From the NCBI GenBank assembly GCA_959347315.1, contig OY365806.1:38281439-38345438 (forward strand): a DNA stretch of 64,000 bases. The letters are read 5' to 3'. Shown here one piece after another: positions 1 through 64,000 of this stretch. Numbering within the stretch: the first letter of the stretch is position 1; every line of letters starts with the position of its first letter. The DNA comes from Bimastos eiseni. Its lineage: Eukaryota; Annelida; Clitellata; Crassiclitellata; Lumbricidae. Below the pieces are notes generated by a model that made no database searches, was not told the origin of the DNA, and worked only from the letters and a program-made list of their open reading frames with translations. Position numbers and translations under genes: made by a program.

Positions 1-1228
1 TGTTTTCTGTTTGTACCGCCATCAGTCTGTTAAAGTTCTTTATCCAACAATAATGCTTCTTTTCTCCATCAGAAATGAGTAGCAGATCTACACACTTATC
101 GTTCTCATGCTCTGATAAATATAGCGGGAATAGACGGACATCTTTCTCGAAACCAAAGACATTAACACTAATATTATTATTTCTCTCAAACTTATTTATA
201 ACATTATCATCTGCAGCTACTGGGAATTCGAATGCCAGACCAATCAAGTTCTTCAGATTGTGTTTTTAATTCTTTCGTGATTCTGTCTGAATTCTTATCA
301 GCCGGGTTTAAGGCTCTCGTTACACACCACTTGAAGCAATCTTCGTCTTCGTTCTTCATATTAACAATAGCCTTTTTACTCGCTAGACATTTCGGTGGTG
401 GATCGTAAGAACTACCCTTCAGCGTTTATATGCAACCGTATTGATATCTAATTTTGTAACAGCTCTAAGTCTCCAGTTACTACCTCGCATCTGGAAGGCA
501 GCCATTGATTCTAAGATTTTATCTCTGGCATTATTAAATATTTCGCTCGGGTTGGTAGAGTTTAAAATAACTTCGGTCCTAGAGACGAAAGGAAAATCTG
601 TGGAATCTACTTGTCCGGTTTTCATATCTACACACTCCATTGTGCAGGTAAGGACAAAATTGACCTTAGTCTGACGATTTTTTGTCAACAAGTCTACCGC
701 CTGTGTTCCAATGGTGTTAAGAAAAGATGTGGCGTCAATTCCGCTTGCTCCTTCGACCGTGTATTGTTTCGTGAAGCCCTTGATGGTTGAGGCCGTCTCA
801 CTTATTTTGAGTGTTCTCATATGAATTTGACTGAACATAGAATTCACTTTGGCTTTTAGTGCTTCTAACTTTTCATTCACCTTTCTCTTTGGTTCTTCAG
901 GTATATGCCCTTCGATCCATTTTGCAAATGTATTAATCGCTGATCTAGTTTTGTCGTAAACTTCTAGCGCTGTCGTGGCTGGTACGGGTTCGAGTGTTTG
1001 GATTCGAATGTCAGGAACCGGTGCATCAAGCAAACTAACGTTGGTTGAGACCTTGTTCGCTGAAATTTTACTAATCAAATCCGCTCTACGCAATCTCGTA
1101 TAACCTACCAAACCGCTCTGTTTAGCAATTTTTCGTGATTCAATAACATTTTTCTTTGAGTATTCCATTTTATATTGGGGTGACATGTCTTTAAGTAGAA
1201 CTGTGAAAATATTTTCTGGTCTATTCAT
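1..1228 (-). pseudogene. Maverick/Polinton copy A: N-terminal part of protein-primed DNA polymerase B
   Basis: The minus strand, read from the ATG at 1228, encodes the leader region of the polymerase polyprotein found in Maverick/Polinton elements. A SAP/Rho-N-like helix pair lies near residues 25-60 (motif KIAKQSGLVGYTRLRRADLI). It is followed by the FAKWIEGHIPEEP segment and a region ending KLDINTVAYKR. A frameshift near 420 moves the reading to another frame, which continues to the window edge with NMKNEDEDCFKWCVTRALNP, NVFGFEKDVRLFPLYLSE and HYCWIKNFNRLMA. All of these are found again in copy C. The catalytic domain would lie to the left of the window. This copy still has the SAP-like start that copy C has lost, so it is a separate and differently decayed insertion. 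An ATG further upstream (1318) is also open, but 1228 fits the family start better. Confidence 0.8.
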
Positions 1229-1318
1229 TTTATATACACAAGATTTGTTGTTGTTGTTGAACTGCTGACTCGTCGAAAACTTTGGATATTCCTTTGGCTT
1301 TTGACTTATAGGGAGCAT

Positions 1319-1640
1319 AGGTGGTGGTTTTAACCAAGGTTATAGGTTTCGACGAAACTGCTGACTCATCGAACACTTTCGGAAATTCCTAGGGATTTAA
1401 CCTAGAGCTTAGGTTTGTGCATGAATTGTGACGGATTTGCAATATTGTGGTAACCTATAGGTCGGTGTTTGAACCATGGACCTAGGTTTGTGCATATTTT
1501 AGACATTTTGTAACCTAGGGTGGGTTAAAAAATGAAATGGTAACCTATAGGTTAGCGTTTGACCTAGAGCTTAGGTCTGTGCATATTTTGGGACAGACTG
1601 CTACACTTTCAACTACTTTTGCGCCAGCTTAAGCGATGTC
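1319..1640. repeat. Degenerate tandem repeat upstream of copy A
   Basis: Several degenerate copies of a unit containing GTAACCTATAGGT, GACCTAGAGCTTAGG and TTTGTGCATATTTT follow each other. A GAAACTGCTGACTCATCGAA segment near 1357 also repeats the start of the copy A coding region (GAACTGCTGACTCGTCGAAA near 1258). No gene is seen. It may be the decayed subterminal region of copy A, but no terminal repeat was found. Confidence 0.55.
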
Positions 1641-1837
1641 AAATGTAATTTAGGAACAACCATTTTATCAGTCATCGGTGAAATAATGCAAAAAAATTTG
1701 AACAACAATCATCAACAAATCAATCACACATGTAAGCTCAGCTAACGGACTCCCACACACTGAAAAATGCGATACATTGCGCTTAATAGATTCTCTAAGG
1801 TACAATAAAATTCAAAATAATAATAGTAGTAATATTA

Positions 1838-2007
1838 ATGCTATTACTACTACTACTACTACTACTAATACTACTACTACTTTCATTACTTCCAGTACTG
1901 GTAGGCTACTACGTACTACTTCCACCACCACTACCGCTACTACTACTACTACTTCTACTTCTCCACCACTATTTCCAGTACTACTTCCTCTTCTTCCCCC
2001 ACTACTT

Positions 2008-2044
<37 letters not shown>

Positions 2045-2062
2045 CACAACTACTAATAGTAG
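1838..2062. repeat. ACT/ACC trinucleotide microsatellite
   Basis: Imperfect ACT/ACC triplets run for about 220 bases, with pure ACT near 2005-2042. The open frames over it are poly-Thr, poly-Leu or poly-Ser products of the repeat and are not genes. Confidence 0.95.
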
Positions 2063-2448
2063 TAGTAAGAGTATTGCAGGTACAAAGTCTGGAATGAATT
2101 CGATCATTTGGGCGCACGCTTGATGTCTTGTGTGCTCTATTTTATTTACAATTCTTGCAGGATCTGTAGGGTTTTTCAACGTTTATACTGGTTTGGTGCG
2201 AGCATGTCGAGGGGTATAAGCCAGAACTGTGTAACCACGATTTTTGCGAAATGGAGATTTTGACAGAAATTGAGTTAACTGGCATCAATACCGGTTGTGA
2301 AAGAAGGCCATAGCCATGAGGCTTCATTTAAGACTAGCTGATGCGAAGATACATCACAAATTATGGGCCACATTTACGCCATAAAGATGCAATCCAATTG
2401 ATATGATATACAGCAGTTCGCTGGTAACTAAGTGGTTCTGCTAGATGG

Positions 2449-2635
2449 TTGCATCTTGAAGACGCATCTGTTTAACGCAAAAGTTATTGTTAAATTGGCA
2501 GTTTAATTCACCCTAAATTTTGCATCTTGAAGTGATGCATCCGTTTGGCGCAAAAATTAGTGTCAAATATTGACAGGTAAATTCACGCTAGATTGGTGCA
2601 TCTTGAAGACGCATCCGTATAGCGCAAATTATGAT
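2449..2635. repeat. About 75-bp tandem repeat, three units
   Basis: Three successive units each hold GCATCTTGAAG, a GCATC(C/T)GT step, GCGCAAA and an AATTCAC tail. They start near 2450, 2518 and 2595. The rest of 2100-3450 holds no gene that I recognise. Confidence 0.7.
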
Positions 2636-3479
2636 GCTCTCATAACTTTATTTCTCTTGTCAAAAGGGTGTATGTTGTCAGATGTTTACACATTTTTCCT
2701 ATTTCTCACATTATGTTTGAATATAAACATGCAGGTTGTGACATTTTTGCTTTGACGTTGAAGACATTCGTTATAATTCCGAATTTCGACAGAAATAATT
2801 TTCAATACTCAGACAAACACGATTAACGCAGAATTTTCTACATATATTTTCATTTTCTCTTTGATCTCAAAATGTCAAATAACGTAGTTGCATCGTTTTG
2901 GCTTATGCCCAATGATATCCTGTTTGTGGCACTAGACCCGGTCCGGTTTTAGAATTAACGTCCATGTGGACAGTTCCCTGGTCGCTTTTCTAGTCGGTTA
3001 TACCGGCATCACGGTGTCTACACACGCACCTCGTACAAGGTAGCATATTTGCTTACATCTATGTTAACGCACCTGATCCGCTCCAGCGGCAGACTGCTGC
3101 ACTTTCGAGCATTTCTGGTCTTTAATGTTTGTCATTTTCCAATTGTGATCACTTCTTAATGTTGGCAAATCAGAACTTAACGTAGCCAGTCGGCAGGCCT
3201 TTGAGAGCCTTATGGATGGGACTGCGGTGTCAGCTGCTGCGGCGAGCGTTGGCCGGAGTGACACTGGTGCTCTTACCTCAGGCTTCGGCGTTGTCGTCGT
3301 CTGCTCCACCAGAGGACTGCCTAAAATCCCACTTGGAGGCAACTGTTTTTTTGTGCGATGGAGGCCAGCCAGCGGCTTCCAATTAGCAAAAACTATCTTT
3401 ATTTAAGGAAAATCACCCCCCGGGACTGTTGTCATGAAGACATCGAGGATGTGTCTGACCCGGCGCTGCTCGGTGCGTG

Positions 3480-5075
3480 ACAGGTGACGTAAACAGAGAT
3501 GCTGGAGGTGGACAGCACGGTCCCTGTGGGATCAACCTAGGCCCGGTCGGTTTTAGACCCGGCCACCTGATGGACCTGGTCCGGTTCGGGGGACGAAGGA
3601 GTGCAGTTTCTGGTCGGTGCGTCTGCGGACTTTACAAATCTGTTGCTCCGCGGTGACTGCCCTTCAGGAATTAGACCTATCCTGTTTGTTGGTAGCATTG
3701 TCGTTCTCAACAGTGATTTGAGAGTACTTAGACCGATTGTTCCAGGCTATGTGTAGAGGAGTTTGGTCGCCAAATGCGCCATTAAACACGCAGTAGCGAA
3801 ACTGACAATCCATTTTATACCACTACGGCTAGGCATCACAGTGCCCGGAGGATGTAAGACCGCTGTCAGCCACATGCGTCACTTTCTCAAAGCCATGAGT
3901 CCCGGTCAGGTGATGGTGAAGCTAGACCTAACCAACGCCTTCAATTATCTCAGGCGTGATGTCATGTTAAGATCACTTTATGAGGTTGTCCCCGATATCT
4001 ATCCTTTAGTCTTCTAGGCATACTCTGCCACCTCGGTTCTCCGGTTTGTCCATTTGTTCCCATCCTCGCACATGGGATCACAGCAGGGCGACCCTTTGGG
4101 TTCTATCTAGTGCAGCTTGTCCCAGCAAAACTTGCTGCAATCGCTGGAACCGGTTTTTAAAGCCGGATTCCTATATGACATCACTCTAGGTGGCTGCACA
4201 GTGGTAGTTGTACGTGATTTGTTGGTGATGGAGGAGCTGGGTACATGGACGTGTTTCTGCCTCAATTTCATCTAAATGCGAAATTTCACCCCGGGGGCGT
4301 CACCCATATTATTGTCACCTCTGTCGAACTACATCAAGACGGAGGCAGCAGAGTAGGGCCTTCTGGAAGCCCCCTTTAGGGGACGAGCGCTGGACACCGC
4401 CCTGAACACCCACTGTGTCAAGCACCGGCGGGCACTGAATAGATTGTACCAGTTGCCCGCACATAACGTTCTAATCCTTCAGTGATCATTCTTTGGAGCC
4501 TTGAAACTTGGTTACCTCCTCTGGTACTCCACCTGTTCGGACCACACCACTATGGAGACACTGGACAAAATTCCAGAAGCAGAGATTGGAGAAAATTGTC
4601 AGTTGTTCTCTTAGTGGCTACCAGTGGCTTCAGGCTTTGCTCCCAATAAGGGATGGTGGTCTCGGTGTCCGCAGTGTCGTCTTGCTGGCTTCTTTCGCCT
4701 ATTTGGCCTCAGCCGCAGCGACTCTGGAACGGTAGATAGCCATTCTCGCAGCAATAACAACGGCCCCAGATATACATGAGGAAGAACTGTTGCAATTACG
4801 GCGGGATTCCTTGCCCGAAACGATGAGTACCCTTACCAATGAAGTAGAACGTTAGGGATCGAAGTCTTCCATCAGGCCAATGGTTTGGACAACGCTGTTC
4901 GGTTGGGAGCCGCTGGGAGCCAGCAGTCAGCCGATTGGCTGACTGCTGTGCAGATTGTTGCGTGTGACCACGTCCTCGAGAGTGAGGTGGTTCGTGTAGC
5001 GCTGGTCCTTAGGTATGGTCTAAACATATGTGCTGCCGAAGGAAGAGTTAAAAACTGGCCCACGGTCTCTATGGC
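3480..5075 (+). pseudogene. Non-LTR retrotransposon reverse transcriptase relic
   Basis: Pieces of one reverse transcriptase lie in order on the plus strand but in shifting frames. KLDLTNAFNYLRRDVM (motif A region) is near 3915-3970. GSQQGDPLG (motif B) is near 4074-4100. An LNAKFHPG-like motif D/E region is near 4270-4295. A C-terminal stretch LLPIRDGGLGVRSVVLLASFAYLASAAATLE is near 4640-4733, and related sequence continues to about 5060. The last stretch matches a conserved tail of non-LTR elements common in cnidarians and other invertebrates. There are several stops and frameshifts, so it is inactive. The family within the non-LTR group was not resolved. Confidence 0.75.
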
Positions 5076-5085
5076 GAATCTCGGA

Positions 5086-5192
5086 GCAGGGCGTTTTGGC
5101 GAAGCCGTTTTTCCTCAGCCGTTTTGGCGCAGGACGTCTGGGCGCAAAACGTTTTGGCGCAAGATGTTTTGGCGCAAGACGTTTTGGTGAAG
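5086..5192. repeat. GTTTTGGCGCA short tandem repeats
   Basis: About six degenerate units of (A/G)CGTTTTGGCGCA(A/G)(G/A) are in a row. The same motif returns inverted at 6131-6168 and direct at 12031-12082, always within about 500 bases of a 35-bp satellite cluster. Taken together they look like the ends of a repeat cassette. Confidence 0.75.
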
Positions 5193-5369
5193 ATATCTGA
5201 TACAATATATAACATAACACGAAGCATGATCGATGATAACAATTATGCAAAACTGGGAACCGGAATGATGATGAAAAGAATCATAATTAAAATATAAGGT
5301 AATGGATAAGAGAATTCTATTTGTCGTGGAATCATTTTAGTCACAATCTTTTACCAATCTCGCTTCCAA

Positions 5370-5725
5370 TTAACGGTCATTATTTTTCATCAATCCAGCT
5401 TCCATTTCGGCATAATTCTTTTCATCAATCCAGCTTCCATTTAAGTATAATTCTTTTCATCAATCCAGTTCCCATTTAAGCATGATTCCTTTCATCAATC
5501 CAGCTTCCATTTAAGCATAATTATTTTTATAATTCCAGCTTCCATTTAAGCATGAATATTTTCATCAATCCAGCTTCCATTTAAGAATGAATAGTTTCAT
5601 CAATACAATATCCATTTAAGCATGATTCTTTTCGTCAATTCAGCTTAAAAATATCCTTTCATTGATCCGGCTACTAGTTAAACATGATTATTTTCACCGA
5701 TCCCTCTTCTACTACCGATGCTCCC
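5370..5725 (+). repeat. 35-bp satellite, cluster 1
   Basis: About ten head-to-tail units match TTTTCATCAATCCAGCTTCC followed by ATTTAAGCATRATTC. The 35-base period is exact in the first units. The cluster ends in CCCTCTTCTACTACCGATG, which recurs reverse-complemented at about 12130-12150 beside cluster 2. That shared edge shows the clusters are copies of one larger repeat. Confidence 0.9.
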
Positions 5726-6246
5726 GACATCAAACCAGTTGAAAAATATTTAGTATTTTACATCTAAAAAATAATCCCCAAATGCAGCAGACGCCTGAAG
5801 CGCATAAAACAAAGATTAAGTTGATGAAAATGTAATTATAATGTTTAACACGAGTTAAGGACAACCATTATATATATGGGCTACTTCGATTAATAAGTAG
5901 GCCTAGGCCTACTGAAAATATGATTTTTTGGGAATTGTACATAATTAAATGCTGTTAATAATAACGTACATAGAGGAATTGCACTGATGCATGGATGCCC
6001 ATGGACGGCGTTTAGGCTCTGATGGCTAAATAGGTGCCTGGACGTCTTCCGCGAGCGCCCAAAGTCACTTTAAGCACTGCATTAAATAATATATAATGTA
6101 TAATGTTATTGTATCAGAAATCTTTGCCAAACGTCCGGTGACAAAACGGCTGCGCCAAAACGTCACGTACCGGTCGAATTTGTAATTATAACGAAACAAT
6201 GGTAGCGATAAATCTTTCAACAACCATACAAATTAATAATATTGAA

Positions 6247-6530
6247 TTATATACGTGTGTGTATGTGTGTATGTATGTATGTATAAATATATATATATAT
6301 AATATGTATGCATCCACGTACGTATGTACGTACGTACGTACGCACGCATGCACGCACGTACATGTACGTACGTACATACGTACGTGCGTGTGTATGCAAG
6401 TACGTATGTATGCAAGTACGTATGTATGCATGTATGAATATATGTACGTGGAAGGAGGACGATAACACACACACACGCACACGCACACACACACACACAC
6501 GCACACACACACACATATATATATATATAT
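6247..6530. repeat. TATG/ACGT and CA microsatellite
   Basis: Tracts of GTATGTATG, ACGTACGT, CACACGCACAC and ATATATAT adjoin one another. All open frames here are translations of the repeats. The stretch from 6540 to 7250 shows nothing that I recognise. Confidence 0.95.
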
Positions 6531-7294
6531 CAATCCGGGAGAACGCCGGATGCTCAGCTAGTGTTGTACACTCGAGCTGTTATCGAAGTCAAGCTCTTTT
6601 TGAAGCTCTTTTCACATTAATTGACGGAGTTAAGTGAAGTCGACATTAAAATATTTTATGTATGAGACTTACTTCGTTCTGAAGACCCGTGACTTCACGA
6701 GCAAAAAAACGAGCAACCTCTTGCAGTGCGTTGCTACGTAAGCTCGTTGCTATTATATCTCAAGGGTGTCGGGTAAGAGCATGGATGCTAATAAGGAAGG
6801 TGAGATAGATTCAAATACGAGGAGTGCTCTGGGGATGTACAAAAACCACCGAAAAAGAGCCGCACGGTTAGACTGGTGTTGTTGGTTGGACGCGACTGCT
6901 GTTGCCAGGTCTATCACGGTTGTATTTGAGTAACACCCTCTGAGGTGATTTACTGTTTGGACAAATTAAAACAACCATATGAATTAATAATATTAATAAA
7001 CCAGCCTCAGACATGTGAAAGACTTCAGTAAACACACGCCCGATCGTTAGAAATTTGAGGAGATATAAGCTACTCCATCCCTACCTTAACGTTTAGAGGG
7101 GACCTATTCCCGCTGCCTCCCCCCCACTTAAGTATACGCCCCTGGTTTATCTGCATCCAGCGTCACAATCTGGTTGCTTTCAATGACACCATTCCTTTGA
7201 ATAATGTAGATGGACAACTATGTTAATTATAATCTCTAAGTCTCTGAGAAAAGACAACGAAAATAATAGTGGAAGTAGTAGCGTTGAGGTGGGG

Positions 7295-7745
7295 ATGTGG
7301 AAGCAGCGTTGTATGCAAGACTTGAAACTTCAAGACCAAGACGAGACTGAGACAGTGAGGTACCAAGACCGAGACCGAAACACTAGGCTCAAGACAGTAC
7401 GAGACAGTAAAAGACAAGTGATCCTAAATAAAATTATGTAAAATACTAATGTATCAGTTTTCTGGAAAAAGGTTCATTTGTAATTACAATTTTAAACTTG
7501 TAATGTATATATATTACCAATTCCTGAGCATAGTTTTTATATTGCCGCAAGATTTTAAAACAGTTAACGCGAAACTTATCGAGATCTCTTGTTCGAGACA
7601 AAACAAGACTTTCACTTCAAGACAGTTTCTAAAAATTCGAGACACCACCTCGAGACCGAGACCAAGACAGAAGGCTTCCGAGACCGAGACACTAAAAAGC
7701 TGTCTCGAAACTTCTCGGGACACTGTCTCAAGACCATACAACTCT
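7295..7745. repeat. GAGACC/CAAGAC-rich repeat, possible MITE
   Basis: Hexamer-like GAGACC, CAAGAC and GAGACA units are scattered from 7318 to 7735. The two ends begin GTTGTATG (left, 7307) and, in reverse complement, also GTTGTATG (right, about 7740), a short inverted repeat. I found no target-site duplication, so the mobile origin is only a suggestion. A GTA triplet microsatellite follows at 7755-7815. Confidence 0.35.
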
Positions 7746-8016
7746 GAGTGGAAGTAGTATGAGTAGTAGTAGTAGTAGTAGTGGGGAAGTGAACATAGTC
7801 GTAGTAGTAGTAAAACTGATAACAAACCGCTAATTTTCCTCATATACTTCAACACTTTGTGTTGAGTCGTGAGCGCCTCTGATTACGAGGGGCGCTATAT
7901 AAGTTTCAATTAAAATTGCAATTTAGACCCAGGGAGTGTGCATCGGCCAGAAACCGGGGTTGTACCGGACACCGACGGATTGTATTGACACCTACGGGCC
8001 TTCAACCCATGGACTT

Positions 8017-8241
8017 CTAGAAGAAGAAGACGCTGCCTACGGAAAACATACTGGCATCGGCTATTATGGCGAGAATTTCCTGGCGCTGATGTCGTACTTC
8101 TGGATCGTTCGATGCTCCAGGGGGCATTGGCACCGCACCAAAGACGATAATGTAACCATGAGCCGTCTGAGTTGGGTCGCCCCAGTTCATAGCCAGGTCC
8201 ATCGACGTCTGAACGTACCGAAATACCACCAGCAAAAAAAT
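8017..8241 (-). CDS. Peripherin-like tetraspanin, last exon in window (TM4 end and C-terminal tail)
   Basis: The minus strand reads from a good acceptor (GATTGCTTCAG, junction at 8242/8241) to a TAG at 8017-8019, giving 74 codons. The start IFLLVVFRYVQTSMDL completes the fourth transmembrane helix begun in the exon at 9339-9611. It matches the helix end and RYL(Q/H)T motif of peripherin-2 and ROM1. The remainder is a polar cytoplasmic tail. In the vertebrate relatives these tetraspanins shape photoreceptor disc rims; invertebrate members have less defined roles. The junction is phase 0, like every other one in this gene. I see no AATAAA close downstream, so the TAG as the true end is likely but not certain. 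Confidence 0.72.
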   Translation of the reverse strand: MFLLVVFRYVQTSMDLAMNWGDPTQTAHGYIIVFGAVPMPPGASNDPEVRHQRQEILAIIADASMFSVGSVFFF

Positions 8242-8324
8242 CTGAAGCAATCGTCAAAATAGTGAACAACAAGCATTATTTATTCCTCAGATACTGTAAA
8301 TGATGGTGCTCTGTTGTTCGCTAA

Positions 8325-8480
8325 CATGACGATGACGACGACGACGACGATGATGATGATGCTAATAATAATAAAAATAAAAATAATAATAATAATAATT
8401 ATAATAATAATAATAATATTAATAATAATGTCAGCAATATTGACGATGACATAAACGACGATAAGGATTATAGTTATGAT
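8325..8480. repeat. GAC/GAT/AAT triplet microsatellite
   Basis: GACGACGAC, GATGATGAT and AATAATAAT runs are contiguous, and a weaker GAT/AAG-rich bias extends to about 8900. The hydrophobic or acidic frames over it are repeat products. Confidence 0.9.
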
Positions 8481-9338
8481 GGTGCTGGTGATGACAATAG
8501 AAAACACTGTAACAAATAGCAACGATGGTGATGGCAGGGCTGATAAGCACAATGAGTAAGCCTACGACAATGCGAAGATGGAAAACGCCAATAAAGGTGT
8601 CGTTGAAGGTGAAAATAACGAGGATCATAATTAGGTGAAGTTGACGAAGATGAAGATGATGATAGTAAGTCAGTAAATTAAACCATGAAAATTGAATGGC
8701 TAGGTATCGCTAGTGATCGTTTGAAGATGTTTGCGATGAAGACGATGACGAAGGCTCTGACACTAATGCGATGGAAAGAAAGATCAAGGTGCTGCCGATA
8801 AAGATAAAGATAAGCGTGGCGATAAGGGCGGCGGCGACGATGAAGACAAAGAATAAAGCATAGTGAAGAGATTTTGACGGCGACAGTAGCGGTGGATGCA
8901 AACTTAGCGATCTTTTGTTAGAGTTTACCAACTGTTCATCTTATCCAAACACATTTGAAACAGTTTTCTCTTTCTTTTTCTTTATATTCATATGCAACGT
9001 TTTCACATGCGAGCCATCATTTCCAGTACATCTCTCATACCGTTGACTTCGCCACAACCAAAATATAACGACATGTCTGTGTTCTTTGACAGATTATAAC
9101 AGCTCAATCATTAATCATTCATAAATACTTGATATAACGCCCCTTCAAGATATCTACTCAGAGACGAACAAGATCACATCACCACCAAATCTCTCTCATG
9201 CCTTATATCTACATTAGTTGTTCACCGTCAGTACTGTAACACAGTGAGTTACGTAACTAGCCTCAGAAGCACATATAATTCCATTCAGCTGTGTGGATAT
9301 GCAAAAACAAACATAAGCGGACAATGGAACTGTACTAC

Positions 9339-9611
9339 CTGCAGCAGAAGTTCTGTAAGGAAGATAAACGCAAGCGTCCTGAAGATTCCGATGCGGATTG
9401 GTTCTGACATTCCTTCGGCACAGCCTCTCTGAAAGATTGTCATGTCAACCTCGTGGTTGTAGTGGTAGTGTAGAAAGTTTTCGTTAACGTGCTTGTGGAT
9501 GCACTGACGAATCGTCCTTGGGTTACAACAGCTGAAGGGGACGCTGTCCGTCTTGAAGATTCCTCTTTCCATGTGTCTATGTAACGACCAAACAAGAGCA
9601 TTAATATCTGA
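9339..9611 (-). CDS. Peripherin-like tetraspanin exon (large loop second half and start of TM4)
   Basis: This 91-codon exon on the minus strand runs from an acceptor ACTCAG (9612-9617) to a donor CAG|GTAGTA (9338 down). It carries VPFSCCNPRTIRQCIHKHV, the diagnostic PFSCCNP block of the peripherin/ROM large extracellular loop. A second cysteine pair follows (HYHYNHEVDMTIFQRGCAE), and then the start of the fourth membrane helix (FRTLAFIFLTELLLQ). The conserved loop cysteines form the disulphides that define this tetraspanin class. It reads in phase with the exons at 39855-40040 and 8017-8241. The exact acceptor could differ by a few codons. The 3' neighbour is 1.1 kb away, but the 5' neighbour is 30 kb away across a mobile-element-filled intron. 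Confidence 0.85.
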
Positions 9612-9932
9612 CTGAGTTTGAGGTGTGGACAAAGCCTGTATGGGGCGGACTCGGGTCATGTAGGGTTGGCAAGGACAGGGTAACATAAAAATTCACGCGT
9701 CTACACAGAGGTTTTGTAATCAAGCAGCGCTAGAAACGATGGCAGTAACTGCACACTTAAAGAGATTTGGAAGGTACTGTAAAATCGAGAGTGTCAAATA
9801 GGATTTGATTTTTTTAAGTTCCGTCATTGAAGTGTGGCGATGATGTGGTGTAATTCACATCCCGAATTTTCTTAGCGCTACACAACTTCGTGTCTGAGAT
9901 GCAAACGTTTATTAGGCGCTAATTTGGGTATT

Positions 9933-10270
9933 AGGGCCCATCCACATATTACGTACGCAACAAATATGATTTTCGGACCCCCTCCCCTGTTGCACAACGT
10001 ATATCTTGTGGATCCCTCCCTCATGCGTATGTACATTAGAGCTTATAGACTAACAACACTTGCACCTGAAACCGTTTTAATGCTACATAAAATTGATTAA
10101 GCAGGTCTGTGATAAGGTTTCCATATTCTGTATTGTGGACGTCATAATTAGACAACTATATTTGCGTACGTACATATTTTCGGGACCCCTCTCCTACCAT
10201 GCGCACCCGTACGCAAAATGTCCGAAATTTGAAACCCCCTCGCTGTGTACTTAATATGTGGATGGTACCT
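9933..10270. mobile_element. Small MITE with inverted terminal repeats
   Basis: The left end starts AGGGCCCATCCACATATTA and the reverse complement of the right end starts AGGTACCATCCACATATTA. The similarity continues through a GTAC(G/A)CA step, and each side also has a TTTCGG or TTTCGGGACCCC-type block. The 338-bp unit codes for nothing. The flanks share only TAT or TATT-like bases, so the target duplication is unclear and the superfamily is not assigned. Confidence 0.6.
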
Positions 10271-10864
10271 TATGAGATCGCGTGGGAGAAGTGAGATTGA
10301 GGCAGAGTTGCTCATGGGTCCGATATTCATGACCCAATCCAACCCAACCATCCAAGAGGAGCCCGACCCGTCATTCGAAGCCAATTATCTGACCCGACTC
10401 GACATAACCCATGAAATGTATGACCCAACTAAATCTAATACGACCCGCTTCTAGTGCTAGTTTGACTAATAATCCTACTATTTATCGTGAAATCCAAATG
10501 TCGTAAAAACGCAACACAATCAGATCGCCATATGAGATAAAATATTGATATTGTAAGCTTATAATTATTGTAGGAACCAGTGATTTTATTTTTATACGGG
10601 TGCTATTCTCAGTATTCTGTGGCGTCATTACTTGAAGCTTTAAACGGTTGTTACTGGTGGATAACAGCATCACACTAAAATCTCTCTAAATCGTTTGTTG
10701 TCTGCTAACTATCTTCATTTATCATACAAAGCAAAACTGCACCAAAATTACCCCAGACGTTACATTGATTCGAGCGTAGGCTCCGTGTCATGCGCCTCTG
10801 CGAAAGAGAGCATGTGGACCGGGGTTCTCTTCCCGATACTGACTTATTTCAGAGATTTGTGGTA

Positions 10865-10960
10865 TTAGGACAATACTCCCGGACAATATCCCTGGACAAT
10901 ATCCCCCAAGCCCTCGGACAAAATCTCCCCGGACAATATCCCCCTGCCCGGACAGCAACA
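10865..10960. repeat. GGACAATATCCCC short repeats
   Basis: Five degenerate units of CGGACAATATCCC(C/T) occur just before satellite cluster 2. Their position matches the GTTTTGGCGCA block near cluster 1 and the TTTTGTC block at 39595-39712 near cluster 3. Confidence 0.65.
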
Positions 10961-10979
10961 TTTGTTTAGGGTGTTATTT

Positions 10980-12225
10980 TTCTTTCTTAGCTGACTAAAA
11001 GCTGAATTCATGAAAACATACCCTTTAAATGGACACTAGAATGATTAAAATATAACAACCAGGAGCTGGATTGCAGAGTAGAGTGTTTTTTTAACGGAAG
11101 CGGGAATTATTACAAGATTCTGTTTAACTAGAAGCTGCATAGACGAAGACAATTATTTTAAATTAGGAACCGGATTGATGAAAAAGATTTCTGTTCAACC
11201 AGAAGGTGGCTCGATGAAAAATTCTTAACTAGTACCTGGATTGACGAAAATAGTGCCGCTTAAATGGAAGCTGCAATTATGATAAACATGAGGTTGCAAT
11301 GGAAGAGGGAATGATTAAAACATCTAAGTTAATGAGACACCGGAATGATGAAAATAATCCTGTTTAGCCTGCACAAGGATTGATGAAAAGGTAATGCTTA
11401 ACTAAAAACTATATTGATGATAATAATGCGGTTAAATGAATGGGAGTCACGAAAAGATATTTTTATTTAAATTGATGCTGTATGAGAAGAATGCTGTCAA
11501 AGGGAAGCTGGATTGATAACAAAGAATATTTATTTAACTAGAAGCTAGATCGATTAATAGACTTCTGTAAAACTAGAAACCGGATTGATGAAAAGAACTT
11601 TGCTTCACCGGAAGCTACATTAATGAAAAGGTTTATTAAACTAAGAGCTGGACTGAGAAAAAAACAGTAATGCGTAAATGAAGGCTGGATTGACTAAATG
11701 GAGGCGCAGCCGATGAAACGAATTGTGCTTGAGCATATGCTGGACTGGTGAAAAAGACATTTTAACTAGAAGCTGGAGTGAAGAATATTAACTATGTAAA
11801 ACTTGAACTTAGTTGATGAAAAGAATGCATTTTAAGAGAATAGAAATGACGGAAATATTTATGTCTAAGTAGAAGCTGGATTGTTTATAGGAGTTTTGAC
11901 TAATTAGACGCCTGAGTGATTAAGATAACGGGGGTTTGGAGGTGGAAGCAAGAATAATGAAAACATATCTTTCTGTGTGAAGGCGGTCATGATGAATAGA
12001 TTTGTGTCAGACTAGATGCTTGATCGGTAAGTGACGTTTTGGCGCAGCCGTTTTGGCGCAGGACGTTCTTGGCGCAGCTCCGTTTTTAATGTCGTATATT
12101 ATTCTTCATAGCAAATCAGATTAAGCATCGGGAACGTCGGTAGTAGAAGAGGGACCCGTGAAAAGAATCATGTTTAATTAGAAGCTGGATAAATGAAAAG
12201 GACACTGTTAGACTGTTGTTTTTAT
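10980..12225 (-). repeat. 35-bp satellite, cluster 2 (long, diverged)
   Basis: Roughly 35 degenerate units read AAGCTGGATTGATGAAAA and related on the plus strand, the reverse complement of cluster 1. Units are far more diverged than in cluster 1. GACGTTTTGGCGCAGCCG repeats interrupt at 12031-12082. Confidence 0.85.
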
Positions 12226-12955
12226 TGTTAATGCTATTATTATTATTGTTTTTGTTGTTGTTGTTATAGATATTTTTTTATTGTCATTGTTAATTTAGCT
12301 ATTGTCATTGTTAGTGCTATTGCTAATATTGTTATCCTTATTGTCATTGCTTTTGTTGTTATTGGTACTACTATTGTTTTTGTTAACGTTATTATTGTTG
12401 TGGGTATTATTGTTATTGTCATTGTTGTTATTGTAGTTATTGTCGTTGATATCATCAGTTATGTCATTGTTATTGTTACTGTTGTTATTGCTATTGTTGA
12501 TATTGTTATTGTTGTCATTGTTATTGCTACTGTTATTGTTATTGTTACTGTTTGTGTTAGTATTAGTGTTTTTTTTATTGATAGTGCTAATGTTATTGTT
12601 TTAGTGATGCTGATAGCGTTAATTGTAGTGTTATTGTTATTGTTGTTGTTATTTTTGATTTTTTTTTCATTATTATTTTCGATACTATCATTAGTTATTG
12701 TTATTGTTGTTATTGCCATTTATGTTATTGTTATTGCTATTGCTATAATTGTTTCTGATATTGTTTTTGTTAATGTTATTATTGGTGCTGATAATGTTAT
12801 TGTTATTGTAATTGTTACTGTTATTGTTGTTATTTATAATATTCTGTTATTGTCATTGATATTACCGTATTGTTATTGTTATTGTTGCTATTGTTATTGT
12901 TGTCGCTATTGTTATTGTCATTGTTATTGCTCTTATTGTTATTGTCACTGTACCA
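12205..12955. repeat. ATTGTT/GTTATT hexanucleotide microsatellite, about 750 bp
   Basis: A very long degenerate (GTTATT)n/(ATTGTC)n tract. The 188-codon open frame of Val/Ile on the plus strand is only a translation of the repeat. Confidence 0.95.
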
Positions 12956-12956
12956 G

Positions 12957-13432
12957 TTTGTTCTAGGTAGAATCAACTCCCCTATTGCATACGGTATGAG
13001 AGTCAATTTTTCCTAGGGGAAATTAACTCCCGGGTGTCAGTTTGTCCTAGGAAGAATTTTCCCCATTTCTGCATTGGATATGGGAGTCAATTTTTCATAG
13101 GAGGAATTAACTCCCTGAGAGTCAGTTTGTCCTAGGTAGAATTAACTCCCCTATTGCATTCGGTATGGGAGTCAATTTATCTTTGGAAGAGTTAATTACT
13201 CTGGATCAATTTATCCTAGGCAGAATTAACTCCCTATTGCATTCGGTATGAGAGTAAATTTATCCTAGGAGGAATTAACTCTCCGGGAGTCAGTTTGTCC
13301 TAGGTAGAGTTAACTCCCCGTGAGCGTTTACTTGCAGGGGGAGTGTATTTATCCTAGGAACAATTAGCTCCAGAGTCAATATATCCTAGGTACAATACAC
13401 ACCGGGAGTTAAATTATCCGGGGTGTTGATTT
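12957..13432. repeat. Tandem repeat with TTTATCCTAGG and GAATTAACTCCC motifs
   Basis: About ten degenerate half-units pair GGAGTCAATTTATCCTAGG with a GAATTAACTCCC segment, and every second half-unit adds TATTGCATTCGGTATG. This gives a composite period near 90-95 bases. No coding function is seen. Confidence 0.8.
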
Positions 13433-13439
13433 AGCCTCC

Positions 13440-14960
13440 TACACCGGCCGAATCAAAAAAATCGACGGTGGTGCCCACACAATGTCGGCGTCGTCGGGGC
13501 GGCTGGCACAATGCTCTAACTCCGAAATAAGAGTTGACTGTAGTTTTTCATCTCCGGCACATTCACAATTTCAACAATTTTGTGTAAAGGCCGAAGTGTA
13601 CAATGACAAAGGTTCATTTCGTCCTATTGTAGCTTTGCGCTATTTTTTTGGGATACAGCCCACATGATAGGTTGAAACTGTATTCGGCCTTCGGGATATA
13701 AAATTCCGTTTGGTTTAGCAGTTGATGCTTCGAATTTCTGTGTGGCTGTGTGCCTGGTTCAGGTTGTTGACGAGATCGAGCTTGCCGTGGATTTTTTCAA
13801 CCGAAAATTGACATCAAACGAGCTTTACTGCTCGGCGGATGATCGCCACCATCAGCCCCGAGGTCACGGATATTATATCCAATCTGGCACGAGGTAATCC
13901 TGCGGTTCACACTGGGGCCCTCACTATGCATGGAGCTGAGATAGAGCCGACAGGAGCATATGGGCGAGAAGCCCTGACTACGTGCCTAAGACCTAGTTGG
14001 CGACTGCAGGGAAAATGGCCCGTAGGCTATGGAGTAGGACCGGAAGTAGGATTAGCCAATGTAACCTCGGAAGGCGTCCCTGAGCAGCCAGCAACCCTTA
14101 GGGGCAGTAAGTCTGACAGTAATACAGTAAACCTATACCCGATCGACTTCTCAAAGAAATTTGTGTTATCTGTGGAGGCCAGTGACATAGCAGTTGGGTT
14201 TGGAGGGATGTTACGACTGTAGCTTTTGCAAAGGCACTAAAGATATGCATCGGAACTCAGGGGCTACATACAGGACAGCTGACGACAAATTGGAGGGAGG
14301 ACGGCGGGGCATCTACCCTATGCGCCTTCAGAGACTATCGAGATGCACCTAAGGAGCGACCGGCGTCAATTCACCGCGTCGACGAGCGCATCCATGCGAA
14401 TCACCACGAAGACGAAATTCGACGACAGAGGCTGAATCTAAATCCCTTAGCTGTTCGTCCAGGTATAGCGGTCACTTTAGCGACGATTCATCGACGAGAG
14501 CCCTCCAGCCGACGTGGCAGCGCTCGGAAATATGAGACCTAAGCAACCGGTCTCAACCGGCTCCGATGCCCAATGAACCGAGGGCATGGTGGGAAAAGAG
14601 ACGCCTTGTATCAGGAATTTAATCCCCGATTGCCTATGATCTCCTTTGACGCTAATAACTCTTTAATCTCAACGGACCTCCAAAGCGTCATTAACGGTAT
14701 ACTAGAAGTGACTCGACTTTAGTAATAGAGGGGGCATCCCACCAATCCGCGTCGAGGGGTGGGCAAGTGAGGGTCAAGGTGGACCAATGGGAGAGCAGGA
14801 TCGTAGACCGCATCACAGGAGCGATGGCGGAGTACGATGTTAATCTGCTGTTGCGAGTAGGGCTACAGCATAGAGTATCTGGACTTGGAAAGATGTTGGA
14901 GGACCATCAACAACAGGGCGTAGAACGTGACAATCTACGCGTAGATAGTTGTATGTAAGA
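13440..14960 (+). pseudogene. Ty3-like retrotransposon relic (RNase H pieces)
   Basis: PFGLAVDASNFCVAVCLV near 13700-13760 is followed by VDFFNRKLTSNELYCSA near 13788-13838. Together they fit the start of the RNase H domain that follows reverse transcriptase in Ty3/Gypsy elements. A second RNase H-like start, FSKKFVLSVEASDIAVGFGGM, lies at about 14150-14215, so at least two fragments are joined. The region between (13839-14140) and the part to 14960 have open frames that I cannot assign. Stops and frame changes show it is dead. Confidence 0.5.
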
Positions 14961-15084
14961 TATTAATATATTCTTTAACCATCAAGAAGCGTCGTTGTTC
15001 GTGTTTGGTGGATGAGAAAGCGAACCGTCACGGGTCCAGAAGGATCGTGACAATCATAATAAATATTCTTCAAAGAAGCTAATA

Positions 15085-15132
<48 letters not shown>
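15085..15132. repeat. AAT microsatellite
   Basis: Near-pure (AAT)n. Confidence 0.97.
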
Positions 15133-15324
15133 TTGAAATCTGTTGATTATAACCAAACACAATGTTGGCCTAAATGTTTTCAAAAAAGCAGACAACTTGG
15201 GTTCACTTAGGACGTGAATTTTGAAAGCACGGCTGTCATATTAAATCAAAGTAACCAAGCAACAAAATAGACATAAATGATTCACTATGAAGTGATATAA
15301 AACTTTAATTATCATTATTAGTTT

Positions 15325-15421
<97 letters not shown>

Positions 15422-15520
15422 CATCATCATCATCATTACGTCAGTTTTATATAGCGCCCCTTCAAGGCCACTTATCCAGAAGCGCTCATAGCCCGATAGG
15501 CAATGCGCTGCGGATAAGGG
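15325..15520. repeat. ATT microsatellite joined to a TATAGCGCCCCTT retroposon-type tail
   Basis: About 36 ATT units run into ATC triplets, then TTATATAGCGCCCCTTCAAG and AGAAGCGCTCATAG. An ATT tract next to a TATAGCGCC...AGCGCT segment is a common 3' tail arrangement of invertebrate LINE/SINE copies. Similar TATAGCGCC or GACGCTATATAA pieces occur near 7893 and 41345, and another ATT tract beside AAAGCGCC lies at 58505-58625. Confidence 0.7.
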
Positions 15521-15749
15521 AGCCATGGTACCTAGAGACTATGGCAAACCTATTGATGCGGCCTACAAGTCGGGTGGCCGTGCGCCAGACCCTGCCAAGG
15601 CATCAAAGCCGACAAGCCGGGCGCCCATTCATATACGACGCAGCAGCAGTCATGATGTTCCACTAAAACTTTCGTAAAGGCCTACAGGATGTAATAACCG
15701 CCAAACTGAACGTTTCAACTGTAATTTTAGTTTTTATTTGCGAGTAATA

Positions 15750-16290
15750 ATAGTACCATATTTTATGGAATATTTAAAGTTATTCCATCCTGAGATGGTT
15801 GGAGATGGAAAGGTTATGGATAAGAGCATCTGTAGGTGTGATGATGACATCAAGAGTGTATCCTCTGGTGTGAGTGGGCACAGGTATGTGCTGTACAAAA
15901 GAGAAGGAGTCAAGGGGATGAGTGATGGCATCAGTATCAGAAAGATCAGTGTTGTCCAAGTGTATGTTGAGGTCGCCAAGTAGGTAGACAGGGTAGGAAA
16001 GAACAGATAGGTGAGATAAGAACTCAGAGAATTCGCTGAAGAAGGTAGGCGATGTTCTCTGAGACCGGGACGATAAAGACCGACGACAAGTAGCCGTTGG
16101 CACCCAGAAGTAACAAGAACAGAGAGGCGTTCAAATGTGGTAGGAGTAAAGGTACCAAGCTGGTGCTTGATAGGGCGCAGAGTTTTATGGTGGAATATGC
16201 AGATCCCACCATGCGGACGGCTCTCGTCAGGGCCTAGAGGCTGTGGCTGGTCAACACAGAGATAGCCATCAGGTGTTGACAGAATGACTG
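15750..16290 (-). pseudogene. Non-LTR retrotransposon APE-type endonuclease relic
   Basis: On the minus strand, GGICIFHHKTLRPIKHQ-like sequence near 16150-16210 leads through LLVVGLYRPG to FSEFLSHLSVLSYPVYLLGDL and NIHLDNTDLSD. HTRGYTLDVIIT follows. GDLNIHLD and the HTRG.TLD block are the phosphodiesterase motifs of the apurinic-type endonuclease found in CR1/L2-like LINEs. A frameshift separates the two halves. The reverse transcriptase that should follow is not adjacent; the next minus-strand LINE piece lies at 18414-18869. Confidence 0.7.
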
Positions 16291-18410
16291 ACGGAGAGTT
16301 GCTCCACCCGTAATAAAAATCACAGACAGTAGCGCGATTTCTACCTATTATATCCTGAAAACTTTTAGTGTAGACTTTCCTAACTATGAAATGAGTAACT
16401 TATTAGAGAATAACTGCCAAGCTTTAAGTAAACACGCCCACCATGGAGGTGAACATGGGTGGATGGAGAAGAAAGGGAAGCTGCTTCCCGTTTGAACCTC
16501 GCTGCCCCTTGCCACCGATATATTCAACATAGATGTGAAGTGCACAAGCACCTGCTGTCTCTGCAAGTGCATGAAGGCCAAACTGATGCGCACACGTCTT
16601 TGCAAGTGCACATGTGCAAAGTAGCAAGACAAAAGCAACTTCCAATGCTTACCTATAATATTACGCGATACTCTGTACGATGGCGCTATATAAAAGTCAT
16701 CGACCGACAGCAGAGGCGTGGGAGGACTACGAATGAAGTCGTATACCTCAAACCTTAGAGGGGAGACATCAATGGGTTTCGCCGGTGGCAGACGGCCTCA
16801 ATACCGACGGCGAGGAATATGCAAAGATCAACGGAGTGTCAGGCAACGAAACCCGACACCTCGAGGCAAACGTTAGATTAGAGCCGCCTGCCCCTCTCAT
16901 CTCTGCGACGCAAGGACCAGAAATTTATGAACCAGCTGAAGATCTGGTCTGGACCGGCTTGTTGACACTATTCAAGAATAAGGGACAATTCCGATACGAC
17001 GTCGCAACCTATTAGGCGGTATAAACTATAATGATGTAACTAGATCCCTGGAACCTATTGCCGGTCTATGACACTAACAAGGCCCAAACATAACAGCTGC
17101 TAGTCAAACATTGACTGTACGCCTCTAAGGATATGACGTTACGCTAGGGATTTTAAGATCTGACCAACCAGGTTTAGTAATAGTTTCAGCAGGTGATCTG
17201 TCGTCCAATAGAGATACGAGTTTTGCGTATGGGATGGCGATGGAAATCGCCTAGAAGGGTTCATATAGTGTAGCAAGGAAGGAAGAAGGACTTGTTTCGG
17301 AATGGGGGAGACGTTAGGTCGTTCTGACGATAAGGGTAATCAACGTAGTTGGGGAACCCCGTCTCCAACGTAAACCAGGGAAACATTTCTAAAGGACACC
17401 AATAACTCTAGTACGTGTAGATAGGATGAGTGATGTGTATATCTACCATAAAATATACATATTAAAACCATCCAGTGTGTCATGTTTCTGAGCTTGGTGA
17501 TTGAGGAAAGAACCGGCGGTAATCTCGTCATCTAAAAGAAGGAGTTGGCGAGATAGAAACCCGCGACACCTATCTAACGAAGTTTGTAAACTACTGTACA
17601 TACTCTAAGCAACTAAAAGATCTTATGATTTGATTTGATATATGCAAACGACGAAGGTTTCGAGTGAGTAGCTGTAAAGGTAAAAGTGTGGAAATGCATA
17701 AGTGGAATTGTGTATAGACACTGATGCGTATAAAGTACATACCCACTGTCTGTGCAAATAAGGGCCAACTACTGCTGCCTGTACGATATCTCCTAAACCG
17801 TTCATGACGGTGTAAAAGAAGAAGAGGTGTGGCAGATATCACGTGCACATGTCGGCAAATGTACAGCAGGTGAGACGCTCCTGGAGAATGAAAAGGAAAC
17901 TTTACTTGAAGGGCCTGAAACAGGTTTTTCTCCCTGGATACCTGGAACAAGGCAGCCGCTGGTTCACTCGCCCCTCAGCTACGTGTTCACCCGCCCCTCG
18001 GCTGCGTGTCCCAGGTTTTCCCAGAGCCAACGGCAAAGAATTCGAGTCATTAGCTTTAAAATTCTGCAAATGCATAGCCGGACAGAATCTTAGATATAGC
18101 CATAACCATAACCAAGTGTTTTTTTGTCTCCAAATAACAAACACAAGTACAAAATTTTGACAATTAGCTGGGAGTCAATAGGGATTAACAAAAACCCTTA
18201 AAGGACAAAGAATCCTGTAATCAGGGTCACCATTACAAGAGATTGATAGTTGCAGCCGGTTAGGTATAAAAATACATTAGCCTTTAGTGCGAAATTTAAC
18301 TAGTCAGCTATTATATACATTGATAATGAAAACGTTATACACGCCGCACATTAAGACAATTTACGGATTAATCAGATAATTTAGCAATTTTATTTTAAAT
18401 AAATGAAGAT
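16291..18410. other. Unassigned intronic sequence
   Basis: Several open frames of 60-120 codons overlap on both strands (for example 16785-17015 plus and 17591-17950 minus). None shows a domain or motif that I recognise. A duplicated GCAAGTGCA-type stretch is near 16560-16620, and GTTCACCCGCCCCTCGGCT echoes GTTCACTCGCCCCTCAGCT near 17960-18003. Confidence 0.5.
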
Positions 18411-18413
18411 CAT

Positions 18414-18869
18414 TTAGAGAGCGCAATTCATCCGGAATGACGATCCATGCTTTCGGGCCAGCATATTTAATCGAGAACATTCTAGTGTTTGTTCTCGAAA
18501 AGATAGACCTCTTACAGTAGTTTGAGGAGGATCGTAACTTTTAGGGATTGTCCTCAGAGAGAGGTGAGAAGTAATTGTCGAATACTGAAGGTAATTGTAG
18601 GTATATTTGTACATGAATTCACTGGTTTGGAACAGCAATAGCTGCTCAACTTTTAGAATATGTATTTGTTTGTAGATGTGGTCATTAAGAATAGGATAAT
18701 GTGAACCATTGATTATACGGAGGGCTCTCTTTAGGAGGACATTTAATTTCTTCAATCTTGTTGGATAGTTTGAAGCCCAGATGAGGTTGCAGTAGGTTAA
18801 ATACGGGTTAATCATAGTGTAATATAAAGTTACACGTATATTAATTGGCAATAAGTGCAAAACAAACAA
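18414..18869 (-). pseudogene. Non-LTR reverse transcriptase C-terminal relic
   Basis: The 151-codon open frame reads LYYTMINPYLTYCNLIWAS then LKRALRIINGSHY, which is the thumb/C-terminal region typical of CR1/jockey-like LINEs. It stops at the position where such proteins usually end. It faces away from the plus-strand LINE that starts 35 bases later at 18903, so the two are head to head and probably two insertions. Confidence 0.75.
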
Positions 18870-19415
18870 TTAAATAAATAAATAAATATATATACCGATA
18901 CGGTGTATGCTAGATTACCTCCATCTCCTGTATCGTATACATCTTACCTGGGACCTCCCAACCCAAACTCATTTGCTGTTCACCCCACTACTCCTGACGA
19001 GATAATTGCTCTTAGCAGAACCCTGACAACCACTCATACTACTGGCTGTGATTATATTAACCCCTCCTTAGTCAATCCCATACTTGCACTTATTGCCAAG
19101 CCTCTCTCAGTCAATTTCAATGCTACATTAACTACTGACCTTATGAAATCTGCCAAAGTTATACCTATACATAAGCAGGGCTCCATAGACCAGCTTAATA
19201 ATTATAGGCCTATCTCGATTTTACTTTTTTCAAAATTATTAGAAAAGGTCATATATACTAGACTGTTTGACTTTTTTGACAAAAATAAATATCTATCCAC
19301 ATCCCAACACGGCCTTCAACCGGGGCACTCTAAATTGATATCCCTGATCGATCTGCAAAACCATATCTCTGCTGCTTTTGACCGCAATAAATTTTCTCTC
19401 ACAAAGCTTGAATGA

Positions 19416-21955
19416 ATGATTTATTTAAATAATCGCTTCACCATAGCGTCATTTTAACGTGCATTTTCATACAGTGTTGGTATACGACGGAGGACCGATC
19501 GGCAGTTTTTAGTTCAGTGCATAGCTTGCAGACGTATGAATCGGCTTGAGTATAGCCTGACACACGATGCTTTGCTATATATGTGGAGCAGTGGTTCGTA
19601 CTGCTTCATATGTAGAGTGGTTCTCGTGTACCGCTCCAGAGGTCGTTGAGTGATCGCAAAGTTTCCCATATAAATACGACCCCTAGCTACAGCCGCTCTC
19701 GCGGTCAGGCCGGTGCTGCTTTTCGCTGATCTGGCGGGGTGGGCCCCTCTGCCGTCGGATCGCAAGACGGACCGTGCCCTGATCGTAGGGGTTAAGAGGA
19801 CTGACAGAGGAAAGACTGATCGTGAGAAATGCTCACAGGTCTGGGTGCCGTTCGAAAATGTGTAGAGACCCGATCGTGGGATCGTGGGATATAAGTGAAT
19901 GACAGTTCTGTACGGAAATACTTGGAAGATGGTGACCCGTCGGTGGCCGTGAGAAATAGAGATCGGGTTTCCAGCAGGTTGTCGGAAACGTTAAAATTCG
20001 GGTTACCGAGATCGAGCAAATTCGTGTGGCAGCAATCGTAGAAGTTCTGGTGGCCGCAAACGTAGAAGTTCTGGTGGCCGCAAGAGATACAAGCCGGGTT
20101 GATTCCCGGAGCAGCAACCGTACAGCCCGAGAGAGCTGCCGGTGGAGCTTTGGCACACACGGGGAAAGTTCCCCAGTGGATACGTTCGACATAAAATACT
20201 GGGCAGGTGATCCCATTGGTGCGTTCCAGCAGCACTTCGGTTGTCGGAAACATGGAAGTTCGTGTGACCGTGATAGATACAGACTCGGTAAGTCATAGGA
20301 TTAGCGATCGCATATAGTCAGAGAGGTCCCGGTGGCCGAGAGTGGTACAGACAGTGACAGAGTTTGGGTGTCCGTTCGATAGAAATATCGGGGAAATCCC
20401 CAAAGGACCAGCTGGAAATACGCGTAGAGGGGACCACGTTAGAAGAGCACGCTACAAACAAGAGAAAACACTGGTGCCGATTGATACTTTCAGGCTACAA
20501 CTCAAATAACTCTTCTTGATGGTTTTATGGTCTTTCGATAAATACTCTTGTTTGTTACCTACGTTGGTCATAGTTACTCCTCCAGGTTTCCAGAATTCTC
20601 AGAATATATTACGGTGTTGGCGGACAATTGACAACGCAGAGGACGGTCAATCGTGTACATGATAACTTATGCGTGTGAGACCGGTATGCCACACACGGAA
20701 ATTGACCAAGAGGCATGTGAAAGTCTGGATGGTCCCTTGTCGTCCGACACCCAAGTATGAAACAGATGAACGCAGCCGTGAAAGTCTGGATAGTCGGAAA
20801 TGGACCAAGAGGCACGTGAAAGTCTGGGTAGTCGGAAACCCAGGTTAAAGATAACAAGTAGACCAAGAATTGACCGATATGTAAATATTCCCGTTTGGCT
20901 ACCTACGTTGGTCATAGTTACTCCTCCCGTTTTCCCGAAGTGTATCTACTTGCGCGTCTGATCGAATTGATCGACACGAGTACGTTTGGATAGTCGGGTA
21001 CCCAGGTGAATACATGTTTGCTTGTCATCACACACAGTTCCGAGAACTGACTACAGTGCGAGGTCGGGCCCCATCGTGCGTAGGTCGGATCGAAGATTTG
21101 CTTGTAGATAGCGAAGGTTATAGACAGAAGACCTTCACTATCAGAGTCCGTGAATACCATGCCAGTGTCATTTTTATCGCAGCAGAATAATATCAGTGTT
21201 GGTGGGTAACTGCCACCACAGACGACGAGTAAGGGAACTTACTCCGTCAATTGTGGTGCATGACAAGATATACGTATGAGGCCGGTATGCCATAGATGGA
21301 AATAGACCGAGAGATACGTGCTGAATAGAAGACGTGGTAGTTAAGTGTCTAGAATGATATGACGAAGAGCTGTGAGACTGGTAGTGTCTAGGACGACAGA
21401 GTTTAGAGAGTTGAGAGCAGTAATGTCTGGGAGTACAAGACGTTGAATGGAGCTAGCGATAATTGTCTAGACCGATATGGCTTATGGGCTTGTTTCAAGT
21501 ATATCTGAACCTCGTAACTTAAGAGGACGTTTGGTGTCCCATATTGGCGATAGTTTCAGTCACAAGATGCTGAATGGTACGACATCAGGTAGAGAGGAAG
21601 AAGAGGCTAGTAGCTTGGATAGTATGTAAGGCGAGGAAGACTCCTGCCGGTATGATTATGAACCCTGTTTTGAGTACTGCCATCCTGAGAACGTTGCCCA
21701 TCCGGCGACCGCGGAATAGGCAGAGTCAGACCTCGTGACTAATTCGAACGGTGTTACCTTTCTTGAAGAAGAGGCTCATCCTTAATCTTTCCTGGTGAGA
21801 GTGATCATACTGGTAGATTAAGAGAGCAACCACTTGGCATTGAGATTTTATAAGGAAGTGACTCGGGCAAATCCAGACGTGTTAGCGAGCTGGAGTCGAC
21901 ACCGTCCGTTAGCGCTAGGTTCTGACGTTCTGCCGTTCGGGCGGCAGAACGTCAC
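19416..21955. repeat. Insert inside the LINE: degenerate minisatellite-rich, non-coding
   Basis: Degenerate internal repeats fill this insert. AGAAGTTCTGGTGGCCGCAA occurs twice near 20040-20090. TACCTACGTTGGTCATAGTT occurs twice (20558 and 20900). ACCGGTATGCCA(C/T)A occurs twice (20680 and 21281), and GTGAAAGTCTGGATGGTC-type units recur. The right end carries a 12-bp stem hairpin at 21918-21951 (GACGTTCTGCC facing GGCAGAACGTC). No protein was recognised in any frame. Confidence 0.6.
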
Positions 21956-22414
21956 AGATATACATTCGATTCAGTAAATAATAATATTTTACTATCCAAA
22001 CTGAATAACTTAGGCATACGAGGTTCGGCTTTGACCTGTTTCCAGAGCTACTTAGACAATAGACTACAATACGTTTCCTGTAATGGCATTACCTCCACAA
22101 CCAATCCTACAAAATAAGGGGTTCCTTAAGTTTCCATTTTAGGCCTCCTCTTGTTTTTATCTTTCATTAATGACTTGCCAAATGCCTCATCACTTCTCTA
22201 TTTTCTACTTTTTGCTGATGATACTAGTATTCTAGCCTCCCATTGCTCGCATGCCGAACTAATTTCTCTACTAAATCGAGAACTTCTCCTTCTTGGCAAC
22301 TGTTTCTCAGCGAATAAGCTCTCTTTCAGTGCTACTAAAACCAATTATATTCTCTTTGCTTCTCATCGCAAACGACCGCCTTTATCCGACCTTGTACTGC
22401 CAATAAATAACACT

Positions 22415-22572
22415 CCGATCAAAAGGGCGAGAATTAAAAAGGGTGCAATCAAAAGGGCGCAATCAAAAGGCAAATATCATAAGAGCGAACGTTCAAAAGA
22501 GCGCATGATCAAAAGGACGACAATCGAAAAGGCGCCCGTTTATAAACGCGACAGTACCAAAAGTCATATATA
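22415..22572. repeat. AATCAAAAGGGCG short tandem repeats
   Basis: About nine degenerate 15-18 base units (ATCAAAAGGGCG, ATCAAAAGGACG, AATCGAAAAGGCGC). They cut the LINE reading frame at 22410, so they arrived after it. Confidence 0.8.
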
Positions 22573-23781
22573 TTAAGTTTCTAGGCGTCCATGTTGATCA
22601 GTGTCTGATTTGGAATACGCATATTGAAAACATAGCATCTAAAATAGCAAAGAATATAGGAATCATATCACGCATCGCTCACTTATTACCTTCGTCTGTC
22701 TGCATCAGTCTTTGCTATTCTGTAGTTCACCCTTATTTAACATATTGCAAATTATTTTTGGGCGTCGAATTACCACTCGAGACAAAGTAAGCTTATCTCC
22801 CTACAAAGCAGTGGCTTTCGCGTTATTCGTAAGACCTTTAGATCAACTTCATGTAGGCCTAATATTTCCTCTCCTCAACTACGTATATTGAATATTAGAA
22901 AATTAACCTTAATGCAACTGAATGAATTTAATGTATATATAAATTTATAATCAACCAACTACCGCCAGTATTTACAATTTATTTTACTCCGGTCCACCAA
23001 ATTAACACGTATGGGCACCGCAATTCTTGTGACTGTAGACCTATCTATGCGCGCACGAAAACCCGCAAATTCTCTGCTAGATGTGGTGGTAGCGTAGCCT
23101 GGAAAAATGTGCCAAATGAAATACGTATCTTCACAGGCATCACTTTGTTTAAAAATAAACTACGCGAACATTTGTTGCATTCTATGTAAACTGTCGTGTA
23201 TTATATAGCTTCCTATTTGTTAGTTAACTAGTCAAGTTATTCACTCTACTATCATACATCCAAACGCCATCTATTTTCAGTTAAGTTGGTGTAATGATGT
23301 CCCTGTTAGCGTGACTTCGGTCCTTTTAGGGTCTATTCTTCCCCATTGTTTTACGGTCAATCCTCATTAAACTGTAATACTATTATAATTTTTGTCAATT
23401 GTCAGTTGATCAATAAAAGCGATTGGTTATGGTTACATATATTGTTAGGAGACAGTGCATGCGTCCGTAAGACTTGCGCCGTGTCTTAGATATAAACTGG
23501 ACTAAGCTACATATATTTATTGCATGCGTTCTGTTAGCTTAAGTTCGTATTGGACGCTCGAATATATTAGCGGCTATCGTAACACATGTCGGACGTTTGG
23601 CCTAATACTGGGATGGACTTAGGTGTATCTAGGTAGGCGTATATATTCGCTTGGGTATAAGTACAAGTAGACGGTGCTGGGTGCGTCGTAGAGCTTAAGA
23701 CACAATTCTCATGTAAGGTAGACGGCTGAGTTGTAGCTCGTTGTTGCGACGTCTTATTTAGTTAAATAAGAAATCCCAAAG

Positions 23782-23960
23782 TCTCAAGTTGTACATTTAA
23801 GACGTTTGGCTAATGCTTTGCTTAAAGTCAACGTTTAGCTCTTTGTTTCGAGCAAAGTTGCTATTATCTCAAAGTCTCAAGTTGTACATTTACGACGTTT
23901 GGCTAATGCTTTGCTTAAAGTTAATGTTTAGCTCTTTGTTTCGAGCAAAGTTTCTATTAT
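23782..23960. repeat. About 90-bp tandem duplication
   Basis: CTCAAGTTGTACATTTA(A/C)GACG through GTTTCGAGCAAAGTT(G/T)CTAT occurs twice in a row with three or four differences. The surrounding 23200-24160 holds no gene that I recognise. A TA microsatellite lies at 24117-24153. Confidence 0.85.
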
Positions 23961-24162
23961 CGCTGTTCGTTTTTCCATTCCCTTCACGCACGTGTTGTAT
24001 CGCTGTGGAACTTTCACGTGGTGTTCAGGTGTGATGACTACTTTATTAATAAACATATTCTTTATCCGCAAGGAATTCATTAGACAAATATGTTCGTCAA
24101 AGTAGTATTTTAACATTATATATATATATATATATAAAATTATATATATATATGGTCACAAC

Positions 24163-24250
24163 TCTTCCTTCACTTGTGAATCCGTTCACTGGCTCCCAGC
24201 ACCGCAATGCATTCGTTACAAGACCATTGCGTTGATGCATAACTGCCTCT
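24163..24250 (+). pseudogene. Short LINE C-terminal fragment abutting copy B
   Basis: The frame reads SVHWLPAPQCIRYKTIALMH, the HWLPV..RI.YK block at the end of CR1/L2 reverse transcriptases. It stops exactly where homology to the Maverick polymerase begins (24251), which marks the broken left edge of copy B. Confidence 0.6.
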
Positions 24251-26512
24251 TACACCAACAGGTGCCAAAAACACACTCCTAGCTCGCTTTGCTACTGTAT
24301 AAAATGTTTCGACGATAGCCTGTATTCACAAGACCCCGTGTTTTTCACGGCTAAAAGCGAAGACGACGATGTTGCTCAGATATTCGTAGATACTCTTGCA
24401 AGGATTATAAGAGAAATATGTGATCGATTTAAATCTGAAAAGAGTATGATTTTCTCCGAGGAGGATGAGAAGCGATTTGAAGCGGCTGCCGACTCTCATA
24501 TCTGTGGAGGTGAGTTGGGAAACGATCGAGTAAGAGATCATTGTCATCTGACCGGTAAATTTAGAGGCGCTGCACATGATGAGCGTCATCTGAACTATAA
24601 AGTTCCAACGTTTATCCCGGTGGTCTTTCACAATATATCCGGGTACGATAGCCACCTATTTATACAGAATTTAAGAAGCGATAATATCGAGAATATCAAT
24701 TGCATTCCCATAAATGAAGAAAAGTACATATCGTTTAGCAGAGAGGTAATGGTCAATGAGTTCATTGATAAAGAAAAAAACAAAGAAATCATTGTAAAGC
24801 GTACATTACGATTTATCGATAGTTTTAGGTTCATGGCAGCAAGTCTCGACGGCCTATCGAGAAACCTAAGCAAAGATCAGTGTAAGAATCTAAGCGAGTT
24901 TTAAGGTGGTAATCAGCTCGATCGTTTACTGAGAAAAGGAGTTTATCCTTACGATCACGTTGATTCCGTTGGACGATTGAACGACACAGAACTACCACCA
25001 AAGTCGGCATTCTATTCAAAACTTAACGACTCGGACATTAGTGACAAAGATTACGAGCACGCATGAACGGTATGGAAAGAATTCGGATTCAAGACGTTAA
25101 GAGAATATCATGTTTTATACAACGTTTCGGATGTTCTCCTACTTGCCGACGTATTCGAGAAGTTTAGAAACGTTTGCAGCGAGCTCTACGGTCTTGATCC
25201 CGCTTGGTATTATATATCTCCAGGCTTTGCTTGGGACGCCTCTTTAAAGATGGCCGGTGTTAACTTGCAGTTGCTGAGCGATTACGACATGATTCTTATG
25301 ATAAAGAATAGGATTAGAGGAGGTATCAGCACCATTTCAAATCGTTACGTGAGAGCAGCAAACAGCAAGTACATGGGAGAAGCGTTCGACGGTAGTAAAC
25401 CATCATCGTTCGCAACCTACCTAGACGCGAACAACCTGTACGGATGGGCTATTGGAGATCGACGCCGTGTATATTAGAAGTCGATTGAGAATATCCCGAC
25501 AAGTTACACGATTCTCACAACGACTATCTTCTAGCTCCCGAGAGCGTTAAGCCTGAATCATCAACCGCTTCTAAACTCATTCCGAACTTGAACGATAAAG
25601 AAAAGTACGTAGTGCATAACGAATATTTTAAGCTTTATGAAAACTTGAGTTTGAAGGTAACTAAAATTCATCGAGGAATAAAATTCGAAGAAAGCGCTTG
25701 GCTGAAAACGTGTATCTACCTGAAAACCGAGTTGCAAACGAAACCCGCCAACGATTTTGAGAAAGATTTTTTCAAACTGATGAATAATAGCGGGTTTAGG
25801 ATGACTTGTGAATATATCCATAAACGTGAAGACATAAAGTTGGTTTGCAACGAGAAGAAAGCCATCAAACTAGCGGTGAAACCGAGTTATGATAGTCGAA
25901 CTATTTTCGACAAGAATCTAATCGCCATTCACATGAAAAGAACGAAACTTTTTTTACAACAAACCGATATATCTAGGGATGTGTTTCCTCGATTTGAGCA
26001 AAACGTTGATGTACGACTTTCACTACAGCTACATCAAGAAGAAATACGATCACAAAGCTAAACATCTTTTTACGGATACGGATTCGCTGGCTTACGAAAT
26101 CAAAACCGACGATTTTTACGCTGATATCGCAGAGGATGTTCGAAGTAGATTCGATACCAGCGAGTATCCATCTAGGAATCGAAACCGGAATCAACAAGAA
26201 AGTCATCGATATGTTTAAAGACGAAGCCGGTGGAAAACATATCGCAGAGTTTATCGGTTTGAGATCGAAGCTGTACTCGTACAGGATGGTTGAAGAGGAC
26301 CATAAGAAATGTAAATGGGTTAAGAAGAGCGTCGGCACGAGGACGATTACTCACGACGATTACAAGGACTGCCTCTTCACCAGTAGAGAACAATCGAAAA
26401 AAATGAACGTCATACGGTCGCGTCTACACCGAAGAAGTGAACAAAGTCTGCGGATGACGACAGGCCAGTAATCCAGGAAGATGGAACTAGCACATTTGCA
26501 TACGGTCATTAA
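24251..26512 (+). pseudogene. Copy B protein-primed DNA polymerase B (pPolB), truncated
   Basis: This piece starts inside the exonuclease domain. The endonuclease VII-like HNH insert is visible (CGGELGNDRVRDHCHLTGKF). FHNISGYDSHLFIQNLR is the exonuclease II motif. Polymerase motif A is FATYLDANNLYGWAIG (about 25420-25465). The motif B region contains LMNNSGFRMTCEYI (about 25777), where the usual FGK is altered. Motif C is FTDTDSLAYEI (about 26070). The C-terminal MFKDEAGGKHIAEFIGLRSK and KDCLF follow. Stops after LSEF (24902) and RRVY (25475) and several frameshifts kill it. In living relatives this enzyme copies the element from a terminal protein. Copy B keeps motifs A and C, which copy C lacks or has altered. 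Confidence 0.9.
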
Positions 26513-26550
26513 TCGATGCGCTCACAAAGAAAAGACCCGCTAAATGTAAA

Positions 26551-26988
26551 ATGAGTTTTAACAGTGATAGAATTATCGATGTCTGCGGTGTGACGCTACC
26601 AAAAATTCTCTTGTCGAACGTACATCTTATCGATGGTGCGAAGCGATTAAACAGTTATCATATTAGAGGCGTCTTCTTGCGGGAACAGGTACCAAAGAAA
26701 TCACCGAGAGAGAACGAGTGCGCTATCCTTAATCTAGACGAATCCAGTGGGAAAGGAACTCATTGGACGTCTCGGATGAAACGTGCCAATGACAAGATCT
26801 ATTTTGATAGCTACGGGTTAGGCCCTCCAAAGGAGTTGCTGCGGTATTTACAAAGGCCCGTGCTTTACAGCAGCGAACGAATACAGCCCCATGGCGAAGT
26901 GTTTTGCGGTCATTTGTGTTTGTACGTGTTAAAGCGTACGATGAACGATGATCGTCATTTTCAAGAAGTGTTAAACGATCTGTATTGA
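26551..26988 (+). CDS. Copy B adenovirus-type cysteine protease
   Basis: The open frame of 145 codons is uninterrupted. The triad of the adenain/Ulp1-like family is visible: His71 in GTHWTSRMK, Asp86 in IYFDSYGLGPP and Cys119 in FCGHLCLYVL. Gln112 is present near the oxyanion position. In adenoviruses this enzyme matures virion proteins, and Polintons carry the homologue. The start is 30 bases after the polymerase stop. An AATAAA at 26998-27003 lies just after the TGA. The family motif around His71 reads GTHWTCW in copy C, so SRM here may be a change. It is the only copy B gene that still looks whole. Confidence 0.88.
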   Translation: MSFNSDRIIDVCGVTLPKILLSNVHLIDGAKRLNSYHIRGVFLREQVPKKSPRENECAILNLDESSGKGTHWTSRMKRANDKIYFDSYGLGPPKELLRYLQRPVLYSSERIQPHGEVFCGHLCLYVLKRTMNDDRHFQEVLNDLY

Positions 26989-26999
26989 GTTTTTATAAA

Positions 27000-27890
27000 T
27001 AAATATGATCGTGTGTTAAATCCGACGATGATATATCTTGGTTTGTCAGGAGCCGTCTTACTGCCTAGAAGCCAATTGTACGTGGTCGTTTGAGTAAGCG
27101 ATATGGTTTCGCATTGACGGGCGCGATAAGCTAAGGACACCGTCGATTTTGCTTCGATCCTTTTATACAGCGGCATTCTTTCCATATCCGACGAAGTCAC
27201 GTGCGGCATAAACTACGAGATTCTATCGATGTTCACTTTTCCGGCATCTACTCCGTTAGCCCTATATATATAGCATCGTCATCGGATTTGCGAACTAGCG
27301 TTAATGTCTGTCTCATATCATAGATGACCTTATCGTAATCTTCGCAGAATCCGTAAATGTTCTTAAGAGGCACGACGAAACTGAACGTGCCTTTAGCAGT
27401 CGGTTTCCTAATGAGATACGCTTGTCTGATTGCAAATCTCGAATTATCCGCAATTGGGTCAAGTCGCCGTGGTATCTTTTGTTCACAGTTCTTTAAGAGC
27501 TTGCGCAAGAGCAAAGTCGTTGAGATATTTCAATAATCCCTACATCGTCGTGGCTTGGCCCAGTTGATAAACCGATTCGGTGTCTTGACTCGATAGGGCC
27601 ACTCGATATCTGGTTGAACAAGTGCATGAGTCCGTTGTTGGTGATGGCGACGGCGTCGGCATTGGCGTACGCGGTACCGTTAGCTTTCGTGAACCTACCT
27701 TCGAATAACAGGTACGACTCGGATGGATGGCTAAAAAGATCTTTCAGTTTGATGTTTATACGAATCTCGCCGGAGCTGTTTAGATTCGTTCTCGCTGCCG
27801 GCTAGTACTCGTGTCATTCGTATCTCTCGATTCTCTCATCGGTTAAGGGAACGTCAGTAAATCTTCGAATATCCGATTACATCTTTTAAT
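27000..27890 (-). pseudogene. Copy B major capsid protein candidate (double jelly-roll type), truncated
   Basis: The minus strand carries SRFAIRQAYLIRKPT, KGTFSFVVPLKNIYGFCEDYD, TLTLVRKSDDDAI, then MPHVTSSDMERMPLYKRIEA and YRARQCETISLTQ. This is the conserved core of the large capsid-type protein beside pPolB in many cnidarian and other invertebrate Mavericks. The N-terminal third (27530-27890) is spread over shifted frames. The C-terminal part is missing: sequence runs from the IIVG region straight into the 3' end of the protease at about 27022. That junction corresponds to roughly 880 bases present in copy C. The assignment as capsid rests on family knowledge, not on structure seen here. 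Confidence 0.72.
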
Positions 27891-28061
27891 AAGATAGTAT
27901 ATTATTTAAACAATTTTCATCCCAGCCCCATTTAAGCGTCTAACGAGATCTTGGATAGCTATTGTGTTCGACTTTCGGTTTGGTATTCCGGAACCGTAAC
28001 CGGCCAGTAGAATATTTATGAGTGTACCTTTGTTGTTGTTGTTGATGCTTTCCTCACCGAT

Positions 28062-28373
28062 TTAACGCGCTAAGGTTTCCACGCTCTGTTGGGTAAGCGG
28101 TGGCCGTACCGCCTGTAGTTTAGCCACGGCTTTCTCCGCCAATCGCTTTCCGACATCGATGTCTACAATCTTACCGACGTCGATCGCGGTCGACGCTGCC
28201 TGTTTCACGATCTCTTTCGCGGCATCTTTTCCAGCGTTTAACGCGGACGATGCGGTCCGTTTACCCGCATCAGATGCGAACATTCTTTTAAAATATCCGG
28301 TTATCGTGTCGAATATTCCCGAACAGCCGATTTCGTATTGTTTCTTAAGCATCCCTTTGGTAACTTTAAGCAT
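28062..28373 (-). CDS. Copy B small Ala/Lys-rich virion-type protein
   Basis: The 103-codon frame is open. The sequence KQYEIGCSGIFDTITGYFKR is an amphipathic N-terminal stretch. Ala/Lys-rich helices with repeated AGKDAAKE and VGKR motifs follow. Copy C has the equivalent at 49837-50166. Size, position between the capsid and the next small gene, and composition recall small core or membrane-acting virion proteins (adenovirus pVI or pX are comparisons only). The function is not known. Confidence 0.6.
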   Translation of the reverse strand: MLKVTKGMLKKQYEIGCSGIFDTITGYFKRMFASDAGKRTASSALNAGKDAAKEIVKQAASTAIDVGKIVDIDVGKRLAEKAVAKLQAVRPPLTQQSVETLAR

Positions 28374-28383
28374 TTTTTTATAA

Positions 28384-28700
28384 TCGCATCAGAATGTTTT
28401 TATATCCGTCTTTATCGATATAGCTCTGACGTAGCATTTCGTCGCATATACCGACATCTCGTTTCTTAATCCCGTGTTTTCCGCTCGCAGCTAGCCATTC
28501 GCAGACCAAGCATATCCATCAATGCATTAGGATCTTGTGGGAGAACGACGAATCCTTTGCCAGTCGCGATGATGTTTGTCTTCGCATCCCATATCGGTTT
28601 ACTGATATTTCTATAATTTCTGCTCTTGGACGATTTATGTCTGTTCGGATTATCCGGTTGTCTGATGGCGTTCGTCAATTCAAAAATATCCTCGTACTCT
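28384..28700 (-). pseudogene. Copy B conserved Maverick gene (GTPGLWEL family), C-terminal remnant
   Basis: The frame reads RQPDNPNRHKSSKSRNYRNI, KPIWDAKTNIIATGKGFVVL and LPQDPNALMDMLGLRMAS. It matches the C-terminal half of the gene at 50161-51062 in copy C. The N-terminal half is gone: at about 28700 the sequence jumps into the near-identical 1.48 kb block. The role is unknown. The family recurs beside pPolB genes in invertebrate genomes. Confidence 0.65.
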
Positions 28701-29058
28701 TCGACGCGTCAAATGTCTCGAGTTCACGTTGCATTAACGAATATTCCTCGTTCGAGATACTTCCGTCTTCTAAAGCATTCGAAACGAGCCCACCGATCAT
28801 ATTGAGGTTTGTCTCCCCTGACGTCTCGATCCTTTCGTGTTTCGTTAATTTTGGCTTTAGTTTTTGATTGATTAGACCACCTACAACACCCATCGTGCCA
28901 GCTACTGAAGCCGCTACTCCCGCAGCCATCGCAAGCGGTTCTGCAATCCCAGTACCTAGCAAACTGACCCCTGTCATAGCGAGCGCTGTCGTAGATATTG
29001 TTAGGCAGTTTTTCAACGCGTTGATTATCTTCACACTTCTACGGTACTTTTTACTCAA
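28675..29058 (-). CDS. Copy B small membrane-type Maverick protein (SKKYRRSVKI family)
   Basis: The 127-codon frame starts SKKYRRSVKIINALKNCL. Two hydrophobic segments follow (about residues 20-40 and 40-65, rich in Ala/Gly/Val). A charged C-terminal domain comes next (KHERIETSGE, LEDGSISNEEYSLMQRELE). The arrangement suggests a small membrane-associated virion protein. Relatives sit in Mavericks of cnidarians and other invertebrates. The real protein probably begins further upstream, where LSKK is preceded by another open stretch with frameshifts. Copy C has the same gene at 51234-51608, differing in only a few residues except at the C-terminus, where the two copies diverge after ELETFDA. 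Confidence 0.65.
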   Translation of the reverse strand: MSKKYRRSVKIINALKNCLTISTTALAMTGVSLLGTGIAEPLAMAAGVAASVAGTMGVVGGLINQKLKPKLTKHERIETSGETNLNMIGGLVSNALEDGSISNEEYSLMQRELETFDASKSTRIFLN

Positions 29059-29395
29059 CGCTGCTCTTTTATTGAGTTCTCGAGCTATCTCTTCTGAAAT
29101 TTCAGTGATTTTTTAAAGTCGTTACTCGGGCGCATGTCCATCGACTTCATCTGTCGTAAAGCATGGTTTCTCGCGTTTTACTCTTTCCATCTTTTCTTTT
29201 AATTAGTTAACGAATATCTTATCTTCACACCTCTACGGTATTTTTTACTCACCGCCGCTCTTTTATCGAGTTCTCTAGTTATCTCTTCTGCAATTTCGGT
29301 GATTTTTTAAAGTCGTTACTCGGGCGCATGTCCATCGACTTCGTCTGTCGCGTTTTACTCTTTCCATCTTTTCTTTTAATTTAGTCGATACATTA
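29028..29395. repeat. About 185-bp diverged tandem duplication inside copy B
   Basis: ATCTTCACACTTCTACGGTA through CATCTTTTCTTTTAATT occurs at about 29028-29203 and again at about 29219-29385, with roughly 10 percent differences and one 15-base gap. Copy C has the same duplication at 51578-51935, so it predates the exchange or was carried by it. Confidence 0.85.
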
Positions 29396-29399
29396 TCTT

Positions 29400-29800
29400 A
29401 AGTATCAATCGAAGTAATAAACGAGTTATTTTACGTAGCAAAATGGGCCTCCTTCGATTATGGTAACTACGGAATCTGAGTTGTTTTGAATCGCAATCGT
29501 GAAATCGTCAACGGTTTCAGCATACGTTCCGTCATGAATGATGCATCCGACTGCTTTGATATTCTGTCTCAATGAAACCAGGTTCACTCCTCTAGCCATT
29601 CGCACTCCTATTCCTAGCGCTAACGTGATCGTCTCTCAAGGCTGAATCGTAATTCACTTTGAGCAAATATCTCCTATCTTTGTCCTCCGTGCAGTCTTGT
29701 GTACCACTTGTGTTTTCGGTCTCCAATCCGGCTGAGTTCTAAACGAACTCGGACGAGCGGGTTTTGTATACCCCATTTTGTGTATTGGTCATGACATTTT
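29400..29800 (-). pseudogene. Copy B small gene, possibly dUTPase-fold
   Basis: On the minus strand MGYTKPARPSSFRTQPDWRP leads through stops to ETITLALGIGVRMARGVNLV, IKAVGCIIHDGTYAETVDDF and AIQNNSDSVVTIIEGGPFCYV. The spacing of the I..GCI.HDG, I.NNSD and I..G motifs recalls the end of the dUTPase beta-barrel, but key catalytic motifs are not visible. The fold is therefore only a suggestion. Copy C has the same decayed gene at about 51950-52350. Confidence 0.4.
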
Positions 29801-29819
29801 ATCGATAGGAAATTTGATT

Positions 29820-30186
29820 TTATAGCAACCACCCGAGAATTGGAATGTTTTGGAACGGCGAATGAAGACCGAGGATAAGTCCTCTTACTAGATTTGCGAA
29901 CACAGGACCATTACGGATATAGATTCCTTGTCCTGCGTTCTCTAATCCTTTTTCCATCCACGGTTTCATGTAAGGGCCCTCGGCGTGACGTACAATCTTT
30001 ATGTTGTCACCTCCTCTTTTGATGTATTTAGTTCAACCGCCCGAACCGCTTATTTCGTCTATAACTTTCGACTCAGTCGATGCGCCTATACCGGTTAAAG
30101 CTCCCGTCTCCAATTTAGGTAATACGCTCAATAGAAGGAATCTACCTGCAGTTGCTAGAAAGACTAGTATGGAGCCGATAAGATCA
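29820..30186 (-). pseudogene. Copy B small tail/core-type Maverick protein, cut by LINE insertion
   Basis: The minus strand carries a hydrophobic helix region (LAFLATAGRFLLLSVLPKLE then GALTGIGASTESKVI), GQGIYIRNGPVF and a C-terminal HSPFQNIPILGWLL before the TAA at 29820-29822. One TGA sits in the middle. The conserved end and GALTG block place it with a small protein that is next to pPolB in many Mavericks. The N-terminal part (present in copy C at 52740-52978) is replaced by a LINE fragment from about 30184. Confidence 0.65.
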
Positions 30187-30475
30187 TTGTAAGGTAGGAG
30201 ACGTAGGGTGACCGGGAGCCAATTCCAGGTGGATGGACCAACCACTGAGAAAGCTCGACGCAGCATTAGCGACGAGCTGGTCCCAGACACAATAAGGTCG
30301 CCTTCAGCAGAAGAACTCAGAGCTCCACGCGAAAGAAGTTGAGACACCTGACGACACAGTTCAGTCAAGTAGGATGGCGCACAACCAGAGAGACACCGCC
30401 AAACTAGTGTCGCAATGCGAAAAGTAATGCGCTGTTGAACCGCTAGCCAGTGAAAGACATCGAGCATATAAGATG
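30184..30475 (-). mobile_element. LINE 3' fragment inserted in copy B
   Basis: The minus strand encodes FHWLAVQQRITFRIATLVWR, YLTELCRQ and SVVGPSTWNWLPVTLRLLP, the C-terminal end of a CR1/L2-like reverse transcriptase. It is fused in frame to the small Maverick gene on one side and follows the minor-capsid candidate on the other, making an accidental 386-codon open frame (30033-31193). Confidence 0.85.
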
Positions 30476-30486
30476 AAACCGGTAAA

Positions 30487-31272
30487 AATTTAGGTATAAA
30501 TGAGATATTTGCTCTCACGCTTCTCTGATATGGAACCTTTTTGATCGGTAAGCGTCGTTTCCATTGACGAAATCGTAGACATTGTGTCGGGGACTCGGGG
30601 AGGTATATCAAATTTTTCGGTGCTTCGACGACCTTGTACCCGGGTCCTGCGTTCGGAAAAAAGGAATAAATAACTTTTTCAGTGGTTCCTTTCGTATACG
30701 ATGCTCCGATTTTATCACTCGTTATCTTTAAACTCGTAATACTCATTATATCGACCAAGTACTCTGATTCGTTGTAAGCCGACGTGTGTCTTTGGCCATT
30801 GAACCCGAGAATCGTTCTGATATAGTTCGGAGTCGTAAAATTAACCACGTAATTCTCAGCTAAGTTCAAAACAGTCTTCAGCGTATTGTTGTTGGCTTCC
30901 AACCCGATAGTGTGACTATCGCTTTGAATGTCGTAAAGTCCATCCTTCTTCATGACTCCCTGCACATATTCCTTTATATCCGTAATTTCGTAGCAGCCTT
31001 CTGGAACGTCCAAATTAAACCACGTCTCTCCACCATCCGGATAATATCTTAAGTTGTTGTTCGTCGCGTCGATATTTGGCCAAGAGTAGTACCTTTCGAG
31101 ATTTATTAGAGTCATTTCATACTTTTTGTTTTTGTTGAGCTTGATCAACGGATTGAACCTAGTCCTTATTCGCGTACTTTTTTCACTCAACAAAATATAA
31201 ACGACGACTTTGGCTTCGTGTTACGAGCCGTCCTTTCGTGATGTCAGCGATCTTTTGAAGAAGAAATTCCAT
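30487..31272 (-). pseudogene. Copy B minor-capsid (penton-like) candidate
   Basis: From the ATG at 31272 (MEFLLQK) the frame has one TGA near 31187 and then continues for about 230 codons. YSWPNIDATNNNLRYYPDGG is followed by WFNLDVPEGCYEITDIKEYV, IRTILGFNGQRHTSAYNESE and VIYSFFPNAGPGYKVVEAP. NLIYLPE ends this core region. The beta-rich, about 250-residue protein is a recurrent neighbour of the capsid gene in invertebrate Mavericks; penton-like is the usual reading but is not proven here. The end is altered near the LINE junction. Confidence 0.65.
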
Positions 31273-31301
31273 TGCTTTTATTATACTCTATTTATAATCA
31301 T

Positions 31302-32080
31302 TTATGAGAGAATGTAAAATTCATTTGAACCGCATCTAAACTTTCCCTTGTTCTCTTTACTCGTGTGATCAATCACTAAAAATCCATGAGGTAGCTGCCA
31401 CGCTGTCTCGCATAGTTTTTAAAACTCCTTCTTAGGCATGTCCATACTCACGTGATCGTTGTAGATGTGATTAGTATTTTTCAGGTTTTGAGGAAACAAA
31501 CCGATAATGTTTGCATTCTCTCTGATCGTCTGTCTAGGCAGTTTGAAATAGTTCTGTGCGAGGTAAAAGCAATCCACGTTACCATGCATTCCTCGAATGT
31601 AGTAAATCTCGCATTTGTTCTGTTTTTCTAACTGTAAATCGTCGAAAAATCAACAGGATCTTCTTTTCGCAATTCAATTCTCTCGGGTTTAGCACGTCTT
31701 CTGACGATTCGAGGAACTTGCAATCCATATCGGACTGTTTTTCTAAATGTTTAGCCATTTCCTCAACGACAAATGTAGGAGATACGTTGAGTCTCATAGT
31801 CTGATATTGACAACCGAATAATCGGATGATTGATTCTTTTGTTATTTTTTTATTCGAATGCTTTCTCAAGAATTTTATACTCTGTATAAAAGGGAGATCT
31901 TCCGAATTCTTGTAGGTTATCGTAGTCTAACCATTCGGGTCTAAGAAGTAAATTACGCAGCAGAGTCGTCTTACCGCATACAGATTTTCTTACGATCAGT
32001 CCTCTTATACTTCTCGGAAACAGAGGATTATTGAATCTTTACAATAGCGAATCGTTCCACGATAAATCTTTCGCTTTCAT
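31302..32080 (-). pseudogene. Copy B A32-like packaging ATPase
   Basis: From the ATG at 32080 (MKAKDLSWNDSLL) a TAA intervenes, then the Walker A region reads RKSVCGKTTLLRNLLL with the catalytic Lys kept. IRLFGCQYQTMRLNVSP and a Walker B region (KKILLIF, followed by a frameshift) follow. Further on, RENANIIGLFPQNLKN holds the Gln-containing sensor region. Family members (FtsK-HerA type) pump DNA into the capsid. The gene ends at 31302 and directly follows the minor-capsid gene upstream. Copy C has the opposite damage: better Walker B, but Lys replaced in Walker A. Confidence 0.8.
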
Positions 32081-32121
32081 CGTTGTCGTATTAAATATAA
32101 ATAACATTGTATTAAAAAAAA

Positions 32122-33563
32122 ATGTTCTGCGTTAAATGTAAGACACAAACCGAAACTAAAAATATCCAGTACGTCTTTTGGAAAAATGGGCGTCTTATGC
32201 TCAGAGGCACGTGCGCCGTGTGTGGAACAACAAAGACGCAATTCGTGAAAGCTTCAGACGCTGGTGATCTAGTTTGGTCTCTAAACTCGTTCGCTCGTAA
32301 TATAAAATTACCCTGGGCTAAATATTTCGGTGAGATGCACCTTCCCGGTCACTCGTTTACGGGACCCGGAACTAGATTAGATTAGAGACGGAATCCCGAC
32401 GGGACTCCGAAAGATTGGTTGAAGCCAGTTGATAGATTCGATAACGCCGCTTATCGCCATGATTTAGCCTACGATCGGTATTCCGACACAGCGTCTATTA
32501 ATGTCACCGATAAAGCGATGATAAACGAATTAAACAACATTCATAACCCTAGCGTACGAGAACTAATCGAGCGTACTATAGTCAAACCTCTCCTGGCTAC
32601 CAAATCGAGTCTAGGGTTAGGAGTTTCCGATTTAAAAAACTTCAAAATTACGAGAAAAAAGTGTCCATTGAAATGGACCGATCAACTCGCCGAAGAATTA
32701 CACAAGCCCGTTGTAAGGAGTCTTAGGAAAAGAAAAGTGTACGTTTGAGGCATCAACCAAATCTGGGCGGCGGATTTAGTCGACATGCAGTCTTTCGCCG
32801 AAGATAACGATGGCGTTAAATACCTGTTGACCGTCATAGACGTATTTTCCAAATACGGTTGGATCGTTCCGATAAAGAGTAGAATATCTACGACTGAATG
32901 GTTCGCTAAGATACTCGAGAGCAGCGGAAGGAAGCTGGGTAAACTTAGGGTAGATAAAGATAAAGAATTTTAAAAAAAGACTTTATAAAGCTGGTCGAAT
33001 TGTATTTGACAGAGAACGAAGAAAAATCGTGCGTCGTAAAACGATGGAATCGAACGATGAGAGATGAGATGTTTAAATACTTTTCGGCTAATTCGACAAG
33101 AAGATAGATTGACGTGTTAGATGTAGTGGTTAATAGTTATAACGAAACAAGACATGCTTCCATTAAAATGACGCCCGCTAAAGAGAGCATGAAAGAAAAG
33201 GAAAAGACTGTATGGATGAATTTATACGGCATAGAAGCTTCTGAACCCATTAAACCTAAATTATCGATCGGTGGTAAGGTTAGAATAACGAAGAAAAGGA
33301 CGACCTTTGAAAAGGGGTATACACCTAAATGGACTGAAGAAGTCTTTACAATTACTAAAATTCAATACACGGATCCTCCAACTTATAAGATTGCTGATTA
33401 CAACGGTGAAGAAATACAGGGCTCGTTCTAAAAACAGGAGCTTCAAAAGACTTCGCAAGAAATATTTAGAGTCGAAAAGATAATGAGGAAACGCGGAAAC
33501 AAGTGGGTGGTTAAGTGGCTCGGTTACGCGGATTCGCTTAATTCCTGGGTGAGATAACGAGGA
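32122..33563 (+). pseudogene. Copy B zinc ribbon / PLA2-like / integrase / chromodomain fusion
   Basis: One reading direction joins four parts. A zinc ribbon comes first (FCVKC...CAVCG, residues 2-35). A parvovirus-type phospholipase A2-like motif follows: HSFTGPGTRLD as the calcium loop, NPDGTPKDW, and the catalytic AYRHDLAYDRY. DDE integrase follows with WAADLVDMQ and LLTVIDVFSKYGWIVP. The third acidic residue is changed to Lys in VVKRWNRTM. Last is a C-terminal chromodomain (EIFRVEKIMRKRG, KWLGYADSLNSW). TAG near 32383 and TGA near 32746 lie in the same frame as the flanking coding parts. Copy C has GGA at the second position, so the parts were one protein in the ancestor. It starts 42 bases from the divergent ATPase gene, so the gap must hold a two-way promoter. 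Confidence 0.82.
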
Positions 33564-33564
33564 C

Positions 33565-33990
33565 TTGATGTTAGTGTGATAACTCATGCACGCGTGATGA
33601 TTAGTAAACATCGAAATCATAGGAAAAAACACGCCGTTTACGTCTCCACGTACGCCCTTGGTCCGTGTGTGTGCACGGTCACGCTTGGTCGGTCCGCGCG
33701 ACCGCGTCATCGATACCACGAGAAAGCACCCGTCATTAACGCCTCGATCTATAAATACGCTCATGACGCGACGCTTGGTAGCTCACGCTTGGGCTGATGT
33801 AAGCACGCTGTGACGTCATAGATCATCGCGACAAGAAGATCACGTGACAGAATGTACATTGATGATTGGCTGTAGTCTCAGAAGGTCACGTGACAAGAAG
33901 CTCGTCTCTGATTAGGTGTCCAAGAAGGTCACGTGACAGAATGTGCGTCGCTGATTGGTTTTAGCCCAGAATATCCACTTTTCCTCTACT
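33565..33990. repeat. Copy B subterminal region and right terminal repeat
   Basis: CACGTGAC cores occur near 33841-33848, 33885-33894 and 33928-33937, each alternating with ATTGG (CCAAT) boxes. From about 33928 the sequence matches the right terminal repeat of copy C and ends CTCTACT at 33990. The expected left partner is lost, so no target duplication can be checked. Confidence 0.8.
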
Positions 33991-34942
33991 AGTGAGCTCA
34001 TAGCTTGATACAAGTTATGAATTAGCAATTTATTTGTGGCGAATAACATAACATAGCATAACATACTCTTTTGTTGCATCCTTCGAATAGTACATAATTA
34101 GATAACAAGTAGTTGGTATTAGAATACAAAGGCAGACACACCTAAAGGGGCCAGGAAGGCCCTGCTTAGAAGGGACGCCCAAATAATCAAATATAAAACG
34201 TTCACGTTAAATGGGAGGCGACATTGCACTGCTTGCAGCCAACTTTCTAAATTACATTTTTCAAGGTGAAACCATGGGTATTAACATGATAGCGAAAAGG
34301 TCTGAGGTTACCAGCTTACCTTAATGAATGTATATGTATGGATATCAGAAATTTTTTGGGAAATACCAATCAAAAATTCGCGGCAGTAATTTAGCCTTAT
34401 TTTTAAATATGAGGATGCCAATTTGGAAATCTGTTATCTGATCAACTGCTAGTTGATGACTCAATAAGGTAACGATTGAATAATTAGTCAGTGTAGTTAT
34501 TAATAAGTGATTGACGATTATTGACATTAGGACCGGTTCATCTGTTAGGTAAACTAGGCAGCCGCCTACGACCGCCAATATTTAGAAGCCGCCATTTTTG
34601 CAAAATAAATATTAAATTTCTTTTTTGCAAATTCACAAAAAACAGAAACAACGTTAGCCCTCTAGAAACTTTTATCAATTTTAACAACTTCATTATATAG
34701 ATATTCAAACTACTGATAATTTCTTTGCCGATAGCCAGTGGTAATTAACTCATATAATTATAGTTATATATCATATTGATGCTTTAGTAAGAAAAAATCC
34801 TACATAAAAAGAGCTACTGACTTCATTTCAAGCCGCTTTTATGATATTGTGGGCCAGAGGGCCTTCGAAATAATATAGCTATGCCTAGGACATCCAAATC
34901 TCTTGAGCTGGGCCTGATTGACGTTTGGGTTTACGTGCCTAT
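33991..34942. other. Unassigned AT-rich intronic sequence
   Basis: No open frame, repeat unit or terminal repeat that I could recognise lies between the end of copy B and the LTR element. Confidence 0.5.
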
Positions 34943-35618
34943 TGTTGCGAACCTGACCTGCCCCATTTTTATTTTATATTTTTCAATTATTATCTGTTCA
35001 AGGTGCGATTGGCCGCTCAAGGCGTTAGGAGGGATGGCCTAGTCGAATAGTTGGCCCAACATAATTCGTTGTAGTTGACCCAATGTAGTTGGCCCAACAG
35101 GATTTATAGTTGGCCCAACACTGATTTGCCTGCCTTTCCCGTAACAGACGACTGTCGCTTGTCGTCTGTCGTCGTCGTCGTCGTCGCTACACCAGGGGTG
35201 TCGGCCGCTGCCCTCGTCTGTCGTCGGGCCTTCGTCGTTCGCCGTCAGTTGAATGTGTTTCGCTGGCGTGGTACTCGTCGTTGTTCATCGCCAGTTGACT
35301 GTGTGTCGCTGGTGCACTCATCGTCAGTCATCGTCGCCTCAGCGCTTCGTGGAACATTCCAGATTACAGAACTGGGACTGTAGCCGTGTTGCGATCGTCT
35401 GACACTGAACTCAAACACCAGTTACAATTACCGACGGGAAGTCGAATGTTAAATCTGCAATAATGAATCAGTTAAACGAACGAAGTCTACTGCTACATTT
35501 CGGTTGCCGGATATTCGTCGCCAAAGCTAGGTATCGTCTTCATCCTGGTCGTTGTTCGAGGACATCTAGCTCAGTGAAAATACCCCCGTAGAGTGAGGAA
35601 GACGTCCACAGGCAATTA
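34943..35618 (+). repeat. Left LTR
   Basis: Aligns with the right LTR from TCAAGG...GGCCGCTCAA to GGAAG(A/G)(C/T)GTCC. GTTGGCCCAAC units are few here (about four). The last about 20 bases differ from the right LTR, so the 3' edge is approximate. Confidence 0.75.
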
Positions 35619-35639
35619 ATGCAAGCTGTATCCGCAGTG

Positions 35640-36540
35640 GGGTTGGTAAATTGTGGTACTGTTTCGTCGCAAATGATTCTGGACGGTACAATCTACAAAG
35701 AGGGAGGACTTTCCAGTGAAAATACGATCGTCTACACGCTGCTGGATATTGCTGAATGGTCGGTCCTGCAGCCGAGCAGTTCGGCTCCGTCTATAGGAAG
35801 GGCAACGAAGCCGTCAATTTTCGTCAACTGGAAGCGATTTGTTTGCTGAAAAGTATTGAGTTTGACGGGCCCCAGATGGCCGAGATGAACGATTCTGTAA
35901 GAGTGACAACGGTCGCTTCGAACAGTTTTCATCCGGATCCTCGGTCGTTGGCAGGTCTCGACGTTTTATTGGATTGTCGACGGCTACCCATGAAGCCCAG
36001 CAAGTTTGATGGAATGAGGTCATTGGAATTGTTCCTATCGCAATTCGAAGTATGGGCTAGTCAATATTTGTGAACGAACAGTGATGAAGTGGACTTCTTG
36101 CGCTGTGTCTTGGACAAGCCCGCCACCCAACTCCTCTGGAGCTCGAGAATATGTCACGTACTGTCAGTTGGTAGAGCGGTTGTGACAACCACATGAGGCG
36201 GAAGGCCAAGCCTAGACCCTCCGTGCCAAACTGTATTACCGTAGTCAACGTGCGGATGAGAACTTAGGCGAGCTGTTGCACGACATTCGCAACCTGGTGG
36301 TGCTCGCTTACCTGGTGTCATCGAGTGAAACCACCTAGATCGTCGCTCGTCTTGCCTACTTGGAAGCCAATCGTCACCGAGAACTGTTTCTCAAAGTTCG
36401 GGAGAGGGAACCAAGGATGAGGCCTATCGGGTGGCTCCTCGATTGAACGCGTGTCAGCAGATGTCGGACCAAGATGAACGTCGGAGGCCAGCCAACAGAG
36501 TACGGGCGACTATGCCTTTTACCCTCGTATAAGGCATGTT
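35640..36540 (+). pseudogene. Degenerate gag-like region of the LTR element
   Basis: MKPSKFDGMRSLELFLSQFE (about 35990-36050) has the shape of the start of Ty3-type gag capsid domains (KP..FDG....FL.QFE). FLRCVLDKPATQLLWS and RAKLYYRSQRADENLGELLH-like stretches follow in other frames, which is the usual order in gag. A later open frame at 36541-36795 (84 codons) has no motif that I recognise. Stops and frameshifts are frequent. Confidence 0.55.
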
Positions 36541-38051
36541 ATGAAACAACACAAGGTTCTTGTTAGGCGGATTTACGTGGATGAAGTCAGTCCACCCGCC
36601 GCTGTGCGGCTAGTTTTAGACAGGAAGTCAGTTGAAGTGATGACTAGTCATCAAGTGGGCCTGGATGGGAGCGTGGTCTTGTTAGGCGACCCGTTCATGG
36701 GGGAAACGCTCGAATTTCCCGAACTTGAGACTCTCTTTGAGTGTTTGCCTGCTTTGGACGGGAATCCCACTTTTGGTGAACGAGAATTGATATAGGTACT
36801 ACGTGAGTGGATGGCTGATGCGTCAGAGAAGCCATGGGCAATTTTTAGTGATGAGTTGATGGGGAAATTCCCCTCTTGCCCGAGTTTAATAGCACAAGCT
36901 GTCTTGAAAGGCGCTAGGCCAGTAGGCAATAACCATTCGACCTAGTCACCGAAACTAAGCACGTGTGATTATTGCTAATAAAAAATGTGACTGATTCGTT
37001 GAATCACTGGCCGTAATTTGGTCGATACTTTTTTTATTGTGGTTGCGATTAGTGTATTTTAATCTCAAAAGTATAATTGACTCTAGTCTTGTTTTAATTT
37101 GAAAAGGGAAAAGGTCAACCCGTTAGCTGAGAAAGTAAATTTTTAATCTAATTTAGTGCGATTAGTTAGTTGGATCGAAACGATTCCACAAGACTGTGAT
37201 TTTAATTGGCTGGAGTACTGCGACAGCATTGCTAAGGAACAACGATTGTTCCTGTGAGCAGTAATTAACGTTGGTTATTGGTTAGGATGTGTTTGGTAAG
37301 GAAAAATCGTTGAGCTGTTCGTACTGTGTGAGTACATTTTCGGAACGATATGCTCCCTATTCGCGCAGGATGCACCTCGCGGTGCACCATGGGAATGCAC
37401 CGTAGAACGAGTGTAGTGAGGGCGCTAATGGATTTGGCTCTCCGCCCGTGCAAGCAGTCTCTGCCCGCCACATCGAAAGTCCGAATAGACGACAGACCCT
37501 TGCCAGTAAGGTTTCGGATTTTTTTACGATGACGAATTTCCGGATTTGTGGGATCTTCCTGGACTGGAAGATCTTTTAGGGATTCCCCAGCACCACCAAA
37601 GAGTTTGGCCCTAACAGAGGATGAGTTGGTAGCAATTTTCCGTTCCGGGCCGCCATGACGCACCGGGTCTCTTGGTCATAGTTCGATGCCCGACACGTGC
37701 AGCGGTTTCCTAATTGCCCAGAGTTAATACGACGCGCTATGTGGAGTGTAGCTCACGTACAAAATTGTCTTTGAGATCGAAAGCTGCTTCCGAGGAACAC
37801 TTAATTGGGGTTTATCTGAAAATGTTAAAAAGAGCTAGAAACATAGAGAGAACATGTCAAAAAGAGCAAAACATAAACTTAGAGAAAACGTAAACAGACG
37901 CGACTAAAATAAAAATTAAGGAGAGGGGAGAGCTAAAGTCTAACTAGGGTTGAGTTCCATTTGAGCTTCTGGTTTTGGTCCAGGATGATTTGTTAGTTTT
38001 AGTTTTTGTCCAAAAAATGGGACTTTTTTGTCTCATTTTGTGGGAGTAGCA

Positions 38052-39411
38052 TGTGCGAACTTTACCTTTCCCATTTTGACTATCTTTGATTATTTCTTAT
38101 TTTATTCAATCATTATCTGATCAAGGTTATATTGGCCGCTCAAAGCGTTAGAAAGAAGGGCCCAGTCGAATAGCTGGCCCAACGTAATTCGTTTTAGTTG
38201 ACCCAATGTAGTTGACCCAACAGGATTTATAATTGGCCCAACGCTGTTTTGTAGTTGGCCTAACGGTATTTATGGTTGACCCAACGCAATTTGCTTAGTT
38301 GGCAAAACGTGATTTGCAGTTGGCCCAACGGGGTTTGCTGTTGGCCCAACACGAATTAGTTCAGTTGGTCCAACGTAGTTTGCAGTTGGCCCAATGCAGT
38401 TCGCCCAACGGGCTTAGCAGTTGGCCCAATGGGATTTGCAATTGGCACAGCTTAGTTGGCCCAACAGTTGGCCCAATTGGCGTGAATGGGCTGACTGGCC
38501 CAATAATTATTGGCGCGAAGTTGGTTGGCCCAAATCTGTATAAATAGTGACGCACAAATCAGTCAGCAGAGCAGTCCAGATTCAGTCAGTATCAGTCAGC
38601 AGATCTAACCGTAAGGGTCGTCGAGAGCTGCCGCCGTTCGAGTCAGAAGTGAGTGCAGGAGACCGTCAGTCAAGAGTCAGGAGGGCAGCCAAGAAGGAGA
38701 GGGGGAGCTTTGTCTTCGTCGTCGTCGCCAGCGACTGAGTGTCGTTGGCCGCTGCCCTCGTCTGCCTATTCCGTCACCGTCGTTCCTAGTCGGTCGTCGT
38801 CGCCGCTTTACCTGGGGTATTGGCCGCTGGCTTGCCTGCCTCTTCTGTCACCGTCGTCCATCGTCGGTCGTTGTCGTCGTTACCAGCGACTGAGTGTCCT
38901 TGGCCGCTGCTCTGCCTGCCTCTCGCGTCACAGACGACTGTCGCTTGTCGTCTGTCATCCCGCCACACTAGGGGTGTCGGCCGCTGCCCTCGTTTGTCGT
39001 CGGCCTTCGTCGTTCGCCGTCAGTTGAATGTGTGTCACTGGCGAGGTACTCGTCGTCGTTCATCGCCAGTTGACTGTGTGTCGCTGGTGCACTCATCGTC
39101 AGTCGTCGTCGCCTCAGCGCTTTGTGGAACATTTCAGATTACAGGGCTGGGACTGTAGCCGTGTTGTGATCGTCTGACACTGAACTCGAACTAAAGTTAC
39201 AATTACCGACGGGTAGTCGGGTGTTTGTATTGCAATAAGAATCAGTTGAACGAACGAAGCCTACTGTCATACTCTGGTAGATGGATCAGCGTCACCAAAG
39301 CTAGGTATCGTCGTCATCCTGGTCGTTGTTCGAGTACACCTAGCTCAGTGCCAATACCTCGTAGAGTGAGGAAGGTGTCCCCAGGCAGTTAAGGGGACGT
39401 GGTTCGTCACA
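38052..39411 (+). repeat. Right LTR, expanded by internal repeats
   Basis: About 1360 bases against about 680 for the left LTR. The extra length is a run of about a dozen AGTTGGCCCAACG units (38170-38530) and a GTCGTCGTCG-rich stretch in which TTGGCCGCTGCC and similar blocks are repeated (38740-38990). ORFs over both LTRs (for example 35075-35383 and 38820-39158) are shared repeat translations. Confidence 0.75.
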
Positions 39412-39594
39412 CTATAATGCAGTAAAACGCAGCTATAGAAAGGTACTCAACCCACTGAATCTATCAACAATAAATATGATCAGCTATGCAGAAAGGAATG
39501 AGGTTGCTTTTAAAAGACGGATTCCGGCATCGAAAGGCTAAAATAACAACATTTTGCCTAATTTGTTTGAGGCCATTAATTTTTATCCGGAGCT

Positions 39595-39712
39595 AGGTGG
39601 TCTGTAGCTACTTTGTCCGGAGCTATCTTGTCTGAGGCAATTTTATCGAAGATATTTTGTCGAGGCTGTTTTGTCTGGGCTATTTTGTCTGGAATAACTT
39701 GATGGGTCATCT
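39595..39712. repeat. TTTTGTC(C/T)GGAGCTA short repeats
   Basis: Seven degenerate 15-18 base units with TTGTC cores. They sit left of satellite cluster 3 and resemble the reverse complement of the GGACAATAT block near cluster 2. Confidence 0.65.
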
Positions 39713-39854
39713 TATAAGCAGAGTCGATTCAAAATCCAAATTTTAATATCAAGACCTCACTCACCGCGTCTCCTCTCAGGACGAGCTTTTGTACTAACTG
39801 GCATTAAAATATGCTAATCGCGAAGCTAGAAAGGGACATGATGTCATTATGTAC

Positions 39855-40040
39855 TGACGCATTGACGTTGGCATCTTCGTTGTCGAGGTAATCGAGATTG
39901 ATCCATCCAATCCTCTCCCAGTCCGTCCAGTTCTTATTCCCGCAGCATTTATACTTGAACTGGGCTCTGTCTACCGCCTCCTTCTTGTCTATGTTCGTCC
40001 TATAGAATTGCATTGCGTCCTCGAAACTTTCGCCAAATGC
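39855..40040 (-). CDS. Peripherin-like tetraspanin exon (large loop first half)
   Basis: A 62-codon phase-0 exon on the minus strand. The acceptor is TTGTTTTCTCAG (40041-40042 holds AG) with a good pyrimidine tract; the donor reads TCA|GTACAT at 39854. It encodes AFGESFEDAMQFYRTNIDKK, then FKYKCCGNKNWTDWERIGWI, then NLDYLDNED. CCG is the hallmark of all tetraspanins, and the W..IGWI..DYLD run matches the peripherin/ROM branch. It joins the membrane exon at 57634-57789 upstream and the PFSCCNP exon at 9339-9611 downstream without a frame change. The upstream intron contains the complete Maverick copy C. Confidence 0.9.
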
Positions 40041-40389
40041 CTGAGAAAACAAGGAAAGAAAAAGACAGCCGTGTGAGAAAGTAGGTAACATTAACTTATA
40101 CCAAAGCCACCACTACTATTACTTTTCACATGCACATTCAACTGCTCACAGGTGTATGTTTCTTTCGAATTCAAAACCATAAACTACTGAATAAGAACTG
40201 ATCAGTGTCATCATTCACACTCATAATAGGTATCATGAAAATAGTGAAACATTGCGAATAGCCATAATTTTTTTTTCATTTCGTGGTCATATAATTATTG
40301 CAACGTCTCACATATGGATTGCTTGGTACTATTTCACCTATTGCTTACAAATTCAGCTTTAATGTGTTAGCGAATTTTATCAGCAATAA

Positions 40390-40745
40390 AACGTCTATTA
40401 AACCATTAATTTTTTCATCAACCCAGCTCCCAGTTGAATATAATTCTTTTCATCAGTCCAGCTTCAATATCGGCGGCATTCTCTTAATCATTCAGGCCTC
40501 CAATTGAGCACGATGTGCTTCATTAATCCAGCTTCCATTTAAGCATGATTTATTATTTCAATCAAGCTTCCTTTTAAGCATGAATCTTTCCAAGTTTTCA
40601 TCAATCTAGCCCACATCCTACAAAATTCTTTTGATCCATCCAGCCTCTAGGCAAATAGGATGCTATTCGTTTATTCAGCTTCTATATATAGTTGAATGGA
40701 ATTTTTCATCAGTTCATCTTTGTTTCAAACATCATATTAAGTAAC
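40390..40745 (+). repeat. 35-bp satellite, cluster 3
   Basis: About ten units of TTTTCATCAATCCAGCTTCC type, some diverged. A GCGCATTTGTC short-repeat block at 40940-41025 follows at a distance, as in the other cassettes. Confidence 0.85.
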
Positions 40746-40939
40746 GACGCTATAACATGCATGTTTGAAAAACGGTCATAATTTGCGACGCTAAAATACA
40801 TGTTCACGGTAACTTTTTAGTGCCAGGTATATAATAGGCCCATATTCGAGTATTCTAATATCAGTATAACTAGTATAGTTTTCGTACTTCTCTAATTAAA
40901 CTACTATGAAACTAAGACAATAGTTTGATTTATGTACTT

Positions 40940-41025
40940 TATGCGCGCTTTTCGTCAGCGTGCATTTGTTTTGCGCGATTTGTCATTGCGCGCGTTTGTC
41001 TAAGCGCATTTGTCGGCTTGCGCTA
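40940..41025. repeat. GCGC(A/G)TTTGTC short repeats
   Basis: Five degenerate units of about 17 bases, such as TGCGCGATTTGTCAT and AGCGCATTTGTCGG. The sequence from 41030 to 41770 shows no gene that I recognise. Confidence 0.65.
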
Positions 41026-41773
41026 ATGACGTCTCACCATCTAAACCATCAAAATCAGCAGAGTTGTTTTGACCACCAAATATCATCGTTACATATTTTC
41101 TGTAGTCTTTAAACGCCTGCAATCTTCCGCAGCCAACTCATTTCTATTGTATTCAAGGATTCATTAGCTCTCATGTAGTATCCGCATTGTTCCATATGCG
41201 TTTATTAGACGTACCACGGTACCTACATACACGAATGACTCCAAATGTTCAATATCTTCTTCCTTGTTTTTGATTACTATTGGCGTCTCTTTGGCTTTTT
41301 TTCAATCACCATTGTTTTTGCTTCCGAGTAAATGATCATGAAGGACGCTATATAAATCCTCCTAGTGAAATAAATAAAGTTATACTTTTTCAGTGTTGAT
41401 CATAGGCAAGCGCTCGTGAATAAACTGGTGCCCAACGCTTGTCTTTCTAGTGGTGCTGTTGAAATTTAACGCTTACCATCATGATCAGTCGAATCTTCTA
41501 ATTGTTTCGTCAATGTTAGTCATAATATTCTGTTGTTCCAGTCATGTTCTAACAAGGAGTCAATTGTCGCATGCAAATCCGAGATTGCTCTCTCATATAT
41601 ATGATTTGACCCTGTCGTGGGCCCTTCTATGTGGAATGACGTACCATCCTCAATCCGTAACAAAATTTCAGTTGAGCCCCATCTTCATCGCTTTGTTTTT
41701 AAAGACTTTTATTTCCTTTCGGCTGTCACACTATTGAACGCTTATAAATTGATACAATGTATGACGTGCCTAC

Positions 41774-43006
41774 CAGTGATGGGCACCAACTAGGCCTACT
41801 TGACTAGTAGTTAAAACTACTTCCTAACTACACGTACTTTCAAAATATGTAGTTATAACTACTATCTAACTACTTTAAATAACAAGTAGTAATAGCTACC
41901 TTTGTAACTACCACATAAGTAGTTAACTACTTTTAAAACTACCTTGCTAATATTATGCCATGGTACATTGATAGTCACCAAACAGTAGGTCTATGCAAAT
42001 TTATTGCCAGTATTAATCGCTGATATTCAGCGTAAGTAATAAAAATGATCAGAAACACAATGATACACATTTATCTAATTGTAAACTAACAAGGACAAGA
42101 ACCAATAGCTCATGTTACAAAGCACCCTGATCAGAGCAAAAGTTTAGCAGTAACATAAGCCAACTTGTTACAGATACAAAAATGTCTAGCCTACAAACTC
42201 CAGAACTGTAAAACACTTAGAAAATGTTAATGTTCAGAATCAAAAAGTAGTGTATATATATTACACTACAAGTGATATACTATATCACTGTATATCTCAC
42301 CTTTTGCTGTTTGCATCAACCATGCTTCTTCAATTCCTCGTCCTGCTACCTTGCCAATCGCTGATTAGATCTAATACGATCACTGGTCTACCCAGCTAGT
42401 AACGGAATGTCCCTCTTACCGGCGTGTCTTTGTCTCCGTCTGTCTATGTCTATCCCTCTGTCTGTTTCTGTCTGTCTTTCTCACCCCGTCATTGACTCTC
42501 AACCCCACTTGTAACCCGTCCGCCTACTTGTGGTCATCCAGCCGCGTACTGGCTGTTTTCCTCATTCCTTAACCCTGGATCACAAGCCCCAACTCCTCTA
42601 AGACTGCTTTACTCTAGTTCTTATCGCACAACAATCTCCAGATATGCAATTAAGCAGGCATAATGCTGTAGGCTTTCTCTATAGTTCTGAGGGGAACCGA
42701 CTTCTTCACAATAGTATGAGCAAATTTTAATGAAACAATTACTTCACGAATTTACTCATGCGATTACTATGGGCAACGTCCATGTTTGCTGTGAAATAAC
42801 AGATATTCCTATAAGACGGAACTAGTAGAATAGAAAACATGTAGTTAATGTGAAATATTGTAGTTAACTTAAAACTACGTGATAAAAGTAATTTTAACTA
42901 TTTTAAAAATTACTTCTTAAAACTAGTTAAAGCTACTAAGCACCGACTGCAACAGTAGTTGTAGCTACTAGTTAATAACTACAGCAGTTAAAAGTGCCCT
43001 TCACTG
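41774..43006. mobile_element. hAT-type MITE, 1233 bp
   Basis: The left end is CAGTGATGGGCAC and the right end reverse-complements to CAGTGAAGGGCAC. Flanking 8-mers GTGCCTAC (41766-41773) and GTGCATAC (43007-43014) differ at one base, which fits the 8-bp duplication of hAT elements. Subterminal regions on both sides are packed with TAGTTAACTAC and GTAGTTA motifs, typical of transposase-binding arrays. No transposase frame is present. Confidence 0.88.
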
Positions 43007-43639
43007 GTGCATACTAAGTGCCTATCCTTTGTATAGCTGCTCACGATTATCTATGACAGGAGTTTCAAAGAACCGACCCGTGAGCCATTTTGGCCGGGCA
43101 ATAATGTTTTCATTGCCCGTAGAGCCTTCGCTAAAGATTGCGCAATTTGAGAATCAAAGCTAACAATTGTCATTTTTAGGGTTCATAAATGCCGTCACGC
43201 AGTTTTGGACGAATTTTGACCTTCCTCGTCAAACGTCGTCACAAACATCATAAATCATAACCCTCTCAAATATGGCGTCACAAAACTCTGCTCTCACCCT
43301 AAAATAACAAGAATGGCATGTGCAAATTTTCTTATAATAATCAAGAAAGAAATTAGGAAAATAAAAGTAAAAATCATGTGGTGGAAGGAAGAAAACCCGA
43401 GATAGTGTATTCATTACACTCAATACGCTTTCCACAAGATGAAAAACCCTGGCAAAATTATTAAGCCTATGCATTTATAAAATAATCTTTGATAACAATA
43501 ACTTGAAATCATTCAGTAATGCTTCTCCATTCTCCCACAGAGTTGTTAAAAAGACAGGTGGCTGAGAGAGAAAGCAAAGTATAGTTATAACTCTGGCTAA
43601 CATTTTTTACTGTGTATGATGAGTTCTCTGCCATAAGGC

Positions 43640-43818
43640 AGGTTCCCTGGCTTTATGCCACCCGGGTATGAGAAGAATGAAGTGGTTTGCAGTTGCCCTC
43701 ACAGACAATTATGAGTGAGCAACTTGTCCCCGGCCGCTACGCAATGACTCGAGGTGGGTTCGAACTTGAGACACTTCAGTTGAAAAGCACAGAAGATACC
43801 GCTAAGCCACCGCGCCCA
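43640..43818 (-). mobile_element. tRNA-derived SINE
   Basis: Read on the minus strand, it starts GGGCGCGGTGGCTTAGCGGT (A box, about 43796-43816). About 35 bases later comes AGTTCGAACCC (B box, 43755-43766). Both match RNA polymerase III internal promoter boxes at tRNA spacing. The 3' side does not pair with the acceptor stem (ACCTCGAG instead of CGCGCCC), so it is not a working tRNA. A body with GGTGGCATAAAGCC-type sequence follows. The exact 3' end is not fixed. Confidence 0.7.
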
Positions 43819-44124
43819 CTCTGTGAATTTATCATTAATGGAGTAGATTATAATAATATCATCAAATCGTTTGCATCTTCTGGGGCACATCTGCCGGACT
43901 CTTAAATGCCTGGTAATATCTGGAAACCTTTGCATGAGGTGACGAGAATGAAAATCTAGGCTAAATGGAAGAAACAAAGGATATTTTTCTTGCGACGTTT
44001 AATAATTACGAGCTTAAAATATAAAAAAATATTATACTATGATGCCTTGATGTGGTCCGACCATATTGCGTTTTAAAGTGATCTAAGACGATTGGTCATA
44101 CGACACTTTTTCGCCACATTTTTC

Positions 44125-44294
44125 GCCATTTCATCGATCCAGCTTCCATTTAAACCTGATGATTTTCATCAGTTCAGCTTCTATTTAATAAGATCTGTTA
44201 TAAACTGTCCAGTTTAGTTATAAGCTGGACGGATTAAAACAAAAAGCTTGAAATGGAAGCTGGATCGATTGAAACAGATTCTCTTAAATAGGAG
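44125..44294. repeat. 35-bp satellite, cluster 4 (left of copy C)
   Basis: CATCGATCCAGCTTCCATTT units in one orientation (44134-44190) face AATGGAAGCTGGATCGATTG units in the other (44250-44290). This cluster continues on the other side of copy C as cluster 5; removing copy C with one TAGGAG rejoins them. Confidence 0.85.
44289..44294. repeat. Target-site duplication of copy C, left
   Basis: TAGGAG, identical to 56604-56609. Six bases is the length known for Maverick/Polinton integration. Confidence 0.92.
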
Positions 44295-44393
44295 AGTAGA
44301 TGGAATTCTAAGCGGCTAGGCCAAAACCAATCAGCGACGCACACTCATGTCACGTGACAAGAATGCTCAAAGCCAATCAGAGTCGCACATTCA
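44295..44393 (+). repeat. Left terminal inverted repeat of copy C
   Basis: Begins AGTAGATGGAATTC. It contains a CCAATCAG box, GTCACGTGAC (44349-44358) and a second CCAATCAG. It pairs with 56505-56603 with six mismatches in 99 bases, then the two diverge sharply after CACATTCA. Confidence 0.95.
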
Positions 44394-44411
44394 GGCAGGC
44401 GTCGACACGTA

Positions 44412-44504
44412 CATTATGGGACAGGACAAAAACCGCGTTTAAAAGATTAACGTCTGGTCCAATTTCGGCTAAAAGTAAATTATGGGACAGGACAAAAACC
44501 GCTC
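44412..44504. repeat. 67-bp spaced direct duplication at the polymerase 5' side
   Basis: TTATGGGACAGGACAAAAAC occurs at about 44413 and again at about 44480. It repeats a stretch translated as LWDRTKTA. Confidence 0.8.
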
Positions 44505-44513
44505 ATAATACGT

Positions 44514-47447
44514 TATCTTCCGTTCCGTCCGCGACAGTATATAAAATCTACGAAATTTTCAATTCAGCGATTCATAAATTCGCAAAGTGGTAGAAGGATA
44601 CATTTCCAAATAATCAAAGAAAAAGGTGAGTGAGAAGCTAGAAGAATTGAAAGCAAAAGTTAGCTCCATATTCAGAAAAAATAATAAACATAATTTCGAG
44701 ATTCAGCAGACGGCGTCAACCATAAAAGGCTTCACTATGCAGAACACTATTAATGAAGCTGAAGGAATCGACGCCATGTCTTTTTTTAACATCGTTCAGC
44801 CCCAGGTAGTTAGCCTGTTGTCTGGAAATCGGCAGACAAAAGTCAATATAGCTCTCACCTGTACAATGGAACGCATTGATATGAAAACTGGGCAAGTAGA
44901 TTCTTGTAATTTTCCATTCGTCTCTAAGACTGAAGTCGTTTTGATGCAACCTACCCGCAAGAAATATTTAATAATGGGAGATACAAAATCTTAGAGTCTA
45001 CGGCTAGCTTCCAGATGCGTGGGAGTAACTGGAGACTCAGAGCTGCTGTGAAATTGGATATCAACACGATTGTTTATAAACCGTTTAAAGGTTATTCTTA
45101 TATTAAACTACCGAAGAATTTAGTGAATAAAAAAGCTATTGTCAATATGAAGAACGAAGACGATGAATGTTTCAAGTGGGGCATTGCGAGAGCGTTACAC
45201 CCAATGGACAGCCATCATGAAAGAATAACGAGAAAATTGATAAAACAATCCGAGGAGTTAATTGGATCGACATCGAATTCCCAGTTTCTGCAGATGCCAA
45301 CGTGATGAATAAGTTCGAGAAGAACAACAATGATTGGCTTAACGTTTTGGATACGAAAGCGGTGTATTTCCAATTTATGTGACGAAGCAGTCGCAGGAGA
45401 CTGAAATAGTCAACCTATTACTCATTTCTGACGGAGAAAGTAAGCATTATTGTTAATGCTTAATGATTGGCTTAACGTTTTGGATACGAAAGCGGTGTAT
45501 TTCCAATTTATGTGACGAAGCAGTCGCAGGAGACTGGAATAGTCAACCTATTACTCATTTCTGACGGAGAAAGTAAGCATTATTGTTGGATAAAGAACTT
45601 TGACAGACTGATGGCGGCAAGGACGGAGAAATCCCATAATTCGATGCATCACTGTAAAAGATGTTTCATCGGTTACAGAGAGATAGAGTCATTGAATAGA
45701 CATGACGAGTAATGCTCGTAGAATAACGCTCAAAGAATAGAACTTCCAGAATCGGGAACCACGTTGAGATTTAATAATTATTGTAGCTCAATGATAGTTC
45801 CTTTTATCGTGAACGCCGATTTCGAATGTTTCATCAAACCGATCGACCCGCGTCAACCAGACCCTCGCGTGTCCTACACCAATAGGTACCAAAAACAAAC
45901 CTCCAGCTCTTTTTTTTATTACGTGAAATTCTCCGACGATAGCTTGCATACGCAAGACCCCGTGACTTTCTCGTCTAAAGGCGAAGACGACGACGTTGCT
46001 CAGATATTCGTAGATACTCTTACAAGGAATATAATAGAAATATATAATCGATTCAAATTTTCCAAGGATATGATATTCGGAGAGGAAGAAGAGGCACTAT
46101 ACGACTCGGCTACCGATTGTCATATCTGTGGAGGTGAGTTAGGAAAAGATCGAGTAAGAGTTCATTGTCATCTCACCGGCAAATTCAGAGGCACCGCTCA
46201 CAGCAAGTGCAATCTAAAATATAATGTTCCAAAGTTTATCCCGGTGGTCCTTCACAACCTATTCGGATACGATAGCCACCTATTTATTAAGAAGTTACGA
46301 GGTAACAATAACGAGAATATTACCTGCATTCCCTGCAACGAAGAAAAGAATATATCTTTTAGCAGAGAGGTTGTAGTTGATAAGTTTTTAAATAAAGAAA
46401 ACAAAGAAATCATCGTTAAGCGCACATTACGTTTTAATAGACAGTTTTAGATTCATGGCATCAAGTCTCGACGCTTTATCGAGGAACCTGAGCACAGATC
46501 AGTACGTAGTGCATCACGAAAACTTGAAGCTGTACGAAGCCTTAAGTTTGAAGGTAACCAAAATTCATCGAGGGATAAAATTCGAAGAAAACGCTTTGTT
46601 GAAAAAGTAAATCGATCTGAATACCGAGTTGCGAACAAAAGCCGCCAACGATTTTGAGAACGATTTTTGTAACTGATGAATAATAGCGTGTCTGGGAAGG
46701 CTTATGTAAAAATCCATATCGTGTGGACACAAAATTGGTTTGCGACGAGAAGCAAGCCATTGAGTTAGCGGCGAAACCGAATTACGTATGGCGAACCATT
46801 TTCGATGAGAATCTAATCGCAATTGACATGAAAAGAGCGAAACTGTATTACAACAAACTGATGTATCTAGGTATGTGCATCCTCGATTTGAGCAAAACGA
46901 TGTACGACTTTCACTACAGTTACATCAATAAGAAATACCACCATAGAGCTAAATTGCTATATACCGATATGGATTCGCTGGCTTATGGAATCAAAACCGA
47001 TGATTTTACGCGGATATCGCAGAGGATGTTCGAAGTAGATTCGATGCCAGCGAATATCCTAGAGACCATCCTTCTGGAATCGAAACCGGAATCAACAAGA
47101 AAGTCATTGGCATGTTCAAAGACGAAGCCGGTGGAAAACAGATCGAAGCATTTGTAGATTTGAAATCGAAGCTGTACTCGTACAGAATGGCTGAAGAGGA
47201 TTATAAGAAATGTGAAGGCGTTAAGAAGAGCGTCGTCAAGAGGACAATTGCTCACGACGATTACAAGGACTGTCTATTCACCAAAAGAAAACAATGGAGG
47301 AAAATGAACGTCATACTGTCGCATCTTCACGACGTCTATGTCGAAGAGGTGAACAAAGTTGCGATGTCTGCGGACGACGATAAGCGAGAAATCCAGGACG
47401 ATGGAATTAGCACGTTGGCATGCGGACATTACTCCATGCGCTCATAA
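44514..47447 (+). pseudogene. Copy C protein-primed DNA polymerase B, core deleted
   Basis: The leader region starts KIYEIFNSAIHKFAKW; the SAP-like start seen in copy A is gone. It continues KLEELKAKVSSIF, MRGSNWRLRAAVKLDINTIV, NMKNEDDECFKWGIARALHP and a zinc-finger-like CKRCF...H. The exonuclease I motif is FIVNADFECFI (about 45800). The HNH insert is HICGGELGKDRVRVHCHLTG and exonuclease II is LHNLFGYDSHLF. At about 46503 some 724 bases present in copy B (24881-25604) are missing, removing exonuclease III and palm motif A. Motif C reads YTDMDSLAY instead of DTDS. The C-terminal MFKDEAGGKQIEAFVDLKSK to STLACGHYS is well kept. Confidence 0.9.
45331..45587. repeat. 124-bp tandem duplication in the copy C polymerase
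   Basis: Bases 45331-45454 are repeated at 45464-45587 with one difference (GACTGAAATAG against GACTGGAATAG). The near-identity shows a recent event that breaks the frame. Confidence 0.95.
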
Positions 47448-47479
47448 TGAAAGGACCCGCTAAATATAAAATGAGTTTT

Positions 47480-47904
47480 AACAGTAACAAAAATACGATG
47501 TTTGCGGTGTGACGTTACCAAATATACCCTTGTCGAACGTACATCTGATCGATGCTGCGAAGCGATTAAAGATTCATCATTTTAGAGGCGTCTTCTTGTG
47601 GGACGAGTTACCAAAGAGACCACCGAAAGAGATCAAGTGCGGTATCCTAAATCTAGACGATACCAGTGGGAGAGGAACTCATTGGACGTGCTGGATCAAA
47701 CGTGCCAACGAAAAAATATATTTCGATAGCTATGGGTTATGTCCTCCGAACGAGCTGCTGAGGTATTTACCTAGGTGCGTGCTTTACAACAGTGAACGAA
47801 TATTCGTTTTGTATAGTGTTTTGCGGACATTTGTGTTTGTGCGTGTTAAAGCGTACGATGAATGACGGTTGTTATTTTCAACAAGTTTTAAACGATTTGC
47901 ATTG
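47480..47904 (+). pseudogene. Copy C adenovirus-type cysteine protease, frameshifted
   Basis: The His motif GTHWTCWIK and the Asp motif IYFDSYGLCPP are in one frame (open at 47509-47865). The Cys motif VFCGHLCLCVL is in another because of a frameshift near 47810. The natural start MSFNS near 47471 is separated by a further frameshift at about 47495. AATAAA follows at 47915-47920. It is a close relative of the open copy B gene at 26551-26988. Confidence 0.85.
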
Positions 47905-47943
47905 AGTTTTTATAAATAAATATGTTCGTATATTAAAACAAAC

Positions 47944-48600
47944 ATGTCAGTCGATAAATTTGGACGTACGGATGCGGAATCTACCCAAAGAGTGGTTTCG
48001 GAAAGTGTTACCCTACCTCAAGCGAGTAATACATTTCTAAGACGAGATGGCTCTAACGCTATGGACGGTGATTTAAACAAGCACGGTAATTCGATAAAAG
48101 GTTTACCGACAACGTATCATCCTCCGTTAGGCGCTCCTGGGCTCGAGTTACCGCTCTAGTAAACGATGCGAGAACGAAAAATACCGCCTCCCCAACTAGT
48201 GATAACCAGCTAGTTAATAAGAGACACGTCGACGAAATGATCGCTAGACGTTACGTGACCGCCTACCATGACTTAGAAGAAATCGACAATCGATGGTCTT
48301 ACTTAAGTGGCCAGCGCGAGCGCATATCGCACCGCTGGTTTGGTTGAATTCGAGCCTTGGAGAGCGTTTCAAAACTTAAATTCTTACCCAATGTGTTGGA
48401 TCGTTGATGCACCGACCAATGTTTGGATTCAGATGAAATATCCGGTTCCTTTGTCTATGTCGGGGATTAACATCATTATAAAGTTACAAGTAGCCTTGAT
48501 CTGGATATCGACGACCGACGATTTTAACCGCTCAAATTGTTTGCTCACGTCGAAAACGAACAGCGGGCAAAGGCTTTATGATCGGTCTGTGTGATAATGC
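47944..48600 (+). pseudogene. Copy C fibre-like protein (candidate receptor-binding spike)
   Basis: MSVDKFGRTDAESTQRVVSE opens, and TFLRRDGSNAMDGDLNKHGN follows, a short collagen-free repeat style common in phage and viral tail fibres. After a frameshift near 48145, SDNQLVNKRHVDEMIARRYV continues. At 48340-48480 the frame PWRAFQNLNSYPMCWIVDAP, TNVWIQMKYPVPLS and MSGINI resembles a discoidin (F5/8C-like) sugar-binding fold (trp-rich strand, VWIQ..YP.P). The gene is absent from copy B. It overlaps or converges on the end of the capsid gene. The receptor-binding role is inference from design and position. Confidence 0.5.
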
Positions 48601-49649
48601 TCTGAGTAACGAGTTGATCCATGCCATAGAATTTATCGCTAAACGTCGCCGCATCTCTGTTCGCTCTCGAAAACTTTTGATTCGGGAACGAGAGGTTGTA
48701 GTCGACCGCCGGATATCCTTCCTGGTTCATCATCATGCACATTTTTTTGAGATCGCAATGATAGAAAATCGATAGATTGGCTTCTTGATCGCCACTCCGA
48801 TTCGTCTGAAGTCCTACGATGATATATATCGGTGTTTCAGAAACCGTCTTAATGCCTATACGCCAACTGAACGTAGTCGCTTGAGTAAGCGATATGGTTT
48901 CGTATTGATGGGCGCGATAGGCTACGGGCACCGCCGATTTTGCTTTGATCGTTTTATACAGCTGCATTCTGTCCATGTCCCACGGAGTCACGTGCGGCAT
49001 AAACCACATGGTTTACTTTTCCAGCATTGACTGCGTTAGCATTATAAATAGCATCGTCGTCAGATTTACGAACTATCGCTAATGGCAGTTTCATATCAAA
49101 GATGATCTTATCGCAGAATCCGAAAATGTGCTTGAGAGGCACGACGAAACTGAACGTGCCTGTAGCCGTCGATTTCTTAATGAGATACGCTTGTCTGATT
49201 GCAAATCTCGAGCTATCCGCTATAGCGGCAGTCACCGTGGTATCTTTTGTCCACAGTTGGTTAAGACCTTGCGTGAGAGCAAAGTCGTTTGAATTTTTCA
49301 GTAAAGCCAGCATCGTCGTGGCTTGTCCCGGATGATAAACCGATTCGATGTCTTGACTCGAAGGAGCATACGATATCTGGTTGAACAGATGCACGAGTCC
49401 GTGGTTGGTGATGGCTACGGCGTCGTCATTGATGTACGCTGTTCCTTCAGCTTTCGTCAGCATTCCTTCGAATAACAGGTACGTCTCTGAATGGATGGCT
49501 AAACAGAAGTTGAAGTTCAATGTTCATACGAATCTCGCCGGCGCTGTTTAGATTCGTTCTAGCTACCGGCTCATATTCGTGTCATTCGTATTCTCGATTC
49601 CCTCGTCTGTTAGGGGAACGTCAGTAAATCTTAAAATATCTGATTGCAT
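48470..49649 (-). pseudogene. Copy C major capsid protein candidate
   Basis: From the ATG at 49649 (MQSDILRFTDVPLTDEGIE) an early frameshift near 49580 leads to a long frame. It carries LLFEGMLTKAEGTAYINDDA, HLFNQISYAP, YHPGQATTMLALLKNSNDFA, GTFSFVVPLKHIFGFCDK, VRKSDDDAIYNA, MPHVTPWDMDRMQLYKTIKA, YRAHQYETISLTQATTFSW and NLSFPNQKFSRANRDAATF. CLFVFDVSKQFERLKSSVVD then ends the recognisable part. Two or three frameshifts are present. This is the same family as 27000-27890 in copy B. Its length (about 380 codons) is below the usual DJR capsid size because the C-terminal part is lost or overwritten by the fibre gene boundary. Confidence 0.75.
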
Positions 49650-49836
49650 GTTTTAAATAAGATAGGATATTATTTTTAAACAATGTTCATCCCGGTCCAA
49701 TTTAAACGTCGCACAAGGTCTTGGACAGTTATAGCGTTCGATTTTTGGTTCGGTATTCTGGAACCGTACCAGCCAGTAAATTATTTATGTTTATATCTTC
49801 GTTGTTGTTGTTGTTGTTACCTTGCCCGTCGCTTAA

Positions 49837-50166
49837 TCACGCTAAGGATTCCACGCCCTTTTGGGTAAGCGGAGGCCGTATCTCCTGTTGTGATGGCGTT
49901 AATTTAGGATTTACTAGTTTAGCCACGGATTTATCCACCAATCGCTTTCCGCCTTCGATAGCTGCAGTCTTTCCAACCGCGGTAGATATTGCCTGTTTCC
50001 CGATCTCTTTCCTGGCATCTTTTCCGGGGTTTAACGCGGACGATGCAATTCGTTTAGCTTCATCAGATGCGAACATTCTGTTACAAAATCCGGTTATCGT
50101 GTCGAACATTCCCGATCCACTAATAATGTATTGTTTCTTAAACCTTCCTTTGGTAACGATCAGCAT
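49837..50166 (-). CDS. Copy C small Ala/Lys-rich virion-type protein
   Basis: The 109-codon open frame starts LIVTKGRFKKQYIISGSGMF and continues DTITGFCNRMFASDEAKR, AGKDARKEIGKQ and AAIEGGKRLVDKSVAKL. It is about 75 percent similar to 28062-28373 in copy B and overlaps the stop of the next upstream gene by a few bases, as in compact viral-type gene clusters. The function is unknown. Confidence 0.62.
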   Translation of the reverse strand: MLIVTKGRFKKQYIISGSGMFDTITGFCNRMFASDEAKRIASSALNPGKDARKEIGKQAISTAVGKTAAIEGGKRLVDKSVAKLVNPKLTPSQQEIRPPLTQKGVESLA

Positions 50167-51062
50167 TTTAAAAATCGCATCATAATGTTTTTATATCCGT
50201 CTTTATCGATAGAGCTTTGACGTAGCAATTCGTCGCATAGATCGACAATCTCGTTTCTTAATCCCGTGTTGCCCGCTTCGAAGCTAGCCATTCGTAGACC
50301 AAACATATCTATCAATGCATTAGGATCTTGTGGGAGACCGACGACTCCTTTGCCAATCGCGATGATTTTTGTCTTTGCATCCCATATTGGCTTAATGATA
50401 TTTCTATACTTTCTGCTCTTGGACGATTTAGGTCTGTTCGGATTGTCCGGTTGCCTGATGGCTTTCGTCGATTCAAAAATCTTCTCGTGCTCGAGATCGT
50501 TTTGACCGTATACCGACTTGTTTTGGACTCTTCATCGTTAATAACTCCCAGAGCCCTGGAGTTCCCGAGTACGTAGATTCACCAACCGTTATATCGTCTC
50601 CTTGAATCATAATTGGACTGTATCTGATGGAAAACTTTCCGTCTCTAGAGTTTATACCAAAATTAGTAGCTGTTGCCTTTTGTTCCAGGCGTATTCTTTT
50701 AAATACACCTCGCATTTAACTCTTGTCGCGTTATCTCCTAATTCTAGAGTTCCGATATCCAAAACGGGATCATCGTCGTACGCTTCTATCGATGGGTACT
50801 GCGGAAATTGGACAGCTTTTACCGATGACGATAACGCCGCTGCTAACGGCCGGAGAGCTTCAACAGTTGCTGTTGAGCTTTGTTTTAAGTTACCTAACTC
50901 CTTGAAAATTTCAGACTGAGAGTTGATGATGGGTTTGTACGCCTTTCTTAATTCTCGCTGTAGCCAAATATCACCCAATAACGAGTCTTGCTTAATGTTT
51001 TTCTTCAATTCGTTGTACTGTTTGACGATAAAGTCTCGTTTCGCAGGATCCGTAATTTTCAA
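50161..51062 (-). pseudogene. Copy C conserved Maverick gene (GTPGLWEL family)
   Basis: The N-terminal frame (50652-51062) is MKITDPAKRDFIVKQYNELK then LQRELRKAYKPIINSQ and VQFPQYPSIEAYDDD, a predicted coiled coil with a proline-rich link. After a frameshift near 50700, KFSIRYSPIMIQGDDITVGE and STYSGTPGLWELLTMKSPK follow. After another near 50470, PNRPKSSKSRKYRNI, KPIWDAKTKIIAIGKG and LPQDPNALIDMFGLRMAS lead to the end. Homologues sit between capsid-type genes in Mavericks of cnidarians and other invertebrates, so it is probably a structural protein, but no function is known. Confidence 0.7.
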
Positions 51063-51114
51063 TAACCACAGTTTTTATTTGGTATTTATTTGGCATTATT
51101 TAGCATAATGTTTT

Positions 51115-51245
51115 AACACAAGCGTAGAACGTAGAACCCAACGTAAAACTCAACGTAGAACCCAACGTAAAACCCAACGTAAAACCCAGCCTAGAACGTA
51201 GGCGCAGAACCCTAAGTAAAACGTAAACGTGTTCTACGTTAACCC
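51115..51245. repeat. AACGTAGAACCC minisatellite
   Basis: About ten units of (C)AACGTA(G/A)AACCC between two genes of copy C. Copy B lacks this part. Confidence 0.85.
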
Positions 51246-51608
51246 CTTTTTCAACGCGTCAAATGTCTCGAGTTCTCGTTGCATTAACGAATATTCCTCG
51301 TTCGAGATACTTCCGTCTTCTAAGGCATTCGAAACGAGCCCACCGATCATATTGAGGTTTGTCTCCCCTGACGTCTCGATCCTTTCGTGTTTCGTTAATT
51401 TTGGCTTTAGTTTTTGGTTGATTAGACCACCTACAACACCCATCGTGCCAGCTACTGAAGCCACTACTCCCGCAGCCATCGCAAGCGGTTCTGCAATCCC
51501 AGTACCTAGCAAACTGACCCCTGTCATAGCGAGCGCTGTCGTAGATATTGTTAGGCAGTTTTTCAACGCGTTGATTATCTTCACACTTCTACGGTACTTT
51601 TTACTCAA
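51234..51608 (-). CDS. Copy C small membrane-type Maverick protein (SKKYRRSVKI family)
   Basis: 124 codons, with the same sequence as 28675-29058 apart from a few changes; the C-terminus differs after ELETFDA (LKKGLT here). Two hydrophobic segments precede a charged helical end. It is part of the 1478-base block shared with copy B. The upstream frame is broken as in copy B. Confidence 0.65.
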   Translation of the reverse strand: MSKKYRRSVKIINALKNCLTISTTALAMTGVSLLGTGIAEPLAMAAGVVASVAGTMGVVGGLINQKLKPKLTKHERIETSGETNLNMIGGLVSNALEDGSISNEEYSLMQRELETFDALKKGLT

Positions 51609-52731
51609 CGCTGCTCTTTTATTGAGTTCTCGAGCTATCTCTTCTGAAATTTCAGTGATTTTTTAAAGTCGTTACTCGGGCGCATGTCCATCGACTTCAT
51701 CTGTCGTAAAGCATGGTTTCTCGCGTTTTACTCTTTCCATCTTTTCTTTTAATTAGTTAACGAATATCTTATCTTCACACCTCTACGGTATTTTTTACTC
51801 ACCGCCGCTCTTTTATCGAGTTCTCTAGTTATCTCTTCTGCAATTTCGGTGATTTTTTAAAGTCGTTACTCGGGCGCATGTCCATCGACTTCGTCTGTCG
51901 CGTTTTACTCTTTCCATCTTTTCTTTTAATTTAGTCGATACATTATCTTAAGTATCAATCGAAGTAATAAACGAGTTATTTTACGTGGCAAAATGGGCCT
52001 CCTTCGATTATGGTAACTACGGAATCTGAGTTGTTTTGAATCGCAATCGTGAAATCGTCAACGGTTTCAGCATACGTTCCGTCATGAATGATGCATCCGA
52101 CTGCTTTGATATTCTGTCTCAATGAAACCAGGTTCACTCCTCTAGCCATTCGCACTCCTATTCCTAGCGCTAACGTGATCGTCTCTCAAGGCTGAATCGT
52201 AATTCACTTTGAGCAAATATCTCCTATCTTTGTCCTCCGTGCAGTCTTGTGTACCACTTGTGTTTTCGGTCTCCAATCCGGCTGAGTTCTAAACGAACTC
52301 GGACGAGCGGGTTTTGTATACCCCATTTTGTGTATTGGTCATGACATTTTATCGATAGGAAATTTGATTTTATAGCAACCACCCGAGAATTGGAATGTTT
52401 TGGAACGGCGAATGAAGACCGAGGATAAGTCCTCTTACTAGATTTGCGAACACAGGACCATTACGGATATAGATTCCTTGTCCTGCGTTCTCTAATCCTT
52501 TTTCCGTCCACGGTTGCATGTAAGGGCCCTCGGCGTGACATACAATCTTTATGTTGTCACCTCCTCTTTTGATGTATTTAGTTCAACCGCCCGAACAGCT
52601 TATTTTGTCTATAACTTTCGACTCAGTCGATGCGCCTATACCGGTTAAAGCTCCCGTCTCCAATTTAGGTAATACGCTCAATAGAAGGAATCTACCTGCA
52701 GTTGCTAGAAAGGCTAGTATGGAGCCGATAA
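51254..52731. repeat. 1478-bp block almost identical to copy B 28704-30181
   Basis: Same length and about a dozen differences by eye. Even the internal 185-bp duplication (51578-51935) and the same stops are shared. Sequence on both sides is much more diverged between the copies. Confidence 0.88.
51950..52350 (-). pseudogene. Copy C small gene, possibly dUTPase-fold
   Basis: Same content and same stops as 29400-29800: GIGVRMARGVNLVSLRQNI, GCIIHDGTYAETVDDFTI and NNSDSVVTIIEGGPFCYV. The dUTPase comparison rests on motif spacing only. Confidence 0.4.
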
Positions 52732-52978
52732 ATTCACCTTCGACTTTCGCATTATGCATCAATTGCGCTTTATTCATTTAATCGGCGTGCCCGTTCCACC
52801 CTGATAGGCTTTGGCTAACATATTGACCTGCGCATGGGTAAGAGCTAAAACGTGTTCGCAGTGTATATCTCCGGGACTTAGCCTGATGCTTTTGCCGGTT
52901 TCCGATTGAAGCGATCTTTTAATTTTATCCTTTTACCCCTCAGAAATATTAACTTCTATGTTTACGTATCGACTCATT
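52370..52978 (-). pseudogene. Copy C two small tail/core-type genes
   Basis: From 52978 MSRYVNIEVNISEG, a TAA, then KIKRSLQSETGKSIRLSPGD, LALTHAQVNMLAKAY and GTGTPIK end at about 52780. One base later MNKAQLMHNAKVEGEFIGSI begins (52777) and runs, with one TGA near 52584, through GQGIYIRNGPVF to PFQNIPILGWLL and the TAA at 52370-52372. In relatives these two parts are one protein or adjacent genes. The hydrophobic GALTG stretch suggests contact with membrane or capsid interior. Copy B has only the second part, cut by a LINE. Confidence 0.65.
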
Positions 52979-52989
52979 TTACATTAGAC

Positions 52990-53806
52990 AGATATAAACT
53001 TCTAATACTCTCACACTTCTCTGATATGAAACCTTATAGATAACTCCTCTCGCCTTGGGGTTAATCAGTTTAGCTTTCTGATATGTAAGCGTCGTTTCCA
53101 TCGACGAAAGCGTTGACAGAGTGACAGGGAGGTATATCAAATTTGTCGGTGCTTCGACGACCTTGTACCCGGTCCTACGTTCGGGAAAAAATAACGTTTT
53201 CAGTCGTTCAATTCGTATACGAAGTTCCGATGATATCGCTCGTTATCCGTAAACTTGTAATACTCATTATATCGTCTAAGTACTCCCGATTCGTTGTAAC
53301 ACGACGTATATCTTTGGCTTTTGAACCGGAAAATCGTTCTGATAGAGTTCGGGGTCGTAAAATCGACCACGTAATTCCCCGCTACGTTCTAAACAGTCTT
53401 TAGCGTATTGTTGTTAGCTTCCAACCCGATAGTGTAAGTATCGCTTTGAATGTCGTAATGTCCAACTTCTTTCATGATTCTCTAGTCGTATTTGTTTATA
53501 TCCGTGATTTCGTAGCAGCAGTTCCTTCTGGAACATCCAAGTTAAACCACGTTTTTTCGGATGGTGATCCGATGAATATCTTAAGTTGTTGTTCGTCGCG
53601 TCGATATTTGGCCAAGAGTAGTACGTTTCGAGATTGACTAGAGTCATTTCATACTTTTTATTTATGTTGATCTTGTTCAACGGATTGAATCGAGTCCTTA
53701 TTCGCGTACTCTTTTCGATCAACAAAATGTATAACGACGACTTTGGCTCCGTGTTACGAGTCGTCGTTTCCGTATTGTTAACGACCTTTTGAAGAAGAGA
53801 TTCCAT
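52990..53806 (-). pseudogene. Copy C minor-capsid (penton-like) candidate
   Basis: The ATG at 53806 opens MESLLQKVVNNTETTTRNTE, then NKKYEMTLVNLETYYSWPNI and DATNNNLRYS. Frameshifts near 53570 and again near 53300 break it; the recognisable later parts (the GFNG-like region and YSFFPN/PGTRS region near 53150-53200) are in other frames. The end near 52990 reads KVSYQRSVRVLEVYI. It is more decayed than copy B 30487-31272. Confidence 0.62.
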
Positions 53807-53824
53807 TGCTTTTATTATACACTT

Positions 53825-54549
53825 TTAGGAGGATATGTAAAATTCATCGAAACCGCATCTATACTTTCCCTTGTTCTTTTCGCTCGTTTGACCAATCGCT
53901 ACAAATCCGTGAGAAAGTTTCCACGCTATCTCGTATAGTTTTTTATTCTCCTCCTCAGGCATGTCCGTACTCACGTGATAGTTATAGACGTGATTAATAT
54001 TTTTCTGGTCTTGAGGAAACAAACAGATAAAGTTTGCATTCTCTCTGATCAACTGTCTTGGCAGTTTGAAATAGTTATGTGCGAGGTAATAGTTATCCAC
54101 GCTGCTATGCCTTCCTCTAATGTAATACGTCTCGCTTTTGTTTGGTTTTTCTAACGGCAATTCGTCGAAAATCATCAGGTTCGTCTTTTCGCGTTCTAAC
54201 TCTCTCGGGTCTAGTACGTCTTCCGACAATTCGAAGAACTTGCAATTCATATCGGATTTTTTATATAATTGTTGCTTAGCCATTTTCTCAACTATGCATG
54301 CCGGAGATACGCTGAGTCTCATAATCTCGTCTTGACTAGCGAATAATCGGATGATCGCTTCTTTCGGTATCCTTTCTTCGAATGTTTTCTTGAGTATTTT
54401 ATGCTTTGGTTGAAAGAGAGATCTTCCAAATACTTGTAGGTTATTGTAGTCTAACCATCCGGGACTAAGAAGTAAATTAAGCAGCAGAGTCGTACTACCA
54501 CATCCAGATTATCCTACGAATCGTTCCACGATAAATCTTTCACTTCCAT
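53825..54549 (-). pseudogene. Copy C A32-like packaging ATPase
   Basis: MEVKDLSWNDS is followed by a stop and frame change, then SGCGSTTLLLNLLLSPGWLD: the Walker A motif has Ser in place of the catalytic Lys. VFGRSLFQPKHKILKKTFEE leads to a long open frame (53825-54322) with Walker B LMIFDELPLEKP, IRENANFICLFPQDQKNINH and SHGFVAIGQTSEKNKGKYRC. It is longer and cleaner than copy B at the C-terminal side, but the Walker A change alone would abolish ATP hydrolysis in this family. Confidence 0.85.
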
Positions 54550-54591
54550 CGTAGTCGTTTTAAATAGAAATAGCATTGTACTTAAAAAAGA

Positions 54592-56030
54592 ATGTTCTGC
54601 GTTAAACGTAAGACACAAACCGATACTAAAAATATTCAAAGCGTCTTTGGCAAAAATGGACGTCCTCTGCTCCGAGGCACGTGCGCCGTGTGCGAAATAA
54701 CAAAGACGCAATTCGTGAAGGCTGCAGAAGGCGGCGATCTAGTTGGATCTCTAAACTCAATCACTCGTATACTGAAATTGCCTTGGCCTATATTTCCCGG
54801 TGAAATGCATCTTCCGGTCACTCTTTTACGGGATCCGGAAATAGACTGGATTTGAGATTGAACCCCGACGGGACTCCGAACGATTGGTCGAAACCAGTTG
54901 ATAGAGTCGATAACTCCGCTTATCGCTACGATTTAGCTTACGATCGGCATTCCGACACAGTGTCTAGGAATGTCTAGGAAAGCCATGATAAGCGAATTAA
55001 ACAACATTCTTAATCCTAACGTACAAAAGCGAATATAGCGTACAATTGTCAAACCTATCCTGGCTACCAAATTGAGTCTCAGGTTAAGAGTTTCCGATTT
55101 TAAAAAAAGTTCAAAATAACAGAAAAAGTTCTCCGTTGAAGTGGACCGCTCAATTCGCTGAAGAATAACACAAGCCCGTTGTATGGCAATTTAGAAAAAG
55201 GGCGGTGCACGTTGGAGGCATCGATGGAATCTGGGCGGCTGATTTAGTCGATATGCTGTCTTTCGCCGAAGATAACGATGGCGTTAAATACCTGTTGACC
55301 GTAATAGACGTATTTTCCAAGTACGGTTGGATCGTTCCGTTAAAGGATAAGAGCGGAAAATCTACGGCTGATGGGTTCGCTAAGATACTCGCAATCAGCG
55401 GAAGGAAACCGGAAAAACTTTGGGTAGATAACTGTAAAGAAACTGATCGAGTTGTATTCGACCGAGAATGAATAAAAATCGTGCGTCGTCGAGCGATGGA
55501 ATCGAACGATGAGAGAAAAGATGTTTAAATACTTTTCGGCTAATTCGACAAGAAGATATATCGACGTGTTAGACGTTAAGCATAACAGTTATAACGAAAA
55601 TAAACATTCCTCCATTTAAATGACGCCCGCTAAAGCCAGTAAGGAAGAAAACGAAAAGGCCGTCTGGATGAATTACTACGGCCGCGAAACTCCTGACCCC
55701 ATTAAACCTAAATTATTGATCGGTGGTAATGTTAGAATAACGAAGAAAAGGACGACCTTTGAAAAGGGCTATACACTTAGATGGACTGAAGAAGTCTGTA
55801 CAATTACTAAAGTTCAATGCACGGATCCTCCAACTTGTAAGACTGCTGATTTTAACGGTGAAGAAATACAGGGCACGTTCTATGAGCAGGAGCTTCAAAA
55901 GACTACGCAAGAAATATTTAGAGTCGAAAAGATAATCAGGAAACGCGGAAACAAATCGCTGATTAAATGGTTTGGCTACCCCGATTCGTTTAATTCCTGG
56001 GTCGATAACGAAGACTTTACGACGTTGTGA
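54592..56030 (+). pseudogene. Copy C zinc ribbon / PLA2-like / integrase / chromodomain fusion
   Basis: FCVKRKTQ shows the first zinc-ribbon Cys pair damaged (CVKC to CVKR) while CAVC is kept. After a frameshift near 54820 come GHSFTGSGNRLDLRLNPDGT and PVDRVDNSAYRYDLAYDRH, where the PLA2 catalytic His is replaced by Tyr. No stop separates this from the integrase: RAVHVGGIDGIWAADLVDML continues into YLLTVIDVFSKYGWIVPLKD and KPEKLWVDN. A short deletion follows the second acidic residue. The third acidic residue is intact (VVERWNRTM, about 55490-55515). The C-terminal chromodomain (TQEIFRVEKIIRKRGN, IKWFGYPDSFNSWVDNEDF) ends at 56030. The ATPase gene diverges 42 bases upstream. Confidence 0.85.
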
Positions 56031-56055
56031 TAACTCGTGCACGCGTGATTATTAA

Positions 56056-56285
56056 TCATCGAAACCATAGGAAAGAACACGATGTTTACGTCTCGGCCTA
56101 CGCCCTTGTGTGCGCGGTTTAAGAAAATATTTGTCCATTTTATATACGAACTTCATATCTTTAAACCGACAAGAAAATCAAGTTATCTGGGGTCAAAGGT
56201 CGTATGACGCCATAAGGTCATAGGTCGCGATATCGAAACCATAGGAAAGAACACGATGTTTACGTCCAACTTACTCCCTTGGTCC
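56056..56285. repeat. Subterminal duplication in copy C
   Basis: ATCGAAACCATAGGAAAGAA with ACACGATGTTTACGTC occurs at 56058-56094 and again at 56232-56268. Copy B has one copy at 33608-33645. Confidence 0.8.
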
Positions 56286-56504
56286 GTATGTGTGCACGGT
56301 CAAGCTTGGTCGGTCTCACGCGACCGCGTCGTCGATACCACGGGAAAGTACCCGTCGTTTACTACGCAATCTATAAAAACGGGTGTAACGTCATGACGCG
56401 ATCTATAAATACGCTCATGACGTCACGCCCGGTTGAAGAACTAGGCTTCTGAAGCCACACCAATCAGAGTCGCACATTCTTGTCACGTGACCTTCTTTTC
56501 ACGA

Positions 56505-56603
56505 TGAATGTGAGACTCTGATTGGATTTGAGCATTCCTGTCACGTGACATGAATGTGCGTCGCTGATTGGTTTTGGCCCAGCCGCTTAGAATTTCATCT
56601 ACT
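56505..56603 (-). repeat. Right terminal inverted repeat of copy C
   Basis: Reverse complement starts AGTAGATGAAATTC. It contains GTCACGTGAC at 56540-56549; another such site lies just inside at 56482-56491. CCAAT boxes flank each. Confidence 0.95.
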
Positions 56604-56609
56604 TAGGAG
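56604..56609. repeat. Target-site duplication of copy C, right
   Basis: TAGGAG, identical to 44289-44294. Confidence 0.92.
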
Positions 56610-56990
56610 CCGGATTGATGAAAATCATCAGGCTTAAATGGAAGCTGGACCGATGACAAAGAAATACGTTCAATTGGAATGTGGATGAGATGAAAAATCC
56701 TGTTTAAGTCGAAGCGGGATTGATGGAAATCATCAGGCTTAAATGGAAGCTGGATCGATTATAAAGAATTACGTCTAAATGGAATGTGGACGAAATGAAA
56801 AAATGCTGTTGAAGTCGAAGGTGGATTGATGAAAATCATACGACTTAAATGGACGCTGGATCGATGATAAAGAATTGCGTTTAGATGGAAAATGGATTAG
56901 ATAAAGAAATCCTGTTTAAGTCGAGGCTGGATTGATGAAAATAATCAGGCTTAATTGGAAGCAGGATCGATGAAATGTCGATGAAATTAC
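56604..56990 (-). repeat. 35-bp satellite, cluster 5 (right of copy C)
   Basis: About eleven units of GGATTGATGAAAATCATCAG and CTTAAATGGAAGCTGGA type. Some pairs form a 70-base higher-order unit (GATGATAAAGAATTACGT alternating with GATGAAAATCATCAGGC). Confidence 0.88.
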
Positions 56991-57633
56991 GGGAAAAAGT
57001 GCAATGGTGAATATTTGTGTCAAAAAATGTACCTAGAACCGGCAATACGACGAAATATGTTGCAATATAAATTACTTAGTTTAAAATACAGCAGTGCTAA
57101 ATGGCTAAAACCTACGTAATGAGACTCATACGCAACGATCTCCGTCTCTCGTAAACGAGAGCTAATCAACAATTTTTACCGTCATTATCGGGAAACTCAA
57201 AATTAGTAAAGATTTGCTATTTTCATGAAGAAGGAAATTCTTGTGATGTCCAGCATGTAATGCTTCTCTTCCTATTTGTAAGTATGTTAATCGCTGTTGC
57301 TCTAATTCCTCTTCCTCATCCTTTTCCCGCTACTCCTGCAGCTGATCCTCCTCTACATTACTCCTATTTCACCTCTTCCTCTCCTGTTCCTAATATCTGC
57401 TCCTCCTCTTACAGCCATTTCTCTCCCTCTCACTCTACCTGCTCTTCCTCCTCCATTTCGTCCTCATCTTCACCATCCTCTTCAGGTAGCAAAATTTCTC
57501 AACCCGCAGACCTCTGCGGCTATGACTTCGATAATGCTTATTGCTTAATGACCGCCACTGCCAATGATTTAGAGAATATCTCACGACTGACTATGACCTA
57601 TCAATTGATAATATGGATAGTTTGTTTACTCAC

Positions 57634-57789
57634 AGTCCTTACGGCTGTCTGTTGATTGGAGCTGTATACGACGCCAAATATGAGGACAAAGAAGAATACG
57701 ATAAGCAGAGTCGTGTAGAGGATTGCTAGGAAATGATAGGTCGTCTGTCTGCGGTACAGAACTCGCCAGTCGGTTATCGCCAGGCATAT
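57634..57789 (-). CDS. Peripherin-like tetraspanin exon (third membrane segment)
   Basis: A 52-codon exon on the minus strand. It begins ICLAITDWRVLYRR after an AAAAG acceptor (57790-57791). The third membrane helix (FLAILYTTLLIVFFFVLIFG) follows, then VVYSSNQQTAVRT, and a strong donor ACT|GTGAGT at 57633. Human peripherin-2 has KICYDALDP, a third helix and a short loop leading to the CCG region at the same distances. Stops lie directly upstream, so the exon cannot extend. The pyrimidine tract is weak, which lowers certainty of the exact start. Exons for helices 1 and 2 were not found to 64000. Confidence 0.75.
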
Positions 57790-58500
57790 CTTTTGCGAAA
57801 ACATATCACAATCACATTATTATATTAATTCGTTTGTCCATTACTGATTTAACTATTATGCCTATTTATTTTCCCATGTCTCATGGGCCATACCATAGCA
57901 TTGCCATTGTTAAATCAGAACCAAGCTCTCATTGCTACGATAGTAATTCTCCAAGAGGATGCCCGACTGCGTGTCCATATAGACCATACTTGAACGGATT
58001 TTGCGAGTCGAAGTCTTCTCCACTTGAACCGTCCTGTCATATTGATATGGCGCAAGTATTTTCAGCCAACCTGTTCTCTTTCAATTTGATAGAAATCAAA
58101 TGAGTCAAAACAGACCAAGTGTTGCAACGGCACGATAAATAGTTATTTGAACCATTTATTACCCTTTGGCAAATATCCAAACACAAACGAAACGAACTTT
58201 ACACAAATCAATACACAAACCAATAATTATAAAGAAATCAAGTCAAATGTGTCTTACTGTACTAATAGATAATAATTAGCTCGGGCCACTTTCCCATGCT
58301 AATATGGATAGATTTTTTTACCAAAAAGTAGTACTCCTCTTTCCCTCTCGTCTGCTCTTACCCGTCATAATAATTGATGAGAACTAAAAATTTAGCTTTA
58401 GAAAGATCATTGCCTGGGTTGATTGGACCAATGTGGCCGAATTTTGTGCTAATGGTGACTCGGAAGCGGCCTGTGACGAATTTAGCGGGACAATTAGAAC
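57790..58500. other. Unassigned sequence upstream of the tetraspanin exon
   Basis: The plus-strand frame at 57723-58103 (126 codons) overlaps the exon antisense and shows no motif. The remainder is AT-rich. Confidence 0.4.
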
Positions 58501-58504
58501 CGCC

Positions 58505-58552
<48 letters not shown>

Positions 58553-58625
58553 CATTATTATTATTATCATTATTATTATTGTTATTATTATTATTATTAA
58601 ACATGACGATTTCCAAAGCGCCTTA
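58505..58625. repeat. ATT microsatellite with AAAGCGCC tail
   Basis: About 30 ATT units are followed by GATTTCCAAAGCGCCTTAAA, like the unit at 15325-15520. It probably marks the 3' end of the adjoining minus-strand LINE. Confidence 0.85.
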
Positions 58626-58699
58626 AAGCAGCCATGCCGCTCCAAGGGCACTTAACAATGACACGGTCAGCAAACTAACAAGAAAAAACCGTACTATAA

Positions 58700-59700
58700 C
58701 ATTCACTACATCAGTTCAACGGGGATATGCCTACCTGAACAGGCGGGATTTGAATCGTGCCCTAAAGATCTCAATCGATGCTGCAGAACGCACATAAGGC
58801 GGGAAGCTATTCCAGCAGCGCGGGCACCATGGAGGGTTTGCATACGAGTAGACATAGCATGAACTCTACACGCTGTGGTATCGGCAGCCAATGAAGAGTG
58901 TCGCGCAGAGGGAGCGTCCGAAGAGTAGCGTCGCTGCAGCCGTCAGAACGGACTGCAGGCTATCTAATGTACATTTCGGTGCTCCTGCAAAGAGACTGTT
59001 GCAATAGTCTACCCTGGACAACACGAAACTGGCGACAGCAGTCCGAGCAGCATCGAAGGGCAACGACTTCAGGTAGGATTTGATGAGACGCAGCTGGCGG
59101 AAGCATCTGCCGACGGTCATGGTAACGTGTAGTTTCATCGACAGATCAGACTGTAACATTATGCTCAGACCACGGACGGACTCAACCTGTGTTAGAACTG
59201 CCCAGAGTACATGGGAGAGAGATTGAGCTTATTGCATCGGCCGTGAGTCTCGCAGCACAGAAGTTAAGTCTTGGTGGGATTTAAACTGAGTCGGTTTGAA
59301 GCCATCCATTGGAGAACCTCTCAATCGTAAGGACCATGCGCCTACATGAGCTGTCGACATCGGACGGACGGTCGCTGGTGTAGAGCTGGGAGTCATCATC
59401 ATAAAATGAGACGATACACCCAGATCAGCCGCCAACATTTTTAGGTCAGTAGTATGGAGTAGAAACAATAAGGGTCCCAGGACTGAGCCCTGAGGTACTC
59501 CGAAAGCAAGTGGACGGTAGGCGGTGACGTTGCCATTGCAGTGAACCGACTGCAACCTTGCAACCTTCCGCTAGGGTAGGAGCGGAACCAGGTTAGTGCC
59601 ACAGAACCAACGCCGAAGGTCCTCGACAGCCTCTCTAAGAGAATGTTGTGGTCTATGACACTGCATTTCCATTGTCACCTAACAAACTGAGTCGTTCTAA
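58700..59700 (-). pseudogene. CR1/L2-like LINE reverse transcriptase relic
   Basis: GVPQGSVLGPLLFLLHTTDL (motif B, about 59480-59505) precedes a broken YADD region. Further on are MKLHVTMTVGRCFRQLRLI, SFVLSRVDYCNSLFAGAP and LQSVLTAAATLLFG (58866-59159). Order and motifs fit the palm and thumb of CR1/L2-type elements. Several frameshifts are present. It lies between the tetraspanin exon and copy D. Confidence 0.85.
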
Positions 59701-60190
59701 AAAATAAAAAAACCTGGATGATTCCTGGTCTATTAAAATCTTCTTAGAAAAAAATTTATTAAAAATCGCACGCCAGCTAATAGCATAAAATATAAATCAT
59801 ACAAAAACAAATAGAAATCTCTATGAAACAAGGCTGGGAGAAATTATTACAACATAGAATTTATGAAATATAAGGATTATCTTACGCAGATCGCTCTTTA
59901 CAATACACCCATCTGTATAACGTCCAGCTGAGTGCCTACGATAGACGCCGAACACCCCGTCTATCAGAGTACTTGCCCACGCACCACTAGAGCGGTATTT
60001 CCATCAGCCGGCCGTGCGTGCTAGGAACCGCGTTTCAGAGTGAAGAGATCCTTGGCATCTTGTATCTACATCATTAACGACCACTCAATTGCGAAGCCAT
60101 TTGTACTCAATCAGCTCCATGCTGAACTATAACAGAAATAACATCACTCATCAGAGATCTTCAATGTTGACAGAACCCACCTTCCCCGCA
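59701..60190. other. Unassigned sequence
   Basis: AT-rich to about 59900, then balanced in composition. No open frame with a motif was seen. Confidence 0.4.
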
Positions 60191-60219
60191 GAGATCAACA
60201 GGACTTTCTGAGCCACTGG

Positions 60220-60500
60220 ACGTACAAAGAGACATACGCACACGAACAAGAGGCATACGCACATGGACAAGCAGCCATACGCACACGGACACGTGGATCT
60301 AGACATACGCACACATACTAAACCACATACGCACACGTACAAAGACACATACGCACACATACATACATACAATGACAGGCACCCATACTCGCACTCATAC
60401 ACAAACAGACACGCACACATACAAGCACACAGCTACGCACACGTACACACACAGACACGCACACATACACGCATACAAACACGCACACAGACACGCCCAT
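60220..60500. repeat. CACATACGCACACG minisatellite
   Basis: ACGCACACG(T/G)AC and CATACGCACAC units with a period of about 12-24 bases. The Cys/Val-rich minus-strand frames are repeat products. Confidence 0.9.
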
Positions 60501-60740
60501 CATTGGTTTGCGGCTTGACCATTTGGCGAACTGCGGCGGCTGGCCTTCCACCCCCCTGCGGCGGCACGCTCATCAAAGGAATGTGTTTATGACTCTCGTG
60601 GGAATAATCGTCCACGGCCGTACGTGGCGAGAGGCAATAAAGCCAACATTTGCTAGAACTGGCGATCATCCCAAGCGTAAATATAATACTCACTCCGGCA
60701 ATTTCTAACTCCTATACATTAAAAGAATGACGGACACGTT

Positions 60741-61199
60741 TCAATAAATTTTATTGGCGAACGTCTTACACACGTAATTATGAACCAAATCATCGTTAAG
60801 TCCAGTATCCGAAGTAAGCGTATTAGTAATTGCGGTAAGATTCTTATTTCTACATCTATGAAAACAGTAGAAAACGCAATAGTGCCCGCAGAAACGACTA
60901 ACGGAACTTAGTAAATGTTTATCGTTAAAAATCCAATGTTCGCAATGTCTGTTCAAAAAATCTCTAAAGTCGTCTTCTGGCGGTCTGCCGAACGAATCGA
61001 AATATTCCCCATACGATGAATTCTCCACGTACAAAACGATCCAATGTTGTCCGGCTTCGTAGTGAGGATCGGTATTGCAAACGAGTAGAGCCGGTCCTGG
61101 TATAGCTTTCGGTAGGCGATCGCGCGCGAATACTCCGGCAAACACCGATGCGCATTTCGTATCGCGTCGAAGTAACGTTTCAATTCTGGATCCATCCAT
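60741..61199 (-). CDS. Copy D adenovirus-type cysteine protease, intact
   Basis: The 152-codon frame is whole. Catalytic residues fit: His52 in GQHWIVLYVE, Asp68 in YFDSFGRPP, Cys104 in RFCGHYCVFYCF. The start ATG at 61199 overlaps the end of the capsid gene (stop at 61180) by 20 bases. An AATAAA on the minus strand (CCAATAAAATTTATTG, about 60742-60757) overlaps the end of the gene. Homologues cut virion precursors and need DNA or a peptide cofactor in adenovirus. Of the copy D genes it alone shows no damage. Confidence 0.9.
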   Translation of the reverse strand: MDGSRIETLLRRDTKCASVFAGVFARDRLPKAIPGPALLVCNTDPHYEAGQHWIVLYVENSSYGEYFDSFGRPPEDDFRDFLNRHCEHWIFNDKHLLSSVSRFCGHYCVFYCFHRCRNKNLTAITNTLTSDTGLNDDLVHNYVCKTFANKIY

Positions 61200-62518
61200 T
61201 TTCAGTTTTTGTCTTCAAAACTACGTTCCTGAATCTATCAATCCCCAAGATATTTTCAAACTCGGCGAGGCTATGATGTTTATTGTATTGGCCAAACCTT
61301 GAGAAAATTTCATATTCAGTCGAACGTTTCCGTGTTTAATCAAATTGAAACGATCACCCTCGCAGAGGTCCGGAGTCAAATCGAAGGCGTAGAGAGCGTA
61401 TCTGCCAGAAAACTCTTCTCTGCTTATTTCATTTCCTTCGTTTCGCATCCACTTTGCGGTTCCCATGAATAGCGTGGCGTAAGCGTTAATAAACTAATTA
61501 TTAGCAAAGTTGACTTCGACAGGTTTCACGGATTGTTGCTGACCATCCAGGTATACTTTTAGCTGAGTCAGATTCATGTGCTTAAAGTTGAACGGATTCT
61601 TCTTGTAGTTTCCATTAAACGCGTCATTGTCCACGCATCCGATGACTATTCTGGTAGGCAACTGTCCGGAGAAAAGGCTTTCTTGAGTGGCATCCAAATT
61701 TCCGCTGGTACGGTAAATGTTTTACACACGGCTCTTAGAATCGGAAATTTCATGTCCCTCTTTCCAAAGCGTTGGCGTGCGCCACGAATACCGAAGGACT
61801 GAGTTTCACTTTTCTAACGTATAGTTTACAATCCATGACATGTACTTTAAACGTGGCGTCATTAATGGATGACATTAGACAGAATGGATCTTTATTTCTG
61901 ACGAGTCGCAGCTTTATAATAACGTCGTTAGGAAGGAATCGATCTTGTAAAAAGGTCAATGTGAATGCATCAAAACATGTCCACGACTTATACTTCGTTG
62001 GTTAATTCGCTACGTTTCTTAATTCCAGAGTTTAGAGCGGCGTCGTCGTGCGGATTAGCATTTTCCAGGTGTCTTGCCACGTCTTTGTAATACAGCGACG
62101 AGGTGAGTTGAGAATTTTTGGCCGCAGATCCGTAGCTCAGAATCGTCTCCAAATAACTTCTGTAAGCGTAAATATTGTTCGAATCGGTGATGAGAGTATC
62201 GTTTAAGGTAATGTTAACTTCCAAAAACAGACTGTGTAGAAACAGGTTGATGAGACCGAAGCGATCGCCTCCGCCTATGTTGTCGTTATTTGCGCGCACG
62301 ATTTCAGCTTTAACGCACAGTTGAGTGCTCGACAAATCCAAATAGTCTTGTCCGGCACCAGTAATGCTGAATTCGATAAGAGTTCCTTGAGAAATTGTCG
62401 AAATTGGATTATGTTCCACAAAAGTCCCGCCTTATATGCTCGTCTGCGTCGGAAGTACGACGAAGAGATCCAATTCGCTGTTGGTGCATTCGCAAGACTG
62501 CGGGTGAACGAAGGCCAT
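61180..62518 (-). pseudogene. Copy D major capsid protein (double jelly-roll, F54H12.2-like)
   Basis: From the ATG at 62518 MAFVHPQSCECTNSELDLFV leads to a TAA-type interruption (TQTSI*GG), then EHNPISTISQGTLIEFSITG, DYLDLSSTQLCVKAEIVRAN, NLFLHSLFLEVNITLNDTLI and YRSYLETILSYGSAAKNSQL. YYKDVARHLE follows, then three frameshifts. Later parts are LFSGQLPTRIVIGCVDNDAF, NGNYKKNPFNFKHMNL, YALYAFDLTPDLCEGDRFNL and ENILGIDRFRNVVLK. Length (about 440 codons) and motif order match the Polinton capsid family widely annotated as F54H12.2-like. Damage: one stop and about three frameshifts. Confidence 0.9.
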
Positions 62519-62592
62519 TATTCCTCGTCGAATAAATCGAGCTTAAGCTTTTTATTTTATCTCTTTGAGGATTTCTTGCGTCGCTTACAGCC

Positions 62593-62960
62593 GCTACCGC
62601 TTTGATTATTGAACTGGTTGGTCGACGCAAACTCTTTTATACCGGCCGGAATACGAGATTTGCTATCCTCTTTGAAATTTTGCCCATCCGCAGCGGCGTT
62701 GGCTATTTGCAATCCAGTTCTCAGGAACTGTTTTCCGAAACCTTTAGCTCAAGTTTGAATTAAAGGCCATGCACTTCTGAGGAATCCGCTGTGAATGCTT
62801 CCCAGTCCGTGCCCGCGCTGCATGCGCGAGCCTTAGAAAACGGGCATTCCGCTCCCGCTCTGTTGAGAATAATAGTATTCGCACGCGAAGCGGCTAGCGA
62901 GCAACAAAATTGTCTTTTCATTGTAATAGATATGGCATTTTGAGCAATCTGAAATGAAGC
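62593..62960 (-). pseudogene. Copy D small basic virion-type protein
   Basis: The minus strand reads SGSGMPVF, a stop, GSRMQRGHGLGSIHSGFLRS, AWPLIQT, a stop, AKGFGKQFLRTGLQIANAAA, DGQNFKEDSKSR and finally GSGCKRRKKSSKR before TAA near 62595. The glycine-rich start, amphipathic middle and basic end are typical of the small protein between the capsid genes of Polintons. The role is thought to be virion core or membrane lysis but is not proven. Two in-frame stops make it a relic. Confidence 0.7.
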
Positions 62961-63666
62961 GTTATCAACACTTTCCCGGTTTCGATTGGTATGGGTAGAC
63001 CGACGTCGTTCTTTATATTTATCTCGATAGAATCGACATGTTTCTGCTGTAAGGGTACGTATTGAGGCTTTTCGTACGTGGTGTGGAGGATATCGCAGTT
63101 TTTTCCCCGAAATCGGTACGATACGAAGCAGAGGAACTTTGGTATCTCCGACCATAACGTGTTCCAACAAGTTGCAATAGACGAAAAGGGAATTAAAACC
63201 TCGATTTACGTCGCACGCGCAACCCGATCTATAAGTTAAAGGCTCGTCCTCGAAATGTTGTATCGGATTCTGACGCGACTCGATGCCCAACATAGAACAC
63301 AGAGGCGGTGAAAATATCAGACTCGCGTCTTCGCTCATTTCTCCGTGGAAGCGTTTCGTTACGACGCTATAATTGAAGGTTGGAAAGTCTTTGAGTTCCC
63401 ACTTTTTCGTAAATTGTTGTATATGATAGCTTATGTAATGCACGATGTTGGAAGGCGATTCGTAGTATCCGACCAGGAGACGTATAGTGTGATGTACGTA
63501 TATCTGCTTGCCGTTTTGGACGGCGAATTGAGAATAGTGAAACGGACTTCCTAATCGCCTGACAGAGATACGGCTTTCTCTAATATCGTGGTATATCGCG
63601 TGATCTGATTATCCGGATAGTACTTCGAGAAGCTGTTGCTCGGTAACGTGAGATAAAAGTTAGCCA
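62960..63666 (-). pseudogene. Copy D minor capsid (penton-type) protein
   Basis: MANFYLTLPSNSFSKYYPDN opens at 63666. After a frame change near 63545, GYYESPSNIVHYISYHIQQF, KDFPTFNYSVVTKRF, LCSMLGIESRQN, CACDVNRGFNSLFVYCNLLE and HVMVGDTKVPLLRIVPISGK follow. The N-terminal LPSNSS.YYP and the VYC.L.E...VGDT..PLLR.V blocks are the signature of Polinton minor capsid proteins. The annotated open frame (62760-63443) runs on past the natural end into the next gene by chance. Confidence 0.85.
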
Positions 63667-63699
63667 TCCTATACCAACCGTATACGCGATCGATCTGAA

Positions 63700-64000
63700 G
63701 CGAAAGACGTTTAAGTATCCAATATATCAAAAGTCCAAGAATTAAAATTGTCGTCGTAACCTTTCCACTTTATGAAATATTCCAACCTTTTGCCTCGTTT
63801 GCGAGTTTTTAATATCGCTTCCACTGTGTACATGTCGTCTTCTTTAGAAATGCGTTGCAATTCTTTTTGATAGAAATTTCTTTTTTCCTTTTTCTCTTTT
63901 GTAGTCCGTCAATTCGTACTTTACGTGATCGGAAAGTTTTCGAGCCGATATAGCTAAAGTTTCTTCCGACCATGAAGGTAGGTAGCACTTTTTGAACGCT
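63700..64000 (-). pseudogene. Copy D integrase C-terminal end with chromodomain
   Basis: AFKKCYLPSWSEETLAISAR enters from the right edge. After a one-base shift near 63875, KEDDMYTVEAILKTRKRGKR and LEYFIKWKGYDDNFNSW follow, ending near 63720. VEAIL....RG..EYFIKWKGYDD..NSW is a chromodomain, the usual C-terminal module of Polinton integrases. The catalytic DDE core lies outside the window. Confidence 0.75.

Follow-up and report, generated by a model that had tools for sequence, protein, structure and literature searches.

The window analyzed here, a 64,000-nt stretch of Bimastos eiseni DNA (GCA_959347315.1, OY365806.1, 38,281,439-38,345,438, forward strand), contains a locus that is best read as what remains, after decay, of the right-hand gene block in Maverick (polintovirus) copies. 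In one of these, copy B (32122-33554), translation and hmmscan searches against Pfam place a DUF5679 zinc ribbon, a parvovirus-type phospholipase A2 (PLA2), an rve integrase core, and a chromodomain in that order (Table 1). Because the copies are broken, only stop-free stretches were scanned, each piece singly. An initial annotation made from the letters alone had proposed this order, including the TGPG calcium loop and the HDLAY motif, and both are found where it placed them. The same domain order recurs in copy C (54592-56027), about 22.5 kb beyond copy B.

Profile matches bear out part of this assignment. The zinc ribbon and the PLA2 of copy B exceed the cut-offs of PF18930 and PF08398, and the copy B PLA2 piece has 26 homologs at E <= 1e-3; the PLA2 piece of copy C falls under the PF08398 cut-off, as do all rve and chromodomain matches under theirs. 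The distal integrase piece of copy B has no Pfam match when scanned alone. Across natural relatives, the GPG equivalent to the copy B calcium loop is invariant or nearly so.

Table 1. Domain pieces, stops, and A runs of copies B and C, and the capsid piece of the element around copy C
Feature	Position	Strand	Evidence or remark
Copy B zinc ribbon, DUF5679 (PF18930)	32128..32244	+	hmmscan E 9.4e-17, 61.3 bits, cut-off 27
Copy B PLA2 calcium-loop motif TGPG	32359..32370	+	Translation
Copy B stop TAG within PLA2, between calcium loop and HDLAY	32383..32385	+	Frame reading
Copy B PLA2 piece that includes HDLAY (32458-32472), the tail, and the beginning of the integrase head	32386..32745	+	PF08398 E 1.3e-5, 25.8 bits, cut-off 23.9
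Copy B T3-A6-C run at PLA2/integrase boundary	32631..32640	+	In frame here; frame-shifting site in most other copies
Copy B junction stop TGA (copy C equivalent, GGA)	32746..32748	+	Translation, frame reading
Copy B integrase core, first piece (rve)	32749..32970	+	PF00665 E 5.3e-6, 27.1 bits, under cut-off 32.6
Copy B distal integrase piece, frame differs from 32122	33108..33428	+	By-eye alignment to natural fused proteins
Copy B chromodomain piece	33432..33554	+	PF00385 E 0.0012, under cut-off
Element C double jelly-roll capsid piece	48548..49012	-	PF21738 E 1.1e-19, 71.2 bits, cut-off 27
Copy C zinc ribbon, DUF5679	54598..54714	+	PF18930 E 4e-13
Copy C PLA2 piece in a shifted frame, with TGSG and YDLAY	54804..54974	+	PF08398 E 0.019, 15.7 bits, under cut-off
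Copy C T4-A7 run (A's 55102-55108)	55098..55108	+	PLA2 tail and integrase head in different frames across run and next bases
Copy C piece with integrase head and core, GGA at the open junction	55169..55468	+	PF00665 E 5.5e-6, under cut-off
Copy C distal integrase and chromodomain piece	55620..56027	+	PF00385 E 3.1e-4, under cut-off

The domains had further been described as joined in one reading frame, which neither window copy supports. In copy B, the zinc-ribbon frame is interrupted by the TAG and TGA codons listed above and by a TAA at 32971, and the distal integrase is shifted. Copy C changes frame between the zinc ribbon and PLA2, inside PLA2, on the A run that precedes the integrase or immediately past it, and inside the integrase, such that its calcium-loop/HD piece, integrase head, and distal integrase all lie off the zinc-ribbon frame. 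Copy C does carry GGA where copy B has the junction TGA, as had been noted; however, its PLA2 tail and integrase head are already in different frames upstream of this codon, and the open GGA is therefore no evidence of an open fusion.

Maverick identity and neighboring sequence

The double jelly-roll capsid gene in the element around copy C indicates that the Maverick/Polinton assignment is right, and together with the PF08398 match it upholds the earlier suggestion of a Maverick carrying a parvovirus-type PLA2. DNA polymerase B is represented by a weak PF03175 match (24338-24904, E 0.004, under cut-off). No match to an adenain-like protease or a packaging ATPase was found among the scanned pieces of the window, which are mostly short and broken.

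Several other features accompany the elements. The intervals 28700-29156 and 51250-51706 are 98-100% identical between the two elements, compared with 80-90% for other long shared blocks, owing either to recent conversion or to a later insertion into both elements. Within the otherwise decayed element B lies a 395-codon open frame (30036-31220, - strand) with no Pfam match; element C holds repeat-matched blocks (53288-54114) and open pieces (53417-54508, - strand). A 299-aa ORF at 419-1318 (- strand) has a weak Rho_N match (E 4.6e-4, under cut-off) and adjoins 250-556, a repeat found inverted near element C at 44949-45256 (72-81%); this region is possibly a piece of a third element. Arrays of a 35-bp unit (TTTCATCAATCCAGCTTCCATTTAAG type) occur at several places, for example, 5278-5704 and 40341-40627. 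To the left of element B, a weak reverse transcriptase match is present at 22130-22573 (+ strand, E 0.0024, under cut-off), and 45722-46447 (+ strand) matches recombination endonuclease VII just below the cut-off (E 9.5e-5). A weak endonuclease VII match within POLB appears in the available text on Sf Mavericks (PMC5803895).

The PLA2 domain across the genome

Searching the B. eiseni genome with PF08398 yielded 150 scored matches from 653 candidates, all above the cut-off, and zero of 14 control genomes contained any; the PLA2 match is thus beyond chance. The analyses below use 106 copies, comprising 104 of the 150 matches and the two window copies, with the other 46 matches left out. HDLAY is exact in 90 of these. 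The predicted structure of an intact relative resembles viral and secreted PLA2 folds. A PDB sequence search with the window PLA2 piece returned nothing significant, and one with the A2 profile returned ribosomal protein S17e (0.0041) and AAV VP1-type capsids (about 0.65, across 25 residues).

Differences between far copies at codon positions 1, 2, and 3 amount to 0.17, 0.10, and 0.35 in the PLA2 part and 0.16, 0.13, and 0.35 in the integrase part. Purifying selection thus acted on both parts during the active life of the elements. The linker is too short to yield an informative signal of this kind.

Reading frames at the PLA2/integrase junction

Relative to PLA2, the integrase head is read at -1 in 56 of the 106 copies, at +1 in 37, and in frame in 12, with one copy unreadable; other anchors give nearly the same result (57, 37, and 11, with one unread). 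The figure of 12 applies to the integrase head, as later indels scatter the frames farther along the gene. All five integrase anchors share a single frame in 18 copies at -1, nine at +1, and four at 0, a count of anchors between which stops may intervene.

The frame change falls mostly on a TTTAAAAAA(A) run at the PLA2/integrase boundary. In the window's lineage, the PLA2 ORF mostly terminates soon after it. In the usual linkers, the number of A's in the GGTTTAAAAAA(A)G run corresponds to the frame in which the integrase is read, namely -1 with seven, +1 with six, and the PLA2 frame with five. Copies with the long linker are predominantly at -1 (28/40, with 8/40 at +1), and among those with the short linker +1 exceeds -1 (25/51 and 22/51); other linkers are found in 14 copies. 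The heptamer U UUA AAA stands in the PLA2 frame at the run in 68 of 91 copies, and this 75% conservation would be about what neutral decay alone leaves.

The integrase largely lacks a start codon of its own. Of the 93 out-of-frame copies, 89 were tested, and 81 of these have no ATG from the opening of the integrase frame to the first catalytic Asp; among -1 copies, the figure is 49 of 54 tested. In -1 copies, the integrase frame is already open ahead of the run, usually beginning 36-54 nt upstream of the head; in +1 copies, the opening usually lies within or near the run, 18-30 nt upstream of the head. A divergent copy, L015 (C15:247801-250107), displays a third arrangement in which an ATG in the integrase-head frame lies 8 nt beyond the PLA2 stop; its integrase core then returns to the PLA2 frame.

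Programmed -1 frameshifting is typified by a slippery heptamer and an AUG-less -1 ORF, both of which are present, and by a frame that is uniform across copies and a stimulator, which are not. Across 30 copies, the sequence downstream showed no stimulatory RNA structure (mean z -0.44 for 60 nt and -0.21 for 90 nt), pseudoknots lying outside this test. The 37 copies at +1 and the 12 in frame also argue against a simple -1 site. Given the large +1 class and the lack of downstream structure, transcriptional slippage, which can serve both run lengths, is as likely as ribosomal slippage.

Fused and stand-alone relatives

P0027, an unaltered open ORF from an in-frame copy in the B. eiseni genome, was used to search for relatives and matched 2534 proteins at E <= 1e-5. 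Among the best 120 of these, 109 contain both PF08398 and PF00665 (counted by eye), 70 measure 462-475 aa, and 92 are at least 426 aa long. A single ORF for PLA2 and integrase, whose retention in relatives the initial annotation had put forward as a check, is therefore common among the best matches. These single-ORF proteins often also have the zinc ribbon and the chromodomain, and the relatives listed include proteins of Hydra vulgaris and Mya arenaria. PF00665 scored above its cut-off in four and below it in two of the six fused relatives that were scanned.

A second search, with a PLA2-only profile, found 1359 proteins at E <= 1e-15, and stand-alone zinc ribbon-PLA2 ORFs make up most of the best 120, with 96 of the 107 new ones measuring 171-203 aa. 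We placed both kinds on a PLA2 tree of 184 labeled rows, in which fused proteins were thinned to 77, stand-alone proteins made up 107 rows (165-215 aa), and P0027 alone represented B. eiseni. The fused or stand-alone state changes four times on this tree, against a shuffled mean of about 59, suggesting that the two states sort by lineage; the two sets derive from separate searches with different length limits, neither of which freely lists the other kind. Good support is confined to few of the inner branches, 22 of 181 being starred. P0027 falls within a starred set of eight whose other seven members are stand-alone, the nearest being P0162 (83%).

Four of 124 stand-alone proteins read on into an integrase head, and where such proteins come from short contigs, their tails may in part mark the point at which the contig stops. 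The stand-alone relatives are likely from other species, and they were compared with the sampled copies. Searches of viral_contigs for the relatives' DNA gave none with A2 or the fused alignment A4, and with A3 they gave five distant contigs of 3.3-3.5 kb at 32-35% identity.

The fused proteins show no convincing cleavage site of the adenain type at which the element protease might separate the two domains, a question that the initial annotation had raised. Structure prediction gives a flexible linker between these domains, residues 175-205 of P0028 being almost all at pLDDT < 50. The boundary was scanned with the adenain-type cleavage motif. A GxG is present there in 111 of 119 fused proteins, but it is also found in stand-alone PLA2 proteins, and its P4 residue is mostly R or K; it therefore provides no good evidence for an adenain-type cut. 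Strict matches to the motif are few at the boundary, rare overall, and not boundary-specific.

Interpretation of the junction

We give an even chance to an explanation in which a PLA2 serving virion entry is joined to an integrase reached by slippage in the window's lineage, or fused to it outright in sister lineages. The zinc ribbon and parvovirus-type PLA2 are encoded first, with a retrovirus-like integrase and its chromodomain directly after. By analogy with parvoviruses, the PLA2 would be packaged in the virion and breach the host membrane at entry. In the window's lineage, the integrase picks up at the A run in a different frame, most frequently -1, with no AUG to start it, and would be produced as a PLA2-integrase extension through ribosomal -1 slippage on U UUA AAA or through transcriptional slippage; in sister lineages, the domains form one ORF. 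In retroviral Gag-Pol, integrase is the less abundant product, made by a frameshift that extends a virion protein. Slippage at the A run would likewise yield much PLA2 and little integrase, as with Gag and Pol, and the run may control the yield of the joined protein.

The main alternative is that the window's lineage makes separate PLA2 and integrase proteins, the second by way of a spliced message, a non-AUG start, or re-initiation, and that the A run, under no constraint to hold a frame, varies neutrally. We regard this as unlikely, though it accords with several observations. Runs of six and seven A's are both common, and the frame states interleave on the copy tree (38 changes, against a shuffled mean of 40.5). 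Stand-alone PLA2 ORFs are common in relatives, L015 provides an ATG just beyond its PLA2 stop, and CAP, which carries the PLA2, and INT are separate ORFs in the Sf Maverick as described in the available text (PMC5803895). Against it stand the scarcity of ATG codons before the first catalytic Asp and the position at which the integrase frame opens, upstream of the run in -1 copies and within or near it in +1 copies.

The initial annotation proposed that an in-frame fusion was ancestral, in which case the different frames would have arisen as aged copies decayed at an A run prone to change. Single-ORF fusions do occur in sister lineages, an in-frame head is seen in 12 copies, and the copies are old, as judged by a median end branch of 0.037 on the copy tree (from which L038 was omitted because its integrase head is lost). 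However, the in-frame copies represent 12 separate changes and never form a clade, and P0027, the sole genome row on the PLA2 tree, falls among stand-alone ORFs. Elsewhere in these copies, runs proved far more stable than the one at the junction. One-base changes affect a control A6 run in the integrase in 3 of 105 copies and an A5 run in 1 of 105, and in flank-matched runs, mostly of six A or T and with six as the most frequent length, a change is seen in 8 of 70 rows, as opposed to 93 of 105 copies out of frame at the junction; these controls comprise five and six bases, and seven-base runs are expected to vary more often. At the junction run itself, a flank-matched set of 32 divides 16 to 14 between six and seven A's, with one five and one eight, and a second flank-matched set of 10 favors seven A's by 9 to 1. 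On these observations, an in-frame ancestor followed by decay is improbable for the window's own lineage, and we disfavor it. Part of the split between six and seven A's can be decay. An ancestor with seven A's (-1) and some loss of one A would fit the long-linker group, and the short-linker group may have carried both run states.

Searching the genome with a fused relative gave 112 matches (87 of 2811 candidates scored), many of them end-to-end. In five of the end-to-end matches that are among the sampled copies (L015, L061, L070, L072, and L090), the head lies off the PLA2 frame, which is regained only later, and another spans L096, whose integrase is at -1 throughout. Such matches may join frames, and they neither show nor exclude an in-frame lineage.

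The frame change might be ascribed entirely to generic indel decay or to assembly error, but the stable control runs disfavor this, a comparison that covers runs of five to six bases. Long reads miscall A runs of the six- to seven-base type affected here, yet it is very improbable that the run-length differences are even partly homopolymer errors in the assembly, as other five- to six-base runs are stable in the same copies (seven-base runs lying outside these controls) and proteins from other sources have tails that, by eye, fit both run lengths.

Returning to slippage at the A run, we speculate that a double-stranded DNA virus-like element may use a trick resembling that of Gag-Pol. Slippage would cause a small share of the packaged phospholipase to carry a C-terminal integrase, allowing one particle to bring both the membrane-breaching and the integrating enzyme into the cell; run length would set the ratio, and lineages could switch between slippage and permanent fusion. 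We offer this extended scenario tentatively and consider it rather doubtful as a whole. It predicts that PLA2 and integrase occur together in one virion protein and that the short and long products are made in a set ratio. A conserved PLA2 linked physically or translationally to an integrase would tie an entry function to genome insertion, which bears on the infectiousness of Mavericks.

Comparison with known systems

PLA2 in Polintons and a chromodomain on their integrase are already published (PMC3671162, PMC4642659, PMC5803895, in the text available to us). PLA2 is named in the figure legend of Polinton/Maverick element maps from 2013 (PMC3671162), and Yutin et al. (2015, PMC4642659) reported that some Polintons encode lipases nearest to parvovirus capsid PLA2, proposing packaging and a role in entry by analogy with parvoviruses. 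The accessible portions of these two papers mention no integrase fusion, zinc ribbon, or A-run frame change. In the Sf Maverick, the PLA2 has conserved catalytic and calcium residues and the integrase has a C-terminal chromodomain; this element differs in its separate CAP and INT ORFs, and no zinc ribbon is named in the text available (PMC5803895). Adintoviruses likewise have an integrase with a chromodomain, and slippery sites have been suggested for their penton, but that frameshift is proposed for another gene; in the accessible text, "PLA2" is absent and the sole "phospholipase" refers to polyomavirus VP2 (PMC11071296). The literature searched, mostly outside subscription journals and in part as partial text, yielded no PLA2-integrase fusion and no slippery junction between the two, and none is described in the available text of PMC11071296, PMC5803895, PMC4642659, PMC3671162, PMC4061559, PMC3198968, or PMC6214176.

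The PLA2 of parvovirus and densovirus VP1 (PF08398) resembles the domain described here in profile, in its GPG and HDxxY motifs, and in predicted fold. There it is tethered to a capsid protein, whereas here a zinc ribbon precedes it and an integrase follows. If our best explanation holds, the arrangement is also akin to retroviral Gag-Pol, with the differences that it resides in a DNA element, extends another upstream protein, and has no stimulator structure that we could find. An integrase-packaging scheme known from retroviruses would then have arisen in a DNA virus lineage.
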